Program-made: the position numbers and the translations under genes | In this document: positions 1 to 38,384 of the stretch, in pieces | How the letters are laid out: each line of letters starts with the position of its first letter | Numbering within the stretch: position 1 is the stretch's first letter | The notes under the pieces: generated by a model | Seen by the model: only the letters and a program-made list of their open reading frames with translations | What the model was told of the DNA's origin: nothing | Database searches by the model: none | Source of the DNA: Candidatus Kaiserbacteria bacterium RIFCSPLOWO2_01_FULL_50_24 | GTDB lineage: Bacteria; Patescibacteriota; Minisyncoccia; Phycocordibacterales; UBA2100 | Direction: 5' to 3' | DNA: 38,384 nucleotides | Assembly (NCBI GenBank): GCA_001783335.1 | Contig: MFLU01000003.1 | Location: 1-38,384, forward strand

Positions 1-77
1 AAAAGGCACCTTTTGACTCAATCAAGGGGGCAGGAAGTGTGTTCCTAAAGTGTCTACTAAATGGGGTACGCATCATC

Positions 78-114
78 GTCAAACAAAACACCCACAGGGG
101 GTGTTTTGTTTGAC
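78..114. repeat. Perfect inverted repeat, 16-bp arms, 5-nt loop
   Basis: gtcaaacaaaacaccc-acagg-gggtgttttgtttgac. Confidence 0.9.
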
Positions 115-196
115 GGGAGCAAGGATTCGAAAGCCGGAGCGCGGCGGCGCGAGGCGGGGTTGCGCGAGCAGGTGAGAAGCTAACACGCGGGTCTTT

Positions 197-258
197 CTAT
201 ACAAGTATTTTGCCTGTCCGACGGAGCCTAGGCGCAGGCGGGCAAAATACTTGTATAG
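197..258. repeat. Inverted-repeat element with 18-bp AT-rich arms and 26-nt GC-rich core
   Basis: ctatacaagtattttgcc ... ggcaaaatacttgtatag; arms perfectly complementary. Confidence 0.9.
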
Positions 259-293
259 ATATTATCAAGCGGAGGGATTTGCAGACAAAATAA

Positions 294-325
294 ATCCGCC
301 ATCCCGATAAGACGGGATAGCGGAT
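294..325 (-). terminator. Probable Rho-independent terminator of the aldehyde dehydrogenase gene
   Basis: Inverted repeat atccgc(c)atcccg-ataaga-cgggat(a)gcggat followed by TTATTTTG on the minus strand. Confidence 0.6.
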
Positions 326-336
326 GAAGTTTTTCG

Positions 337-2082
337 TTAGATCTTTGAGAACACGTAGTTTAGCTCGTTTCCCATCCTGTAGATGAATTCATCTTGCTGG
401 CTCCAACTCCAGCTTGTGGGATAAAATCCCGATATTGTTTGCTGAGAGCCGAAGAGCACAAGGGCGTTCTTGCCCTTTACGCCTGTCGGCGACGAGCGCG
501 ACGAGAGACCGCCAAAACATTCGCTATCAACGAGGGCCCCTGTGCATTTCCGGTTAAAGTACAAGTTGCCAGCGGGAATGATGTCGGCAAGCTCCAACGC
601 GAACTCCGGATCATTGGTGAAACTTGTTCCCGTGAGTGCAAATTCGGAAAAATTACATAGCTTCTTAACTGTCGCAAGGTCAGGTACCGACACAACGGTC
701 GTAACCGGTCCGAAAATCTCTGTGTTCATGAGTGTGTGGGCATCAACCTCAGCGCCTTCGCGGGTAAATGAAGGCTCTCGTGCATACAGTATCGTCGGAA
801 GGGTATTGAGCGACAAGCCGGGAGATAACATCACATTTGATAACTTTACATATCTGCGCGTCGTAATGTCATGGCACGTTAGTTCATCCATGCGCTCGCA
901 AATCGTTTGCTCCGCTTGTGGTGTGATTACCGGCCCCAAATCGGCGCCGTCAAGCACGTTACCGAAACGCACTTTTTCAACTTCCTTCTCAAGCGCACGG
1001 CTAAACGAATCGTACATGTCTTTATGCACCATAATCACCCGTGCCGAAGAACACTTTTGTCCAGACCGTCCCAAGAAACTCTTGGCGCATTCTGCCGCGG
1101 CGTAAGAAATATTGGCATCCTTCCAAACAACGGACACGTTCACCCCGCTTGTTTCGGCAGAGCCGAACGCAAGCGGCGACTTGCCGCGGAATTTATTGCG
1201 CAACATCGTGCCGTGTTTCCGCTTAATTTCATCAAGCGCGGCAGAGCTTCCGGTGAATGACACGCCCGCGATATCGGGGGACTGAAGAAGCATATCTACC
1301 ACCTCCGGCCCGCCCGGGCAGTAGTTCACCACACTCTCGTGCGGAATTCCCAAGCGTTGAAACGCGAGCACAACGCTCTCATAGACGAGGTAACCGCAGA
1401 GCGACGACTTGTCGCTTGGCTTCATAATCACCGCATTTCCCATTGCAAGCGCTTTCACCGCCATGTCCATAGGAATAGCTCCAGGGAAATTAAACGGCTC
1501 AATGTTCAGGAACGTGCCATGTGGCACATATCGCTTACCATTATAGTCGCCACTCCACGAAGGCGAGCGAAGCAATAGGTCTTCGTGTATCTCTTCAAGA
1601 TACATCGCTGTCGCGAGAGGGAAGTCAACTTCCTCGTCGGTTTCTCCAATCGCTTCCGCCAAGCTCTGCCCGGTCTCATACATTTTTGCCGCGCACAGAA
1701 GCCAAAATCGCTCTTCAACGATCTTTGATATCTCAAGCAGAAGCTTAATGCGCCGTCCCCTGTTGACCGTTTTGAAGAAATTGAGTCCCGCCTCACGAAC
1801 ATCACGTAGAAACTCGTCAAAAGGAAAATCTTCCTTTTTCCATTTCGGAAACTTTCCGACAACGATATCTCTGTTGAACGGAGCATGCGTGCAATATAAA
1901 TTATCACGCCCAGTCAGAGACAATGACTTTCCGGCAAGTACCCATGGGTAAGCTTTCCCTAGGTACTCGTGCTCAAACAGGCGTCGTCCATCGGCATTTT
2001 TTTCCGCAACTTCAGGAGCTTTTGGGTTCGGGTACTTCTTCTCAGAGAACCGTTTGTCAAGAATAGCGCGCAGTTTTCCCAT
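337..2082 (-). CDS. Aldehyde dehydrogenase family, 1-pyrroline-5-carboxylate dehydrogenase-like
   Basis: ORF 337..2121; motifs EPFNFPGAIPMDMAVKALAMGNAVIMKPSDKS, GVSFTGSSA, SGQKCSSARVIMV, EIFGPVTTVV. Start placed at the internal Met (MGKLRAIL) with upstream gaggag SD. Confidence 0.9.
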   Translation of the reverse strand: MGKLRAILDKRFSEKKYPNPKAPEVAEKNADGRRLFEHEYLGKAYPWVLAGKSLSLTGRDNLYCTHAPFNRDIVVGKFPKWKKEDFPFDEFLRDVREAGLNFFKTVNRGRRIKLLLEISKIVEERFWLLCAAKMYETGQSLAEAIGETDEEVDFPLATAMYLEEIHEDLLLRSPSWSGDYNGKRYVPHGTFLNIEPFNFPGAIPMDMAVKALAMGNAVIMKPSDKSSLCGYLVYESVVLAFQRLGIPHESVVNYCPGGPEVVDMLLQSPDIAGVSFTGSSAALDEIKRKHGTMLRNKFRGKSPLAFGSAETSGVNVSVVWKDANISYAAAECAKSFLGRSGQKCSSARVIMVHKDMYDSFSRALEKEVEKVRFGNVLDGADLGPVITPQAEQTICERMDELTCHDITTRRYVKLSNVMLSPGLSLNTLPTILYAREPSFTREGAEVDAHTLMNTEIFGPVTTVVSVPDLATVKKLCNFSEFALTGTSFTNDPEFALELADIIPAGNLYFNRKCTGALVDSECFGGLSSRSSPTGVKGKNALVLFGSQQTISGFYPTSWSWSQQDEFIYRMGNELNYVFSKI

Positions 2083-2173
2083 CCGTTTTCTCCTCTTTCT
2101 TCTGTGAGCAGAGTAGCACACATGTACACAGACAGCAAATGCGCGTGTTTATAGCGTGTTATAGTTTTCACAT

Positions 2174-2569
2174 ATGCGTATGCACCGCAGTGGATTGCTC
2201 GTAAGCTATATTGTCGCGAACGTCGCCCCCATTCTCGTTTTTGCACAAGGATTGCCGGGCAAAATCGTGCCGTGCGACGGTGTGAATTGTACACTTTGTG
2301 ATATCGCGACGCTTGCGCAGAATATTCTGAACACGGGAATTTTTGTCGCGGTATTTCTCTCGGCCGCGCTTTTCACATGGGCCGGCATTAAGTATGTTAC
2401 TGCCGGAGGTGACGCCGGCAAAGTGGGGGATGCAAAATCAATTTTTTGGAATGTAACGCTCGGACTTGTCATCATGCTTGCGGGATGGATTGTGGTGGAC
2501 ACGCTCATGAAGACCCTTGTGCGCGGTGATTTCGGGCCGTGGAACAGCGTTTGCACAGTGTCGTTGTGA
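2174..2569 (+). CDS. TrbC/VirB2-like pilin family membrane protein
   Basis: Signal/TM region, then two hydrophobic helices with FTWAGIKYVTAGGDAGKVGDAKSIFWNVTLGLVIMLAGWIVVDTLM, typical of Parcubacteria pilin-like proteins. Confidence 0.7.
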   Translation: MRMHRSGLLVSYIVANVAPILVFAQGLPGKIVPCDGVNCTLCDIATLAQNILNTGIFVAVFLSAALFTWAGIKYVTAGGDAGKVGDAKSIFWNVTLGLVIMLAGWIVVDTLMKTLVRGDFGPWNSVCTVSL

Positions 2570-2587
2570 TGATGTATAGTGTTGCTC

Positions 2588-2746
2588 ATGTCTCAAGATC
2601 AACTAATAAAGCTCGCTTGTTCAAAATGCGCTCGCATCAACTACTGGTCGCGCAAGAACAGAAAGCTCGTGGAGCGCAAAATTGAGCTTAAAAAGTATTG
2701 CAGATGGTGCAAGAAGCACATGGTGCATAAGGAAACCAAAAAGTAG
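2588..2746 (+). CDS. rpmG: 50S ribosomal protein L33
   Basis: 52 aa MSQDQLIKLACSKCARINYWSRKNRKLVERKIELKKYCRWCKKHMVHKETKK; CxxC...CxxC form of L33. Not in the supplied ORF track (below 60 aa). Confidence 0.88.
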   Translation: MSQDQLIKLACSKCARINYWSRKNRKLVERKIELKKYCRWCKKHMVHKETKK

Positions 2747-2768
2747 CTTATAGCTTATAGCTTGTAGC
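2743..2768 (+). repeat. Imperfect heptamer tandem repeat (agcttat)n
   Basis: agcttatagcttatagcttgtagc directly after the rpmG stop; related text agtagcttgtag near 3262. Confidence 0.7.
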
Positions 2769-2776
2769 AGAGTTGT

Positions 2777-3259
2777 ATGAAAAACAGCACGGACACAACA
2801 GGCGCATTTGAAAAATATCCACCGGCTCTACAGGAGATAATTGCTACGGCAGAGAGGGGGCGGGACGCGGACTGGAAGTTGGTAGACAAACGTTTGCCGG
2901 AGATAATGAAACGCCACTCGGGTGCCGAGGTGGCAATTGGGTGGGCGCGAAAAAAAGGACTGACCAATAAAGAGAGCGAAAATATTCGCGACCTCGCCGC
3001 GTCAATGTTTGTACTTTATGAAGATCATCTAACGGGTGATGATTATAAAGCTCTTCACAAAGTCATGCAGTTTGATGCTAAAAAACCGGCAGGATTTCGT
3101 GCCGCCTGCGCACTCTTTAAACATTCGAAACATGACGATGAAAAGAAACGAGAAGAAGTGATGCATGTTTTAGAAAGGTTCTCTAAAGACAAAGACCCAA
3201 TCATCAGCAAACACGCGCAGAAACTCCTCGCGCAAGAAAAGAAGGAAGAGCAGAAATAG
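2777..3259 (+). CDS. Hypothetical protein, helical/HEAT-like
   Basis: 160-aa ORF with coding-like composition between rpmG and tRNA-Trp. Confidence 0.6.
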   Translation: MKNSTDTTGAFEKYPPALQEIIATAERGRDADWKLVDKRLPEIMKRHSGAEVAIGWARKKGLTNKESENIRDLAASMFVLYEDHLTGDDYKALHKVMQFDAKKPAGFRAACALFKHSKHDDEKKREEVMHVLERFSKDKDPIISKHAQKLLAQEKKEEQK

Positions 3260-3291
3260 CCAGTAGCTTGTAGTCATATACTGTAAAAGTT

Positions 3292-3365
3292 GGGCGCTTG
3301 GTGAAGTGGTATCATAACGATCTCCAAAATCGTTGTCGGGGGTTCGATCCCCTCAGCGCCCGCCA
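3292..3365 (+). tRNA. tRNA-Trp (CCA anticodon), 3' CCA encoded
   Basis: Acceptor GGGCGCT/AGCGCCC, anticodon loop CTCCAAA, T arm GGGGGTTCGATCCCC, 3' G-CCA. Confidence 0.93.
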
Positions 3366-3386
3366 TGAACGAAATGTAAGTCAGTG

Positions 3387-4289
3387 TTACGTTTTGAGCC
3401 ACTTTTGCACGACGCGCTCTATTTGTTTTTTATTGTTTGGTGAAAACCACTTAATATTTTTGTTGCGTTTCCAATAGGTTAGTTGGCGTTTTGCGTAGCG
3501 GTAAATATCTCGTTCTAATTCGGCGATTAATTCATCACGAGTGATTTTTTTCTGCAAAAAACGTGCGAGTGAGTGATACTCAAGCCCCAGTTGCTCCATG
3601 CGCTTGTAGGAAAGTTCGTGAGCGTGCAGACGCTTCGCTTCGGCGACCATACCGTGACGCATCCGTTCTAGTAAACGGACGCGGATACGGCGTTTGAGGA
3701 CTTCTTTCGGCAACATCACGCTAACCCACAGTGTTTCAAAATTTGGATTTCGTAAATCCAAATATCTTTGGTTTCGATACCGGGCAATTTCAAGCGCTCG
3801 TATAAGACGACGAGGATTGCAGCGGTCGCTTTCATTCATTTCTCGCGCGCGGCGCGGGTCGTGCTTTTTGAGGAGTAAAAAAAGCTCGTCGGCTGTCTTT
3901 TTTTCAAGGCGCGCGCGTAGTTTCGGGTTTGGCGGCACGTCTGACAAGGCAACGCGTCCCAAGAGCGCGTCAATATAAAATCCCGTGCCTCCGCATATTA
4001 TTGGTATTCTATTGTTCTTAAGAACATTAGAACAAGCTTTTCTACCAATGTGTACAAAATCGGCGGCAGTGAATGTGCGCCTGGGCGATGCGACGTCAAG
4101 CAAATGATGCGGCACGCCTTGCATCTCGCGCACTTTGATTTTTCCCGTGCCGATATCAAGCCCGCGATATACTTGTCGCGAGTCGGCGGAAATTATCTCA
4201 CCGCCAAAACGCCTCGCAAGGCGCACCGCAAGCGCGCTTTTGCCGGACGCAGTCGGACCTACGATGACAATGATTTTTTTTCGCTCCAC
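3387..4289 (-). CDS. miaA: tRNA dimethylallyltransferase
   Basis: IIVIVGPTASGKSALAVRLARRFGGEIISADSRQVYRGLDIGTGK, GGTGFYIDALL; GTG start. Confidence 0.95.
   Translation of the reverse strand: MERKKIIVIVGPTASGKSALAVRLARRFGGEIISADSRQVYRGLDIGTGKIKVREMQGVPHHLLDVASPRRTFTAADFVHIGRKACSNVLKNNRIPIICGGTGFYIDALLGRVALSDVPPNPKLRARLEKKTADELFLLLKKHDPRRAREMNESDRCNPRRLIRALEIARYRNQRYLDLRNPNFETLWVSVMLPKEVLKRRIRVRLLERMRHGMVAEAKRLHAHELSYKRMEQLGLEYHSLARFLQKKITRDELIAELERDIYRYAKRQLTYWKRNKNIKWFSPNNKKQIERVVQKWLKT
3741..3763. repeat. Intragenic perfect hairpin, 10-bp arms, CGT loop (inside miaA)
   Basis: atttggattt-cgt-aaatccaaat. Confidence 0.9.
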
Positions 4290-4313
4290 TATTACACTCT
4301 AAAAAACAAATAT

Positions 4314-4338
4314 CCTCCCGTCCAATGTCAACGGGAGG
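4314..4338 (-). terminator. Probable intrinsic terminator of the 4328..5020 gene
   Basis: cctcccgt-loop-acgggagg followed on the minus strand by ATATTTGTTTTTT. Confidence 0.7.
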
Positions 4339-5020
4339 AGCGTAGTCGAGCGCGTTCACGCGCTAGGTATTCGCGCGCAAGATGTAATTGTTCGGCCGAT
4401 AAGGTACTTGCGGAGGACATTCCACACTCTGCGAACGCAAACACCGAATCCACCGCAATTGGAGCGTGAAGCCGAATGCCCAATGAGCCGAGGTGTGCCG
4501 CGGCACCCATGTTGTAATCGAGTACAGCGAGTACCGCTTCAGTTTGATAATCGTGCGCCTCAAGCGTTTGCCACACCCACTCCTTAGTCAGTCCGCGATT
4601 GACCACATCGTCGACTATCCACACGGGACCCTCGCGATATCCGCCGGTATGCGTGACCAAGCAGTTGCCGTTCTCGTCCTTCTCAAGCGTTACGCGTGGA
4701 ATTGAGACCCCCTTCATGCGCAAAAAAAGTTGCAAACGTCGAGCCAGCACGGTGCCGGCTCGTGGCACGCCCGCTATTCCTGGTATGGCAAAATTTTTCG
4801 CCAACGCGAAGTCTCTCAAAAGAAGCGCCAGCTCGTCTATGTCCGATTCTGTCATGCGGGCTTCAGGTCGCAGATCAGGGGTGCACAAATGGAACTTGAA
4901 CGGAGGCGCGGGCTCGCTTGGATTTTGCATCGTATGTTTAACCTGCAGATGTTCTCCGAACTGGAGGCCGCGTTCAACGATAATGCGCAATACGCGGCGT
5001 AAACGCTTCGCGTTGTACAT
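4328..5020 (-). CDS. Orotate phosphoribosyltransferase-like protein
   Basis: PRPP-binding motif VWIVDDVVNRGLTK, GIAGVPRAGTVLA; start at MYNAKRLRR with gggag SD; adjacent to a pyrF-like gene. Confidence 0.7.
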   Translation of the reverse strand: MYNAKRLRRVLRIIVERGLQFGEHLQVKHTMQNPSEPAPPFKFHLCTPDLRPEARMTESDIDELALLLRDFALAKNFAIPGIAGVPRAGTVLARRLQLFLRMKGVSIPRVTLEKDENGNCLVTHTGGYREGPVWIVDDVVNRGLTKEWVWQTLEAHDYQTEAVLAVLDYNMGAAAHLGSLGIRLHAPIAVDSVFAFAECGMSSASTLSAEQLHLAREYLARERARLRSSR

Positions 5021-5134
5021 ATTGTTCTCCCTCTTTTCTATGCGTGAGGATACCATCTCGCGCTTCTTTACCCTAGCCTTTGACACCAGTGTTTTTTTGG
5101 TGGAATATGCAACCAGTTAACAAGGAGACGTAGA

Positions 5135-5890
5135 ATGGAAAAATCAGTACAAAACGGACCGTTTTTATGGGTTGCACTCGACAGCCTTGTGGAAGACGAG
5201 CTCGGAACCTTTGCAGTCATGGATACGCTGGAGAAGGTGGAAGGTGATTTTGGTTTTAAAGTTGGCGGCGACTATCTCTTGAAGCGCTCCGCGAAAGATG
5301 CGCGGGCGCGGCTGTCTTCGCGCCCCGCGTTTGCAGATATAAAAATGTGGAGCAGTGCCGACGTTATGGAGCGCTCACTCCATATACTTCACGATGCGGG
5401 GTTTGAAGCAACCAATGCGTACGCGCTTGCGGGTGGGTATGACAGGGAAGGCGGCGATGAACTCAAGCGGGCGATAACCGCATTTCGAGAGCATCATACC
5501 GGAAGTCGTTTGAGAATCTACGCGCTCACTGTTCTGACGCATTACTCAAACACATACAGTAAACGGCAGTTCAGCAGAGAATTGCACTGGCAAGTGAGGG
5601 CGATGGTGGGGGAGGGAATTGCTGCCGGAGCGGTCGGAGTTATCGTTCCGGGGACGACCCTTTCAAGCGTTGATGATCTTTTGTTACGCGGCGCACACTC
5701 GTCCATATTAAAAATCATTCCGGGTATTCGCCGAGCAGGTGAGGTGAATGACGACAGACAAAAACAAGTAATTCGTCCGGAAGATATCGCTGGGCGTACC
5801 GACGTTGAGGCAGTGGTCGGAGAGCCGATTATGGGAAGCAGTGATTCGAAGTCGGCACTTGAGCAGATGCTCAAGGCATTGCAGGGATAA
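5135..5890 (+). CDS. Orotidine 5'-phosphate decarboxylase-like protein
   Basis: VALDS..., FADIKMW, PGTT, IIPGIRR...RQKQVIRPEDIAGRTDVEAVVGEPIM; aaggag SD. Confidence 0.75.
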   Translation: MEKSVQNGPFLWVALDSLVEDELGTFAVMDTLEKVEGDFGFKVGGDYLLKRSAKDARARLSSRPAFADIKMWSSADVMERSLHILHDAGFEATNAYALAGGYDREGGDELKRAITAFREHHTGSRLRIYALTVLTHYSNTYSKRQFSRELHWQVRAMVGEGIAAGAVGVIVPGTTLSSVDDLLLRGAHSSILKIIPGIRRAGEVNDDRQKQVIRPEDIAGRTDVEAVVGEPIMGSSDSKSALEQMLKALQG

Positions 5891-5896
5891 TTGTGT

Positions 5897-5930
5897 AGTG
5901 CTCGTTCCAGAAAGGGCGGGCACTTTTTTT
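5897..5930 (+). terminator. Intrinsic terminator downstream of the pyrF-like gene
   Basis: agtgctcgttcc-agaa-agggcgggcact (with G-U pairs) followed by TTTTTTT. Confidence 0.7.
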
Positions 5931-5961
5931 CTTAGTAACACTAGCGTATCATTGCAAGTAC

Positions 5962-6044
5962 GCCGGAGTGGCGGAATGGTCTACGCGCACGACTCAAAAT
6001 CGTGTGGGCGCAAGCCCTTGTGGGTTCAAGTCCCACCTCCGGCA
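5962..6044 (+). tRNA. tRNA-Leu (CAA anticodon), CCA not encoded
   Basis: Acceptor GCCGGAG/CTCCGGC, anticodon loop CTCAAAA, variable arm, T loop GGGTTCAAGTCCC. Confidence 0.93.
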
Positions 6045-6064
6045 TTCGTGATACAATATTTCTC

Positions 6065-7120
6065 ATGACTACCGGATACTACAGCGACTCTATTTTTTGG
6101 GTTGAGGTTGAAAAGATACGGCCGAATCCGTTTCAGCCGCGGCGCACGTTTGACGAGGCGGCGCTTCAGTCGCTGGCGGAGTCCATTCGCCAATATGGCG
6201 TTTTGAATCCGCTGACGGTAACGCGGCACGAGATTGAACGGCCGGGCGAAGGTTTATTTGTTGAATACGAACTGATAGCAGGTGAGCGGCGGCTTCGCGC
6301 GGCGAAATTGGCTGGTGTGGCGCAGGTGCCGGTGGTTATTCGAAACCCCGAAGAGAGCGATGCGATGAAATTGGAGCTTGCTATTATTGAGAATCTTCAG
6401 CGCGAGGATTTGACGCCGATTGACCGTGCAAAAGCGTTTAAGCAATTGGTAGACGAATTTGGACTGAAGCACGGAGAGATTGGCAAAAAAATAGGGAAAA
6501 GCCGCGAATACGTTTCCAATACCATGCGCATTTTGCTTTTGCCGCAGGAAATGCAAGACGCGGTCATGTCTGGAGAAATTACCGAAGGCCACACGCGCCC
6601 GCTTCTTATGCTTGTGGACAGACCGGAAGAGCAAATGACTCTTTTCAAGGAAATAATGCAGAAGCGTCTAACGGTGCGCGATACAGAGCAATTAGCACGG
6701 CGCGTGGCAGTAGAGCGCGTGCGAAAATTTGACTTAACGCCCGATTTGCTCGCCCTTGAAAAACAACTTACAGAGACGCTCGGTACGCGCGTGCGCATTG
6801 AGAAAAAAGACACGGGCGGCAAAATCCATATTGACTTTTTCTCGCCGGACGATTTGGCGCATTTGTGTATACAACTGGCGTCGCAACAAAAAAAGAGTGA
6901 GCCCGCAACCGCCGCCGCGCCCGTGGCAGAAGATGTGAGCGTGCCGGAAACGGCTCAATCGCCGATTGAGCCGTTTCCGGCCACTGCGAATTCGCAGACG
7001 CTGGAAGGAGCTTCTGCGTCAAAAATGCCTACCGATGGCGACAAAACAACCGCTCCCGCCCCCGCGTCATTCCAGAAAGACGAAGACGACATGTATTCGG
7101 TCAAGAATTTCACCGTGTAG
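6065..7120 (+). CDS. parB: ParB/Spo0J-family chromosome partition protein
   Basis: IRPNPFQPRRTFDEAALQSLAESIRQYGVLNPLTVTR, LIAGERRLRAAKLAG, ELAIIENLQREDLTPIDRAKAFKQL, HTH IGKKIGKSREYVSNTMRILLLP. Confidence 0.95.
   Translation: MTTGYYSDSIFWVEVEKIRPNPFQPRRTFDEAALQSLAESIRQYGVLNPLTVTRHEIERPGEGLFVEYELIAGERRLRAAKLAGVAQVPVVIRNPEESDAMKLELAIIENLQREDLTPIDRAKAFKQLVDEFGLKHGEIGKKIGKSREYVSNTMRILLLPQEMQDAVMSGEITEGHTRPLLMLVDRPEEQMTLFKEIMQKRLTVRDTEQLARRVAVERVRKFDLTPDLLALEKQLTETLGTRVRIEKKDTGGKIHIDFFSPDDLAHLCIQLASQQKKSEPATAAAPVAEDVSVPETAQSPIEPFPATANSQTLEGASASKMPTDGDKTTAPAPASFQKDEDDMYSVKNFTV
6943..6981. repeat. Intragenic 39-bp palindrome (19-bp perfect arms, 1-nt centre) inside parB
   Basis: gccggaaacggctcaatcg-c-cgattgagccgtttccggc. 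Confidence 0.95.
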
Positions 7121-7141
7121 ACGTTATATCCGTTTACACCC

Positions 7142-8674
7142 CTATTTTTTTCCAGCCGCAAGCGCCGCGCGAATATGTTTTTTCGCCATGTTGGTTTTTG
7201 CGATGTCGTACCATTTTCGTGATGGCTTCGCGGATTGCTTTGTGATTATTTCCACAATGTCGCCATTCCTCAGTTCCGTCTCAAGCGATACCAGTTTTCC
7301 GTTCACGCACGCGCCAGACATCTTGTTGCCTACGCCGGAGTGAATGGCGTATGCGAAATCAATCGGCGTTGCGGAAGCCGGCAAATCAATAACGTCGCCG
7401 CGCGGCGTAAAGACGAACACGCGGTGGCTGAAGAAATCGGATTTAAGCGTATCCAAATATTCACCGGATTCTTTGGTTTCGTCGTGTGCCAATTGTTGTA
7501 CCCAATCAGGTACCCCCTCTTTCGGTATTGCATCTACTCCACCCTGTGCCTCGCCAAAGTGCGGAAAAAATTGTCGTATCCAATCAAGCCCGATGCCATG
7601 GCGAGAACCCTCTTTCGTAATCTGCCTTTCTTTATAAAGAAGATGCGATGCGATGCCGTATTGCGCTTCTCGATGCTGGGATTCAGAGCGCAACTGTATT
7701 TCCAGAGCGCCGCCGTCTCCGGTGTAGACGGTTGTGTGGATTGACTGATAGCCGTTCGGTTTTGGAAATGCTATGTAATCCTTTATTTTTCCCGGCACGG
7801 GGCGCCATTGCCCGTGGATGATGCCGAGCGCAGAGTAGCAATCAGCAACGGTGGGGAATATGACGCGGAGCGCAAGAATGTCATAGATTTTAGAAATATC
7901 CCACTCGCGCCGCCCCAACTTTTTGAATAAACTGTATACGCCCTTTATACGCGCCTCGGTACGGAAAATGCGAATTCCCGCTTCCGCAAGTGCGCGCTTT
8001 ACGTCCTTCTCCGTTTTCTCCAGGCGTTTGTCGGTCTCTTTTTTTCGCTCCCTCAAAAGCTCGCGTGTTTTTTCGTACTCTATCGGCATTGCGTGAGGGA
8101 AAGCGGCGTCCTCTAGGTGGTTTTTTAATACACTCATACCGAGGCGATCGGCTATCGGTGCGTAAATTTCAAGTGTCTCTTTGGCTATGCGCGTGCGTTT
8201 TGTTTCGTCCGGAACGTGCTCCAAAGTCCGTGTGTTGTGTAGGCGGTCCATCAGTTTAATGATGAGTACGCGAATATCTTTTGCGGTCGCCGCAAAAAGC
8301 TTTCGCAAGCTTTCGGTGTGTCGTTCTACTCCTTGGTAGCGCAGTTTTCCGAGTTTCGTAACGCCGTCTACCAGTTGGAGAACCTCGTTCCCGAATTTCT
8401 CTCGTATGGTTTCTGACTGAACGCCGGCGTCCTCCACGGTGTCGTGGAGGAGTCCGGCGGCAATGGCCTCGGCGTCAATTCCGATTTCCGCGAGGAGATA
8501 TCCGACCTCGGCGACATGAGAAAAGTACGGCTCACCGGAAAATCGTTTGTGCGGCTCGTGCGCGTTTTTTGAAAATTCGTACGCGTGCTCTACAAGCTCA
8601 ATACTTTGCGGCGACTTGTCATGCATCACGTCAAGAATATCCTTGAGCGGGCGGACAGCATTGACAGCGTTCAT
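7142..8674 (-). CDS. RelA/SpoT-family (p)ppGpp synthetase/hydrolase (HD + synthetase + TGS, no ACT visible)
   Basis: HD motif AAGLLHDTVEDA, KDYIAFPKPNGYQSIHTTVY, TGS VFVFTPRGDVIDLPASATPIDFAYAIHSGVGNKMSGACVNGKLV. Confidence 0.95.
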   Translation of the reverse strand: MNAVNAVRPLKDILDVMHDKSPQSIELVEHAYEFSKNAHEPHKRFSGEPYFSHVAEVGYLLAEIGIDAEAIAAGLLHDTVEDAGVQSETIREKFGNEVLQLVDGVTKLGKLRYQGVERHTESLRKLFAATAKDIRVLIIKLMDRLHNTRTLEHVPDETKRTRIAKETLEIYAPIADRLGMSVLKNHLEDAAFPHAMPIEYEKTRELLRERKKETDKRLEKTEKDVKRALAEAGIRIFRTEARIKGVYSLFKKLGRREWDISKIYDILALRVIFPTVADCYSALGIIHGQWRPVPGKIKDYIAFPKPNGYQSIHTTVYTGDGGALEIQLRSESQHREAQYGIASHLLYKERQITKEGSRHGIGLDWIRQFFPHFGEAQGGVDAIPKEGVPDWVQQLAHDETKESGEYLDTLKSDFFSHRVFVFTPRGDVIDLPASATPIDFAYAIHSGVGNKMSGACVNGKLVSLETELRNGDIVEIITKQSAKPSRKWYDIAKTNMAKKHIRAALAAGKK

Positions 8675-8727
8675 CTTTATGATAATACTGCCAGTTAGAA
8701 AGTTGGCAATGAAAAAGGAGTGTCTTC

Positions 8728-8946
8728 ATGATTGTGACTATAGTGGAACGATGCCCGGTATGTGGTGAAGTTCACTCACTGCCGGATGCCCGATCTTTTG
8801 ACAGAGAGAAAATGGGATGTGACATATTGCAACATGTAGACCACATAAAGTGTCCTAAGTGTGGTAGCAACGGTACGGTAGTTCCCTTTGGGGGTTATTG
8901 GTGTGAAAATTGCGAACATATATGGCATCCTGCTTCTCTCACATGA
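8728..8946 (+). CDS. Small zinc-ribbon protein
   Basis: 72 aa with CPVC, CPKC and CENC pairs; followed by a hairpin terminator at its stop codon. Confidence 0.65.
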   Translation: MIVTIVERCPVCGEVHSLPDARSFDREKMGCDILQHVDHIKCPKCGSNGTVVPFGGYWCENCEHIWHPASLT

Positions 8947-8977
8947 CGGACTTCGTAAGTCCGTCATTTCTTTTTCC
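8944..8977 (+). terminator. Intrinsic terminator, 10-bp perfect stem with CGT loop
   Basis: tgacggactt-cgt-aagtccgtca followed by TTTCTTTTTCC; starts on the TGA stop of 8728..8946. Confidence 0.8.
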
Positions 8978-8979
8978 TT

Positions 8980-9016
8980 TCCCGATCCCTTATCAAGGTC
9001 CGGCCTTGATATTTTC
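8980..9016. repeat. Direct repeat copy 1 with internal palindrome tatcaagg-tccgg-ccttgata
   Basis: tcccgatcccttatcaaggtccggccttgatattttc; one mismatch to copy 2 plus end difference. Confidence 0.9.
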
Positions 9017-9050
9017 ACCGGCCTTGATATTTTCATGAAAAACAAAAAAA

Positions 9051-9076
9051 CGCGCACCGAGAATATCCGGTGCGCG
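9051..9076 (-). terminator. Intrinsic terminator (minus strand)
   Basis: cgcgcaccg...cggtgcgcg followed on the minus strand by TTTTTTTG. Confidence 0.65.
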
Positions 9077-9160
9077 CCTGTAACATAGGTCTCAGTGTCA
9101 GTGATGTCTGGGAGCGTCAGGGACGACGCGGAGCGGCGCTTGTTGTCCCCACTCATAATG

Positions 9161-9197
9161 TCCCGACCCCTTATCAAGGTCCGGCCTTGATATTTTT
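9161..9197. repeat. Direct repeat copy 2 with internal palindrome tatcaagg-tccgg-ccttgata
   Basis: tcccgaccccttatcaaggtccggccttgatattttt. Confidence 0.9.
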
Positions 9198-9449
9198 ACT
9201 GGTATGCGCCGAGAACGCTCCGCGTTTGTGCGCGTGGATCGACTGGCGACCCGTTTTTATTGCGGCACTACGATTGTGCCTTTGCGAGCTTATGTGGATT
9301 GTGTTGCTGGCAGGACTTATTGGAACATCTTTCAGGAATCGTCTTCGGTCACGGATAATTTCCTCGCCGTCGCTCGGAAATTTCCGCGACCCCGGCTCGC
9401 GGCCTCGCCTGCTGGCTCGGCATCGCTCCGCCCGACAAAAACGAGTTGC

Positions 9450-9471
9450 GCATGCAACGCAGGTTGCATGC
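9450..9471. repeat. Hairpin downstream of topA, 9-bp arms
   Basis: gcatgcaac-gcag-gttgcatgc; minus strand continues gcaactcgttttt, possible terminator. Confidence 0.6.
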
Positions 9472-9480
9472 TAACAAGCG

Positions 9481-11697
9481 TTATCTCGCTAACTTGTGCG
9501 GATTATGGTTTTGGCATTGCTTATTAGAACAACGTTCGGGTATTGTTTTTGTCCCTTGCATCATTAATGCATTGCACTCGGGGCAGGTTTTTCCTGTGGG
9601 GCGCGCTTTGATGGCATTTTTGCAGTTTGGATAACCGGAGCAGGAGAAGAACGGGCCGAAGCGGCCGCGGCGCTCTATCATCTCGCCGTTTTTACAGGTT
9701 GGACATGCAACGCCGGTTTTCGTTCGCTCTTCCTCTGCCGCATCTCTCTTCACAAATTTACATTTCGGATAATTTGAGCAGGCGATAAAACGACCAAAGC
9801 GTCCTTCACGTTCCATAAGTTTCCCATCCGTACATTGCGGACACGCCTCACCACTCTCTTTCGGTGGCGCAATTTCCGAGCCATCTTCTTTTCGCGCGCC
9901 GAGACATTCGGGAAAACGTTTACAGCTCATGAATCTTCCCGTGCGCGACAATTTATACATCATAGAGCCGCCACAGAGTGGGCAAAGAAATTCGGGAGGC
10001 GCGTCTCCCATGTTTGTGATTTTCTCTATTTTTTCTTTTCCTTTTATGGCCTTCGCAAACGGTGTGTAGAAACTTTTGAGCGTTTTCTCGTACTCGCGTT
10101 TGCCTTCGGCAATTTCATCAAGTTCGTTCTCCATTTCTGCGGTGAATGTGTCACTAATGTAATCGCCGAAGTGTTCTTCAATGAATGAGGATACAACATC
10201 GCCTGTGTGCGTCGGAATGAGGGTGCGCCCTTGCTTCTCCACATAGCCGCGATCTTCAAGTGTTTTAATGATGGATGCATACGTAGACGGCCTGCCGATG
10301 CCGCGCCTTTCAAGCTCTTTCACCAGTCCAGCCTCACTGTAGCGCGAAGGCGGCTGTGTTTCTTTTTGGTCAGTATGCGCCTCAAGGAGTTTGAGGGCGT
10401 CGTTTTCTTTCACTTTTGGCAACTCCACATCTTCGCCTCGCGCTGCCGTGTCCGCCTTGAGCCATCCGTCAAACATGACCCGTTGGCCATTGGCAGTGAA
10501 GTTTGGAATACTACTGTCCTCCACGTTGGCTACAATCTTTGTGCGCAATACTGTGGCGTCGGCCATTTGCGATGCTAGCGCGCGGGTACGTATCAGTTTG
10601 TACAGCTCATTTTGGTCATCCGTGGAACCGGCGGAATGTTTTTTTGCATTCGTGGGGCGCACCGCTTCGTGTGCTTCTTGTGCCGATTTTGACTTCGCCT
10701 TGTATGTACGAGGTGCTATGTATCGCTCACCAAACTCTTCGCGTGCGACTGCGATAAGCATTGCCTGTGCTTCCTTTGCCAAATTCGGGCTGTCGGTGCG
10801 CATGTAGGTGATGTGTCCGGCTTCGTATAACTTTTGCGCGGTGCGCATGGTGCGGGAAGGAGAGAAGCCAAGGCGCGTGGATGCCACCTGCTGGAGCGTG
10901 GATGTGGTGAATGGCGCGCGCGGGCTCCGGCCTTGCTCGCTTTCCTCCACACCGGCCACGCGCCACTTTTTTGTTTGTGCCGCATGAAAAATGCGCTCGG
11001 CCTCTATATCTCTCCGCGGCTCCTCCGCGCAGGTGACTAAAAATCTCTGTTTATTTTTTGTCTCCACATCTGCCGACAGCACCCAGAATTTTTCGGGGTT
11101 AAACGCGCGTATCTCGCGCTCGCGTTCCATAAGGATGCGGAGAGCGGGGGATTGCACGCGGCCGGCAGAGAGCCCGTAGCGCACTTTTTTCCATATGAGG
11201 CCTGAAAGGCCGTAACCAAACAGGCGGTCCAAGACGCGCCGCGCCTCCTGCGCGCGCACGAGTTCCATATCCACTACTCTGGAGTGCTCTAGCGCGTCCT
11301 TAACGGCACTCCCCGTTATTTCATTGAATGTAATTCTCTGGAATTTGGATTTTGTAATTTGTTTCGAATTTCGTGCTTCGGATTTCGAATTTACAGGTTC
11401 TGTAAGAACCTGCTCAAGGTGCCATGCGATGGCCTCGCCTTCACGGTCGGGGTCGGTGGCAAGCAACACTCCGTCTGACGCTTTGGCCGCTTTGTGCAGT
11501 TCGTCAATGATATGCTGTTTCTCTTTTACAATCTGGTAGCGCGGCACAAAACCGCCCGCTATATCAACGGCGTCTTTGTTCGACTTCGGCAAATCTCGAA
11601 TGTGCCCGACAGACGCGCGCACCGAGAAACCTTTTCCAAGATATTTTTCTATCGTTTTGGCTTTTGCCGGAGACTCGACTATTACAAGCTTAGTCAT
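9481..11697 (-). CDS. topA: DNA topoisomerase I with multiple C-terminal zinc ribbons
   Basis: MTKLVIVESPAKAKTIEKYLG, LATDPDREGEAIAWHL, YMRTDSPNLAKEA, GIGRPSTYASIIKTLEDRGYV; C-terminal Cys4 motifs. Confidence 0.97.
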   Translation of the reverse strand: MTKLVIVESPAKAKTIEKYLGKGFSVRASVGHIRDLPKSNKDAVDIAGGFVPRYQIVKEKQHIIDELHKAAKASDGVLLATDPDREGEAIAWHLEQVLTEPVNSKSEARNSKQITKSKFQRITFNEITGSAVKDALEHSRVVDMELVRAQEARRVLDRLFGYGLSGLIWKKVRYGLSAGRVQSPALRILMEREREIRAFNPEKFWVLSADVETKNKQRFLVTCAEEPRRDIEAERIFHAAQTKKWRVAGVEESEQGRSPRAPFTTSTLQQVASTRLGFSPSRTMRTAQKLYEAGHITYMRTDSPNLAKEAQAMLIAVAREEFGERYIAPRTYKAKSKSAQEAHEAVRPTNAKKHSAGSTDDQNELYKLIRTRALASQMADATVLRTKIVANVEDSSIPNFTANGQRVMFDGWLKADTAARGEDVELPKVKENDALKLLEAHTDQKETQPPSRYSEAGLVKELERRGIGRPSTYASIIKTLEDRGYVEKQGRTLIPTHTGDVVSSFIEEHFGDYISDTFTAEMENELDEIAEGKREYEKTLKSFYTPFAKAIKGKEKIEKITNMGDAPPEFLCPLCGGSMMYKLSRTGRFMSCKRFPECLGARKEDGSEIAPPKESGEACPQCTDGKLMEREGRFGRFIACSNYPKCKFVKRDAAEEERTKTGVACPTCKNGEMIERRGRFGPFFSCSGYPNCKNAIKARPTGKTCPECNALMMQGTKTIPERCSNKQCQNHNPHKLAR
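11337..11412. repeat. Low-complexity repeat segment plus 8-bp hairpin, in frame inside topA
   Basis: Encodes EPVNSKSEARNSKQITKSKFQ between WHLEQVL and RITFNEIT; wording like the intergenic repeat at 11784-11935; hairpin caggttct-gta-agaacctg at 11394-11412. Confidence 0.7.
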
Positions 11698-11783
11698 GGT
11701 AGAGAGTGATACTCTATTACCATAGCATGTGTCAAGTCGGCCGCGTCCAAATATACGAATAATCCGAATGGCTACAATATGAG

Positions 11784-11935
11784 GAAAATAACAAATTACA
11801 AATCCCAAATTCCAAACAAATTCAAATCACCGAAATCACAAATCCAAAACGGACGCATCGTGTTTGGTGTTTAGTAATTGGAATTTAGATATTATTTGTG
11901 ATTTGGTGCTTGGAATTTGGTGCTTTTTGTTTATT
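11784..11935. repeat. Low-complexity imperfect inverted repeat (aaattccaaat / tttggaattt words)
   Basis: A-rich half aacaaattacaaatcccaaattccaaac..., T-rich half ...gtaattggaatttagatattatttgtgatttggtgcttggaatttgg. Confidence 0.8.
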
Positions 11936-11940
11936 CGGAC

Positions 11941-12807
11941 TTATCTAATTCGTATCACGCCAAGCTCCTCAGTAATAAGCCCTTTAATTTCCATCGTTGA
12001 GAGTAAGATATTTGTTTCCGACACTGACATGGCGAGCGCTTGAATGAGCTCGTCGCGCGAGCGGGGCTCGGAGAGTATTTCAAACACACGGATTTCTTCG
12101 GGGGAGAGATCGGTGCGCGATTCCGGCGTGTTGGAATCGTGTGTTCTCTCCTCAATACCGAGCGCGCGCAAAATGTCAGCGGTTTCGGTAACCGGCGTCG
12201 CGCCTAGTTTTAAGAACTGATGTGTGCCGCGGCTTTCTTTGCTGAAAATGGAGCCGGGGATTACGAGAAGTTCGCGATTATATTCCGTCGTGAGCCGTGC
12301 GGTGATTAAGGAGCCCGATTGTTCATGCGCTTCCACCACGAGTGTCGCATGGCAGAGTCCCGCCATAATGCGATTCCTCTGTGGGAAAGTGTATGGTGTG
12401 GCTCGCATGTCCGGTTCAAATTCTGAAAGTAACGCCCCACCTTTTTTAAGGATTTCGCGCGCAATATTCACATGCGCACGTGGATAGAGTACGTCCCAAT
12501 TGAGTCCGCTTCCGGGCACGGATACCGTCGGCAGTCCCACTTCAAGCGCCATTTTGTGTGACTCAATATCAATTCCATACGCAAGCCCCGATACTATAAC
12601 AATGGGATAACCGCGCAGGCCTTCAATCAAGTGACGAACAACCTGCCGCCCGTAGCTCGTTATGGCGCGGCTCCCGACGACCGCAAGCCACTTGTGTTCA
12701 AAGCTCGGCAAAGCGCCACGCACGTAGAGTTGTTTTGGTGCGTCTGGAATCTCCCGCAAAAGCGGCGGGAATTCGGTCGGTGCAAGTGTATATATTTCTG
12801 TTTGCAT
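11941..12807 (-). CDS. dprA: DNA processing protein DprA
   Basis: WLAVVGSRAITSYGRQ, IVSGLAYGIDIESHKMAL, FPQRNRIMAGLCHATLVVEAHEQSGSLITARL, VIPGSIFSKESRGTHQFLKLGA. Confidence 0.93.
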   Translation of the reverse strand: MQTEIYTLAPTEFPPLLREIPDAPKQLYVRGALPSFEHKWLAVVGSRAITSYGRQVVRHLIEGLRGYPIVIVSGLAYGIDIESHKMALEVGLPTVSVPGSGLNWDVLYPRAHVNIAREILKKGGALLSEFEPDMRATPYTFPQRNRIMAGLCHATLVVEAHEQSGSLITARLTTEYNRELLVIPGSIFSKESRGTHQFLKLGATPVTETADILRALGIEERTHDSNTPESRTDLSPEEIRVFEILSEPRSRDELIQALAMSVSETNILLSTMEIKGLITEELGVIRIR

Positions 12808-12831
12808 GGAGAGCAGTGTACTATATAAGGT

Positions 12832-14106
12832 ATGCTGGACATAAAGTTCATACGCGAAAATCGTGACATCGTGGAAAAAGCGATTCGTGACAAAAAGACG
12901 GAGCCGATTGATTTGGATAAAGTTATTCAATTATACGAAGAGCGAAAAGCGCTTCGCACGAAACTTGACGAAGTGAATGCCGCGCGCAACAAGGCGGCAA
13001 AAGAGCAAAATCACGCAGACGGGAAGCGGCTTAAGGAGGAAGCGGGCGAATTTGAGATCAAATTACCGAATCTTGAAAAAGAGCTCGTTACTCTCGTTTC
13101 TAAGATTCCAAATGTTCCTTCGGCTGATACACCGGTAGGAGACGAAAGCGTAAACAAAATCATTCGCACCTGGGGAGAGCCAAAGAAATTTCCCTTTGAA
13201 CCGAAAGCGCATTGGGATTTGGGCAAGGATCTCGACATAATTGATTCTGAAAAAGCGGCGGAAGTCTCCGGTGCGCGTTTTGCCTATCTCAAAGGAGATC
13301 TCGCGCTGATGCAATTCGCACTGATAGGTCTAGCATTTAAGACTCTGGGTGATGTTGAGACGCTGTCCTCCATAGCGGCAGATGCCGGCACTTCCGTGAC
13401 CATTACGCCATTCGTGCCCGTAGTGCCGCCCGTATTGATGCGAACCGCCGTTATGAATCGAATGGCCCGACTCCATCCCATGGACGAGCGGTATGTTTTT
13501 GAAAAAGACGATCTGGTACTTGTCGGTAGCGCCGAACATACCATTGGTCCCCTGCATATGGACGAGATTTTAGAAGAGAAACGCCTACCGATACGATACG
13601 TGGGCTATTCGACGGCGTTTCGCCGTGAAGCAGGTGCCGCCGGAAAGGACACGCGCGGAATTTTACGACAGCATCAGTTTGAAAAAATTGAGCTTGAGAC
13701 TTTTGTTGTCCCTGAGAAGTCAATGGAAGAGCAGAATTTTATTGTAGCTATACAGGAACATTTAATGCAGAGTCTCAAGTTACCATATCAAGTCGTGCTA
13801 AAATCTACTGGAGATCAAGGGGCTCCGAATCATCGCGGTATCGATATAGAAACGTGGATGCCGGGGCAGAACACCTATCGCGAGACGCACACGTCCGATT
13901 TAATGACAAGTTATCAATCGAGGCGTTTGAATACTCGTGTACGCCGAACCGACGGCAAGGTAGAGAATGTTCACATGAACGATGCGACTGTATTCGCGAT
14001 CGGACGCACATTGATAGCTGTAATGGAAAACAATCAGCAAAAAGACGGGTCAATAGTTATCCCTACGTGCCTTCAGGGGTACATGGGCAAGGATGTAATA
14101 AAATGA
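12832..14106 (+). CDS. serS: Seryl-tRNA synthetase
   Basis: MLDIKFIRENRDIVEKAI, TAFRREAGAAGKDTRGILRQHQFEKIE, N-terminal coiled coil; motif 3 NDATVFAIGRTLIAVMEN. Confidence 0.96.
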   Translation: MLDIKFIRENRDIVEKAIRDKKTEPIDLDKVIQLYEERKALRTKLDEVNAARNKAAKEQNHADGKRLKEEAGEFEIKLPNLEKELVTLVSKIPNVPSADTPVGDESVNKIIRTWGEPKKFPFEPKAHWDLGKDLDIIDSEKAAEVSGARFAYLKGDLALMQFALIGLAFKTLGDVETLSSIAADAGTSVTITPFVPVVPPVLMRTAVMNRMARLHPMDERYVFEKDDLVLVGSAEHTIGPLHMDEILEEKRLPIRYVGYSTAFRREAGAAGKDTRGILRQHQFEKIELETFVVPEKSMEEQNFIVAIQEHLMQSLKLPYQVVLKSTGDQGAPNHRGIDIETWMPGQNTYRETHTSDLMTSYQSRRLNTRVRRTDGKVENVHMNDATVFAIGRTLIAVMENNQQKDGSIVIPTCLQGYMGKDVIK

Positions 14107-14110
14107 ATAG

Positions 14111-14980
14111 ATGGCTCGAAAGGTTATCGATTTACGCAAAAAGAAGCCTGGGGGTTTGCGCGTGACCGCGTCACAAACCGCGGGTGGACGACGCGGCTCA
14201 CCTCTGCGTGCGTGGCGCAGAAAAGTGCGCATATACGGCGCGGCGGTAGGTTGTATTGTCCTCGTTGCCACCCTGCCGTATGTGTCTGACTTTACCTATC
14301 ATTCGCGCGTTACGCTTGGCGACGTGAGTGTTGCGGGTGCGGCACGCGTGTCGCCCAACCTTATAAAAGCATTTTTTGAACGAACATTGCATGACGGCAC
14401 GTACCACTTTCTTTCCCGCTCCAATATTTTTTGGTATCCGAGGGACGTGCTGGAAACTGAAATTCAAAAAGGCGTGCCGCGCATTAAGAGCGTGAATGTG
14501 GAGCGTAACGGTCTTTTGGCGCAGGCGGTGACGGTGACGGTGGAGGAACGTGAACGCTATGGGGTGTGGTGCAATGAAACAAAACAGTGTTTTGAAATAG
14601 ACGAGAGCGGCTTCATTTTTGCTGAAATTCCAAAAGGAGTGCCCATGCGCGGCTATACCTTCTCTGGGGCGATAGCGATGAGCACGTTACCGATAGGGGA
14701 GACGTATCTAGGAGAACACATACAAAATGTTGTTGCGTTTTTGGAACTTCTGGAGAAAAATAAATTAAAACCCGCGCACATTGCTTCCGACGGTGCGGTG
14801 GATTATTGGGTGGAGTTAGAAAGCGGAATTTCTCTACGCGTTGCGCTTTCCGGTTTTCCCGAAGAAATAGCGCGCAATCTTGAGCTTGCGCTTTCTTCAG
14901 ACGCACTTCGCGGCCAAACGGAAAATTTGGAATACGTAGATTTGCGGTTTGGAAACAAACTTTACTACAAAACCCGATAG
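14111..14980 (+). CDS. FtsQ-like POTRA-domain cell-division protein
   Basis: Single TM near N-terminus, POTRA-like region (IFWYPRDVLETEIQKGVPRIKSVNVERNGLLAQAVTVTVEERE). Confidence 0.65.
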   Translation: MARKVIDLRKKKPGGLRVTASQTAGGRRGSPLRAWRRKVRIYGAAVGCIVLVATLPYVSDFTYHSRVTLGDVSVAGAARVSPNLIKAFFERTLHDGTYHFLSRSNIFWYPRDVLETEIQKGVPRIKSVNVERNGLLAQAVTVTVEERERYGVWCNETKQCFEIDESGFIFAEIPKGVPMRGYTFSGAIAMSTLPIGETYLGEHIQNVVAFLELLEKNKLKPAHIASDGAVDYWVELESGISLRVALSGFPEEIARNLELALSSDALRGQTENLEYVDLRFGNKLYYKTR

Positions 14981-15017
14981 AGATTATTTTTTAGACCATG
15001 GTCTAAAAAATAATCTC
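14980..15017. repeat. 38-bp perfect palindrome at the ftsQ-like stop codon
   Basis: gagattattttttagacca|tggtctaaaaaataatctc. Confidence 0.95.
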
Positions 15018-15027
15018 AAAAAAACGA

Positions 15028-15043
15028 CCCCGATTTATCGGGG
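15028..15043 (-). terminator. Intrinsic terminator of the 15053..15316 gene
   Basis: ccccgat-tt-atcgggg followed on the minus strand by TCGTTTTTTT. Confidence 0.7.
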
Positions 15044-15052
15044 CCGCGGCAG

Positions 15053-15316
15053 TCACGTCGCGTGAGTATATGCTCTGATCTCGCGGAGTACGATGGCGCG
15101 TATATCGGCGTATTGGAGTGATGGCCAGTCGCCGTCGCCATCCTTCGTTGTAATAAGCTGGCGAAACAAGAGATTCCATCCCTCCCCGAATGCGATGCAT
15201 GAAAGTTCTGACTTGCATCCTGGTGTGGGAACAATATCGTATTCGCGACGATACTGATGGACAAAGTCCTCAATTTCCTTCATTTCCCGTTTTTCAATCG
15301 TTGCTCGTTTGCTCAT
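15053..15316 (-). CDS. Hypothetical protein (87 aa)
   Basis: Coding-like ORF followed by a terminator on the same strand. Confidence 0.55.
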   Translation of the reverse strand: MSKRATIEKREMKEIEDFVHQYRREYDIVPTPGCKSELSCIAFGEGWNLLFRQLITTKDGDGDWPSLQYADIRAIVLREIRAYTHAT

Positions 15317-15427
15317 ATTTTCACTCCCATGACGGATTGAAACCCAGGTTGCAAAGAATCGGCCGAAGCCGAAACTTACACTACAACCGCTGTTGACTAC
15401 AATACAAAGTTTTCATACACTTGTCAA

Positions 15428-16522
15428 ATGAACGGATTTTGGAGCAACTTGCCGAAGCCTTTTTTTGCACTCGCACCATTAGAAGACGTCACAGACGCCG
15501 CATTTCGGCGTTTAATCGCCAAATACTCGAAATACGGCGGTGTTGAGGTAGTGAATAAAGAAGGGAAATTTACCCACCCACATGCAACGCTTGTGGGTGG
15601 GCCGGATGTTATGTTCACCGAATTCACATCGGCGGATGGTTTGTTGTTTGCGGAAGGGAACGGAAGAAAGAAACTGCTCAAAAAACTTCTTTATTCCGAA
15701 AGCGAGCGGCCGATTGTGGCGCAGTTATTCTCTGCCGTGCCGGAGCGGATGGAAGCCGCCGCGCGAATAGCGGCAGAGCTTGGCTTTGACGGTATAGACA
15801 TCAACATGGGATGCCCCGATAGGGCAGTGGAGCGCGGCGGCTGTGGCGCCGCGCTCATAAAAAACCCCGCGCTCGCGCGAGAGCTCATACGCGCCGCCAA
15901 ACGAGGTGTACACGATGTTCGGTTTCGTAAACCGAACATTCCCATATCTGTCCCATATCGACTTACGAAGTCGATAGAACCGGCGGTGTCGATTAAAACG
16001 CGGATAGGATACGACAAAGATGAATTGGACACGTGGCTTCCGGAATTGCTCGCGGAAGAGCCGGCGGCCGTAACTCTCCACGCGCGCACTCGCAAAGAAA
16101 TGTCCAATGTTCCTGCGCGCTGGAATACCGTTCTACGTGCCGTAAAAATCCGTGACGCACTTCACTCCAAAACGCTCATAGTTGGAAACGGTGACGTAAA
16201 AGATTTGGACGACGCGCGCGCGAAAGCGGAAGAAAACGAATGTGACGGCATCATGCTCGGTCGCGCGATTTTCGGCAACCCATCCCTATTCTCTAATTCG
16301 TACGAATTAGAGAATAGGAAGGAAGCAAAAGTGAAAACACTCGTAGAACACTTGACGCTTTTTGACGAACTTCTTTCCGATGCAGTCAGCTTCTCCGTCA
16401 TGAAGCGGCATTTTGCCTCGTATATCTCCGGCTGGGTCGGCGCGAAACAATTGCGCATGAAGCTGATGAGCGCTGAAAGTGTGCATGAAGCACACACATT
16501 GCTTCGCGAGGTGCTTGCGTGA
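15428..16522 (+). CDS. dus: tRNA-dihydrouridine synthase
   Basis: APLEDVTDAAFRRLI, GFDGIDINMGCPDRAVERGGCGAALI, VSIKTRIGYDKDE, VTLHARTRKEM, VGNGDVKDLDDA, GIMLGRAIFGNP. Confidence 0.93.
   Translation: MNGFWSNLPKPFFALAPLEDVTDAAFRRLIAKYSKYGGVEVVNKEGKFTHPHATLVGGPDVMFTEFTSADGLLFAEGNGRKKLLKKLLYSESERPIVAQLFSAVPERMEAAARIAAELGFDGIDINMGCPDRAVERGGCGAALIKNPALARELIRAAKRGVHDVRFRKPNIPISVPYRLTKSIEPAVSIKTRIGYDKDELDTWLPELLAEEPAAVTLHARTRKEMSNVPARWNTVLRAVKIRDALHSKTLIVGNGDVKDLDDARAKAEENECDGIMLGRAIFGNPSLFSNSYELENRKEAKVKTLVEHLTLFDELLSDAVSFSVMKRHFASYISGWVGAKQLRMKLMSAESVHEAHTLLREVLA
15915..15939. repeat. Intragenic perfect hairpin in dus, 11-bp arms, CGT loop
   Basis: atgttcggttt-cgt-aaaccgaacat. Confidence 0.95.
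15956..15976. repeat. Intragenic perfect hairpin in dus, 9-bp arms, ACG loop
   Basis: tatcgactt-acg-aagtcgata. Confidence 0.9.
16285..16318. repeat. Intragenic 34-bp perfect palindrome in dus
   Basis: cctattctctaattcgt|acgaattagagaatagg. Confidence 0.97.
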
Positions 16523-16568
16523 TATCGCATGTAGCGGCAAACGCGGCGCTTTTTGTTATAATCCTGTG

Positions 16569-17621
16569 ATGCTGCACAAAAACGCTCCTCAAACCGTTCT
16601 CTATCGCACTCACCGCCCGAAGTCGTTCAAAGACGTGCGCGGGCAGGACCATGTGGTCGGTGTGTTGGAAGCGGCTATAAAAAACGGTCGCATATCGCAC
16701 GCATATCTTTTTGCCGGAGGGCGTGGGACGGGGAAGACTACGTTCGCACGCATTTTAGCCGGGCTTCTCAAGGTATCCGACAAAGACCTCTATGAAATAG
16801 ATGCGGCGTCCCGCACGGGCGTGGATGACATTCGCGAGCTTCGCGAGGGTGTGTATGTTGCGCCGTTTGATTCACCATATAAATGTTACATCATTGACGA
16901 AGCACACATGCTTTCCAAGCAAGCATGGAATGCATTTTTAAAAACACTGGAAGAACCGCCAGCGCATGTAGTGTTTATCCTTGCGACGACGGAGCTTGAT
17001 AAAGTGCCGGACACTATTCAATCACGCTGTCAGGTGTTTCGTTTCAAACAACCGTCGCGCGAGGTGCTTGCGGACGTGGTATCGGATGTTGCGAAAAAAG
17101 AGAAATATACTCTTGAGCGCTCGGCAGCGGAGCTCGTGGCGCTTCTTGCCGAAGGGTCGTTTCGCGACGCGCTCTCAATTCTTGAAAAAGCTCTCTCCGT
17201 TTCTAAGGACAAGAAAATAAGCGTTGCAGAAATTGAGCGTGCAAGCGGCGCGCCCAAAGGCGAGATTGTGCGCGAACTTGTGGAGGGTCTAGCGTCGCGT
17301 GACGCGAAGTGCGCGCTTTCCGCTGTGCACAAAGCGGTTTTGGAACACACAGACCCGCGTGTCCTCGCGAAACTTCTAATTCACCGCATGCGCGTGGTTC
17401 TTCTTCTTCGCTTTGCGCCCGATCTTGCCGCCGAACTTTCAAAAGAAATGACGGAAGCCGATAAGGCGCTCGCGCGCGATGTTGCAAAAAATCCAGGCGT
17501 TACTTCAGACACGTTGAAACTTTTGCTTGAGGCGTACTCAACAATGGCCTACGCCGCCGTGCCGCATCTTCCTCTTGAGCTTGCTATTATAGACATATGC
17601 AAAGATGAGAAAAATAAATAA
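16569..17621 (+). CDS. dnaX: DNA polymerase III subunit gamma/tau
   Basis: LYRTHRPKSFKDVRGQDHVV, FAGGRGTGKTTFARILA, YIIDEAHMLSKQAWNAFLKTLEEPPAHVVFILATTE. Confidence 0.95.
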   Translation: MLHKNAPQTVLYRTHRPKSFKDVRGQDHVVGVLEAAIKNGRISHAYLFAGGRGTGKTTFARILAGLLKVSDKDLYEIDAASRTGVDDIRELREGVYVAPFDSPYKCYIIDEAHMLSKQAWNAFLKTLEEPPAHVVFILATTELDKVPDTIQSRCQVFRFKQPSREVLADVVSDVAKKEKYTLERSAAELVALLAEGSFRDALSILEKALSVSKDKKISVAEIERASGAPKGEIVRELVEGLASRDAKCALSAVHKAVLEHTDPRVLAKLLIHRMRVVLLLRFAPDLAAELSKEMTEADKALARDVAKNPGVTSDTLKLLLEAYSTMAYAAVPHLPLELAIIDICKDEKNK

Positions 17622-17651
17622 TACGAAGATCCGTGCTGTTATTGCTATTTA

Positions 17652-17669
17652 TTAATTCAATTGAATTAA
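17652..17669. promoter_or_regulatory. Palindrome ttaattcaattgaattaa, candidate ArsR-family operator (distal copy)
   Basis: Shares core TAATTCAATTGAATTA with the palindrome upstream of arsR at 17992-18019. Confidence 0.5.
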
Positions 17670-17695
17670 CAAATAAGAGTAAGAGAGTATGTGTC

Positions 17696-17977
17696 TCATC
17701 GAACTACCTTGATGGTTGTGTCAAGAATCGGATGTCGTTTTTTGGAAATAGAATAATACACCGTAGTGTTTACTTGTTCGCTCTCAACGAGGTCGGCGTT
17801 GGCAAGCGTGCGCAGGTGGCGCGATGTTGCTGCGAAGGAAAGGTGAATTTGGTCAGCGACGCTCCCCACATCCGCTCGGCCTTTTCTTGTCAGAAGTGCG
17901 AGTATCGCAAGACGTCGGCGATTCGCCATTGCCTTTAAGACAAGCTCTGTCGCTACTATGTTATTACTGTGTGTCAT
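17696..17977 (-). CDS. ArsR/SmtB-family transcriptional regulator
   Basis: VLKAMANRRRLAILALLTRKGRADVGSVADQIHLSFAATSRHLRTLANADLVESEQVNTTVYYSI winged-helix pattern. Confidence 0.88.
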   Translation of the reverse strand: MTHSNNIVATELVLKAMANRRRLAILALLTRKGRADVGSVADQIHLSFAATSRHLRTLANADLVESEQVNTTVYYSISKKRHPILDTTIKVVR

Positions 17978-17991
17978 AGTTTTTCACCATT

Positions 17992-18019
17992 ATTTGCTAA
18001 TTCAATTGAATTAGCAAAT
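17992..18019. promoter_or_regulatory. 28-bp perfect palindrome upstream of arsR, candidate operator
   Basis: atttgctaattcaattgaattagcaaat, 15 bp upstream of the arsR start codon. Confidence 0.7.
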
Positions 18020-18072
18020 ACAAACGTGGATGTTTTGTGGTATAGTAGCTCGGTATATTTGTAGTTATTCAT

Positions 18073-18146
18073 TGGGGGATCGTCTAACGGTAGGACAGCT
18101 GCCTTTGAAGCAGTGAATCTAGGTCCGACTCCTAGTCCCCCAGCCA
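18073..18146 (+). tRNA. tRNA-Gln (TTG anticodon), 3' CCA encoded
   Basis: Acceptor TGGGGGA/TCCCCCA, anticodon loop CTTTGAA, 3' G-CCA. Confidence 0.93.
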
Positions 18147-18151
18147 GTAGA

Positions 18152-18182
18152 AAATCTTAGCGCGTCGCGCTTCAGATTTTTC
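18152..18182 (+). terminator. Terminator-like hairpin after tRNA-Gln
   Basis: aaatct(t)agcgcg-t-cgcgct(tc)agattttt. Confidence 0.55.
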
Positions 18183-18219
18183 ACTGATCCTGAGGCGCTT
18201 GCGCCGAAGGGCAAATCCG

Positions 18220-18257
18220 AGCGTCGAGCGAGGAAGTACTGAGGCCAGCAGGCCGAA
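18220..18257 (+). repeat. 38-bp dispersed repeat, copy 1 (upstream of GIY-YIG ORF)
   Basis: agcgtcgagcgaggaagtactgaggccagcaggccgaa, identical to 30598-30635. Confidence 0.97.
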
Positions 18258-18273
18258 CGTTAAGGAACTAGTT

Positions 18274-18513
18274 ATGTATTTCGTTTACATATTGCATTGT
18301 AGTGACGGGACTCTTTACACCGGCGTGACCAACGACCTTAAACGCCGATTTGAGCAACATAAAAAAGGAACTGGCGGGAGCTATACAAGATCACGAACTG
18401 TTGAGCGCATCGTATATTCGGAAGAGGCACATGGCCGTGGCGCCGCTCTAAAGCGCGAGGTGGAGATAAAAAGATTGACACGACAAAAGAAGTTGAGTTT
18501 GATAAAATTTTGA
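18274..18513 (+). CDS. GIY-YIG nuclease superfamily protein (UPF0213-like)
   Basis: MYFVYILHCSDGTLYTGVTNDLKRRFEQHKKGTGGSYTRSRTVERIVYSEEAHGRGAALKREVEIKRLTRQKKLSLI. Confidence 0.92.
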   Translation: MYFVYILHCSDGTLYTGVTNDLKRRFEQHKKGTGGSYTRSRTVERIVYSEEAHGRGAALKREVEIKRLTRQKKLSLIKF

Positions 18514-18725
18514 CTAACGAGACAAATTCGGAGTCCGAGGAGCGTCTGAATTGTATGATAAGAATTATGGGGAAAACACATCTTATCTTAGGAGCATTAT
18601 TTGCGGGATTTGTTTTTGCTTCAGGGGTATATTTTTTATTCGGCCAAATAGGTTTTGGAATATTTTTATTCTTATATTTTTTCCTATTTGTACCTTGGTT
18701 GAGGAAAAAATTTCCCGCCCGATAA
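18510..18725 (+). CDS. Small hypothetical membrane protein
   Basis: 71-aa ORF with two hydrophobic segments; overlaps the GIY-YIG stop. Confidence 0.45.
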   Translation: MTNETNSESEERLNCMIRIMGKTHLILGALFAGFVFASGVYFLFGQIGFGIFLFLYFFLFVPWLRKKFPAR

Positions 18726-18809
18726 CGTTCCAACATCGTCCAAGACAGCTAGCCAACAAGTATAAGAGTGAAAGGTTGCCTCGGTGCTTATCAGAAAAAC
18801 AAGATAATT

Positions 18810-19181
18810 ATGACAACAAAAAAATTACGACAAATCTTTGACCGCACTAATGGGCATTGCCACTTTTGTGGCGATAAGTTAGTTTTTGAGAAATATGGGC
18901 TAAGAAAGGACGAGAATGAAACATGGGAAGCTGACCACATAATTCAGAAAGGAAAGGGCGGCTCTCACAATCCAGACAACCGTTTGTCGGCCTGCTATAG
19001 ATGTAATCGGCTTAGATGGCATCGCAAAGGTAAAAACATAAGGAACTTGTTATTGTTGGGTCTTATCGCCAAAGACGAGATAGAGCATAAATCTGAACTC
19101 GGGAAAGCCATCGTGAAATTAAAGAATAAAAGACAAAATGCCAACAAAAAGAGGCGTAGAAATCTGTCAAAAGTTTTTTAA
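18810..19181 (+). CDS. HNH endonuclease domain protein
   Basis: GHCHFCGDKL...WEADHIIQKGKGGSHNPDNRLSACYRCNRLRWHRKG. Confidence 0.88.
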   Translation: MTTKKLRQIFDRTNGHCHFCGDKLVFEKYGLRKDENETWEADHIIQKGKGGSHNPDNRLSACYRCNRLRWHRKGKNIRNLLLLGLIAKDEIEHKSELGKAIVKLKNKRQNANKKRRRNLSKVF

Positions 19182-19198
19182 ATTTTTATTATTCCTAT

Positions 19199-19642
19199 AT
19201 GGCAGAAAAGAGAGTTGGGGCGGGGTTTGGTGTCATTCTTGAGAAGGACGGAAAAATCCTTCTTGGTATGCGCCACCCCGATCCAGACAAAGCCGACTCT
19301 GCATTTCGGAGTGCCGGAGAGTGGTGTTTGCCGGGAGGAAAATTAGATTGGGGAGAGTCGCTTGAAGATGGAGCAATCAGGGAAGTTAAGGAAGAAACTG
19401 GCATTGTGATAAAAAATCCGAAAGTAATCTCTGTGCATAATTGTAGAAATGAGCATGCACATTTTATGACCGTTGGTCTTGTGGCCAGCGAGTGGGAAGG
19501 AGAGGCATCGGTGATGGAGCCTGACGAAATCGTACAGTGGGAATGGTTCAACCTAAACGATTTGCCACAGCCGCGATATTTTCCGAGTTTTGAAGTTATA
19601 GAGAACTACCTCCAAAATAAATTCTATATTCAAAGGTCGTAG
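19199..19642 (+). CDS. NUDIX hydrolase
   Basis: Nudix box GGKLDWGESLEDGAIREVKEETGI. Confidence 0.93.
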   Translation: MAEKRVGAGFGVILEKDGKILLGMRHPDPDKADSAFRSAGEWCLPGGKLDWGESLEDGAIREVKEETGIVIKNPKVISVHNCRNEHAHFMTVGLVASEWEGEASVMEPDEIVQWEWFNLNDLPQPRYFPSFEVIENYLQNKFYIQRS

Positions 19643-19705
19643 GCGTGGTTGGGCATGAAGACGGGCATCTCGCTTCTTTTGATATGGGATGTATAATGTA
19701 GCGAT

Positions 19706-19822
19706 ATGGGAGAAAGAGGAACTCACGGGGTTCGTATAAAGAAAAAGTCGCGCTCGCGGAAGACCGCGAAGCGTCTTGAGGCGAAGCGGCTCATGCTTAT
19801 CGCAAAAAAGGAAAGGCGGTAG
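19706..19822 (+). CDS. Small Lys/Arg-rich protein (38 aa)
   Basis: MGERGTHGVRIKKKSRSRKTAKRLEAKRLMLIAKKERR with a TATAAT 8 nt upstream of ATG. Not in the ORF track. Confidence 0.5.
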   Translation: MGERGTHGVRIKKKSRSRKTAKRLEAKRLMLIAKKERR

Positions 19823-19977
19823 TGTATAATGGCGTTAAAATACATAGGCGAGTTTTTCTATGACAAAAATAGTGATACTCGGCATTGTCATTGTCATTAC
19901 TATTTTGGCGGTAGCGGGCTGGTCTATACTTTCTAAGCGAGGAAGATTCAGCGACAAACACACCAGAAACGGATGGC

Positions 19978-20334
19978 ATGTCATTCGGAGAGGAAAAAGA
20001 TATCGACATGGAGGAAAAGAGTGGTGTGGGTTCATATGAAGCATACGCGCCGGAAAAGTTAGCACTCGCAAACAGTGGCGATGTCGTTCTCTTTTTCCGC
20101 GCGTCGTGGTGCCCCACGTGTCGTGCGCTCGACGCGGATATAAAAGCGCACCTAAACGACATTCCGGCTGGCGTCGCCATTCTTATACTTGACTACGACA
20201 CGGAAACCACTCTTAGGCAAAAATACGGCGTAACGTATCAGCACACACTTGTGCAAGTGGACGCTGGAGGAAATCAGATTGCCAAGTGGCAGGGCTCAAT
20301 GACGCTTGCGGCACTACTTCGCGAAATACAATGA
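19978..20334 (+). CDS. Thioredoxin-domain protein (probably missing its N-terminal anchor in this frame)
   Basis: VVLFFRASWCPTCRALDADIKAHLND...YGVTYQHTLVQVDAGGNQIAKWQG. Membrane-anchor-like MTKIVILGIVIVITILAVAGWSIL starts at 19860 in another frame. Confidence 0.85.
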   Translation: MSFGEEKDIDMEEKSGVGSYEAYAPEKLALANSGDVVLFFRASWCPTCRALDADIKAHLNDIPAGVAILILDYDTETTLRQKYGVTYQHTLVQVDAGGNQIAKWQGSMTLAALLREIQ

Positions 20335-21056
20335 CGCTTCTCATCGTTTCCTTTATTGCCGGAGGATTGACGGTTCTTGCGCCGTGCATTTTACCGCTTT
20401 TGCCGGTTGTTGTCGGTTCTTCCGCGGCGGCGCGTAGTCGTACGACGCCTTACGTTGTAGTAGGCTCTCTTGCCCTTTCGGTCATTGTTTTTACCTACAT
20501 TCTCAAAGCGTCCACCGCGCTCATTATGGTGCCGCCGGAGTTTTGGACGTACCTATCCGGCGGCATTCTTATCGTTCTTGGTCTCATGCTCTTTTTCCCG
20601 GCTATATGGGAGCGCGTTCCCGGTCTTTCGCGGCTATCCGCCGGTTCAAATAAACTCGTTGGCGAAGGATACCAACGCAAAAGTTTTTGGGGAGACGTGC
20701 TGATGGGTGCCGCACTTGGTCCTGTATTTTCCACCTGTTCCCCCACGTACTTTGTCATTCTTGCATCGGTGCTTCCCGCATCGTTTGCGCTCGGGACGGC
20801 ATATATATTTTCGTACGTACTCGGTCTCTCGCTCGTACTTCTTCTCATCGGACTTCTCGGACAGCGTTTTACGGACCGGCTCGTGCGCGTATCCGACTCG
20901 CGCGGGCTTCTGAAGCGCGGCATCGGCCTCATAATCATAGTGCTCGGTGTCTTAATAGCCACAGGATACGAGAAAAAACTTGAAGTGGCGATTTTAGACA
21001 GCGGCTATTTTGATGTTACCAAGATTGAACAATTGCTTTTGAAGAAAGTACAATAG
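20331..21056 (+). CDS. CcdA/DsbD-type cytochrome c biogenesis transmembrane protein
   Basis: MTLLIVSFIAGGLTVLAPCILPLLPVVVG..., GAALGPVFSTCSPTYFVIL; multiple TM helices; overlaps the thioredoxin stop. Confidence 0.9.
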   Translation: MTLLIVSFIAGGLTVLAPCILPLLPVVVGSSAAARSRTTPYVVVGSLALSVIVFTYILKASTALIMVPPEFWTYLSGGILIVLGLMLFFPAIWERVPGLSRLSAGSNKLVGEGYQRKSFWGDVLMGAALGPVFSTCSPTYFVILASVLPASFALGTAYIFSYVLGLSLVLLLIGLLGQRFTDRLVRVSDSRGLLKRGIGLIIIVLGVLIATGYEKKLEVAILDSGYFDVTKIEQLLLKKVQ

Positions 21057-21069
21057 TGCATATGCTGAT

Positions 21070-22137
21070 ATGAAAGCGGAATATGTCATCGGCGCATTGA
21101 TTATTGCATTCGTAGCGATTGGTCTTGTGGTACTATTTAGCGCTCCACAATCACCCATGGCGGAAAAACCTATCACTAAGGCGCGCAAGGGCATTCCGTA
21201 CACGGAGATAGTGAATCCGTCCGGTTTCGTCAACACCGAAGGCATTACGATAGGGGAGTTGGTTGGCAAAAAAATCGTTTTGGTGGACTTTCTGACCTAC
21301 AGCTGCATTAACTGTCAGCGTACGTTTCCGTATTTGAACGCGTGGTACAAGAAGTATAAGGACGTCGGATTGGAAATTATCGGCATTCATACGCCGGAGT
21401 TTGCATTTGAAAAAGATATCAATAACGTGAGAACCGCAATGAAACAGTACGGCATCAAGCACCCAATTGTTTTAGACAACGACTACTCCACATGGAACGC
21501 GTACGGCAATCGTTATTGGCCTCGAAAATACTTGGTGGATATATACGGGGATGTCGTATATGACCACATTGGCGAGGGCGGTTACGAGGCGACGGAAAAA
21601 AAGATCAGAGAATTGCTCGCGGAGCGAGCGGAGGTGCTCGGTATAGAGGCAGCGGATGCGGCGGAGGAGTTCGCCGCATCCTCGGTGCCTGAAGTGAGTA
21701 GTGCTGTGCAAAGCCCGGAGACCTATTTTGGCTCACTACGTAATGAGTATCTCGCGAATGGTATGCACGGACGGAGGGGAGAGCAAACCTTTACTTTGTT
21801 GCCGAATCCGATGCGGAACGCACTCTACCTTGGCGGCGTTTGGCGCATAGAAGCCGAATATGCTGAATCGGTCTCCAACGCGTCTGTGGTGTATCGTTAT
21901 AATGCGCGTGAAGTATACATTGTCGCGGATGCGGACGCTTCGGTTGAGGTGGAGGTGTGGCAGGACGGCGTCAAAGTGGAAAGTGCGCGCGGCGCTGATG
22001 TGCGCGCGAGCGGCATGGTACTCGTGCAGGAAAGCCGACTCTACAAACTAATTCGTAATGAAGAAGCAGGAGAACATACGCTTGAACTCAAGGTAAAAGG
22101 AAAGGGTCTGCGTTTCTACGCGTTTACGTTTGGATAG
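21070..22137 (+). CDS. Membrane-anchored thioredoxin/DipZ-like protein with C-terminal beta domain
   Basis: N-terminal TM; VLVDFLTYSCINCQRTFPYLNAWYKKYKDVGLEIIGIHTPEFAFEKD; C-terminal TFLLPNPMRNALYLGGVWRIEAEYAE-type region. Confidence 0.85.
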   Translation: MKAEYVIGALIIAFVAIGLVVLFSAPQSPMAEKPITKARKGIPYTEIVNPSGFVNTEGITIGELVGKKIVLVDFLTYSCINCQRTFPYLNAWYKKYKDVGLEIIGIHTPEFAFEKDINNVRTAMKQYGIKHPIVLDNDYSTWNAYGNRYWPRKYLVDIYGDVVYDHIGEGGYEATEKKIRELLAERAEVLGIEAADAAEEFAASSVPEVSSAVQSPETYFGSLRNEYLANGMHGRRGEQTFTLLPNPMRNALYLGGVWRIEAEYAESVSNASVVYRYNAREVYIVADADASVEVEVWQDGVKVESARGADVRASGMVLVQESRLYKLIRNEEAGEHTLELKVKGKGLRFYAFTFG

Positions 22138-22166
22138 AATCTATTTGCGTACATACTTTTGTATCA

Positions 22167-22829
22167 CTACAATCCTTCGGAGCGAATGACGGTGTAGACA
22201 GTGTAAAAGAGTATCCGCAGGTCGTGCCGCAAAATCTCAAGCGATGAACCGGAGCGACAGAGTTCCGCATATTTCATACCCACCTGTTCTTGGTTGAGGC
22301 CGTATTTGCGTGATTTGTGTGTCTGAAAGTGCCCCGTGAGACCGGCGCGTAAAATAGCTTTTGCGAGATTGCCGCCCGCAATATAGCGTTCATATATCTC
22401 CGGATTTACCGGGCGCGGTCCGACGAACGACATTTTCCCTAGGAACACGGAAAAGAGCTGAGGAAATTCGTCGAGATATGTTTGCACGAGGACCATTCCG
22501 ACGAGGGTGAGATTTCTAAAGTCGTGCTCCAGCTTTTTGGTATGTACGACCCCATCATGCCCGTTCGCTCTTTGAAGCGCCGGCATTCTGAATGTTCGCA
22601 ATTTATAGAGCGTGAACGGTGTACCACGCGACATGCACGTTTCTTTATAAAGGAATGGACCGCGCGCAGTCTGCGAAAAGCATCGCTCCAAAAGAGAGAG
22701 TGCCAAGAGGGCGAGTATGGCGGGAGATAGAAGCAGAATAACTATCATGCTTGCAACAACATCAAAGAGCTGTTTTAGGAACGGCGTCGGAATGATGTCC
22801 GTGGTCGGTAGGTTCCGCACAGTGTTCAT
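22167..22829 (-). CDS. Bacterial sugar transferase (undecaprenyl-phosphate phosphosugar transferase family)
   Basis: KQLFDVVASMIVILLLSPAILALLAL, FTLYKLRTFRM, LDEFPQLFSVFLGKMSFVGPRP, RAGLTGHFQ. Confidence 0.9.
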   Translation of the reverse strand: MNTVRNLPTTDIIPTPFLKQLFDVVASMIVILLLSPAILALLALSLLERCFSQTARGPFLYKETCMSRGTPFTLYKLRTFRMPALQRANGHDGVVHTKKLEHDFRNLTLVGMVLVQTYLDEFPQLFSVFLGKMSFVGPRPVNPEIYERYIAGGNLAKAILRAGLTGHFQTHKSRKYGLNQEQVGMKYAELCRSGSSLEILRHDLRILFYTVYTVIRSEGL

Positions 22830-22928
22830 GAAGGATAAGGGTATCAGATTCTCGCTCTTTTCCCATGTCGCGCTACTGTGATACTTGGTATGATACAGAT
22901 ACGCAATAACGATACACTGTGCAAAAGT

Positions 22929-23861
22929 ATGGCCAACACCATTGATATTCTCACGCGACAGCTTGCTTGGAATTCGCATATTGTGAACCCAAGCACCGCT
23001 TCTTATGATTCTGTTGTTGTTGGTGGTATGGGGGGTTCAGCACTTGCGGCTCTTGCCACGCGGTGGCTTGGTTTTTCAAAGTCGCTTACAGTGCATCGCG
23101 ACTACGATGTACCAACACGTCTTCCGGAGCGCGCACTTTACGTTGCCGTGTCGCACTCTGGGAATACGGAAGAGACGTTGAGTTTTGCACACGCAGTGCT
23201 TAAGCAAAAACTGCTCCTTGCCGTTGTTGCTTCGGGAGGAAAACTGCTTGAGCTCGCAAAAGAGCACGCGCTTTCGTGTGTGGAAGTGCCTAGCGACTTT
23301 GTGCCACGCGACAGCACGTTTTATCATTTACGCGCACTCGAGGTACTTCTTGGAGAGAGCGCGTTGGTTGGAGTGGCCGATATTCCCGACCAGGCGCAGA
23401 TTTTAACAGAGACCGAGCGCGTGGCGTCGGCGCTCAATGAGCGTGTGCCGCTTATATATGCGTCAACGCAAAACGAGATACTCGCGTATATCTGGAAAAT
23501 TATACTGAACGAGACGGCAAAAGTTCCCGCATTCCATAATGTGTTTCCGGAATTCAATCATAATGAAATGCAAGGCATTGACCCGAAAGGTCCGCTTAGC
23601 GCGCAAGTACCGCTTATGCCCGTGGTCTTGAAAGACAGCGAAGATAATCCGCGCATTGCGCACCGCATGAATGTTTTTTGCGATATATCGACAAAACGCG
23701 GCTCGGAGCCACTCGTGATTTCGGGAGTTACCGGAGCGCGCGGTGCGCGCCTCCTGTGGCATTGGTTTCTTGCGCGCGAAGTGGCGCACATGCTTGCCGA
23801 AAAATATGGCGTTCCCGCCGACGAGGTGCCGCTTATTGAGGAGTTTAAGAAACAACTGTAA
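22929..23861 (+). CDS. Bifunctional phosphoglucose/phosphomannose isomerase-like SIS protein
   Basis: VVVGGMGGSALAAL, VAVSHSGNTEETLSFAH, FPEFNHNEMQG. Confidence 0.88.
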   Translation: MANTIDILTRQLAWNSHIVNPSTASYDSVVVGGMGGSALAALATRWLGFSKSLTVHRDYDVPTRLPERALYVAVSHSGNTEETLSFAHAVLKQKLLLAVVASGGKLLELAKEHALSCVEVPSDFVPRDSTFYHLRALEVLLGESALVGVADIPDQAQILTETERVASALNERVPLIYASTQNEILAYIWKIILNETAKVPAFHNVFPEFNHNEMQGIDPKGPLSAQVPLMPVVLKDSEDNPRIAHRMNVFCDISTKRGSEPLVISGVTGARGARLLWHWFLAREVAHMLAEKYGVPADEVPLIEEFKKQL

Positions 23862-23921
23862 AAATCCCGAGTAAAAGAACGTAGTTGACGAATCTCTTTC
23901 ACGACACTCCATCTTCCTGAT

Positions 23922-25079
23922 ATGAACTCAAGACGATTCATCATCGCCCCGGCTCTTATATTTGCCATTCTGGTGATTTTGGGAATTGCCGTAGGCGCAG
24001 TATATGTAGAGCAGACAAGAAAAGCGCATGTGGATGCGATCGTACACGACATAGAAGGTAGTAGCACGCCGATCAAAACCAAAGAAACGGAGCAATCGCC
24101 AATTGAAAAATCAACGAGTGATGACAAAACAACATCGTCAGATTCGATACGGACGAGCGTAGATAGTAAGAGCGAGCGTACAGAAAATGCGTTAGTAGAA
24201 AATCTCGATTCGCAAATGGCGGGGATTGAAAAACAGCTCCAAGGAGTCGTTGATGGAAGTGGTGGAATTCACCCCGACACTCGTTTGGATATTTTAGCGA
24301 AACTTTCAGAACTCCAAGCTCTTGACGCGAATACAGAGCGTATCGCGACGCTCCGCGCACTTCTTGAAAAGCTTGAGGTGGGCAGCGCGGGTGATGAGGA
24401 GTCGCAAGATGGAGGTGGGGAGGTCACGACAGGCGAGGCATCGCAGTCCTCTTCAGCTATTCCGTCAGAGCCCTCGTGCGTGTCAAATTCCAATCCTGTG
24501 TTTACGCACCACATTACGGATACGACTATGTTCTCGCAGATAAAGCCACCGCCGAATAAAACTCCGGAAGGCGATTTAAAACCGCATAGTTACATTGAGA
24601 CGCATGGTCAGCGAGTGCCGGTATATGCTCCTGTCGATATGACGCTTATTGGCGGCGCGTATTTTGAAGGCGGTCCATACGGTTTGGATTTTCGGGTGAG
24701 CTGTGAAGTCAGACTTCGTTTCGGGCACATTTCGGAGCCGGTGGAAGTAATACGGGAAGTATTTCCCGATAGGCCAGCTCCGGCAGGCGATTCGCGTGAC
24801 CAGAAAATAAAACACGAGGTTTCTTTCAAGGCAGGTGATTTATTGGCGTATACGGTTGGTACGAACCCCGGAGCCGGTAACTGGGATTTCGGCGTTTATA
24901 ATTCCAATGTCAAAAATCGGTATGCCGATGATCCGAAATATAACTGGAGTGACATAAACACGACAGCCGTGTGTCCATATGGTTATTTCACTGAAGAACT
25001 GCTTTCCGTGTACAAAAGCAAGTACGATTTTTCCGGGTACGGCGCGCTAATTCCAGACGGAGAGTCGTTTTGCGAGTGA
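23922..25079 (+). CDS. Exported hypothetical protein, N-terminal TM, low-complexity linker, possibly M23-like C-terminal fold
   Basis: N-terminal hydrophobic anchor; C-terminal VPVYAPVDMTLIGGAYFEGGPYGLDFRVSCEVRLRFGHISEP. Confidence 0.6.
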   Translation: MNSRRFIIAPALIFAILVILGIAVGAVYVEQTRKAHVDAIVHDIEGSSTPIKTKETEQSPIEKSTSDDKTTSSDSIRTSVDSKSERTENALVENLDSQMAGIEKQLQGVVDGSGGIHPDTRLDILAKLSELQALDANTERIATLRALLEKLEVGSAGDEESQDGGGEVTTGEASQSSSAIPSEPSCVSNSNPVFTHHITDTTMFSQIKPPPNKTPEGDLKPHSYIETHGQRVPVYAPVDMTLIGGAYFEGGPYGLDFRVSCEVRLRFGHISEPVEVIREVFPDRPAPAGDSRDQKIKHEVSFKAGDLLAYTVGTNPGAGNWDFGVYNSNVKNRYADDPKYNWSDINTTAVCPYGYFTEELLSVYKSKYDFSGYGALIPDGESFCE

Positions 25080-25108
25080 GCTGTCGGGCGCGGTGTTACG
25101 ATATAAAG

Positions 25109-26053
25109 ATGGGATACAATCCCGCAAAACCATACAAGCGGCAGATTTTGGGGGCGATTGAAGAAACGTGGAACACGCCGCATATACAGGTGCGCCGTGG
25201 GGTATATCCGGCATTCCGGAAAAAATTCTCCGGCTGGGAAGTGGACCATACGGACGGCATCGGGACGAAAGGATACTACCACTGGAGGTTGGGGACATTT
25301 CGGGAAGCGGTTATTGATGCGTTGGCGATGAATTTGAATGACCTAGCTCTCGTCCGCGCCACTCCATACAAACTTTCAAATCATATTACCGTGCCGGTTG
25401 AGGACGAGCGCGTGTATAGGGTGGTGCGGGAAGTGGTGCGCGAGTGCAGTAAGCGTGAGATCGCGGTCGTCGGCGGAGAAAATTCCTTTCATAACACTGC
25501 CGAGGGGCTTGATATCAGCATGACGATTTCCGGACTTTTGCACGGGAAACCTACACCGAACGCATTCCACATCGGCGACACACTCGTTGGCCTCAAAAGT
25601 TCCGGCCTTCATTCAAACGGCTTTACGACAGTGCGTCGCGTGTTCGGCAAAATAGTGCGAAAAGAGTTCACACGACCGACCGCGGTATACCTCAATACCA
25701 TTCTCGCGCTCGACAAGCGTTTCAACATACACGGCATGATGCATATCACGGGAGGCGCCTTCACAAAGTTGAAAGATGTGCTCGGCGCGCGCGCAGATGC
25801 GCATATCGCGCATCCGCGCGCACTGACGCCGCATCCAATATTTTATGAATTGCGTGAGCGCGGAAAATTTTCCAACAAAGTTATGTACTCTACATTTAAT
25901 TGCGGCATCGGTTTCATACTATCCGTGCCTCCGCGCGATGCGGAAAGGATAGTGCACTGTACGCGCGGCGCAGCGATAATCGGTAGTGTTAAGAATGGAG
26001 GTGGCAAGGTACACGTTCTTTCCGCATTCAGCAACAAAACAACCGTCCTTTAG
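25109..26053 (+). CDS. AIR synthase (PurM)-related protein
   Basis: DHTDGIGTKGYYHW, VVGGENSFHNTAEGLDISMTISGLL, GDTLVGLKSSGLHSNGFTTVRRVF, HITGGAFTKL. Confidence 0.75.
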   Translation: MGYNPAKPYKRQILGAIEETWNTPHIQVRRGVYPAFRKKFSGWEVDHTDGIGTKGYYHWRLGTFREAVIDALAMNLNDLALVRATPYKLSNHITVPVEDERVYRVVREVVRECSKREIAVVGGENSFHNTAEGLDISMTISGLLHGKPTPNAFHIGDTLVGLKSSGLHSNGFTTVRRVFGKIVRKEFTRPTAVYLNTILALDKRFNIHGMMHITGGAFTKLKDVLGARADAHIAHPRALTPHPIFYELRERGKFSNKVMYSTFNCGIGFILSVPPRDAERIVHCTRGAAIIGSVKNGGGKVHVLSAFSNKTTVL

Positions 26054-26071
26054 TCGTCGTGGTGTGGATAA

Positions 26072-26209
26072 CCCACACACTTATATTGGTGTTATTGCCT
26101 CGTGTTTTAGCGAGGATTGTCTTCGTATCACGATAGATAAACATAACGTGCTTTTAGCAACCGACATTATATTGGCAATGAAAACACTACACCAATATAA
26201 GTGTGTGGG
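26072..26209. repeat. Structured inverted-repeat element A (21-bp perfect arms, 96-nt interior with secondary stem)
   Basis: cccacacacttatattggtgt ... acaccaatataagtgtgtggg; inner attgcc/ggcaat. Confidence 0.9.
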
Positions 26210-26274
26210 GATAACTCATTAGGGATAGTGTTATCCGTCTATAATAAGGAGAATATTTAATAATTATCATTTTT

Positions 26275-26667
26275 ATGGACGCAACAACTATTTTTCTCGC
26301 ACAGGCGTTTGGTGTGTACTTTATTATTGTCGGTGTAATCGCGCTTATTCGCCGCGAGTCGTTGGTGCGCCTGTTTGCGTCACTGCCGAGCCATTCGCCT
26401 GCACTCTATGCGTTTGCGCTCGTTGAGCTTTTTGCAGGTATCGTGCTCGTAATTGTATATCCAACGGTTGAACTCAGCGTTTCCGGCATTATCTCTCTTA
26501 TTGGCTATATGCTAGCAGTAGAAAGCATCGTGTATCTGATAGCACCGTTTCGCATGGTGCGGCGTATGTTTGCAAAGTTCAATCAGGACAAGTGGTATCT
26601 TATCGGTGGTGTTGTGAGCGTCGCCCTTGGCGCATATCTTGCCGGTAACGGTTTTGGTTTTCTCTAG
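26275..26667 (+). CDS. Hypothetical integral membrane protein
   Basis: 130 aa with about four TM segments. Confidence 0.65.
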   Translation: MDATTIFLAQAFGVYFIIVGVIALIRRESLVRLFASLPSHSPALYAFALVELFAGIVLVIVYPTVELSVSGIISLIGYMLAVESIVYLIAPFRMVRRMFAKFNQDKWYLIGGVVSVALGAYLAGNGFGFL

Positions 26668-26690
26668 AACCATTTGTCCTTGTCCACAGG

Positions 26691-26725
26691 CGCGTTTTGG
26701 CGAGCTTGCCTAAACGCGTCTTTTT
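26691..26725 (+). terminator. Intrinsic terminator after 26275..26667
   Basis: cgcgttt-tggcgagcttgcct-aaacgcg followed by TCTTTTT. Confidence 0.65.
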
Positions 26726-26738
26726 GGTATGCTTATGT

Positions 26739-27785
26739 ATGGGTGTAAAAATTTCTCCTCACATTCATTTTTCATTTGATGATGTCCTTATTCGCCCGAT
26801 GCGGAGCTTCATTGAGCCGCGAGAGGTATCGCTTGCCACCACCATCGCAGGTGGTTTTTCGGTACCGACACCATATCTTTCCGCCGCGATGGATCGCGTG
26901 ACAGACGCACGTTTTGCGATTGCGCTTGCTCGTGCCGGAGGGGTTGGGGTTTTACATCGCAACTGCACGTTAGCCGAAGAAGTGCACATGGTGCGCGTGT
27001 GTAAAAAAGCGGGAGTCAATGTTGGCGCGGCATGCGGGCCGTTTGACGCCGCGCGCGCCGAGGCGCTCGTCAAAGCCGGTGCCGACCTTCTTGTTGTTGA
27101 CTGCGCGCACGGGCATAACATGAAGGTTGTAGCGGCGGCGCGCGTTATTAAAAAAAGGATAGGTAAGGTTCCGCTTGTTGTTGGCAACATAGTGACAAGC
27201 GAAGCAGTGCGCGATTTGCGAGGCGTTGCTGATGCGGTGAAGGTAGGCGTGGGCCCCGGTTCAATTTGCACGACACGTCTCGTCTCAGGTGTTGGTGTGC
27301 CGCAACTCTCCGCAATTATTGAAGTGGCACCAATTGCACACGGGCTCAATATGCGCGTCATTGCAGACGGTGGCATGCGTTCCTCGAGCGACATTGCAAA
27401 GGCGCTCGCGGCGGGAGCGAATGCCGTGATGCTCGGGAATCTCTTTGCGGGAGCGCGAGAGGCGCCGGGAAAAGTCATTGTGCGTGGCGGGAAAAAGTAT
27501 AAAGAATATCGCGGCATGGGCTCGCGTTCTGTTCTGCGCGAGCGTCATTCTTCTGATAGGTATTTCGCAGATGGTCGCAAGCTTGCACCCGAAGGAATAG
27601 AGGGATACGTGCCGTGCGTTGGCTCCGTTGCTGATGTTGTTGGGGAGCTCGTCTCCGGCGTGCAGGTAGCATTCGGTTACGTTGGTGCAAAAGATATTTC
27701 TACATTCCAAAAGAAAGCCCGTTTCCTACGCGTCACAGAGTCGGTACAATACGAGAGTGCTCCGCATTCACTTGTTTTTTCATAA
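26739..27785 (+). CDS. IMP dehydrogenase family protein lacking CBS domains
   Basis: DDVLIRP, AGADLLVVDCAHGHN, VKVGVGPGSICTTRLVSGVGVPQLSAI, VIADGGMRSSSDIAKALAAGANAVMLGNL, YRGMGSRSVL, APEGIEGYVPCVG. Confidence 0.9.
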   Translation: MGVKISPHIHFSFDDVLIRPMRSFIEPREVSLATTIAGGFSVPTPYLSAAMDRVTDARFAIALARAGGVGVLHRNCTLAEEVHMVRVCKKAGVNVGAACGPFDAARAEALVKAGADLLVVDCAHGHNMKVVAAARVIKKRIGKVPLVVGNIVTSEAVRDLRGVADAVKVGVGPGSICTTRLVSGVGVPQLSAIIEVAPIAHGLNMRVIADGGMRSSSDIAKALAAGANAVMLGNLFAGAREAPGKVIVRGGKKYKEYRGMGSRSVLRERHSSDRYFADGRKLAPEGIEGYVPCVGSVADVVGELVSGVQVAFGYVGAKDISTFQKKARFLRVTESVQYESAPHSLVFS

Positions 27786-27793
27786 ACCCATAC

Positions 27794-27816
27794 TTGCAAA
27801 GGAGAGTCCTTTGCAA
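27794..27816. repeat. Perfect hairpin downstream of the IMPDH gene, 10-bp arms, possible weak terminator
   Basis: ttgcaaagga-gag-tcctttgcaa. Confidence 0.7.
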
Positions 27817-27836
27817 TCAATTTCTATGAAAAAATG

Positions 27837-27862
27837 CCCCGCCACGCAAAACCGTGACGGGG
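27837..27862 (-). terminator. Intrinsic terminator of the 27873..29033 gene
   Basis: Minus strand ccccg...cgggg hairpin followed by CATTTTTTC. Confidence 0.7.
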
Positions 27863-27872
27863 TTCTAAAATA

Positions 27873-29033
27873 CTAAGCGGCAGGGCGGAGTTTCTCAATA
27901 TAGCCACGCGTTATCCTGTTTATAACCTCTGATGGCGCTTCGTCGAAGAAGTCGCTTTCTTTGTATACGTGACGTAGTATATCCGTAATTCGGTGTAGCT
28001 CGTCCGCGGATTTCTTTCCGGTAGCGTTGCATACAACGTCTATTGCACCGCCAGCGTTTGCTACTTCCGCCGGCGCATAGATGATGCCGGCCCTATAGAG
28101 GCGAATGCCGTCAAAGGCCTCTGCGAGCGGATTGTTGGCAGAGCCGACGATCATGTTCGTGCTAGAACGCATGTTTGAAATGGTGCGAGAATTTAAAATA
28201 CCTCCCTTGGCACACGGCATAAATATTCGCGCTTTCACGCCGTATATCGCGTCTGGCTCCACCACTCTTATGATGTCACCGTCCAAGCGGCGTGCCCGTT
28301 CTATCGATTGGGCATTGGTGTCTGCGATAGTGATATGCCGCACCCCTCTCTCCAGGAGCCGACTTAGAAGTGCAAATCCAACATTGCCGATCCCCTGGAG
28401 CGCGAAGGTCTGCTTTTCATATAACGCGGCGACATCATCTCCATCGTCGCCATACATGCGCCACGTTTCCTCCAGCGCTAGAAGCACTCCATCTGCGGTG
28501 ACTGGAGACGGGTCGGTACCATCTCTGTGGCCGATAACGAGTCCTCTTGGCGCGTAGCATGCGATATACTCAAGGTCTTCTCGCGTCATTCCCATATCAA
28601 ATGACGTAAGATAGGTATTGATACGAGCGAGAATTTCTTCCGCGAACGCACGCCATAATTCCTGACGGACCTCGTTCACCCTCACGTCGCCAAGCACTTC
28701 GGGAACGTTGTGGGTGAAGACGACCGTCTTTCCACCTCCGAGCGCGAGCTTGGAGTCGCCGAATATTGCGGCGAATTTCTGGCTCATCATTGACGATAGC
28801 AACATGCCAACGGAAAACGACGCATGGTCGCTCCCGTTCGGCAGAGTAATACGACATCCGCCACCGGATTCCAACGTCGCGCCGTCGATTGTCTGCAATC
28901 CCGCGCTCCTGCGATGAATAAACGTAGCAAGCGCCACTTTATTGTCTTCGGTCACGAGTCCGTGGACGACGTGTCCATCGTATTCCTCAAAGCTCCCGCA
29001 CTGGTCGGTGAGATTCGCATACTGGAGTTTCAT
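27873..29033 (-). CDS. Leucine/valine/glutamate dehydrogenase-type amino-acid dehydrogenase
   Basis: LALGGGKTVV, DPSPVTADGVLLALEETWR, FALQGIGNVGFALLSRLLERGVRHITIADTNAQS, EVANAGGAIDV. Confidence 0.85.
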   Translation of the reverse strand: MKLQYANLTDQCGSFEEYDGHVVHGLVTEDNKVALATFIHRRSAGLQTIDGATLESGGGCRITLPNGSDHASFSVGMLLSSMMSQKFAAIFGDSKLALGGGKTVVFTHNVPEVLGDVRVNEVRQELWRAFAEEILARINTYLTSFDMGMTREDLEYIACYAPRGLVIGHRDGTDPSPVTADGVLLALEETWRMYGDDGDDVAALYEKQTFALQGIGNVGFALLSRLLERGVRHITIADTNAQSIERARRLDGDIIRVVEPDAIYGVKARIFMPCAKGGILNSRTISNMRSSTNMIVGSANNPLAEAFDGIRLYRAGIIYAPAEVANAGGAIDVVCNATGKKSADELHRITDILRHVYKESDFFDEAPSEVINRITRGYIEKLRPAA

Positions 29034-29259
29034 TTTTACCTCCTGTGCCTATCTGTTATTCACCCTACTCTTTCTATGTCTGACTGCAAGCCCCCATTTA
29101 AGTAGTCATATTTCTCGGCTCTGTAAAGCCACAAAAACACCTCCTCGTTATCCACTGGCATAGCTTGCGCTAGAGTCTGCGGCCCTCTGGCAGGGGTATA
29201 CTGATAGTACAAACGGTCGATACGTTATTTTCATTTTTAATTACCCGCATCAGAAAACT

Positions 29260-29481
29260 ATGAAAGTATTACACATGCTTGCCCACATTCTTGTCCTTGT
29301 CGGTGGTCTCAACTGGGGACTCTCGGCCCTTGGCATTAATGCGGTCAATCTTATCCTAGAAGGTTTTCCGGCTGTAGAGTCAATCGTCTACATCTTAGTC
29401 GGTCTCTCCGCGGTGTACCTTTTGGTTACCACAAAAGAGTGGAGGGGTGGTTCCTCGGCGTCAGTTGGAGGAGCGATGTAG
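29260..29481 (+). CDS. DUF378-family small membrane protein
   Basis: HILVLVGGLNWGLSALGINAVNLIL...ESIVYILVGLSAVYLL. Confidence 0.88.
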   Translation: MKVLHMLAHILVLVGGLNWGLSALGINAVNLILEGFPAVESIVYILVGLSAVYLLVTTKEWRGGSSASVGGAM

Positions 29482-29545
29482 CATCTCTAATCGGCTCCGT
29501 TTCAGCAGTATCGACTTTCGACTTGACGAAAACTCCGTGCGCACA

Positions 29546-29716
29546 CAAACAATCCCGGTTCGCCCGCACACTTACTTTGGCATCATTCTGCTTTTGCAAC
29601 ATAGACAGTGTTTGACCTCGCGCTATCTCATAAAAAATCGTTCTACCGATATAGTCCGGTCGGCAGAATAAAAACCAATGCCAAAGTAAGTGTGCGGGTT
29701 TGCCCGGGATTGTTTG
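29546..29716. repeat. Structured inverted-repeat element B (13+21-bp arms, 94-nt interior with secondary stem)
   Basis: caaacaatcccgg ttcg cccgcacacttactttggcat ... atgccaaagtaagtgtgcggg tttgc ccgggattgtttg; inner attctgc/gcagaat. Confidence 0.9.
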
Positions 29717-29717
29717 C

Positions 29718-29723
29718 TACAAT
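29718..29723 (+). promoter_or_regulatory. Putative -10 box (TACAAT) of gdhA
   Basis: TACAAT 8 nt before ATG; adjoins the right arm of element B. Confidence 0.5.
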
Positions 29724-29731
29724 GAGCAGAT

Positions 29732-31102
29732 ATGTCCAACTCTCCATGGGAGCGCGCGCAGAAGTTAGTACAGAATGCAGCAGCGCTTGCGGAAACGTCA
29801 CCGCATCTTCTAGCGGCGCTGCTTGTGTCCGACCGTACCGTAGAAGTATCCATCCCCGTAGAAATGGATGACGGGAGCCAGCGCGTATTTCACGGGTACC
29901 GTGTACAGCACAACAATATACTCGGAGCATACAAAGGTGGCATTCGGTATCACGAGAGCGTAGATATGGAGGAGGTAAAAGCACTCGCGTTTCTCATGAC
30001 GATGAAGTGCGCAGTCATTAATATACCGTTTGGCGGCGGCAAGGGCGGCGTGCGCGTAGACCCAAAGAAACTTTCGGCGCGTGAGCTTGAAGAGCTTACG
30101 CGCGAGTTTACTCGGAAGCTTTCGCTCGTCATCGGCCCAACGTTGGATGTGCCGGCTCCCGACGTGAATACCAATCCGGAGATAATGCGGTGGATTGCAG
30201 ACGAATATAAAAAAACGGTCAGTAGCCAGAAGCCGATAATCGGTAGTGCAGAACAACATCCAGAAGCCGTTGTAACGGGGAAGCCACTAGACGCGGGCGG
30301 AAGTGAAGGGCGAACAGAGGCGACAGGACTCGGGGGTTCGTATGCGCTCCAAGCGTTTTTCAAAGAACACGGAGAAGACATCCGCGATAAAACCGTTGCA
30401 GTGCAGGGATTCGGGAATGTGGGGCGGTGGGCCGCAGAGTCGTTGCAAAAAATGGGCGCGAAGATCGCGGCGGTTTCCGACTCTCGCGGCGGCATCTATA
30501 TTCCAGACGGTATTCCGGATATTGCGGCGGTGTATAAGTGCAAGAAGGCTAGCGGACTCGTCGCGGGATGTTATTGCATTGGGAGCGTGTGCGACCAAGC
30601 GTCGAGCGAGGAAGTACTGAGGCCAGCAGGCCGAATGTGCGACATCAAAAATCGCGAAAAAATGCGCGGCCATAACATTACGCCGGAAGAAATTCTTACA
30701 CTGCCGGTTGATATATTGGTTCCGGCGGCGCTTGAAGATTCTTTGACAGCTGGAAACGCGGAAAAAGTGCAGGCGAAATATATTTTAGAACTTGCCAACA
30801 GTCCGACGACGGAAGAAGCGGATGCGATTTTTGAAAAAAGGGGTGTCACGATCATTCCCGACATTCTCGCAAACGCCGGTGGCGTCCTGGTCAGTTATTT
30901 TGAATGGTATCAAAATATGCATGGTGAGCGCTGGAGCAAATCGGACGTGTTTGAAAAATTACACGCTTCCGTGGAGACGGCAGTGACGGAAGTCTTTCGT
31001 ACGGCAAAGGACAAGAGGATTTCTTCCCGCACGGCGGCGTATGTGGTGGCATTGCGGCGATTAAGCAGCTCAGCAAACCCAGCACCTTTCCGACATCGCT
31101 GA
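29732..31102 (+). CDS. gdhA: Glutamate dehydrogenase (Glu/Leu/Phe/Val dehydrogenase family)
   Basis: GYRVQHNNILGAYKGGIRYHESVDMEEVKALAFLMTMKCAVINIPFGGGKGGVRVDPKKLS, VVTGKPLDAGGSEGR, VAVQGFGNVGRWAAESLQKMGAKI, ANSPTTEEAD. Confidence 0.95.
   Translation: MSNSPWERAQKLVQNAAALAETSPHLLAALLVSDRTVEVSIPVEMDDGSQRVFHGYRVQHNNILGAYKGGIRYHESVDMEEVKALAFLMTMKCAVINIPFGGGKGGVRVDPKKLSARELEELTREFTRKLSLVIGPTLDVPAPDVNTNPEIMRWIADEYKKTVSSQKPIIGSAEQHPEAVVTGKPLDAGGSEGRTEATGLGGSYALQAFFKEHGEDIRDKTVAVQGFGNVGRWAAESLQKMGAKIAAVSDSRGGIYIPDGIPDIAAVYKCKKASGLVAGCYCIGSVCDQASSEEVLRPAGRMCDIKNREKMRGHNITPEEILTLPVDILVPAALEDSLTAGNAEKVQAKYILELANSPTTEEADAIFEKRGVTIIPDILANAGGVLVSYFEWYQNMHGERWSKSDVFEKLHASVETAVTEVFRTAKDKRISSRTAAYVVALRRLSSSANPAPFRHR
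30598..30635 (+). repeat. 38-bp dispersed repeat, copy 2 (inside gdhA, in frame)
   Basis: Identical to 18220-18257; flanked by TGTGCGAC at 30588-30595 and 30636-30643. Confidence 0.97.
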
Positions 31103-31177
31103 TCATGTCATCCAGCACCAACGTTCGTAATTCACCGGACATGACAGGTGCTGGATAAAATTTTTTGAAAAAAAGGC

Positions 31178-31201
31178 GGCATCCCGATTTTTCGGGATGC
31201 C
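31178..31201 (-). terminator. Intrinsic terminator of the 31215..31781 gene
   Basis: ggcatcccg-attttt-cgggatgcc; minus strand continues GCCTTTTTTTC. Confidence 0.75.
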
Positions 31202-31214
31202 ACCACAATGCAAA

Positions 31215-31748
31215 TCAAACCTCAATCCCAAGCCGCTCGGCATCTTTCAGAAGAGAGCGTTTCTCCGCCCCCTCTCTGGCCACTTCTTCCGTGGCCCTTA
31301 TTTTCTTGGCTTTTGCGGCATCTTGGGCTGCAAAAATCTCGTCTTTGCGCGCAAGCACGCTCCCGAGGTCATTTTGCCAGGCAAGATTACTCACAAAACG
31401 CGAAACTTCGCACTCGTCGCTCGAAAAGTCGGCAACCTGCCAATAGACCGAGAGCACACACTTGCTTTGCGTGTCTTCACCCATGTCTCCACTCGGGTGA
31501 TGCCAAATGGTGAGTGTATTGCCACCCATTGCGGACTGCCCGAAACTCCCCAGAAAACTGAATGTATCGAATGGACGGAGTTCTTTGTCAATTGATGTAT
31601 GGAAGTTACCACGTAACTCGCGCTCGAGGACTTCGCCGTGCTCTGTCAAAAGCGCTAACACCGCAGGGACGAATCTATCCAGTGCTGCCTTTCGTTCGGC
31701 AATGCGCCGATCGAGCTCTTCATCATTCAATAGTTTAATGGATTGCAT
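31215..31748 (-). CDS. Hypothetical protein
   Basis: Coding-like ORF (track 31215..31781) with same-strand terminator; start at MQSIKLLN assumed. Confidence 0.65.
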   Translation of the reverse strand: MQSIKLLNDEELDRRIAERKAALDRFVPAVLALLTEHGEVLERELRGNFHTSIDKELRPFDTFSFLGSFGQSAMGGNTLTIWHHPSGDMGEDTQSKCVLSVYWQVADFSSDECEVSRFVSNLAWQNDLGSVLARKDEIFAAQDAAKAKKIRATEEVAREGAEKRSLLKDAERLGIEV

Positions 31749-31847
31749 CGTCTTCCTCCCTCTTTCACTGCCCATGAGCATACGTCATCTTGGTTCACTA
31801 CGCAAGAACTCTGTACAACATGACAAAAAAGTGCTTAAATTCTTTTT

Positions 31848-33068
31848 ATGAGTTACACTCCTCCCCAAAAGATTCTCGCGAAGTATGCTGATGTTCTGGT
31901 GAATTTCGCGCTCGGTGGCGGGAAGGGGATTAAGAGGGGCGATGTGGTGCGCGTAACGGCGCACGAGTCGGCGAAGCCGCTTTTTCACGAAATCTGCAAC
32001 GCCGTGGTGGATGCGGGCGGACATGTGCTCTCACATTATCTGCCGGACGAAACACGACATAAAAGTACCAGTCGCCATTTTTTTGAATGCGCGCGCGACC
32101 ACCAGCTTGACTACTTTCCAAAATTGCACATGCGCGGTCTTACGCACGAAATTGACCACACCGTCTCCATAATTTCAGAAAACGATCCATACGTTTTGCG
32201 CGGTATTGACCCTAAGAAAATTATGCGCCGCGGCGTTGCCATGAAGCGTTTCCGCGACTGGCTTGATGATAAGGAGCGCAAGGGGAAATTCACGTGGACT
32301 TTGGCGCTCTACGGCACGCGCCCGATGGCGAAGGAAGCAGGACTCACAGAGCGTGAATTTTGGAACCAGATAATCAAAGCGTGTTTCTTAGACGAAAAAT
32401 ACCCGATCGCAAAATGGAAAGATACATACAAGCGGCTGGAGGTGTATAGAAAAAAGTTGAACAAACTTATGCCACACACTGAGCGTATTCATGTTAAAGG
32501 CGCTGATGTTGATTTGTGGATTACGCCTGGAGAGAAGCGTCAATGGCTTGGCGGGAGTGGTCGGAATATTCCGAGTTTTGAATTGTTCACGAGTCCCGAC
32601 TGGCGTGGTACCTCTGGCTGGATACGCTTTAATCAACCGCTCTATCGCTATGGCGATAAAATAACCGGCATCCAATTGTGGTTTGTGAACGGACGCGTCG
32701 TGAAGTCCAAGGCAAAGACGAACGAGAAGTTATTGAAGCACATGATTGCAACGAAGGGCGCGGACAAGGTGGGGGAGTATTCGCTTACCGATAAGCGTTT
32801 CTCGCACATCACGAAATTCATGGCGGATACGCTTTTTGATGAGAATATGGGCGGGCCGGAAGGAAACACACATCTTGCGCTCGGAGCTTCCTATAAAGAA
32901 GCATATGCGGGCGACATTTCCAAACTTCCTAAAAAGCAATTTGCGGCACTCGGCTTCAACGACTCCTCGGTGCACACGGACATCATTTCCACAACGCGCC
33001 GCACCGTTACGGCGCATCTGAAGGGTGGGAAGCCAAAAATTATTTATGAAAACGGGAAGTTCGTCTGA
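31848..33068 (+). CDS. M29-family aminopeptidase (thermophilic metalloprotease family)
   Basis: GDVVRVTAHESAKPLFHEICNAVVDAGGHV, NIPSFELFTSPDWRGTSGWIRFNQPLYRYGDKITGIQLWFVNGRVV, NTHLALGASYKEAYAGD. Confidence 0.85.
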   Translation: MSYTPPQKILAKYADVLVNFALGGGKGIKRGDVVRVTAHESAKPLFHEICNAVVDAGGHVLSHYLPDETRHKSTSRHFFECARDHQLDYFPKLHMRGLTHEIDHTVSIISENDPYVLRGIDPKKIMRRGVAMKRFRDWLDDKERKGKFTWTLALYGTRPMAKEAGLTEREFWNQIIKACFLDEKYPIAKWKDTYKRLEVYRKKLNKLMPHTERIHVKGADVDLWITPGEKRQWLGGSGRNIPSFELFTSPDWRGTSGWIRFNQPLYRYGDKITGIQLWFVNGRVVKSKAKTNEKLLKHMIATKGADKVGEYSLTDKRFSHITKFMADTLFDENMGGPEGNTHLALGASYKEAYAGDISKLPKKQFAALGFNDSSVHTDIISTTRRTVTAHLKGGKPKIIYENGKFV

Positions 33069-33201
33069 CATGAAGTTAAAAAGTAAAAATGAAAAAGTAA
33101 AAAGTGCAGTTAAAAAGTAAAAACCATTCAACATAGATGAACATTGAGTTCACTTTTGAGTTTTTCATTGTCGTTTTTCATTTTTAGATTTAAGATTTTA
33201 A
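33069..33201. repeat. Low-complexity imperfect inverted repeat (gtaaaaa / tttttcat words)
   Basis: gttaaaaagtaaaaatgaaaaagtaaaaagtgcagttaaaaagtaaaaa ... ttcacttttgagtttttcattgtcgtttttcattttt. Confidence 0.75.
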
Positions 33202-33241
33202 TTAAGTAACGAGCGAAGGCTTTCAAACATACTCTAGGAAT

Positions 33242-33877
33242 ATGGTTAAAACTATTTATTTAATGCGTCACGGCGAGAGTGAAGATAATGTTGTTGACGA
33301 TAATGCTCTAAAGGGATCCTCCGCGCTTCTGACGGAGCGCGGCCGAGAGCAGGCGCGATTCGTTGCGCGTCGGTGCGCCGAGCTCGATATTGATGTTGTT
33401 ATAGGAAGTACGTATCCCCGCGCGAAGGAAACCGCAGACATAATCAACGAGCGCATAAAGAAACCCATTGAATATACTGACATATTCGTTGAGCGGATGA
33501 ATCCATCTGAATGGTATGGCAAAAAGAAAGAAGGAGCCAAGCGCCTCCATGCGCTTGATAGCAGCTTGCATATCTCAGGATTCCAGCATTCAGACGAAGA
33601 AACTGCTGAAGAGTTACTGGCGCGTACGGAAAAGGCGCTCAAATATCTTGAAGACCGACCAGAAAGCAACATTCTCCTCGTATCACACGCGATGTTTTTG
33701 CGCGCATTCATGGCGCGGATACTTTTCCGCGAAGATGTGACAATACGTGAAATCGCGCAATGCGTGCGCGTTATGAAATTAGCAAATACAGGCCTCTCAA
33801 TACTCCAGCATAATCAAGACGACCCATATGGCCCGTGGCGTCTCGTGTGCTGGAATGACCACGCGCATCTCGGATAG
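33242..33877 (+). CDS. Histidine phosphatase (phosphoglycerate mutase-like) family protein
   Basis: IYLMRHGESEDN, LTERGREQARFVARR, GSTYPRAKETADII, VSHAMFLRAFMAR. Confidence 0.88.
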   Translation: MVKTIYLMRHGESEDNVVDDNALKGSSALLTERGREQARFVARRCAELDIDVVIGSTYPRAKETADIINERIKKPIEYTDIFVERMNPSEWYGKKKEGAKRLHALDSSLHISGFQHSDEETAEELLARTEKALKYLEDRPESNILLVSHAMFLRAFMARILFREDVTIREIAQCVRVMKLANTGLSILQHNQDDPYGPWRLVCWNDHAHLG

Positions 33878-34034
33878 AGCATGTTCTGAAACTGTTTTCC
33901 CGGAGCGAGGAGGTGTGCCTCTTCGGGGTCTCTCGCAGACTGACGAGTCGAGAGTGAGCGCTGGGCTAGCAAGCCCAGACAGCGACCCCGAAGAGGCACG
34001 CCTCACGAAGCGAAGGGTTTTCAGACATGCTCTA
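33875..34034. repeat. ~160-bp imperfect inverted-repeat element between convergent genes
   Basis: Ends tagagcatg...catgctcta; inner arms gtgcctcttcggggtc (33915-33930)/gaccccgaagaggcac (33984-33999); core holds ctctcg..cgagag and ctgggct-agca-agcccag hairpins. Confidence 0.9.
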
Positions 34035-34842
34035 GAGCTTGTGTCACGGTCGCTGTCTCCTCTTGTTCGCCGTCATGTTCTTCATGCGGCATGAGCGTTA
34101 TAACGCCGAACATGAGCACTGCGCCAAGAAGCGCGGCCACAATGTGAACAAAAAGATATCCGTGCGCGCGTATGGACACGAATGCATTTGGAAGAAGGTC
34201 GCGGACGACAAGCGAAAGGAATCCGCCGGCGGCGAGACCCGCGAGAATCGCGAGGAGTCCATCAAACGATGCAAGTACAAGCGCGAGCACGACGCCCACA
34301 AGAATGGTGGACGATGCGATGAAATTGAGCGTGAGCGTTTTTTTTGTTGTGTAGCCGGCCTCTTTTAATACGAAGAACTCCGATATTTCTTGCACAAGCT
34401 CGTGGAGAAGTATGCCGACGGTGGCGGCAAGACCGATGGTCCAGTCAATAAAAAACGCGGGGACGATAATAAATCCGTCTGTTATGTTGTGTATCGCATC
34501 CGAGAAAAGCACGCGACGGCCATCTATTTCAGAATGCGCGTGGTCGGCGGGCATCTCATGGTGGTGATGCTCTTGGTGCGGCAGTGCGTGGTGGATTATT
34601 TCAAGAATAATCGCGCCGGCGATAATAGAGCCCGCCACAATCGCGACTGACTCGCTTTCATGCACTGATTCTATCACAAGGTGATAGGCAAGGATGGTTA
34701 AAACGCCCGCAGAGAATGTGGCGAGGTAGGTGAGGTTGCGGTTCATCCATGCACCAAAAACGTGTACGGTACATATGACACCCGAAAGCGAGATGAGCAT
34801 GACACTAAGGGCGGCAAGTATGGAGAGAATGATTGGTGACAT
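34021..34842 (-). CDS. ZIP-family metal transporter
   Basis: HHALPHQEHHHHEMPADHAH loop, LFSDAIHNITDGFIIVPAF, GILLHELVQEISEFFVLKEAGYTTKK. Confidence 0.9.
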   Translation of the reverse strand: MSPIILSILAALSVMLISLSGVICTVHVFGAWMNRNLTYLATFSAGVLTILAYHLVIESVHESESVAIVAGSIIAGAIILEIIHHALPHQEHHHHEMPADHAHSEIDGRRVLFSDAIHNITDGFIIVPAFFIDWTIGLAATVGILLHELVQEISEFFVLKEAGYTTKKTLTLNFIASSTILVGVVLALVLASFDGLLAILAGLAAGGFLSLVVRDLLPNAFVSIRAHGYLFVHIVAALLGAVLMFGVITLMPHEEHDGEQEETATVTQALEHV

Positions 34843-34864
34843 GTAATCTACCTTACTCTACCTT

Positions 34865-34896
34865 ATTCACTAACGCAACTTGTTGCGTTAGTGAAT
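34865..34896. promoter_or_regulatory. 32-bp palindrome (15-bp perfect arms) in the ZIP/Fur-family intergenic region, candidate operator
   Basis: attcactaacgcaac-tt-gttgcgttagtgaat; covers the putative -35 (TTGTTG, 34880-34885) of the regulator. Confidence 0.75.
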
Positions 34897-34914
34897 GAGT
34901 GGTACAATAGAAAG

Positions 34915-35358
34915 ATGGATGTGTTTTATAGTGGCGCGGATAGAAAGGTTCTTCAGGCGCTTTTGCGCGATCATGGGTTTCGCTCTACCGAGGGGCGGCT
35001 CAAGCTTCTTGCGATGCTGAAGAGTGCGGATGAGCCACTCTCGTCGGCTCTCATTGTTGGACGTATGCAAAATAATTTAAACAGGGTGAATGCATATCGC
35101 GCGTTGGATGCGCTTGCGAAAGCGGGGATTCTCGCTCGTTCCGATATGCGTCGCGGAGGCACGCGCTATGAATACGTGCGCCATCACCATCACCACGTGG
35201 TTTGCGAATCGTGCGGCTATACCGAGGCAATGCACTCCTGTGATAATAAACGGCTGGAAACGATGGCACTCACGCAGTCGTACAAGTTCTCAAAAATCAA
35301 CACGCACTCAATGGAATTTTTCGGCATCTGCAAGGCGTGCGCAAAACGGCGCATATAA
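34915..35358 (+). CDS. Fur/Zur-family metalloregulator
   Basis: QALLRDHGFRSTEGRLKLLAML, HTH NNLNRVNAYRALDALAKAGIL, YEYVRHHHHHVVCESCGYTE, CKAC. Confidence 0.92.
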   Translation: MDVFYSGADRKVLQALLRDHGFRSTEGRLKLLAMLKSADEPLSSALIVGRMQNNLNRVNAYRALDALAKAGILARSDMRRGGTRYEYVRHHHHHVVCESCGYTEAMHSCDNKRLETMALTQSYKFSKINTHSMEFFGICKACAKRRI

Positions 35359-35365
35359 TAGAAGT

Positions 35366-36490
35366 ATGACCATACGAGTATTGTCAGCGGGTGTTTTTGC
35401 ATTAATTCTTTTTCCGCTTTTTGGGGTTGCGCAGGAGCTTGTGCCGGATACGGTGGTGGTGTCAAAAGCGCGTGTGGTGGAGATTGTTTCGCAGAAGACG
35501 CTCGAAATAGCGGGAACGGACACCGAACAACTCCACCAAACCATACGGGCGGAGATTCTTGACGGGCCGGAAAAGGGCGCCGTCATCACGGTTGAAAATG
35601 ATTTTCTCGCGCTCGCGGAAAGCGATTTGTTTTATCTTTCGCACGTAACAAATGAAGCGAGCGGCGCCGATTACTACGCCGTTTCCGAGCGGTATCGTCT
35701 ACCCGCTCTTTTGGGTTTTCTCGCGTTGTTCATTGCGGTAACGCTCGCATTCGGAGGCAAGCAAGGGTTTCGCGGCTTGCTCGCGCTCGTTTTGAGTTTC
35801 GCGTTTATTTTCCTCTTTCTTCTGCCCGGGATTCTTGCGGGCTATTCGCCGATACTGGTTGCAATGGGTGTTGCGTCGCTCATTGTGCTCATTGGCTCTT
35901 ATGTGACGCACGGTGTGAATCGCATGACCAGTGCGGCGGTTATCGGCATGGTAGCCACCGTTTTGCTGACTGGCGCTCTTGCGTATATCGCGCTCTATCT
36001 AACACAGTTTACCGGCTTCTATACGGACGCGGCGGTATATCTCAATTTCAACACTCGCGGCGCGATTGATTTTTCCGGGCTACTCATGGGCGGGATTCTC
36101 ATTGGTATCTTGGGCGTACTATATGACGCGGCAATAGGGCAGGCAGTGGCGGTGGAAGAATTATTTGCGATTGGAAAAGGTGTGTCGCGTTTTGAAGTGT
36201 ATAAGCGCGCTCTCAGAATCGGGCGCGAACACATCGGCGCCTTGGTGAATACGCTCGCGATTGCCTACACGGGTGCCGCGCTCCCACTTTTGCTTTTAAT
36301 GTACAACGTCGGTACGAATGTATCACTTGCTTTGAATAGCGAAGTCATTGCGGTGGAGATAATCCGCATCCTCGTCGGCTCCATCGGCATTGTGCTCGCG
36401 GTGCCTCTTACCACAGCTATTTCGGTGTGGATGCTTGCTGGCGGTCGTCACAATGATTCAACTGCCGTTATGCATAAGCACGCACACTAA
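35366..36490 (+). CDS. YibE/F-like multispan membrane protein
   Basis: N-terminal exported beta region then VTLAFGGKQGFRGLLALVLSFAFIFLFLLPGILAGYSPIL, GGILIGILGVLYDAAIGQAVAVEEL; track start extended upstream incorrectly. Confidence 0.85.
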   Translation: MTIRVLSAGVFALILFPLFGVAQELVPDTVVVSKARVVEIVSQKTLEIAGTDTEQLHQTIRAEILDGPEKGAVITVENDFLALAESDLFYLSHVTNEASGADYYAVSERYRLPALLGFLALFIAVTLAFGGKQGFRGLLALVLSFAFIFLFLLPGILAGYSPILVAMGVASLIVLIGSYVTHGVNRMTSAAVIGMVATVLLTGALAYIALYLTQFTGFYTDAAVYLNFNTRGAIDFSGLLMGGILIGILGVLYDAAIGQAVAVEELFAIGKGVSRFEVYKRALRIGREHIGALVNTLAIAYTGAALPLLLLMYNVGTNVSLALNSEVIAVEIIRILVGSIGIVLAVPLTTAISVWMLAGGRHNDSTAVMHKHAH

Positions 36491-36510
36491 TGGTACTATT
36501 ATCACATACG

Positions 36511-36682
36511 TTCAAAATCACAAAGCACAAATTGCACAAAACACAAATAAAGCACAAACATGCCAAAAACACAGAACACAAACGAATACGCATATAGAGA
36601 TACAGGCGGAGGTGTTTGTGTTTTGAAGGGTTTGTGCCCTGTGTTTTATTTGTGTTTTGGTTTCTGTGCTTTGTGTTTTACT
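36511..36682. repeat. Low-complexity imperfect inverted repeat (cacaaa / tttgtg words)
   Basis: aatcacaaagcacaaattgcacaaaacacaaataaagcacaaac ... tttgtgccctgtgttttatttgtgttttggtttctgtgctttgtgtttt. Confidence 0.8.
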
Positions 36683-36690
36683 GATTAAGT

Positions 36691-38196
36691 ATGTCTAGCG
36701 AAGATAATCTACGAGCAGAACGGCTTAAGAAGCTGAAGGTTTTAAAGAGCACTGGCATGGAAGCATATCCGGCTGCCACGTCGAGAACGCTTACCAATGC
36801 GGATTTTTCGGAGCAGTTTGATGAACTGGAAAAAAGCCGTGCAAGTGAGACCGTGGCGGGGCGTATTATGTCGCTTCGCGGACAGGGAGGAATAATGTTT
36901 GCCACTATATTTGATGGTTCGATTTATGGTGAGCAGAGTCGAACCACTTCGCTCACTACAGGTGGCGCAGCACGGCTTCAGTTGGTGTTCCAAAAAGAGC
37001 ATCTTGACGAAAAATTGTTTTCACTTTTTCGGGACGTCGTTGACCATGGCGATTTTATTGAAGCGGCCGGCATTGCGTATCGCACGAAGCGCGGTGAAAA
37101 GTCACTTCTCGTTGATGCGTGGCACATGCTCGCGAAATCCTTGATGTCGATACCGGACGAGTGGTTCGGTCTTAAAGACGAGGAGAAGCGCCTGCGCGAG
37201 CGATATCTAGACATGCTTTTGAATGACGAGGTGCGCGAGATGGTTCTGCGCCGCGCGAAGTTCTGGCAAGCGGTCCGCAATTTTTATCTTGAACGGGGAT
37301 TTTTGGAAGTGGAAACACCGACTCTGGAGAGTTATCCTGGCGGTGCGGATGCACGGCCGTTCGTAACACACCACAACGCACTCAATATAGATGTATATTT
37401 GCGCATCGCGCTTGAGCTATGGCATAAGCGCATGCTTGTCGCCGGTTTTCCCAAAGTGTTTGAAATAGGGCGCGTGTTTAGGAACGAAGGGCAGTCGCGC
37501 GAGCATCTTCAGGATTACACAATGTTTGAAAGTTACGAAGCATACAGCGACATGCAGAAAGGAATGCAATTCGTGCAAGAGTTGTATCGGCACATCGCGA
37601 AAGAAGTGTACGAAAAATACACATTTGAAATAGGGGGGCACACGGTTGATTTTGCTGAAGATTGGTCCGTGTTGGATTTTGGCGAGTTGTTGAAAAAGCA
37701 CTTTGGCATTGAGCCGCTCGCGTGTTCGGAAGAGCAGGTGATTCGCGCGGCGAAAGACGCACGCATAGTATTCGGCGAGGCGCCAAACAAGGCACGCGCG
37801 GTAGATCACCTTTGGAAACAGCTTCGCAAAAAAATATCCGGCCCCGCTTTTTTGACGGGTGTGCCGGTCTATCTTGAACCGCTCGCGAAACGCTCGCGCG
37901 AAAATCCGGAGGTTGTGGAGCGCATGCAAATTATTCTCGCCGGCTCTGAGGTGGGGAAGGGCTTTTCGGAATTGAATGACCCCGAAGACCAGCGTGCGCG
38001 CTTTGAGGTACAGCAAAAATTGCGCGACACGGGCGACGAGGAAGCGCAACGAATGGACAAGGAGTATTTGCGCGCGATGGAATACGGTATGCCGCCCGCG
38101 TTTGGATTCGGCGTCTCCGAACGCCTCTTTGCATTTCTTGAAAACAAACCCGCGCACGAAGCCCAACTCTTTCCACTCCTGCGCTCTAGGCAATAA
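36691..38196 (+). CDS. lysS: Lysyl-tRNA synthetase (class II)
   Basis: EEKRLRERYLDMLLNDEVREMVLRRAKFWQAVRNFYLERGFLEVETPTLESYPGGADARPFVTHHNALNIDVYLRIALELWHKRMLVAGFPKVFEIGRVFRNEGQSREHLQDYTMFESYEAY. Confidence 0.95.
   Translation: MSSEDNLRAERLKKLKVLKSTGMEAYPAATSRTLTNADFSEQFDELEKSRASETVAGRIMSLRGQGGIMFATIFDGSIYGEQSRTTSLTTGGAARLQLVFQKEHLDEKLFSLFRDVVDHGDFIEAAGIAYRTKRGEKSLLVDAWHMLAKSLMSIPDEWFGLKDEEKRLRERYLDMLLNDEVREMVLRRAKFWQAVRNFYLERGFLEVETPTLESYPGGADARPFVTHHNALNIDVYLRIALELWHKRMLVAGFPKVFEIGRVFRNEGQSREHLQDYTMFESYEAYSDMQKGMQFVQELYRHIAKEVYEKYTFEIGGHTVDFAEDWSVLDFGELLKKHFGIEPLACSEEQVIRAAKDARIVFGEAPNKARAVDHLWKQLRKKISGPAFLTGVPVYLEPLAKRSRENPEVVERMQIILAGSEVGKGFSELNDPEDQRARFEVQQKLRDTGDEEAQRMDKEYLRAMEYGMPPAFGFGVSERLFAFLENKPAHEAQLFPLLRSRQ
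36915..36972. repeat. In-frame repeat-like segment in lysS with inverted repeats tggttcga/tcgaacca
   Basis: tggttcgatttatggtgagcagagtcgaaccacttcgctcactac; encodes a surplus IYGEQSRTTSLTTGGAA before LQLVF. Confidence 0.65.
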
Positions 38197-38225
38197 ATAT
38201 AAGAAGTGCCATGGGGCGTAGGAGT

Positions 38226-38321
38226 ATGAAAACGTTAAAGTTCAGACACAATTTAGTTCAGAAAGTATTGGATGGCAGTAAAACTGTTACATGGGAGTTA
38301 ATGGAAAAAATTGGTGCCTGA
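38226..38321 (+). pseudogene. Possible truncated ASCH-domain protein
   Basis: MKTLKFRHNLVQKVLDGSKTVTWELMEKIGA* resembles the ASCH N-terminus but stops after 31 aa. Confidence 0.35.
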
Positions 38322-38384
38322 AATCGTGCTTCGGGTGCTCGGTTGAGGCATAGTTCGGGAATATTTTAAACACATCTTTAATTT

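Follow-up and report, generated by a model that had tools for sequence, protein, structure and literature searches.

A 48-bp in-frame insert in gdhA of a Candidatus Kaiserbacteria genome belongs to a dispersed family of small two-hairpin elements

In-frame selfish repeats in essential genes have previously been described mainly from Rickettsia, and also from Wolbachia. RPEs are dispersed, in-frame insertions of 100-150 bp in metabolic genes (PMC10969869, PMC3767692), and a CGTC tag has been reported at one end of the RPEs of R. conorii (PMC3733652). REPs carry GTAG or CGTC tags at the end of the stem-loop, and MITEs are 70-300 bp long with terminal inverted repeats of 15-30 bp (PMC3733652). 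PARCELs (palindromic amphipathic repeat coding elements) make up domains of tandem repeats, which often belong to membrane lipoproteins (PMC2996958). The window analyzed in this study, to which all coordinates refer, is a stretch of 38,384 nucleotides from a Ca. Kaiserbacteria genome. An initial annotation had interpreted part of its gdhA gene as a small dispersed element inserted in a central enzyme; this mobile-element reading is supported by the present analysis, in which other genomes were found to carry the element in other genes.

The insert in gdhA

The features of the gdhA locus are as follows.
29732..31102, + strand: gdhA, glutamate dehydrogenase, 456 aa, with a 16-residue insertion (Pfam and alignment to relatives)
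30588..30595, + strand: left TGTGCGAC, the ancestral target codons V-C-D (sequence and alignment of relatives)
30591..30638, + strand: copy of the 48-bp element (GCGACC...GAATGT), in frame in gdhA (covariance model, E=2.9e-16)
30636..30643, + strand: right TGTGCGAC, coinciding with the conserved family 3' end GAAYGTGCGAY (sequence and consensus)

GdhA contains the Pfam domains PF00208 (E=1.7e-69) and PF02812 (E=1.1e-55), and its reading frame is open across the insert over 456 aa, in agreement with the net in-frame insert of 48 bp that had been annotated. The local layout is ...GTG-TGTGCGAC-CAAGCGTCGAGCGAGGAAGTACTGAGGCCAGCAGGCCGAA-TGTGCGAC-ATC..., and relative to the empty gdhA site the net insert is equivalently 30596-30643 or 30588-30635. 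The 38-mer AGCGTCGAGCGAGGAAGTACTGAGGCCAGCAGGCCGAA is identical at 30598-30635 and 18220-18257; both this identity and the positions of the two TGTGCGAC octamers had been given correctly by the initial annotation. A 22-bp probe has exactly two matches, which are the two known sites, and none in 100 shuffles. In the whole genome (848,802 bp in 22 contigs), a pattern search allowing at most 3 mismatches found no further copy, and the covariance model likewise detected none beyond those in gdhA and at 18213..18260. An allele shorter by exactly 48 bp had been proposed as a check on the insertion, and the GdhA relatives that are alignable across the site (L003-L023 and L025) are without exactly these 16 residues. 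The uninserted relatives read GCYC-(I/V)-GSV-CD or a close variant, in which V-C-D is contiguous, with GTGTGCGAT and GTGTGCGATCTT as examples of the DNA at the uninserted site. The insert adds the residues QASSEEVLRPAGRMCD to GdhA and regenerates CD.

AlphaFold was applied to the window GdhA with 15 relatives, and the mean pLDDT was 87.9, with values below 50 for the insert and its margin (residues 285-301). The best solved homolog, 2tmg, has nothing that corresponds to this stretch. According to this prediction, the insert peptide forms a disordered loop, which is probably tolerated rather than functional.

A second GdhA loop, located upstream of the insert (30217-30270), is hypervariable and exceeds that of the relatives by approximately 10 aa, and it contains a 10-bp direct repeat, CCAGAAGCCG, with 34-bp spacing (30226-30269). 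This loop was rejected as a copy of the 48-bp family, as a 24-bp probe taken from it has no second match in the genome. Different in-frame palindromic inserts were observed in the gdhA of G006 (L018, about position 2011), where CTGCCTGCCGGTAGGCAG gives LPAGRQG, and in the rsmH of G041 (L189), where the insert is GGTAGGCCGATGAGATCGACATCGGCAGGCC; several families of in-frame palindromic inserts seem to exist in the genus.

Family, fold and genomic distribution

The gdhA insert is a member of an undescribed dispersed family of structured elements, the consensus unit of which, RCGACCGAGCGNNGAGCGAGGAAGTACTGAGGCCAGCAGGCCGAAYGT, is 48 bp long and often followed by RCGAY. A search of the genome and its relatives for further copies, as the initial annotation had suggested, was productive: the covariance model finds 1 to 9 copies per genome in 23 of the 52 genus genomes. 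The window's own genome holds the two copies described. Copies are also present in G076 and G140 of the same order, and exact copies occur in one Vogelbacteria and one Yanofskybacteria record. In a phylum-wide model search, in which only 14 candidates were scored per genome, the window's own genome alone was matched, which does not imply absence elsewhere. No described Rfam family matches over the element, no exact match to it was found in viral contigs, and no account of a comparable family in CPR bacteria came up in literature searches of a partial library.

Two hairpins are supported by covariation.
30595..30611, + strand: hairpin 1, CC-GA-RC-[GNNGA]-GY-GA-GG
30614..30640, + strand: hairpin 2, GUACU-GA-GGCC-[AGCA]-GGCC-GA-A-y-GUGC

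In hairpin 1, columns 7-8 pair with 22-23 and columns 11-12 with 18-19, and the sequence suggests possible tandem G.A pairs between these two short helices. In hairpin 2, columns 26-30 pair with 47-52 and columns 33-36 with 41-44. Among 38 copies, 94% of the cells pair, and the cells with double changes number 44, compared with 8.7 +/- 2.4 in shuffles. Compensatory double changes are observed at 10 of 13 pairs (0 of 500 shuffles), the covariation signal is lost when the pairing partner is slid, and RNAalifold independently recovers ten of the covarying pairs.

The octamer TGTGCGAC forms the 3' terminus of the family itself (consensus GAAYGTGCGAY) and is also the linker of 48-bp tandem arrays. 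Such arrays are present at L039, L070, and L104, and a 48-bp period is found in arrays of G009 and G030. Nested copies, in which the increment is 48 bp, occur in G046 (L095), G007 (L093), G021 (L096), and G030 (L099); they are self-insertions at a constant internal position, GAGCG^AGGAAG. The 8-bp target duplication proposed by the initial annotation is not general, because the octamer belongs to the element itself and the flanks match weakly, over 5 nt. When the flanks were tabulated as had been proposed, the 47 copies gave 134 matches over five columns with their own flanks versus 109 with shuffled flanks. For the 31 non-tandem, non-nested, non-orthologous copies, a weak excess was retained over 5 nt (82 matches versus 72.8 expected, p=0.014), but there was none in the three columns further upstream (p=0.17). 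Approximately 5 bp (RCGAY) thus tends to be common to both flanks, and the moving unit may be either 48 bp placed beside an RCGAY-like target or 43 bp with a 5-bp duplication. The left pentamer differs from the target pentamer in the nested copies (ACGAC versus AGGAA) and in the copy next to the tRNA-Gln of G046 (GCAAC versus GCCAC). Few copies have a relative close enough for proof of the empty site at the DNA level; at those of gdhA, ung, and the tRNA-Gln flank, the net insert is a multiple of 48 bp each.

The second copy in the window lies in the following context.
18073..18146, + strand: tRNA-Gln(TTG), the 3' flank of which is an insertion hotspot of the family (copies in several genomes)
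18213..18260, + strand: second element copy, intergenic between tRNA-Gln and the GIY-YIG gene (covariance model, E=6.5e-13)
18274..18513, + strand: small GIY-YIG nuclease gene adjoining the second copy (PF01541, E=1.8e-16)

The left flank of this copy is AAATC and not the consensus GCGAC. The element had been called non-coding, which requires qualification: of the frames of the consensus, two out of three are open in the sense direction, and every one is open in antisense. Copies within about 100 bp downstream of tRNA-Gln were found in G000, G009, G046, G019 (weak), and G021, where 0.014 are expected by chance, although shared ancestry of the sites may contribute to this number. The spacers between tRNA-Gln and the GIY-YIG gene are syntenic in G046 and G000; a single 48-bp unit directly after the tRNA-Gln of G046 is missing in G000, the copy of which sits elsewhere in the same spacer. 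The GIY-YIG gene was considered as a candidate mobilizer; it adjoins the second copy and is syntenic in G046 and G027, but nothing supports its moving the element. A motif scan found no such gene at the other loci, although it also overlooked the one in the window and is therefore not informative. As a separate observation, CTGAGGCGCTTGCGCCGAAG at 18190-18209 is similar to the element's 3' half (TGAG-stem-CGAA), and comparable half-elements recur 3' of tRNA-Gln in other genomes (L230 and L241). In a recurrent arrangement (G000, G046, and G027; L218, L230, and L241), tRNA-Gln is followed first by small hairpin repeats that form a mosaic and then by a small GIY-YIG gene.

In addition to the window gdhA, in-frame sense copies are found in ung, uvrC, and a PurL-like gene (all in G030), a gene of the RsmH/MraW family (G038), pyrG (G140), an epimerase gene (G007), and msrB (G036), and one in O-antigen ligase is common to G036, G038, and G046. 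By domain, the host-gene families are UDG, MraW/RsmH, CTP synthase, UvrC, AIRS (PurL-like), SelR, epimerase, and O-antigen ligase. A 611-aa ORF of Yanofskybacteria reads DND-RAKSEEVLKPAGRMYD-DND. The sense-frame peptide is conserved as RASSEEVLRPAGRM or PSVERGSTEASRPNV, and the independent insertions counted inside coding regions comprise nine in the sense and none in the antisense orientation. The ung product of G030 carries two tandem 48-bp units (GD-[16 aa]-[16 aa]-LERW), whereas its relatives read GD-LERW with the uninserted DNA GGGCGATCTTGA; each unit regenerated GD, as the gdhA insert regenerated CD. The RsmH and PyrG insertions are less clean, with net lengths of 8 aa and up to 24 aa rather than a tidy 48 bp, and no close ortholog was found for the empty site of the epimerase gene (L066). 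In O-antigen ligase, the element occupies identical codons in three species, and its stems differ by compensatory changes; judged from these sequences, the insertion is old and inherited. In G046, a second unit is nested in the first. Tgt- and PpsA-type ORFs have copies at their N-termini, and the copies upstream of clpP are antisense. In several genomes (L072, L075, L076, L089, and L106), msrB carries a copy at its 3' end, after which the final codons of msrB (INSVCLDLEEK) are nearly repeated in L075, L076, L089, and L106.

Movement of the element

The explanation that we consider probable is that gdhA received a copy of a structured, non-autonomous mini-element that occurs in Ca. Kaiserbacteria and some of its neighbors, is moved in trans, and is tolerated in the form of extra enzyme loops. 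It is supported by the empty sites, the spread of the family over many genomes, the covarying fold, the in-frame copies in genes of known families, the tandem and nested 48-bp units, and the low pLDDT of the insert. The 48-nt unit with its two hairpins would be mobilized by an enzyme and placed beside an RCGAY-like pentamer, possibly chosen as the target, which would be recreated on both sides. Insertions in enzyme surface loops would survive selection because the unit has the length of 16 codons and can be read through in two sense frames out of three, giving hydrophilic peptides; the surviving inserts would be nearly neutral extra loops, probably without function. In gdhA, the element would have landed in the V-C-D codons of such a loop and thereby added the 16 residues. 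Low copy numbers speak against this explanation, as do the small number of copies with an empty site provable in the DNA of a close relative, the RsmH and PyrG insertions with their irregular net lengths, and the flank duplication, which is weak once tandem copies are excluded. No mobilizing enzyme was found associated with the element when correlation with and adjacency to Y1 genes were considered. The different views of how the unit moves are alternatives within this explanation, not alternatives to the identity of the element, and their likelihoods overlap.

A possible, if somewhat doubtful, route is templated insertion during replication or repair, in which a strand switch at GCGAC-like microhomology copies one 48-bp unit from an existing, often tandem, copy and a return switch occurs at the next GCGAC, with no dedicated mobility enzyme. 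The targets do contain GCGAY (GTGTGCGAY in gdhA, GGGCGAY in ung, and ACGAC in L057), tandem 48-bp arrays are available as donors, and the failure to find an associated enzyme agrees with this route; on the other hand, copying alone leaves the compensatory upkeep of the two-hairpin fold unexplained, and the nested copies at GAGCG^AGGAA have little microhomology. Single-stranded DNA transposition of the IS200/IS605/REP type by a resident Y1 HUH transposase is rather unlikely. In its favor, the bottom strand has an NTCGY target on the 5' side of the element, which itself ends in GGTCGY and has subterminal hairpins, and Y1_Tnp matches are present in 45 of the 52 genus genomes, with seven in the window's own genome. 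However, the number of Y1 (HUH) transposases is not associated with the element copy number (Spearman -0.12, p=0.41), four carriers have no Y1 match, no Y1 gene adjoins an element copy among the matches listed, and the ends have no GTAG or CGTC tag. The copy-number correlation thus gives no support to a Y1 transposase as the mobilizer; neither its presence nor its number tracks the element.

Two further explanations concern the nature of the insert. A functional structured RNA, i.e., a cis-regulatory or processing signal selected within genes, would account for the strong covariation, the sense orientation of all nine coding-region insertions, and the copies just upstream of clpP and near tRNA-Gln. 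We regard it as improbable, because the distribution is patchy, gene context is conserved at few loci only, the clpP copies are antisense, and the orthologous genes of most relatives are without a copy; the sense bias, moreover, may also be explained by the hydrophilic sense peptides. An assembly artifact or chimeric join at the 38-bp repeat could be suspected in a draft metagenome-type genome of 22 contigs with both copies on one contig, but the gdhA gene runs on without a break and in frame to either side of the insert, the neighbors of the other copy are syntenic in G046 and G027, and like insertions occur in many separate genomes, which makes such an error extremely improbable.

Comparison with known systems

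An unrelated and much smaller family in tiny-genome CPR bacteria would indicate that selfish DNA can repeatedly create protein segments, and its exact 48-bp steps, empty alleles, and covarying fold offer a clean system for studying movement and the usefulness of loops. For annotation, the motifs SEEVLRPAGRM or ERGSTEASRPNV in CPR proteins should be taken as element-derived. It is a tentative proposal, on which we place limited confidence, that this 48-nt CPR element, equal in length to 16 codons and among the smallest mobile units known, with a two-hairpin single-strand fold kept by compensatory mutation, moved by some enzyme and repeatedly adding peptide loops to core enzymes, is selfish DNA of a protein-coding class of its own, separate from that of Rickettsiales.

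Similar to MITEs, the element is small, non-autonomous, and able to fuse in frame with genes, but it has no terminal inverted repeats (its ends are RCGACC and ACRTTC), and with regard to the fixed-length target duplication of MITEs its flanks give a weak 5-nt signal (p=0.014). Mini-elements derived from IS200/IS605 have subterminal hairpins and insert 3' of a fixed target with no target duplication; the present family has hairpins and an RCGAY preference, and its duplication signal is ambiguous. As with REP/RAYT (Y1 tyrosine) elements, the copies are short stem-loop repeats, some of them within genes, in genomes that also encode Y1 transposases; unlike those elements, they lack the terminal GTAG/CGTC tag, none lies beside a Y1 gene, and their low copy number is unrelated to the number of Y1 genes. 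PARCELs are likewise palindromic, protein-coding, and arranged in tandem units, whereas single insertions in enzymes are found here. The closest resemblance in behavior is to the Rickettsia/Wolbachia palindromic elements, which are dispersed palindromic repeats in frame in unrelated housekeeping genes (PMC10969869, PMC3767692, PMC2996958). As in RPEs, a conserved peptide is encoded in a preferred frame, mostly in unstructured segments, and copies occur outside genes too. Unlike the RPEs of Rickettsiales, with their 100-150 bp, the unit of these CPR bacteria measures 48 bp, has two covarying hairpins, grows in exact increments of 16 codons, and ends in RCGACC...GAAYGT rather than in a CGTC tag. 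The family acts like RPEs but lies outside them in both size and end tag.
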